DNA of 13,633 bases from Nitrospinae bacterium RIFCSPLOWO2_12_FULL_45_22 (GCA_001803565.1 MHDQ01000085.1:1-13633); one strand, 5' to 3'. Counted from the first letter of the stretch, positions 1-13,633 are shown. A program made the numbers and translations. The notes: generated by a model from the sequence alone, not told the origin.

Positions 1-2
1 AT

Positions 3-377
3 CTGATAGCTGCCAGCATGGGTTCTGAGCTGGAAATGGTTAGTATCCCATTTGATCTGGCCCGCCCCAGCCGACCTTATACGGGGAGGAGTCACCATGA
101 AGTGCTGGATATCAACAAAATCCAAACACAATTGGGATATAAGGATATAGTAGACTGCGAGGAAGCCATACGCAGAACTGTTTCATGGTATCTTACCAAC
201 CGCCCCGAGCCAGGCGGAGAAGTGGAAAGGCAATTGGGAGATTCCTTTGATTACGATATTGAAGATAGGGTCATTCAAGAGTATCGAGACTTTTTGGCGC
301 CGGCACGGGAGCGGGTGGCAACAGGGTTTAAATATCGCCATCCTTACCCACATCCCAAAACGCAAGAAAATAAATAG
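3..377 (+). CDS. NAD-dependent epimerase/dehydratase family protein, C-terminal part (5' truncated by window edge)
   Basis: The reading frame is open to the left edge (codons from base 3 read LIAAS before the first Met at 18), so this is the last ~124 codons of a longer gene. The sequence fits the substrate-binding tail of extended short-chain dehydrogenases/epimerases. A SHHEVLDINKIQTQLGYKD segment matches the usual 'D..K...LGY.D' block, and it is followed by EEAIRRTVSWYLTNRPEPGG, the typical 'eal..tv.wy' helix. The Rossmann half with the GxxGxxG and YxxxK motifs lies outside the window, so substrate and cofactor cannot be read. It converges on the mutase operon and shares a terminator with it. 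Whether it belongs to the same pathway is unknown. Family assignment is fairly secure; the specific function is not. Confidence 0.72.
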   Translation: MIAASMGSELEMVSIPFDLARPSRPYTGRSHHEVLDINKIQTQLGYKDIVDCEEAIRRTVSWYLTNRPEPGGEVERQLGDSFDYDIEDRVIQEYRDFLAPARERVATGFKYRHPYPHPKTQENK

Positions 378-415
378 AATAAACCCTCATGCCCCTTGGG
401 ATATGAGGGTTTATT
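378..415. terminator. bidirectional rho-independent terminator
   Basis: Perfect 13-bp inverted repeat (AATAAACCCTCAT at 378-390, its complement at 403-415) with a 12-nt loop that holds a further CCC/GGG pairing. The A-rich and T-rich ends of the stem give a U-tract in both directions. It starts right after the stop of the plus-strand dehydratase gene, and its other arm overlaps the TAA stop of the minus-strand B12-subunit gene. It therefore serves both convergent transcripts. Confidence 0.85.
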
Positions 416-800
416 TTGAATCCTCAACACAGGAAACGATATCCTGAATCCTGGTGCCGGGGGTAAAGACTTCTCTTACCCCCATGCCTTTTATAAGGGA
501 TATCATACTGGGAGGAATAATGCCTCCTACGATGACTTTAATATCGGGGACTCCTCTCTCCTTTAATAGGCTCATTAATCGGCCCACAAGGATATCTGGC
601 GCACCATCCATGATGCGATAGCCTATGAAGTCTACATCTTCCTCTACAGCAGTATCTACAATCTCCCGCGGTATTTGATACCCTCCAAGGACTACCTCTA
701 TCCCGGCTTCCTGTAATCCCTTGGCCACTACATAATACCCTGTGGAGTGTCCTAAAGAATCCATAACGAGAAGCACGCGTATCTTCTTCTGGTTACTCAA
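411..800 (-). CDS. cobalamin (B12)-binding small subunit of an acyl-CoA mutase, divergent
   Basis: 129 aa, the size of the stand-alone B12-binding subunits of two-component acyl-CoA mutases (isobutyryl-CoA, 2-hydroxyisobutyryl-CoA and archaeal methylmalonyl-CoA mutases). The fold is clear: first strand IRVLLVMDS, then GHSTG (residues 17-21), the central VDFIG strand (56-60) and the VGGIIPP loop (91-97) that holds the nucleotide tail. The lower-ligand His18 of the DxHxxG motif and Gly21 are present. The Asp two residues before the His is Leu16, the Lys of the Lys-Asp-His triad is Val12, and the SxL motif reads Arg62-Ile-Met64. The start is TTG, supported by GGAGG six bases upstream and no better in-frame start. 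It is the last gene of the operon, 58 bp after the large subunit, and should form the mutase with it. It could also act as a B12-carrier protein for another partner. Confidence 0.85.
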   Translation of the reverse strand: MSNQKKIRVLLVMDSLGHSTGYYVVAKGLQEAGIEVVLGGYQIPREIVDTAVEEDVDFIGYRIMDGAPDILVGRLMSLLKERGVPDIKVIVGGIIPPSMISLIKGMGVREVFTPGTRIQDIVSCVEDSK

Positions 801-858
801 TCGGCTCCTCCCTTTAGCTAGTTAAATAGACCCTTGAATCTAACCGATTATATTCTGC

Positions 859-2526
859 TTACATGCCAAAGAACTTACCACCGAACCGGGACAGATCCAA
901 AGACCCAAAGACTTCCTTTCTGATCTGAACGATCTCTCCGATGCTCAAATATGCCTTTACGGCCTCTATCATAGGTTCAATGATGTTTACCCGGCTCCGG
1001 TATGCCTGAGCCAACATCTTTTTGGCTGCTTCTACTTTCTTTGGGTCTCTTTCTCGCTTAACCTTTTCCAGCCGGGCAATCTGACGGTCCCGCCAGCCCG
1101 GATCGTACTCCTGCAATTTTACGCTATGTGCAGGGACAGATTCTTCCTCTTCCATGACAAATCTATTCACCCCTACTAACACCCTTTCCCCATTATCAAT
1201 AGCCCGTTGCCGCTGATATCCGGCCTCATCCGCTTCTTCCTCCATATATCTAAAGGCCCTTTCTGGACTCAAACGGTTAAGGTAGTCCAAAATCTCCCTG
1301 GCCTGTTCCTCCAATTGATTTGTCAGAGTCTCTACGCAATAAGACCCACCCAGGGGGTCTAAAACCTTTGCTATCCCTGTTTCATAGAAGATAATCTGCT
1401 GCGTCCGAATGGAAAGGGTAGCGGAAGCCTCGGTAGGTATGGCCAACGCCTCATCGAAAGAGTTAACGGAGAGGGATTGCGCCCCACCGAGAATCGCAGC
1501 CAGCGCATGGATAGTGGAACGAATAAGGTTATTATAGGGCTGTTGAGCGGTCAAGTTTAGGGCTGTAGTCTGGACATGAAACCGCATTAGCCAGGACCTG
1601 GGGTCCTTAGCCCCCATATCTTCCCGCATGAGTCGAGCCCACACTCTCCGCATGGCTCGATATTTCGCCACCTCTTCTAAAAATTCGTTCTCTGCGCTCA
1701 GGAAGAAAGAGACTCGTGGAGCAACCTCGTCCACTCCTAATCCACGGGCCATTGCTGACTTTATTGTATAAAGCCCAAGATAAAGTCCAAAGGCAATCTC
1801 CTGCAGAGCAGATACCCCTTGATCTCGAATATTCCTGACTGAGATGCTCGTATGATTCCATAAAGGAAGGTTCTTAGAACAGTACTCAATAATATCAATC
1901 GTGCCGTTCCCTTCGAACCGCGGTCCTTCTCCGCCAGGAATTACGCAATTCTGAATGGTACCCCGCAACTTTGCCAGCTCTATCTTTCTGCGCTGGGCTT
2001 CAGCCAGGATCATAGCAAAAACCGGGATGGAGCAGCCAATCTGGTTGATACTAATCTTCTCCATATCAATACCCGCAAAGAGGGTCTCAATATCAGCCAG
2101 GGAATCAATCCATACTCCTCCACGGCCCAGCATCCCCAGGGAACGTTCATCACTAGACTCATAGGGATCATACCCCATACCACAGACACTAAAGCCGGTC
2201 TGCCCTTGTTCAAACAGGTGTTTTAATCGCTCATTGGTCTCTTCAGCCGTCCCTATCCCCACTACTTGTCTAATAGTCCACTCTTTAGTCTGGTAACCGG
2301 TTGGTGTTACTCCCTGGGTAAAGGGATATACTCCTGGAAAACCAATATCTTTCAAATAATCAACCTTAGTTATATCCAGAGGGGTATAAACCATTTTCAA
2401 TGGAATACCGGAAACAGTTGTTTCTTCTAACTCCTTTTCGCCATATTTTTTGAGGATATGCTCTATCAGTCTTTCATACTCCTTCTTTGCCTGCTCAATC
2501 TCTGCCAGGACTTCTTCGTTAAACAC
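859..2526 (-). CDS. methylmalonyl-CoA-mutase-like large (catalytic) subunit, divergent active site
   Basis: 555 aa, the usual length of separate large subunits (TIM barrel only, no B12 domain). Family landmarks in order: PGVYPFTQGVTPTGY (64-78), WTIRQ (83-87), GTAEETNERLKHLFEQGQTG (92-111), LRGTIQN (187-193), APRVSFF (269-275), RFHVQTT (315-321), LTAQQPYNN (325-333), LGGAQSL (346-352) and DPLGGSYCVE (390-399). Family enzymes use adenosylcobalamin radicals to rearrange acyl-CoA carbon skeletons. Several substrate-pocket positions differ from the Propionibacterium enzyme. Tyr89 is kept (Tyr78), but Tyr243-His244 is Arg231-Asn232, and the loop that carries Arg207 is about seven residues shorter (194-207). 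The start is GTG with AGGAGG at good spacing. It lies 114 bp after the CoA-transferase and 58 bp before the B12 subunit, all co-directional. A true methylmalonyl-CoA mutase is unlikely; an acyl-CoA mutase of unknown substrate is the best call. Confidence 0.88.
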   Translation of the reverse strand: MFNEEVLAEIEQAKKEYERLIEHILKKYGEKELEETTVSGIPLKMVYTPLDITKVDYLKDIGFPGVYPFTQGVTPTGYQTKEWTIRQVVGIGTAEETNERLKHLFEQGQTGFSVCGMGYDPYESSDERSLGMLGRGGVWIDSLADIETLFAGIDMEKISINQIGCSIPVFAMILAEAQRRKIELAKLRGTIQNCVIPGGEGPRFEGNGTIDIIEYCSKNLPLWNHTSISVRNIRDQGVSALQEIAFGLYLGLYTIKSAMARGLGVDEVAPRVSFFLSAENEFLEEVAKYRAMRRVWARLMREDMGAKDPRSWLMRFHVQTTALNLTAQQPYNNLIRSTIHALAAILGGAQSLSVNSFDEALAIPTEASATLSIRTQQIIFYETGIAKVLDPLGGSYCVETLTNQLEEQAREILDYLNRLSPERAFRYMEEEADEAGYQRQRAIDNGERVLVGVNRFVMEEEESVPAHSVKLQEYDPGWRDRQIARLEKVKRERDPKKVEAAKKMLAQAYRSRVNIIEPMIEAVKAYLSIGEIVQIRKEVFGSLDLSRFGGKFFGM

Positions 2527-2640
2527 CGCTTACCCTCCTTATTCATCTTTATCCAATCGGGCTTATATCAAGAAATATGTGGATGCATCTTGAGAAATTA
2601 AAGGTCAACTGCAGCTATTCGCGAAAAGGTTACCAGAGTA

Positions 2641-5136
2641 TTATATTATTCCCTTAGTTTTCAATCCAGCCATTTCCTCAACGCTATATCCCAGAACTTC
2701 AGTATAAATTTCGTGGTTATGCTGTCCGAGTATCGGGGCACCCTTTATAATATACTCGGGCATCGAAGAAAATCTGGGAAAGACGCCCTGGACTTTCACA
2801 GGACCCATTACCGGGTCTTCAACCTCAATAATTGCTCTTCGGGCTTTATAGTGGGGGTCGTTAAAAATGTCCTTAACATTATTAATGGGACTAACAGGAA
2901 CTCCGGCATTAACCATTATTTCTACCACCTCGTCCAGATTATAACCCCCAACCCATTCTGCTATAAGAGCATGGAGCATATCGGCATTTTCTACCCTACC
3001 TTTCATGTCCTGATACTGAGGATCATTGGGTAAGTCTTCTCTTCCAATAACCCGGGAAAGCCTTTCGAAGAACTTATCGGTAGGGGCCTCAATAGCTACC
3101 CAGCATCCATCCTTGGTTTTAAAATGCCCTGCAGGGGCAATATTCATATAGTGGCTTCCGTTGCGGGACCTTATAATACCAAGCTTATCATACGCTACCA
3201 CGGTATATTCCAGAAGGCGAAATATAGACTCATAAAGGGAGATATCAACCCATTGCCCCGTTCCTGTTTCCTCTACATCTCTATAGTAAAGGGCAATCAT
3301 AGTAGCAAGGGCATTGGTTATCGCGGTTATATAATCGCCCAGGATCAAACCCGGCCGTATAGGTGGGGCATCAGGCTCGCCAGTCAGATATACAAAACCC
3401 CCTGCCCCTAAACCGACTATATCATACCCGGGTTTATATCTATAGGGACCGGTCTCACCAAAGGTTGTAACCCGGATCAAGATTATCCGGGGATTGATCT
3501 TCTGTAGTTCATCATAGCCAAGGTTCCACTTTTCTAATACCCCAGCACGAAAATCTGTTAATACGATATCTGATATTTTCACCAGACGCTTTACCATCTC
3601 TTGGCCTTCTTTGGACTTCAAATTCAAAGTGATGGATTTTTTACCCCGACCTTCCACCGTCCAAAAAAAACCAGAATCTTTATAGAATGGCCCTACATTA
3701 CGCAAGAGCATTTTCTTGCCCGTAGGCTCTTCGATCTTTATTACCTCGGCACCAAATTCCCCTAATATTGTGGTTCCTATAGGACCCGCGCCGGATGAGC
3801 CGAGGTCCAAAATCCTTATCCCTTCCAATGGCCGTCTTAATCCATTTTCTCCTTTGCCGAGCTCCTTATCTTTACTTATTACCCCTTTATTCGTTCCATT
3901 AGAAACTCTTTTATTATCTTTGGGGATAGGGAAGGGAATCACTATTTGTTCCCGAAAAAGGGTTTCTATCTGCTCTGGGCTATAACCTAAAAGGTCGCAG
4001 AATATTTCCTGATTATGACAACCTAAAGGTGGGCCGCTCCATCTCACTCGGCCTGGTGTTAAGGAGAAGTGGGGGCTTATCCCCTGCATCTTTGCCTTCC
4101 CGATATCTGGGTCTTCCACTTCAATAATATTCCCCCGGGCAATATAGTGGGCGTCAGAGAAGATATTGTCTATAGAATAAATAGGACCGACAGGGACTTC
4201 ATTTTCCTCCATAATACTGAGGACTTCGGCTAAGAGATGATCCTTTACCCAATCCCTTAGAATGTTATTAATGGCATCAGTATTTTTGCACCGCGACTCA
4301 TTATCTTTGAACCTGTCATCCACTATAAGCTCTTCCCGCCCTATTGCCTTAGCTAGCCTGGCAAAGATGTGGTCTATAGGCGCTCCTAGAAAAACCCAAT
4401 TCCCATCGCTGGTCTCAAAGGTATCTATAGGAGCAACGAATAAAAAGCGATTACCGGTCCGTTCTTTGACTAATCCCAGCTTATCGAAAAGAGGGACATT
4501 GTTTTCATATAGCCGAAACAGTGCCTCATACATCGCAACATCTATCCATTGTCCCATTCCGGTTTTTTTTCGATGATAGATGGCCAAAAGGGTTGCCAGG
4601 CCATTGAACAATCCCGCAATGTAAGCACCGGCACTCACGCCTGTCCTCAATGGGGCACCACCTTCATAGCCAGTAAGATATGAGAGGCCACTCATAGCCG
4701 AAGCTACCATATCATATCCTGGACGATCTCTATATGGTCCATCTTGGCCAAAGGCAGATACCGACACCAGAATTATCTTGGGATTAATCCTTTTAAGCTC
4801 CTCATATCCTAATTTCCAGGCATCTAAGGTGCCCGGCCGGAAGCTCTCTACCACTACATCAACGACGGCTACCAGGTCTCTGATGATGTTTTGTCCTGCG
4901 CTTTTACTTATATCTATGGTTATAGATTTTTTATTCCTCCCATCCACTACCCACCATAACGATTTGTCTTTATAGAAAGGTGGCAAATTCCTCAATATAT
5001 CGCCTTTTTGTGGCTGTTCAACTTTAATAACTTCTGCCCCGAAATCAGCTAAGATAGTGGGTCCAAAGCCACCTGCCAGCCCATTCCCCATTTCTAAGAC
5101 CCTTAATCCTGCTAAAGGTAATTTATTTGCCGTCAT
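2641..5136 (-). CDS. fused tandem class III (CaiB/BaiF) CoA-transferase
   Basis: 831 aa, two complete CaiB/BaiF units in one chain: residues ~7-395 and ~436-831, joined by a Lys/Gly/Asn-rich linker (~397-435). Each repeats the family signature: LADFGAEVIKVEQP at 29-42 and LGEFGAEVIKIEEP at 458-471, FGQDGPYRDRPGYD and FGETGPYRYKPGYD, then TGxGQWxD. Class III transferases move CoA between carboxylic acids through an Asp-bound anhydride. The catalytic Asp is present in half 2 (Asp601, GDYITA) but is Ala171 in half 1 (GAYIAG), so one active and one structural half are expected. This recalls two-subunit transferases such as BbsEF of anaerobic toluene degradation. ATG start with GAGGAGG eight bases upstream. 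First gene of the operon with the mutase, and probably the step that makes the mutase substrate. The acid and the CoA donor cannot be read from sequence. Confidence 0.9.
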   Translation of the reverse strand: MTANKLPLAGLRVLEMGNGLAGGFGPTILADFGAEVIKVEQPQKGDILRNLPPFYKDKSLWWVVDGRNKKSITIDISKSAGQNIIRDLVAVVDVVVESFRPGTLDAWKLGYEELKRINPKIILVSVSAFGQDGPYRDRPGYDMVASAMSGLSYLTGYEGGAPLRTGVSAGAYIAGLFNGLATLLAIYHRKKTGMGQWIDVAMYEALFRLYENNVPLFDKLGLVKERTGNRFLFVAPIDTFETSDGNWVFLGAPIDHIFARLAKAIGREELIVDDRFKDNESRCKNTDAINNILRDWVKDHLLAEVLSIMEENEVPVGPIYSIDNIFSDAHYIARGNIIEVEDPDIGKAKMQGISPHFSLTPGRVRWSGPPLGCHNQEIFCDLLGYSPEQIETLFREQIVIPFPIPKDNKRVSNGTNKGVISKDKELGKGENGLRRPLEGIRILDLGSSGAGPIGTTILGEFGAEVIKIEEPTGKKMLLRNVGPFYKDSGFFWTVEGRGKKSITLNLKSKEGQEMVKRLVKISDIVLTDFRAGVLEKWNLGYDELQKINPRIILIRVTTFGETGPYRYKPGYDIVGLGAGGFVYLTGEPDAPPIRPGLILGDYITAITNALATMIALYYRDVEETGTGQWVDISLYESIFRLLEYTVVAYDKLGIIRSRNGSHYMNIAPAGHFKTKDGCWVAIEAPTDKFFERLSRVIGREDLPNDPQYQDMKGRVENADMLHALIAEWVGGYNLDEVVEIMVNAGVPVSPINNVKDIFNDPHYKARRAIIEVEDPVMGPVKVQGVFPRFSSMPEYIIKGAPILGQHNHEIYTEVLGYSVEEMAGLKTKGII

Positions 5137-5190
5137 CTTATGGGCCTCCTCTTTTTAATAGCCAAATCAAGGTTATAAATGTTATAGATG

Positions 5191-5217
5191 AAAAAATCGC
5201 CAGATATGCGCAGGCAA
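5191..5217 (-). promoter_or_regulatory. possible attenuator hairpin in the leader of the mutase operon
   Basis: Read on the minus strand, TTGCC (5217-5213) can pair with GGCGA (5201-5197) across an 11-nt loop and is followed at once by six T. The stem is short (5 bp, one G-T pair). It lies between the promoter and the start of the CoA-transferase gene, where a terminator would act as an attenuator. Weak evidence. Confidence 0.25.
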
Positions 5218-5316
5218 CAAGAAGATGAGGCGTATTATGTGGGCTATCAGGACTTGCCTGGATCAGGGAAGCTCAGCATCAGTTAGTCGCTAGAATTCTG
5301 AACCAATTCAGGCAGA

Positions 5317-5345
5317 AGAATAGTGTAATTCTTTTGGCCTGTCAA
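5317..5345 (-). promoter_or_regulatory. sigma70-type promoter for the CoA-transferase/mutase operon
   Basis: On the minus strand a consensus -35 box TTGACA (5345-5340), a 17-bp spacer and a -10 box TATTCT (5322-5317, 4 of 6 consensus). Transcription would start near 5310, giving a leader of roughly 170 nt before the ATG at 5136. This is the best promoter match I found in the window. Confidence 0.6.
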
Positions 5346-5390
5346 CAAATTTTTCTCTTGATATTTCCCAAAAATTTCAGAAAAATAGGA

Positions 5391-5444
5391 CACCTTCTAT
5401 TTTCCCATTAATTTGTTGGCTAACAAAAATTTGAGTAGAAGGTG
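5391..5444. promoter_or_regulatory. nested inverted repeats, candidate operator for the divergent genes
   Basis: Outer perfect 9-bp repeat CACCTTCTA (5391-5399) and TAGAAGGTG (5436-5444), enclosing an inner 6-bp repeat TTTGTT-GGCT-AACAAA (5412-5427). The site lies upstream of the minus-operon promoter. It overlaps a weak plus-strand candidate promoter (TTGTTG, 17 bp, TAGAAG) for the racemase-like gene. A dimeric repressor or activator could control both transcripts here. No regulator gene is present in the window to pair with it. Confidence 0.4.
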
Positions 5445-5493
5445 ATGAAGAGATAAAGTGAATAGTCGGAACAATTTTGCGGGAGGGAGCTAA

Positions 5494-6657
5494 ATGACTG
5501 CTTATTTACAGGATATAAGGGTTATAGATTTCTCTATCATGTTACCCGGGCCTTATTGTAGTATGCTCTTAGGGGATCTAGGTGCCGAGGTAATAAAGAT
5601 TGAGCAACCACCGGACGGAGACCCTGCCAGGATAATGATCCCGGGTTATTTCGAAAGTCTGAACCGGAATAAAAAGAGCCTGACTTTGGATCTCAAATCC
5701 GTACCGGGTAAGGAGATATTCTGTCAGCTTATTCGCTCGGCCGATATTCTTTTGGAAGGATTCCGGGGTGGGGTACTTAAACGACTCGGCTTTGGTTATG
5801 ATCAACTGCTCCAGATAAACCCCAGGATAGTCTTTTGCTCTATAGCCGGTTATGGTCAGGATAGTCCTTGGGCGAGCAGACCCGGGCATGATATCAACTA
5901 CCAGGGGGTAGCAGGGGTATTAAGTCTGAGTGGGGCACCTGATGGCCCGCCAGATTATACCATCGGAGTAGCCGCAGCAGACCTTACTGCTAGCTTATTT
6001 GCCCTCTCTTCTATTATAGCGGCCCTGTTTCATAGAGAAAAGACCGGGAAGGGCAATTGCATTGAAGTAGCTATCGCGGATGTAGCAGTATCCTTGATGT
6101 CTAACCGGATAGGAGAATTTTTTGCCCGAGGAAAACCATCTAAGAGCCAGCAGATGGGTAGGGCTGCTGCTGGGGTCTTTGAGACTAAAGATGGTAAATA
6201 TATCACGCTGGCGGCTGCGGAAGAACATTTCTGGAAGAGGTTATGTCAGGTTCTTGATCTAAAGGAGCTGAGCCAGGACCAAAGATTCTCTTCCACCCTG
6301 AATAGGAGTAAGTATCGCAAAGAGATCAATGAGCGTTTAGCAGAAGTATTTCGGACCCGGGAACAAAAGGAATGGTCAAATATATTAGAAAAGGCCGATT
6401 TACCGTGGGGGCCGGTAAACACCATCGAAGACCTCCCCAATGACCCGTATATCTCGTCTCGGCAATTAGTCCTCCCTCAAGAACACCCTTCATTGGGGAA
6501 TATATGGCAGGTCGCCTTCCCGGTAAAATTCCTCTCGGAACAACCTGAGATTAAACACCCGGCCCCCTCTTTAGGGCAACATAACCGGGAAATCCTGAAT
6601 TCATTAGGATACAGAGATGAAGATATGGCAATCTTTAAAGAGGAAAAAATTATTTAG
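5494..6657 (+). CDS. CaiB/BaiF family protein, alpha-methylacyl-CoA racemase-like
   Basis: 387 aa, single CaiB/BaiF unit. GDLGAEVIKIEQP (27-39), LNRNKKSLTLDLKS (56-69) and GYGQDSPWASRPGHDINYQG (119-138) are family blocks. The GHDINY motif puts a His (132) where racemases of the AMACR/MCR group have theirs. Asp163 (AADLTA) and Glu243 (AAEEHFW) align with the other two catalytic residues (His126, Asp156, Glu241 in the Mycobacterium enzyme). That points to epimerising the alpha carbon of a 2-methyl-branched acyl-CoA rather than CoA transfer, though Asp163 is also the position used by transferases. ATG start preceded by GGGAGGGAG. It is divergent from the transferase/mutase operon and shares its regulatory region, so it may supply the right stereoisomer to the mutase. 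A plain CoA-transferase is the main alternative. Confidence 0.85.
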   Translation: MTAYLQDIRVIDFSIMLPGPYCSMLLGDLGAEVIKIEQPPDGDPARIMIPGYFESLNRNKKSLTLDLKSVPGKEIFCQLIRSADILLEGFRGGVLKRLGFGYDQLLQINPRIVFCSIAGYGQDSPWASRPGHDINYQGVAGVLSLSGAPDGPPDYTIGVAAADLTASLFALSSIIAALFHREKTGKGNCIEVAIADVAVSLMSNRIGEFFARGKPSKSQQMGRAAAGVFETKDGKYITLAAAEEHFWKRLCQVLDLKELSQDQRFSSTLNRSKYRKEINERLAEVFRTREQKEWSNILEKADLPWGPVNTIEDLPNDPYISSRQLVLPQEHPSLGNIWQVAFPVKFLSEQPEIKHPAPSLGQHNREILNSLGYRDEDMAIFKEEKII

Positions 6658-6661
6658 AGCG

Positions 6662-6679
6662 AGCAATAATTGCTTTTTT
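6662..6679 (+). terminator. short terminator-like hairpin after the racemase-like gene
   Basis: AGCAA (6662-6666) pairs with TTGCT (6670-6674) around a 3-nt loop, followed by five T. It sits five bases after the TAG stop, between two convergent genes. The stem is short, so efficiency is uncertain. Confidence 0.45.
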
Positions 6680-6687
6680 ATCTTTAC

Positions 6688-7785
6688 CTAAGCCTCTGCA
6701 TCGACATAGCATGCCAGGCCCCTATCCAAAAACCGGAGACATTTATTGCAGGATATACAAGTTACCGGATCCTCCTGACCTTGCTCGATCTTGTTTACTA
6801 GATCGGGTTCCCGAATAAAAGGTCGGCATAATGATATAAAGTCAGCCTTTTTTTGTTGCAGTATTTCTTCCATGAGGGCTGGTGTCCGCATGCCGCCCAC
6901 AAGGATCAGAGGACAACGGATTTCAGATTTTATTTCTGGTGCGTATGGCAAGAAATACGCCTCCTGTTCTCTGCTCTTAATACCAGGGACGAGACATTTC
7001 CAGATAGATAATTCCAGTGTCCCACCGCTGATCTCAATGGCATCCATTCCGAGGTCAGATAGCAATCTGGCTGTCTTTCTTGTCTCTTCAAGGGTAAGAC
7101 CGCCTTCCACATAGTCATCTATATTCATCTTGATAAATAACGGATAATCCTGCCCTGCTACTTGCCTGATCCGTTTGTATACTTCGGTCACTAACCGCTG
7201 GCGGTTCTCAAAACTCCCGCCCCACTGATCGGTTCTCCGATTGGAATAGGGGGATAAGAACTGACTGATCAGGTAGCCATGAGCACCATGGAGCTGGACG
7301 CCATCGAATCCTGCCTCTCTTGCCCTTCGGGCGGCTTCTCCGAAAGCCTCTATAAGCTCCCATATCTGCTCATCCGTCATCTCTCTGGGGGTAATCCCGG
7401 TCCTTTTATAAGCGATAGGTGACGGTGCAATGGGTGGAAAATCTTGGGCACTATCGGCTTGCATCTGGCGGCCACAATGGAAAATTTGAGGAACTATTTT
7501 TGCTCCATAATTATGGGCCTGCTTGATAAGCCTCTGCCATCCGGGTATCATCTCATCCTTATGCAGACCAGGCATTTTGTAGCCTGAACGTCCACTCTCG
7601 TGCACAAAGGCCACTCCAGTAACAATCAGACCCACACCCCCTTTGGCTAATTCCGTATAGCGCGATACCAGGGCATCGGTTACCTGCCCATCGGCAGCGG
7701 CCAAGCTCTCGCCCGTTGCAGACCGCACAAAACGATTCTTTATCTCCATATTGCCTATCTTTCCTGGGGTAAATAATAGCTTCAT
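6688..7785 (-). CDS. NADH:flavin oxidoreductase, old yellow enzyme / 2,4-dienoyl-CoA reductase type
   Basis: 365 aa, FMN-dependent TIM-barrel domain only. It lacks the C-terminal FAD/NAD domain of full 2,4-dienoyl-CoA reductase (about 670 aa). Diagnostic motifs: LFTPGKIGNMEIKNRFVRS (4-22), HGAHGYLISQFLSPYSNRRT (166-185) followed by DQWGGSFENR, and LVGGMR (295-300) near the phosphate site. His166, His169 and Tyr171 are the expected catalytic and substrate residues. The C-terminus has four Cys (343, 346, 349, 359) in CxxCxxCx9C, near but not equal to the iron-sulfur motif of 2,4-dienoyl-CoA reductases. It probably reduces an activated C=C bond, plausibly of an enoyl- or dienoyl-CoA made in the neighbouring pathway; that link is inference. 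ATG start with a GGAGGGGAGG stretch just upstream. Convergent to the racemase-like gene, 30 bp apart. Confidence 0.88.
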   Translation of the reverse strand: MKLLFTPGKIGNMEIKNRFVRSATGESLAAADGQVTDALVSRYTELAKGGVGLIVTGVAFVHESGRSGYKMPGLHKDEMIPGWQRLIKQAHNYGAKIVPQIFHCGRQMQADSAQDFPPIAPSPIAYKRTGITPREMTDEQIWELIEAFGEAARRAREAGFDGVQLHGAHGYLISQFLSPYSNRRTDQWGGSFENRQRLVTEVYKRIRQVAGQDYPLFIKMNIDDYVEGGLTLEETRKTARLLSDLGMDAIEISGGTLELSIWKCLVPGIKSREQEAYFLPYAPEIKSEIRCPLILVGGMRTPALMEEILQQKKADFISLCRPFIREPDLVNKIEQGQEDPVTCISCNKCLRFLDRGLACYVDAEA

Positions 7786-8212
7786 CTTCCTCCCCTCCTA
7801 CGAAATCCATTTTAACCTGAATCCAGAGCGAATCGTCGGGCCTACAATAATTTAGCAGAACTGGTCTATTATTCGGTATTAAGTTAATCAATTTTTTAGG
7901 ATTGTCTTATCCCAGCTAAAGCCCAGAGTTACAGCTTGCTCATCTAACCCCTTTCAGATTGATCAATTCCTAAGCCTTGGGTCATAAGACCTGTCTTGAA
8001 TAAGTCTGACATCAGAATTTTGAACTTTAATACCTGGCTTTGGTGTTTTCGTACCCCTAGAAGCAAATAGGGTTTACCCGGACGAACAAATACTTATGTG
8101 GAATGGGCTAAGCCCATTTGATGATCAAAAAGAAGCGATAATAATGCGGTGTTAGAAGCGGTACGTAAATTTTTCAGTAATGATAAAGTCATGAGCCTTA
8201 GTCCATACAGTA
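7786..8212. other. intergenic region without a recognisable gene
   Basis: 427 bp between the flavoenzyme start and the end of the beta-propeller gene. I found no ORF with a ribosome binding site and family resemblance on either strand, and no convincing promoter for the flavoenzyme. The one clear structure is the hairpin at 8102-8118. Confidence 0.5.
8102..8118. other. perfect 7-bp stem-loop downstream of the beta-propeller gene
   Basis: AATGGGC (8102-8108) and GCCCATT (8112-8118) around TAA. About 95 bp past the stop of the minus-strand operon it could end transcription, but no T-run follows in either direction, so it is not called a terminator. Confidence 0.3.
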
Positions 8213-9346
8213 TTAGAATGGCCTTGCCCAGAGGATGCCTCCAGAGTCGTTTAGTAATTTCTTTAGTGCCTCTCCAGAGCTATTCACGCGATATATAAAA
8301 TGCTTGTCTTTTTCCCTAGAGATAAAAATTATCCCCTCTCCATTCTTTAACCACTCCGGATAGGCGCACCCTTCCACCTTTTGGGCAATTTTAACCGTGC
8401 TTTTGTCTTTAAGATTTAATATAGATAACCTCTGATTTCTCGAAGATATGAACACTATCCTATTTCCATTGGGAGACCAGGAAATCTGATTCCTTATCAC
8501 TCCTTTTTGCAATAACCTTGGCTTGGGCATTCCGGTTTCTGACAAATTCAGGAGATATAGGTCATCTTCCCCCTTTTCCTTATTGAATCGATACAAACAG
8601 ACTTTTTTTCCATCAGGAGACCAAGATCCTCCACTCTCGTAAAGGAAAGGGTCCGTCCCTAATCTCCTCCTTCTTCCATCTTTTAGGCTGATTAGATATA
8701 TCTCTTTCTTGGCACCCAAAATGGAGATGATATTATCAGTTTTGGGAGAGACTAGAATGAATGGTGAATCAACGCCATCGATCCTCTTCGCATTTTCATT
8801 GCCTATTTTTACCTCATATCTCTTAACCACATTTGACCACTCGGCTGGGCCTACCATAATGGTGTCATGATTTTTCTTCACCAAATACCATGATGGAGTA
8901 GGATAACTAAAAGGAATAAATACTCCGGTGCTATCCCACGACCACGGTATAGCTTTAGATAATATATGGACATTTACATAATGGTCTTTGGAGACCATGC
9001 TTTGGTTAGTGGTTAACAATTCCTGCTGACCTGTTCCATCGATATTTAAAATGTATACTGTGTCAGGAGGGGAGCCCACATACGCTATCTCTTTCTTATC
9101 TGGTGATATAGAAACTAATATCTCTTGAAAGGAATTATATGTTATCCTTTTAAGATTATCTCCGTATATATCTACTGTATACAACTCTACATCACTTTGA
9201 TCCACTACGCCGTCTCTATTCACATCTTCTCCGCGTAAAGAGGCAAATAGAATCCTTTCTTTTTTGGGCTCCCCTCCTCTTCCGGGCGAAGCTACTATAA
9301 ATAGAGTAAAGAATAGGTTTAAAAATAAAGTCAAACGCCACAACAT
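8213..9346 (-). CDS. exported TolB-like / PD40 beta-propeller protein with a dockerin-type calcium loop
   Basis: 377 aa. A hydrophobic signal peptide (LTLFLNLFFTLFIVAS, 5-20) precedes the mature protein, so it should act in the periplasm or outside. Right after it is a calcium-binding loop DVNRDGVVDQSD (41-52) with Asp/Asn at the ligand positions of EF-hand/dockerin loops. The rest is a WD40-like (PD40) propeller: repeats SPDKKEIAYV (81-90), SWSPDGKKVCLYRF (241-254), SWSPNGNRIVFISS (289-302) and a degenerate LKNGEGIIFIS (333-343), as in TolB. The ATG lies 22 bp after the OmpA-like gene on the same strand, so they form an operon. Binding of the propeller to the OmpA/Pal-like partner is a reasonable guess by analogy with TolB-Pal. 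No enzyme motif is seen. True TolB also has an N-terminal domain that is missing here. Confidence 0.75.
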   Translation of the reverse strand: MLWRLTLFLNLFFTLFIVASPGRGGEPKKERILFASLRGEDVNRDGVVDQSDVELYTVDIYGDNLKRITYNSFQEILVSISPDKKEIAYVGSPPDTVYILNIDGTGQQELLTTNQSMVSKDHYVNVHILSKAIPWSWDSTGVFIPFSYPTPSWYLVKKNHDTIMVGPAEWSNVVKRYEVKIGNENAKRIDGVDSPFILVSPKTDNIISILGAKKEIYLISLKDGRRRRLGTDPFLYESGGSWSPDGKKVCLYRFNKEKGEDDLYLLNLSETGMPKPRLLQKGVIRNQISWSPNGNRIVFISSRNQRLSILNLKDKSTVKIAQKVEGCAYPEWLKNGEGIIFISREKDKHFIYRVNSSGEALKKLLNDSGGILWARPF

Positions 9347-9368
9347 CTTTTAAACCAGCTATTTTCGG

Positions 9369-10061
9369 TTATTCTTCAATTATCTTGAATTCGACTCTTC
9401 GGTTTAGCATTCTTCCTTCGCTTGTTTCATTGTCTGCAACCGGATTTTCCTCACCGAATCCTTTCGTCATCAGCCTATTCTCTTCTATATCCTCAGTTAT
9501 CAGATAATTTTTTATACTCTCTGTCCTCCGCTCTGAAAGTTTTTGATTATATGTATCTGGCCCAATCCAGCATGCATGCCCTTCTATAGATAACTCAACA
9601 CTAGGATTATCCTTTAAATAATCCACAACTTCCTTAAGTATCGGCATGGATTCAGGTTTTATAGTGCTTTTATCAAAATCAAATTGGATATTTTGGAAAA
9701 CCATCCTCTTGGGTGGTGCTGGAGGGGGAGGTGGTGAAGGTGGAGCTTCTTCTACCTTGGGTGGAAGTGGCGAAGGTGGAGCTTCTTCTACTTCAGGAGG
9801 TGGCGGAGGTGCCTCCTCTGCTGTCATTATCCCTATAATGCCTCCAACTATACCACCGATTACTGCACCAATCCCCGCCCCGATCGCGGCTTCTTCCCTT
9901 TCTCTATCACTTGGTGCTGCCGCAGCGCCTATGCCTGCACCGATAACACTTCCAGATGCCGCACCTATCAAAGCACCCTTCTGCCACTTTTTCATCCCAG
10001 CACAACCATGTGTAATTAACGCAAGAGATATTAAAAAAACGAATAATTTGCCCTTTTTCAT
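9369..10061 (-). CDS. OmpA/Pal-family outer-membrane lipoprotein with glycine zipper and proline-rich linker
   Basis: 230 aa from the second Met, chosen because GGAGG lies seven bases before it; a Met six codons earlier (10079) has no such site. Layout: signal peptide with a probable lipid-anchored Cys20 (LITHGC, an imperfect lipobox), two glycine-zipper segments (GALIGAASGSVIGAGIG 29-45; AIGAGIGAVIGGIVGGIIGI 59-78), a Pro/Glu linker (81-118) and an OmpA domain (121-230). The OmpA domain has FDFDKSTIKPES and YNQKLSERRTESIKNYL, the peptidoglycan-binding helix. The GHxD segment reads GHACW (161-165), so the Asp that usually contacts diaminopimelate is Cys164. It would tether the outer membrane to peptidoglycan. 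First gene of the operon with the TolB-like propeller. An upstream promoter was not clear. Confidence 0.85.
   Translation of the reverse strand: MKKGKLFVFLISLALITHGCAGMKKWQKGALIGAASGSVIGAGIGAAAAPSDREREEAAIGAGIGAVIGGIVGGIIGIMTAEEAPPPPPEVEEAPPSPLPPKVEEAPPSPPPPPAPPKRMVFQNIQFDFDKSTIKPESMPILKEVVDYLKDNPSVELSIEGHACWIGPDTYNQKLSERRTESIKNYLITEDIEENRLMTKGFGEENPVADNETSEGRMLNRRVEFKIIEE
9736..9791. repeat. 20-bp direct repeat in the proline-rich linker of the OmpA-like gene
   Basis: GAAGGTGGAGCTTCTTCTAC occurs at 9736-9755 and again at 9772-9791, a 36-bp (12-codon) period. It encodes the repeated VEEAPPSP unit on the minus strand. In-frame repeat slippage could lengthen or shorten the linker without breaking the reading frame. 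Confidence 0.8.
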
Positions 10062-10150
10062 TTTATAGCCTCCTTTCATTTTCGGGATAATTTTACACCC
10101 CCCAAATATGAGCTTTATCCTGGAATGATACGCGCATTATGCCCCAACTT

Positions 10151-10249
10151 TCAAGCTATTCTATCGTCATGGGGGGGGGGACGGGGAAGCAAACTGGGAA
10201 ATCCTTTAACGACCCATTTAGGGAGGAGAGATTGCCTGAATATTCTCAT
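10151..10249 (-). CDS. short ORF (32 aa) with a strong ribosome binding site, function unknown
   Basis: Minus-strand ORF MRIFRQSLLPKWVVKGFPSL... ending in a Pro run encoded by ten consecutive C. It is preceded by AAAAAGGAGG with six bases to the ATG, one of the best ribosome binding sites in the window. The start lies within the stem of the hairpin at 10243-10277. It ends 90 bp before the OmpA-like gene on the same strand, so it could be a leader peptide or a broken relic. I do not recognise the peptide. Neither a one-base gain nor a one-base loss in the C tract extends it much. Small size and lack of homology keep confidence low. Confidence 0.3.
   Translation of the reverse strand: MRIFRQSLLPKWVVKGFPSLLPRPPPHDDRIA
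10171..10180. repeat. homopolymer tract of ten G
   Basis: Ten consecutive G on the plus strand, directly in the coding part of the 32-aa minus-strand ORF. Such tracts slip during replication and are also frequent sequencing-error sites. No larger gene is switched on or off by a length change here. Confidence 0.7.
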
Positions 10250-10277
10250 CCGAAACCTCCTTTTTGTCGGATTAGAA
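10243..10277 (-). promoter_or_regulatory. hairpin enclosing a ribosome binding site and start codon
   Basis: TTCTCATCCGA (10243-10253) pairs with TCGGATTAGAA (10267-10277) at 10 of 11 positions. On the minus strand the loop holds AAAAAGGAGG and the downstream arm holds the ATG of the 32-aa ORF. Folding would expose the ribosome binding site but bury the start codon, a layout compatible with translational control. Confidence 0.35.
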
Positions 10278-10333
10278 AACCCTGCGTGTTTATGGGCAAG
10301 TATATTATAATTTTTTTGCGGATGCAATATTTT

Positions 10334-10500
10334 GGTTCTTTCTCATTTCAAATGGGTAAACCGACTTTGCTGTAGTCCAATTTACCTGTAAGCATATAGA
10401 TTATTGTTTTAAGATTCTTGAATGTTCTATAGCCCCTTGCTTTCGCCTTCGCGGCCTGCACCAAACTATTAAGTCCTTCCAATATTATATATTATTTTAT
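10334..10500 (-). mobile_element. ISL3-family insertion sequence, 3' remnant
   Basis: The right end begins at 10334 with GGTTCTTTCTCATTTCAAAT followed by GGGT, which looks like an ISL3-family terminal inverted repeat (typical pattern GGCTCTTTC...TGTGGGT). Directly inside it is the C-terminus of the transposase on the minus strand. The rest of the element is missing: homology stops at about 10485 and the palindromic element starts at 10501. The other end of the element was not found in the window. Confidence 0.6.
10348..10485 (-). pseudogene. ISL3-family (IS204/IS1001/IS1096 type) transposase, C-terminal 45 codons
   Basis: The frame reads ILEGLNSLVQAAKAKARGYR, then TFKNLKTIIYMLTGKLDY, and ends with TGA. 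This matches the very conserved tail of ISL3 transposases (a 'GLNSLIQAAKxKARGYR' helix and a 'TMIYLIAGKL' segment). A TAA lies just before ILEGLN and nothing transposase-like is left upstream, so the catalytic DDE part is lost. The fragment cannot code for a working enzyme. Confidence 0.65.
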
Positions 10501-10647
10501 TGCTTACTGACTTAGCTGACCCAAAATATCTTTAACGCTTTAATTTATAAGGCTTTTTTGCGATATCCATTGAGAAAATCTAAAAGCAAAATTTCCCTTT
10601 TAAGATAAGCGGTTAAGCCCATATTAGGTCAGCTAAGTCAATAAGCA
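10501..10647. mobile_element. 147-bp MITE-like long imperfect hairpin
   Basis: Left arm 10501-10561 and right arm 10586-10647 are imperfect reverse complements over about 61 bp, with a 24-nt loop. The outer 21 bp (TGCTTACTGACTTAGCTGACC) match with one mismatch. Inner blocks such as TTAAC-GCTT, AAGG and TTTTGC also pair. Both flanks are AT-rich (TTATTTTAT left, TTATTTTTTAT right) but no exact target duplication is seen. Length, near-full palindromy and position between IS remnants suggest a non-autonomous element. A structured RNA is the alternative. No source transposase family is recognised from the ends. Confidence 0.55.
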
Positions 10648-10674
10648 GTTATTTTTTATTAATTATTATTAAGG

Positions 10675-10918
10675 TGGACCCCTTTGTCAAGACAATTTTT
10701 TAAGATATTTAAGTTACACTTTGGGGTCTAAAGTTATTCATTTCGGAAGAGAGGAATGACGTCTTTTTTCTCTTCCTGGTCATGCCGCTCTTTGATTGCA
10801 TCTAATGCAACCTTTGCTTTAAATGATGGCGGATAACTCTTTCTCATTTTTTCCCCTTGGCCCTCCTGTTTCTGATCTCCAAGTGTAACTTATCACGTTG
10901 TCCAAATTTTGGGGTCCA
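10675..10918 (-). mobile_element. IS3-family element, internally deleted derivative with both ends (244 bp)
   Basis: Both ends carry TGGACCCC (10675-10682 and inverted at 10911-10918), followed inward by a GACAA block and then a perfect inverted TAAGTTACACTT (10710-10721 and 10881-10892). In orientation minus, the 5' end is followed by the start of an IS3-type orfA. Almost all of orfA and all of orfB are deleted, so it cannot move by itself but could be mobilised by a related full element. No clear 3-4 bp target duplication flanks it. Confidence 0.65.
10734..10847 (-). pseudogene. IS3-family transposase OrfA, truncated N-terminus (37 codons)
   Basis: MRKSYPPSFKAKVALDAIKE is the standard opening of the helix-turn-helix OrfA of IS3-family elements ('rr.ys.eFKakvaleAlkge'). 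After residue ~20 the match stops and the frame ends with TAA at 10734, close to the opposite end of the element. This marks the internal deletion junction at roughly 10790. Non-functional as a transposase. Confidence 0.65.
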
Positions 10919-11043
10919 TTATAAGTTTTTTAAATTGGGTGTAGGAGCTATTAATTACTGTTGGAGAAATCGAGTACTGGATAAACATAAATACGGCGAG
11001 TGCAATAAGCCCGCAACTAATCAATAATGATACTTTTTTCCAT
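10919..11043 (-). pseudogene. remnant of a membrane-anchored protein gene cut by the IS3 derivative
   Basis: On the minus strand the frame reads KKVSLLISCGLIALAVFMFI, then QYSISPTVINSSYTQF, a short basic start followed by one transmembrane or signal-anchor helix. It then runs into the IS3 end, where it reads MDPKIWTT and stops. The ATG at 11043 is out of frame with it; removing one A from the A6 run at 11034-11039 would give MEKVSLLISC. So the gene seems both frameshifted and truncated. No family is recognised. The remaining ~245 bp up to the AsmA start show no gene. Confidence 0.35.
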
Positions 11044-11288
11044 GAAGCTCACTTCTAGGCGGGTTCCGGGGATATTGGACAGTCATTCTCTCTGAGTTGA
11101 GCATATCAGAATCGGGAATAGCTAATTACTTCTTCTGGCTCGATAAATAGAAATTTCGTGTCAAAGTTAGGGAAAAAGGTTGCCATCTTCCTTATCGCTA
11201 TGTTAATCTTTCTTAAACAAAAAAGAAATTCCTTATCATCTAAACATATTTTAATCAGATTAAGTTGTGCAAGAAAGAAGGGATTGTA

Positions 11289-13388
11289 GTGAAGTGGAAA
11301 TGGGTTTTAGGAGTTGTTTCCGCCGCGATTGTGTTACTGGTTGTGGCAGTTTACGTGATCCTGTTAAGATACAATTATAATGGCCTCAAGCCGGAAATCA
11401 CACGAGCAGTCAAGGATGACACGGGGCGAGAGTTAACCTTAGGGGGTGACATAAGCCTCAAAATAGGCTTTACACCGGCGCTTGTTGTTGAGGATGTGAT
11501 CTTCCAGAACGCACCCTGGGGGTCGCAGCCCGAGCTGGCGAAGATCAAACGCTTCGAGATAAAAGTGAGGCTTTTCCCACTTCTTTATCGCCGAATCGAG
11601 GTCAAACGGTTGATCTTGATTGAGCCTAAGATCCTGTTTGAAACGGACATCTCAGGCAAGTCAAACCTCGCATTCGAAACTACGAAGAAACAAGACCTCA
11701 CTAAAGGAAAAGACGAGACGAAGGTCGGGGGCGATTGGAACCTGGCGGCACTCACTTTCAACGAACTGCAGATAGAGAAGGGCCGTATCACCTACATAGA
11801 TCATGGATTGAAAAAAACTTATGTAGCGACAGTGGGCACCCTCATGGCAACCGCTACAAGTAGCGAAAGTCCGACCAAGCTGAATCTAAAGGGAGCATAT
11901 AACGACGGACCTTTCGAAGTCAGGGGGAATTTGTGCCCCTTGACAGCCTTCATCAACCCTATCAAAGTTTGGCCGGTCAATCTTGCGGTCAAGACAGAGA
12001 GTGCCACCCTCACCCTTGATGGTACGGTTAAGGATCCACTGGCCCGGCATGGTATCGAATTAAATTTCACGCTGAAGGGTAAGGACTTGGCAAGCTTCAA
12101 ACAACTTTCCGGTGAGGCGTTACATCTCAAGGGACCATTCGATATCTCTGGTCGAATTGCTGATACTGCCCGTAATGCCTATTCGATTTCTAACCTCAAG
12201 ATCATGCAAGGCGAAAACGATCTCAGTGGGAGGGTTGAGTTGAATTTTGCTGAAAATCGGCCGAAGGTGACAGCAGTGCTATCGGCACAGAAATTGGACC
12301 TTCGACCCTATTTTCAGGTGGGTCCGAACATAGAGAAGGCGCCAAAGAATTCAAGCAAAAGGGCTGGAAAGGGAGACAAAATCTTTCCTGATCATCCTCT
12401 GCCCCTGGATACCCTAAGGCAGGCCGATGCAGATGTTAAGATCCAAGCTGCTCAAGTCCTGCTGCCGAATCTTCCTCTCAACGGCCTTGACATGGACACG
12501 GTCCTCAAGAATGGAGCGCTTACAGTGAAGCCCTTCAAGGCAGTTGTTGGAAAAGGTTCCATGGATGGCCACCTTTCTCTCCAATCTCAGGGGAAGGTTG
12601 CATCGCTGACAATCGTCTTGAAAATCAATAAGCTTGACATTAGCTATTTGACGAAAGAGCTTAAGAGTACCAAGGGCCTCGAAGGAAATCTTGATGTAGA
12701 CATTGACATCAGAGCCCGGGGTGCCTCAATAGCAGGATTCATGGGAGACCTTAATGGTAAGACGGTTTTGGTGATGGGCAAGGGAAGGGTCGTCAACAAG
12801 TATATCGACATACTCGGTGGTGATCTCAGCGCCAGTCTCTTTCGTCTCCTCAATCCATTTCGGGAGGAGAAGCCATACACTTCAATTAATTGCTTTGTCA
12901 GCGGTTTCAATATAAAAGATGGGGTAGCAAGCACGACTGCACTCGCATTGAACACGGATTACATGGTTGTGGTTGGCGAGGGCGAGATCAATCTGAAGAC
13001 AGAAAGACTTAACCTATCCCTCAAGCCTGTTCCGAAGGAAGGTATTGAGACCCGAGTTACGGGCAAGTTAAATGTAAGTTTAAGCGAGTTAACGAGACCT
13101 TTCAAACTGGGCGGCACGCTTGCTCATCCCTCACTCGCTGTTGATCCGACCCAAACTGCAATTGCCTTCGGCAAGGCGATTGAAGGAGTAGTGCTATTTG
13201 GGCCGATCGGTATTGCCGCAGCACTGGTTGGTAGCAGTTCGGGTGACGAAAACTCTTGCCTTGCAGCCATTGAGGCCGCAAATAAAGGGGTTAGGGTCAA
13301 CAAAGGCCTTGTTGGTAAGGTCACGGAGGGCGCCAAAGATGTCCTTAAGGGCGCCGGCAAGGAATTCAAGAAGCTGTTCGGCAAATAA
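11289..13388 (+). CDS. AsmA family protein
   Basis: 699 aa from GTG at 11289, chosen because GAAGGGA ends five bases upstream. A TTG at 11265 would add eight residues but has no such site. A single N-terminal membrane helix (about 6-26) anchors a large periplasmic part. The AsmA N-domain is clear: GRELTLGGDISLKIGFTP, LVVEDVIFQNAPWG, then RLFPLLYRRIEVKRLILIEP. The AsmA C-domain is recognisable around ALNTDYMVVVGEGEINLKTE, LSLKPVPKEGIETRVTGKL and FKLGGTLAHPSLAVDP. The tail has a Gly/Ala-rich hydrophobic stretch with a Cys and a basic end (GAGKEFKKLFGK), common in AsmA proteins of this group. AsmA-like proteins are thought to bridge inner and outer membrane for phospholipid transport. The gene stands alone and converges on a probable cardiolipin synthase end. 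Its base composition looks more GC-rich than the preceding intergenic DNA. Confidence 0.85.
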   Translation: MKWKWVLGVVSAAIVLLVVAVYVILLRYNYNGLKPEITRAVKDDTGRELTLGGDISLKIGFTPALVVEDVIFQNAPWGSQPELAKIKRFEIKVRLFPLLYRRIEVKRLILIEPKILFETDISGKSNLAFETTKKQDLTKGKDETKVGGDWNLAALTFNELQIEKGRITYIDHGLKKTYVATVGTLMATATSSESPTKLNLKGAYNDGPFEVRGNLCPLTAFINPIKVWPVNLAVKTESATLTLDGTVKDPLARHGIELNFTLKGKDLASFKQLSGEALHLKGPFDISGRIADTARNAYSISNLKIMQGENDLSGRVELNFAENRPKVTAVLSAQKLDLRPYFQVGPNIEKAPKNSSKRAGKGDKIFPDHPLPLDTLRQADADVKIQAAQVLLPNLPLNGLDMDTVLKNGALTVKPFKAVVGKGSMDGHLSLQSQGKVASLTIVLKINKLDISYLTKELKSTKGLEGNLDVDIDIRARGASIAGFMGDLNGKTVLVMGKGRVVNKYIDILGGDLSASLFRLLNPFREEKPYTSINCFVSGFNIKDGVASTTALALNTDYMVVVGEGEINLKTERLNLSLKPVPKEGIETRVTGKLNVSLSELTRPFKLGGTLAHPSLAVDPTQTAIAFGKAIEGVVLFGPIGIAAALVGSSSGDENSCLAAIEAANKGVRVNKGLVGKVTEGAKDVLKGAGKEFKKLFGK

Positions 13389-13532
13389 ATTATAGGCTTA
13401 GCAGGTTTTTAAGCAGCCTCTTAGTGGACAAGCGGGGGGCAACGGACAGGCGGGTTTGGGGCATTAAAATATCTTTCCGGCGCTGTCAGAATTCATACCA
13501 GAGATCCTTAATAACCTTGAATAGAAGATTGA

Positions 13533-13633
13533 TCATAACCAATGGCCAAACAAATTTATGAACCATTCCTTAACACGATCAGTGAATGGCCGTTTCTTCC
13601 ACTCTTCTAAATGGATCTGATTGGACTCCCTGA
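13533..13633 (-). CDS. probable cardiolipin synthase (phospholipase D family), last 33 codons, truncated by window edge
   Basis: A minus-strand frame open to the right edge ends with TGA at 13533-13535. It encodes RESNQIHLEEWKKRPFTDRV, then KEWFINLFGHWL. This resembles the end of bacterial cardiolipin synthases, where a 'LEEWrkRs...rlkEwlarLlsPlL' segment follows the second HKD motif. The HKD motifs would lie beyond the window. The enzyme makes cardiolipin at the inner membrane. The call rests on a short tail only, so another PLD-family member is possible. Confidence 0.5.
   Translation of the reverse strand, partial: RESNQIHLEEWKKRPFTDRVKEWFINLFGHWL

Follow-up and report, generated by a model that had tools for sequence, protein, structure and literature searches.

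The window analysed here is the whole of contig MHDQ01000085.1:1-13633 (contig C85), a stretch of 13,633 nucleotides from the draft genome of Nitrospinae bacterium RIFCSPLOWO2_12_FULL_45_22 (3.67 Mb, 85% complete). The phylum was sampled through this source genome and one further genome, G001. A preliminary description of this DNA had reported a fused CoA-transferase, a mutase large subunit and a B12 subunit lying together, with a divergent racemase-like gene sharing their control region. All four open reading frames run uninterrupted at the coordinates it gave. All four have strong matches to curated families. The first three lie on the minus strand, and the racemase-like gene does indeed lie on the plus strand across a shared intergenic region. 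The features are as follows.

411-800, minus strand: B12-binding small subunit, 129 aa, with SLGHSTG and the Co-ligand His present
859-2526, minus strand: acyl-CoA mutase large subunit of the 'xRN' subclade, 555 aa, PF01642
1822-1848, minus strand: SISVRNIRD, in which Arg-Asn replaces MCM Tyr243-His244
1915-1959, minus strand: TIQNCVIPGGEGPRF, a shortened loop that eliminates the MCM Arg207 position
2257-2280, minus strand: WTIRQVVG, in which Val replaces MCM Tyr89 (Ile in HCM, Phe in ICM-like enzymes)
2641-5136, minus strand: class III CoA-transferase of 831 aa in which two CaiB/BaiF domains are fused
5137-5493, no strand assigned: 357-bp control region separating the transferase operon from the divergent racemase-like gene
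5494-6657, plus strand: 387-aa CaiB/BaiF protein resembling AMACR, in which GHDINY and Asp are present
6688-7785, minus strand: old-yellow-enzyme family oxidoreductase (OYE), 365 aa, convergent with the racemase-like gene

The minus-strand genes are separated by gaps of 114 bp (transferase/mutase) and 58 bp (mutase/B12 subunit), and a purine-rich ribosome-binding site can be read directly 5' of each start codon. An Rfam scan of 5137-5493 gave no cobalamin riboswitch or other RNA family at the Rfam threshold, and promoter and terminator scans of the same region gave matches no more numerous than in shuffled sequence. The possibility that the mutase operon was recently acquired from elsewhere was considered and rejected, because the base composition of its genes resembles that of the rest of the window and the genome, which leaves such an acquisition unsupported. 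Despite this genome-like composition, the nearest relatives of the mutase come from another phylum. A gene for the MeaB chaperone is encoded in the source genome.

The mutase large subunit covers the full PF01642 profile (1-512/512, E 7.5e-148) and its AF2 model (pLDDT 76.6, pTM 0.82) has the TIM-barrel mutase fold, as is characteristic of the acyl-CoA mutase superfamily. The best solved match to the model is HCM 4r3u (Z 39.7, rmsd 2.0, 500 residues), with which the protein shares 37% identity in the structural alignment, followed by human MCM and P. shermanii MCM. With pocket residues numbered after P. shermanii MutB, we see that R283, H328, Q330, Q361, N366 and E370 are kept; in MCM structures the adenosyl group is handled by these residues. 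Positions Y89, F117, S164, R207, Y243 and H244 are changed, and changed alike in the orthologs. Among them, R207, Y89 and H244 are substrate-binding positions in MCM structures. The same pocket changes are seen in orthologs L039, L040, L056, L057 and L058 (67-70% identical), with L060 representing a partial ortholog, and the Arg-Asn pair is also common to L061, L089 and L010 (47-51% identical). Among approximately 125 aligned mutases, Arg at 243 occurs in the ten distinct clade members and in no other protein; Asn at 244 is also present outside the clade.

Known acyl-CoA mutases are distinguished by one or two pocket residues. HCM from Aquincola tertiaricarbonis (HcmA/HcmB), the closest solved structure, shares both its fold and its two-subunit layout of a large subunit with a separate B12 subunit, but it has GYH, a full 195-214 loop with Gln at 207, Ile at 89 and FDMP, where the window mutase has VRN, a shortened loop from which position 207 is deleted, Val, and CGMG in place of FDMP. 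MCM (P. shermanii MutB, human MMUT) has the same fold, with H328, Q330, N366 and E370 in common, but its Tyr89, Arg207, Tyr243 and His244 are replaced by Val, deleted, and replaced by Arg and Asn, respectively, and the window mutase has no fused B12 domain. Isobutyryl-CoA mutase, the ICM-like two-subunit mutases and IcmF belong to the same superfamily and occupy a separate tree clade; the Phe at 89, Gln at 207 and GYH of isobutyryl-CoA and ICM-like mutases are likewise Val, deleted and VRN in the window enzyme.

Two trees were built, of 98 and 56 mutases and without the alkane degraders' (1-methylalkyl)succinyl-CoA mutase, and these place the window clade apart from the characterised MCM, HCM and ICM-like enzymes. 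Clade support is 100/100 for six members, 100/99 for eight and 100/98 for nine. In an AU test, forced grouping with HCM and forced grouping with MCM were both disfavoured, with p-AU values of 0.046 and 0.026, respectively. The preliminary description had staked its proposal on a mutase lying outside the characterised methylmalonyl-CoA and isobutyryl-CoA mutases, and since the protein falls outside MCM, HCM and ICM-like enzymes alike, this part of the proposal holds. It is very unlikely that we are looking at a methylmalonyl-, isobutyryl- or 2-hydroxyisobutyryl-CoA mutase of the ordinary kind that has drifted in sequence. The common fold, the level of identity to HCM and the adenosyl-handling residues retained in the orthologs would all fit such an enzyme, but the Y89/R207 pair of MCM, the Phe/Gln pair of ICM-like mutases and the Ile/Gln pair of HCM are all missing, the tree position is elsewhere, and the changes are fixed throughout a clade that is under purifying selection. 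Furthermore, two other copies are encoded separately in the source genome, one ICM-like (L001) and one of GYH type (L002).

The small subunit matches TIGR00640 (E 1e-29) with an incomplete DxHxxG...SxL...GG signature: in DxHxxG the Asp is replaced by Leu, and SxL reads RIM, while the His, the Gly of HxxG and the intact GG motif remain. Given this variant B12 domain, it is the large subunit that establishes membership of the superfamily. The variation is conserved in the B12 domains of the orthologs, which have Leu or Pro at the Asp position and RIM in place of SxL. Asp and Ser are both lost in exactly 7 of 49 B12 domains, and these seven are all the partners that could be read for the eight-member mutase clade nearest to the window enzyme; the B12 partner of L010, one tree step outside, retains both residues. 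The confinement of the losses to the clade, and their absence in L010, indicates that the mutase and its B12 subunit changed together. Values of dN/dS between orthologs are 0.05-0.17, indicative of purifying selection, so the change in the B12 domain is not decay. Judged from sequence, the loss of Asp and Ser could mean a weak hold on cobalamin or the use of another cobamide; cobamide binding differs among MCM orthologs (PMC6759758).

The two missing signature residues might also be expected of a mutase that has given up radical catalysis and now serves as a binding or regulatory protein, and the non-catalytic MutA subunit of MCM offers a precedent. We consider this distinctly improbable, because the Co-ligating His, the GG motif and the Q330/N366/E370 set are retained in every ortholog examined, and because the large subunit scores 493 bits to PF01642 compared to 152 bits to the small-subunit model TIGR00642. 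A pocket and a B12 holder that both lack the residues needed by characterised relatives indicate that the substrate is probably one that nobody has identified.

The fused transferase gives two matches to PF02515 (E 1.2e-231). Its catalytic Asp is changed to Ala in domain 1 (GAY) and present in domain 2 (GDY), leaving one dead and one live site. This is the pattern of heteromeric class III enzymes of the BbsEF type, as in BbsE/BbsF the catalytic Asp is present in one chain and missing from the other. The CaiB/BaiF chains of BbsE/BbsF (PDB 9fn0) and other heteromeric class III transferases are paired, whereas those in the window are fused, and the window domains are nearer to other types than to BbsE/BbsF: domain 1 resembles the succinate-(hydroxymethyl)glutarate type and domain 2 the mesaconate type, both below curated cut-offs. 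Fused transferases recur away from mutases in the source genome and in G001. The transferase is tied to the mutase by position alone, on one contig, and no other genome shows the link.

The racemase-like protein (PF02515, E 5e-115) carries GHDINY at residues 131-136, including the catalytic His of AMACR, and an Asp 31 residues past this His, a spacing that is 30 in FAR. The catalytic residues thus agree with the earlier assignment of both the transferase and the racemase gene. GHDINY and the catalytic Asp are common to MCR and FAR of M. tuberculosis, but unlike these the window protein is nearer to CoA-transferases in overall similarity and length, with phmmer scores of 224 bits to formyl-CoA transferase and 160 bits to AMACR. 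In G001, an 83% identical racemase ortholog and an 84% identical OYE ortholog are adjoining and convergent, with neither mutase nor transferase, and the 50% relatives of the racemase-like gene found in a mutase-rich order (see below) lie mostly beside an acyl-CoA dehydrogenase. The racemase-like gene is probably a neighbour of the mutase unit, not a part of it.

The surroundings of the orthologous mutases tell a similar story. No CoA-transferase or racemase lies beside them in the available flanks in six genomes, two of the six mutases lying on contigs of only 3-5 kb. Their neighbours include TRAP transport genes, an OYE with a flavoprotein dehydrogenase (L082), a GntR regulator, an enoyl-CoA hydratase, MmgE/PrpD, an acyl-CoA ligase and a second mutase pair. 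The adjoining TRAP transporters suggest an imported organic acid as the starting compound. Taken together, these neighbourhoods and the pair in G001 show that the conserved units are mutase with B12 subunit and racemase with OYE; the preliminary description had proposed a conserved four-gene neighbourhood with the racemase joined to the mutase, and neither is upheld.

That proposal had the transferase, racemase and mutase acting sequentially on one branched or dicarboxylic acid, in a catabolic module comparable to anaerobic alkane degradation. The genes do adjoin in the window across a common 357-bp control region, the racemase residues are present, and a racemase step and a mutase step have been proposed for alkylsuccinates (PMC6776118), but the six mutase neighbourhoods and the G001 pair speak against it, as does the enzyme content of the source genome. 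No glycyl-radical enzyme lies in the window, as had been stated before. The genome encodes four. Their best matches are to the PFL2-3/glycerol-dehydratase or the sulfopropanediol-dehydratase model, and none reaches the curated cut-off. Compared with solved structures, the enzyme C15 scores 530 bits to glycerol dehydratase, 414 to MasD and 396 to BssA, and the remaining three have a profile pattern like that of C15. All four therefore look to be of the glycerol-dehydratase kind, and no fumarate-adding glycyl-radical enzyme (benzylsuccinate or methylalkylsuccinate synthase) was found in the 85% complete genome. Within that completeness, an alkane or hydrocarbon pathway was rejected for want of the alkylsuccinate or benzylsuccinate synthase that marks it, and the fumarate-addition analogy drawn earlier is unsupported. 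We accordingly regard the sequential module as unlikely. Overall, the mutase subclade is real and unusual, new and outside the characterised enzymes as first proposed, whereas present evidence supports neither a module of four genes nor the analogy to alkane degradation.

The reading we prefer, and consider fairly likely from sequence comparisons, is that 859-2526 and 411-800 encode an AdoCbl-dependent acyl-CoA mutase of a new subclade with a non-classical substrate, that the transferase would load CoA, and that the racemase-like gene would be the partner of the OYE. By analogy with the usual cycle, Co-C homolysis would be followed by hydrogen abstraction by the 5'-deoxyadenosyl radical, a 1,2-shift of the CoA-thioester group and return of the hydrogen. 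The acyl-CoA substrate would be other than methylmalonyl-, isobutyryl- or 2-hydroxyisobutyryl-CoA. The contact that His244 makes with the thioester may be made by Asn instead, and Arg at 243 may anchor an anionic or polar group, as Arg207 does in MCM. In the source organism, the fused transferase directly upstream would load CoA onto the acid, and the racemase-like gene, grouped with the OYE gene, would be a mere neighbour of the mutase operon.

Of the 8 genomes of one mutase-rich order, 6 have a member of the clade. In the phylum that includes this order and G060, the clade occurs in 7 of 395 genomes. A spread of 386 genomes gave a single 50% relative (in G033), with ordinary GYH mutases as the next matches. 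Genomes of the mutase-rich order have 13 to 30 mutase genes each, with very varied pocket motifs, and no description of an xRN mutase or of mutase-rich genomes was found in a search of the open-access literature. The same order has up to 27 glycyl-radical enzymes.

A broader proposal, which we put forward tentatively and hold to be possible rather than probable, is that xRN mutases carry out a 1,2-rearrangement on a class of acyl-CoA that no known B12 mutase acts on. They would use an Asn thioester contact, an Arg-anchored side group and a B12 domain re-tuned to another cobamide or through the Co-His bond, and would be one of many inventions in an uncultured order with this abundance of divergent mutases. 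To our knowledge, few substrates of acyl-CoA mutases have been described. A clade in which all the distinguishing pocket residues are replaced, with a matching change in the cobalamin domain, is a probable sign of an undiscovered B12 reaction and is well suited to a clean enzyme assay. The mutase-rich genomes, with their 13-30 copies and varied pocket motifs, are in turn a ready panel in which to look for further undiscovered mutases.

The source genome of the window (G000) carries mutase genes on other contigs:

L071 (contig C286), 273-4608: two mutases in tandem, both very divergent, with two B12 subunits between them
L070 (contig C318), 1333-13455: a stretch with a further mutase and B12 subunit pair, pocket motif (three residues ending at 243-244) GVN
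L075 (contig C300), 7040-8736: a mutase gene divided between two overlapping frames

The split in L075 is a frameshift, which either the organism itself carries or the assembly introduced. Near the GVN pair we see HypA/HypB-like genes and a double-cubane-type reductase subunit, and a divergent glycyl-radical enzyme with its activase is also close by. Two-domain fused class III CoA-transferases, found at L062, L063 and L064 in G000 and at L053 and L078 in G001, are an expansion in the phylum of these two genomes; several have lost the catalytic Asp from one domain.

Acyl-CoA mutase genes number 13-30 per 2-3 Mb genome in an uncultured order labelled Desulfobacterales/Deltaproteobacteria (G060-G067 and G244; loci L082-L087 and L090-L159), with widely varying residues at methylmalonyl-CoA mutase positions 89, 207 and 243-244. 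Glycyl-radical enzymes there reach 27 per genome (maximum in G063).

MmgE/PrpD-family genes adjoin xRN mutases, the window's Arg-Asn subclade:

L039, 14546-15922: MmgE/PrpD-family gene
L039, 17631-19019: MmgE/PrpD-family gene
L088, 3762-5150: MmgE/PrpD-family gene

This adjacency recurs in two lineages and hints at a polycarboxylic substrate.
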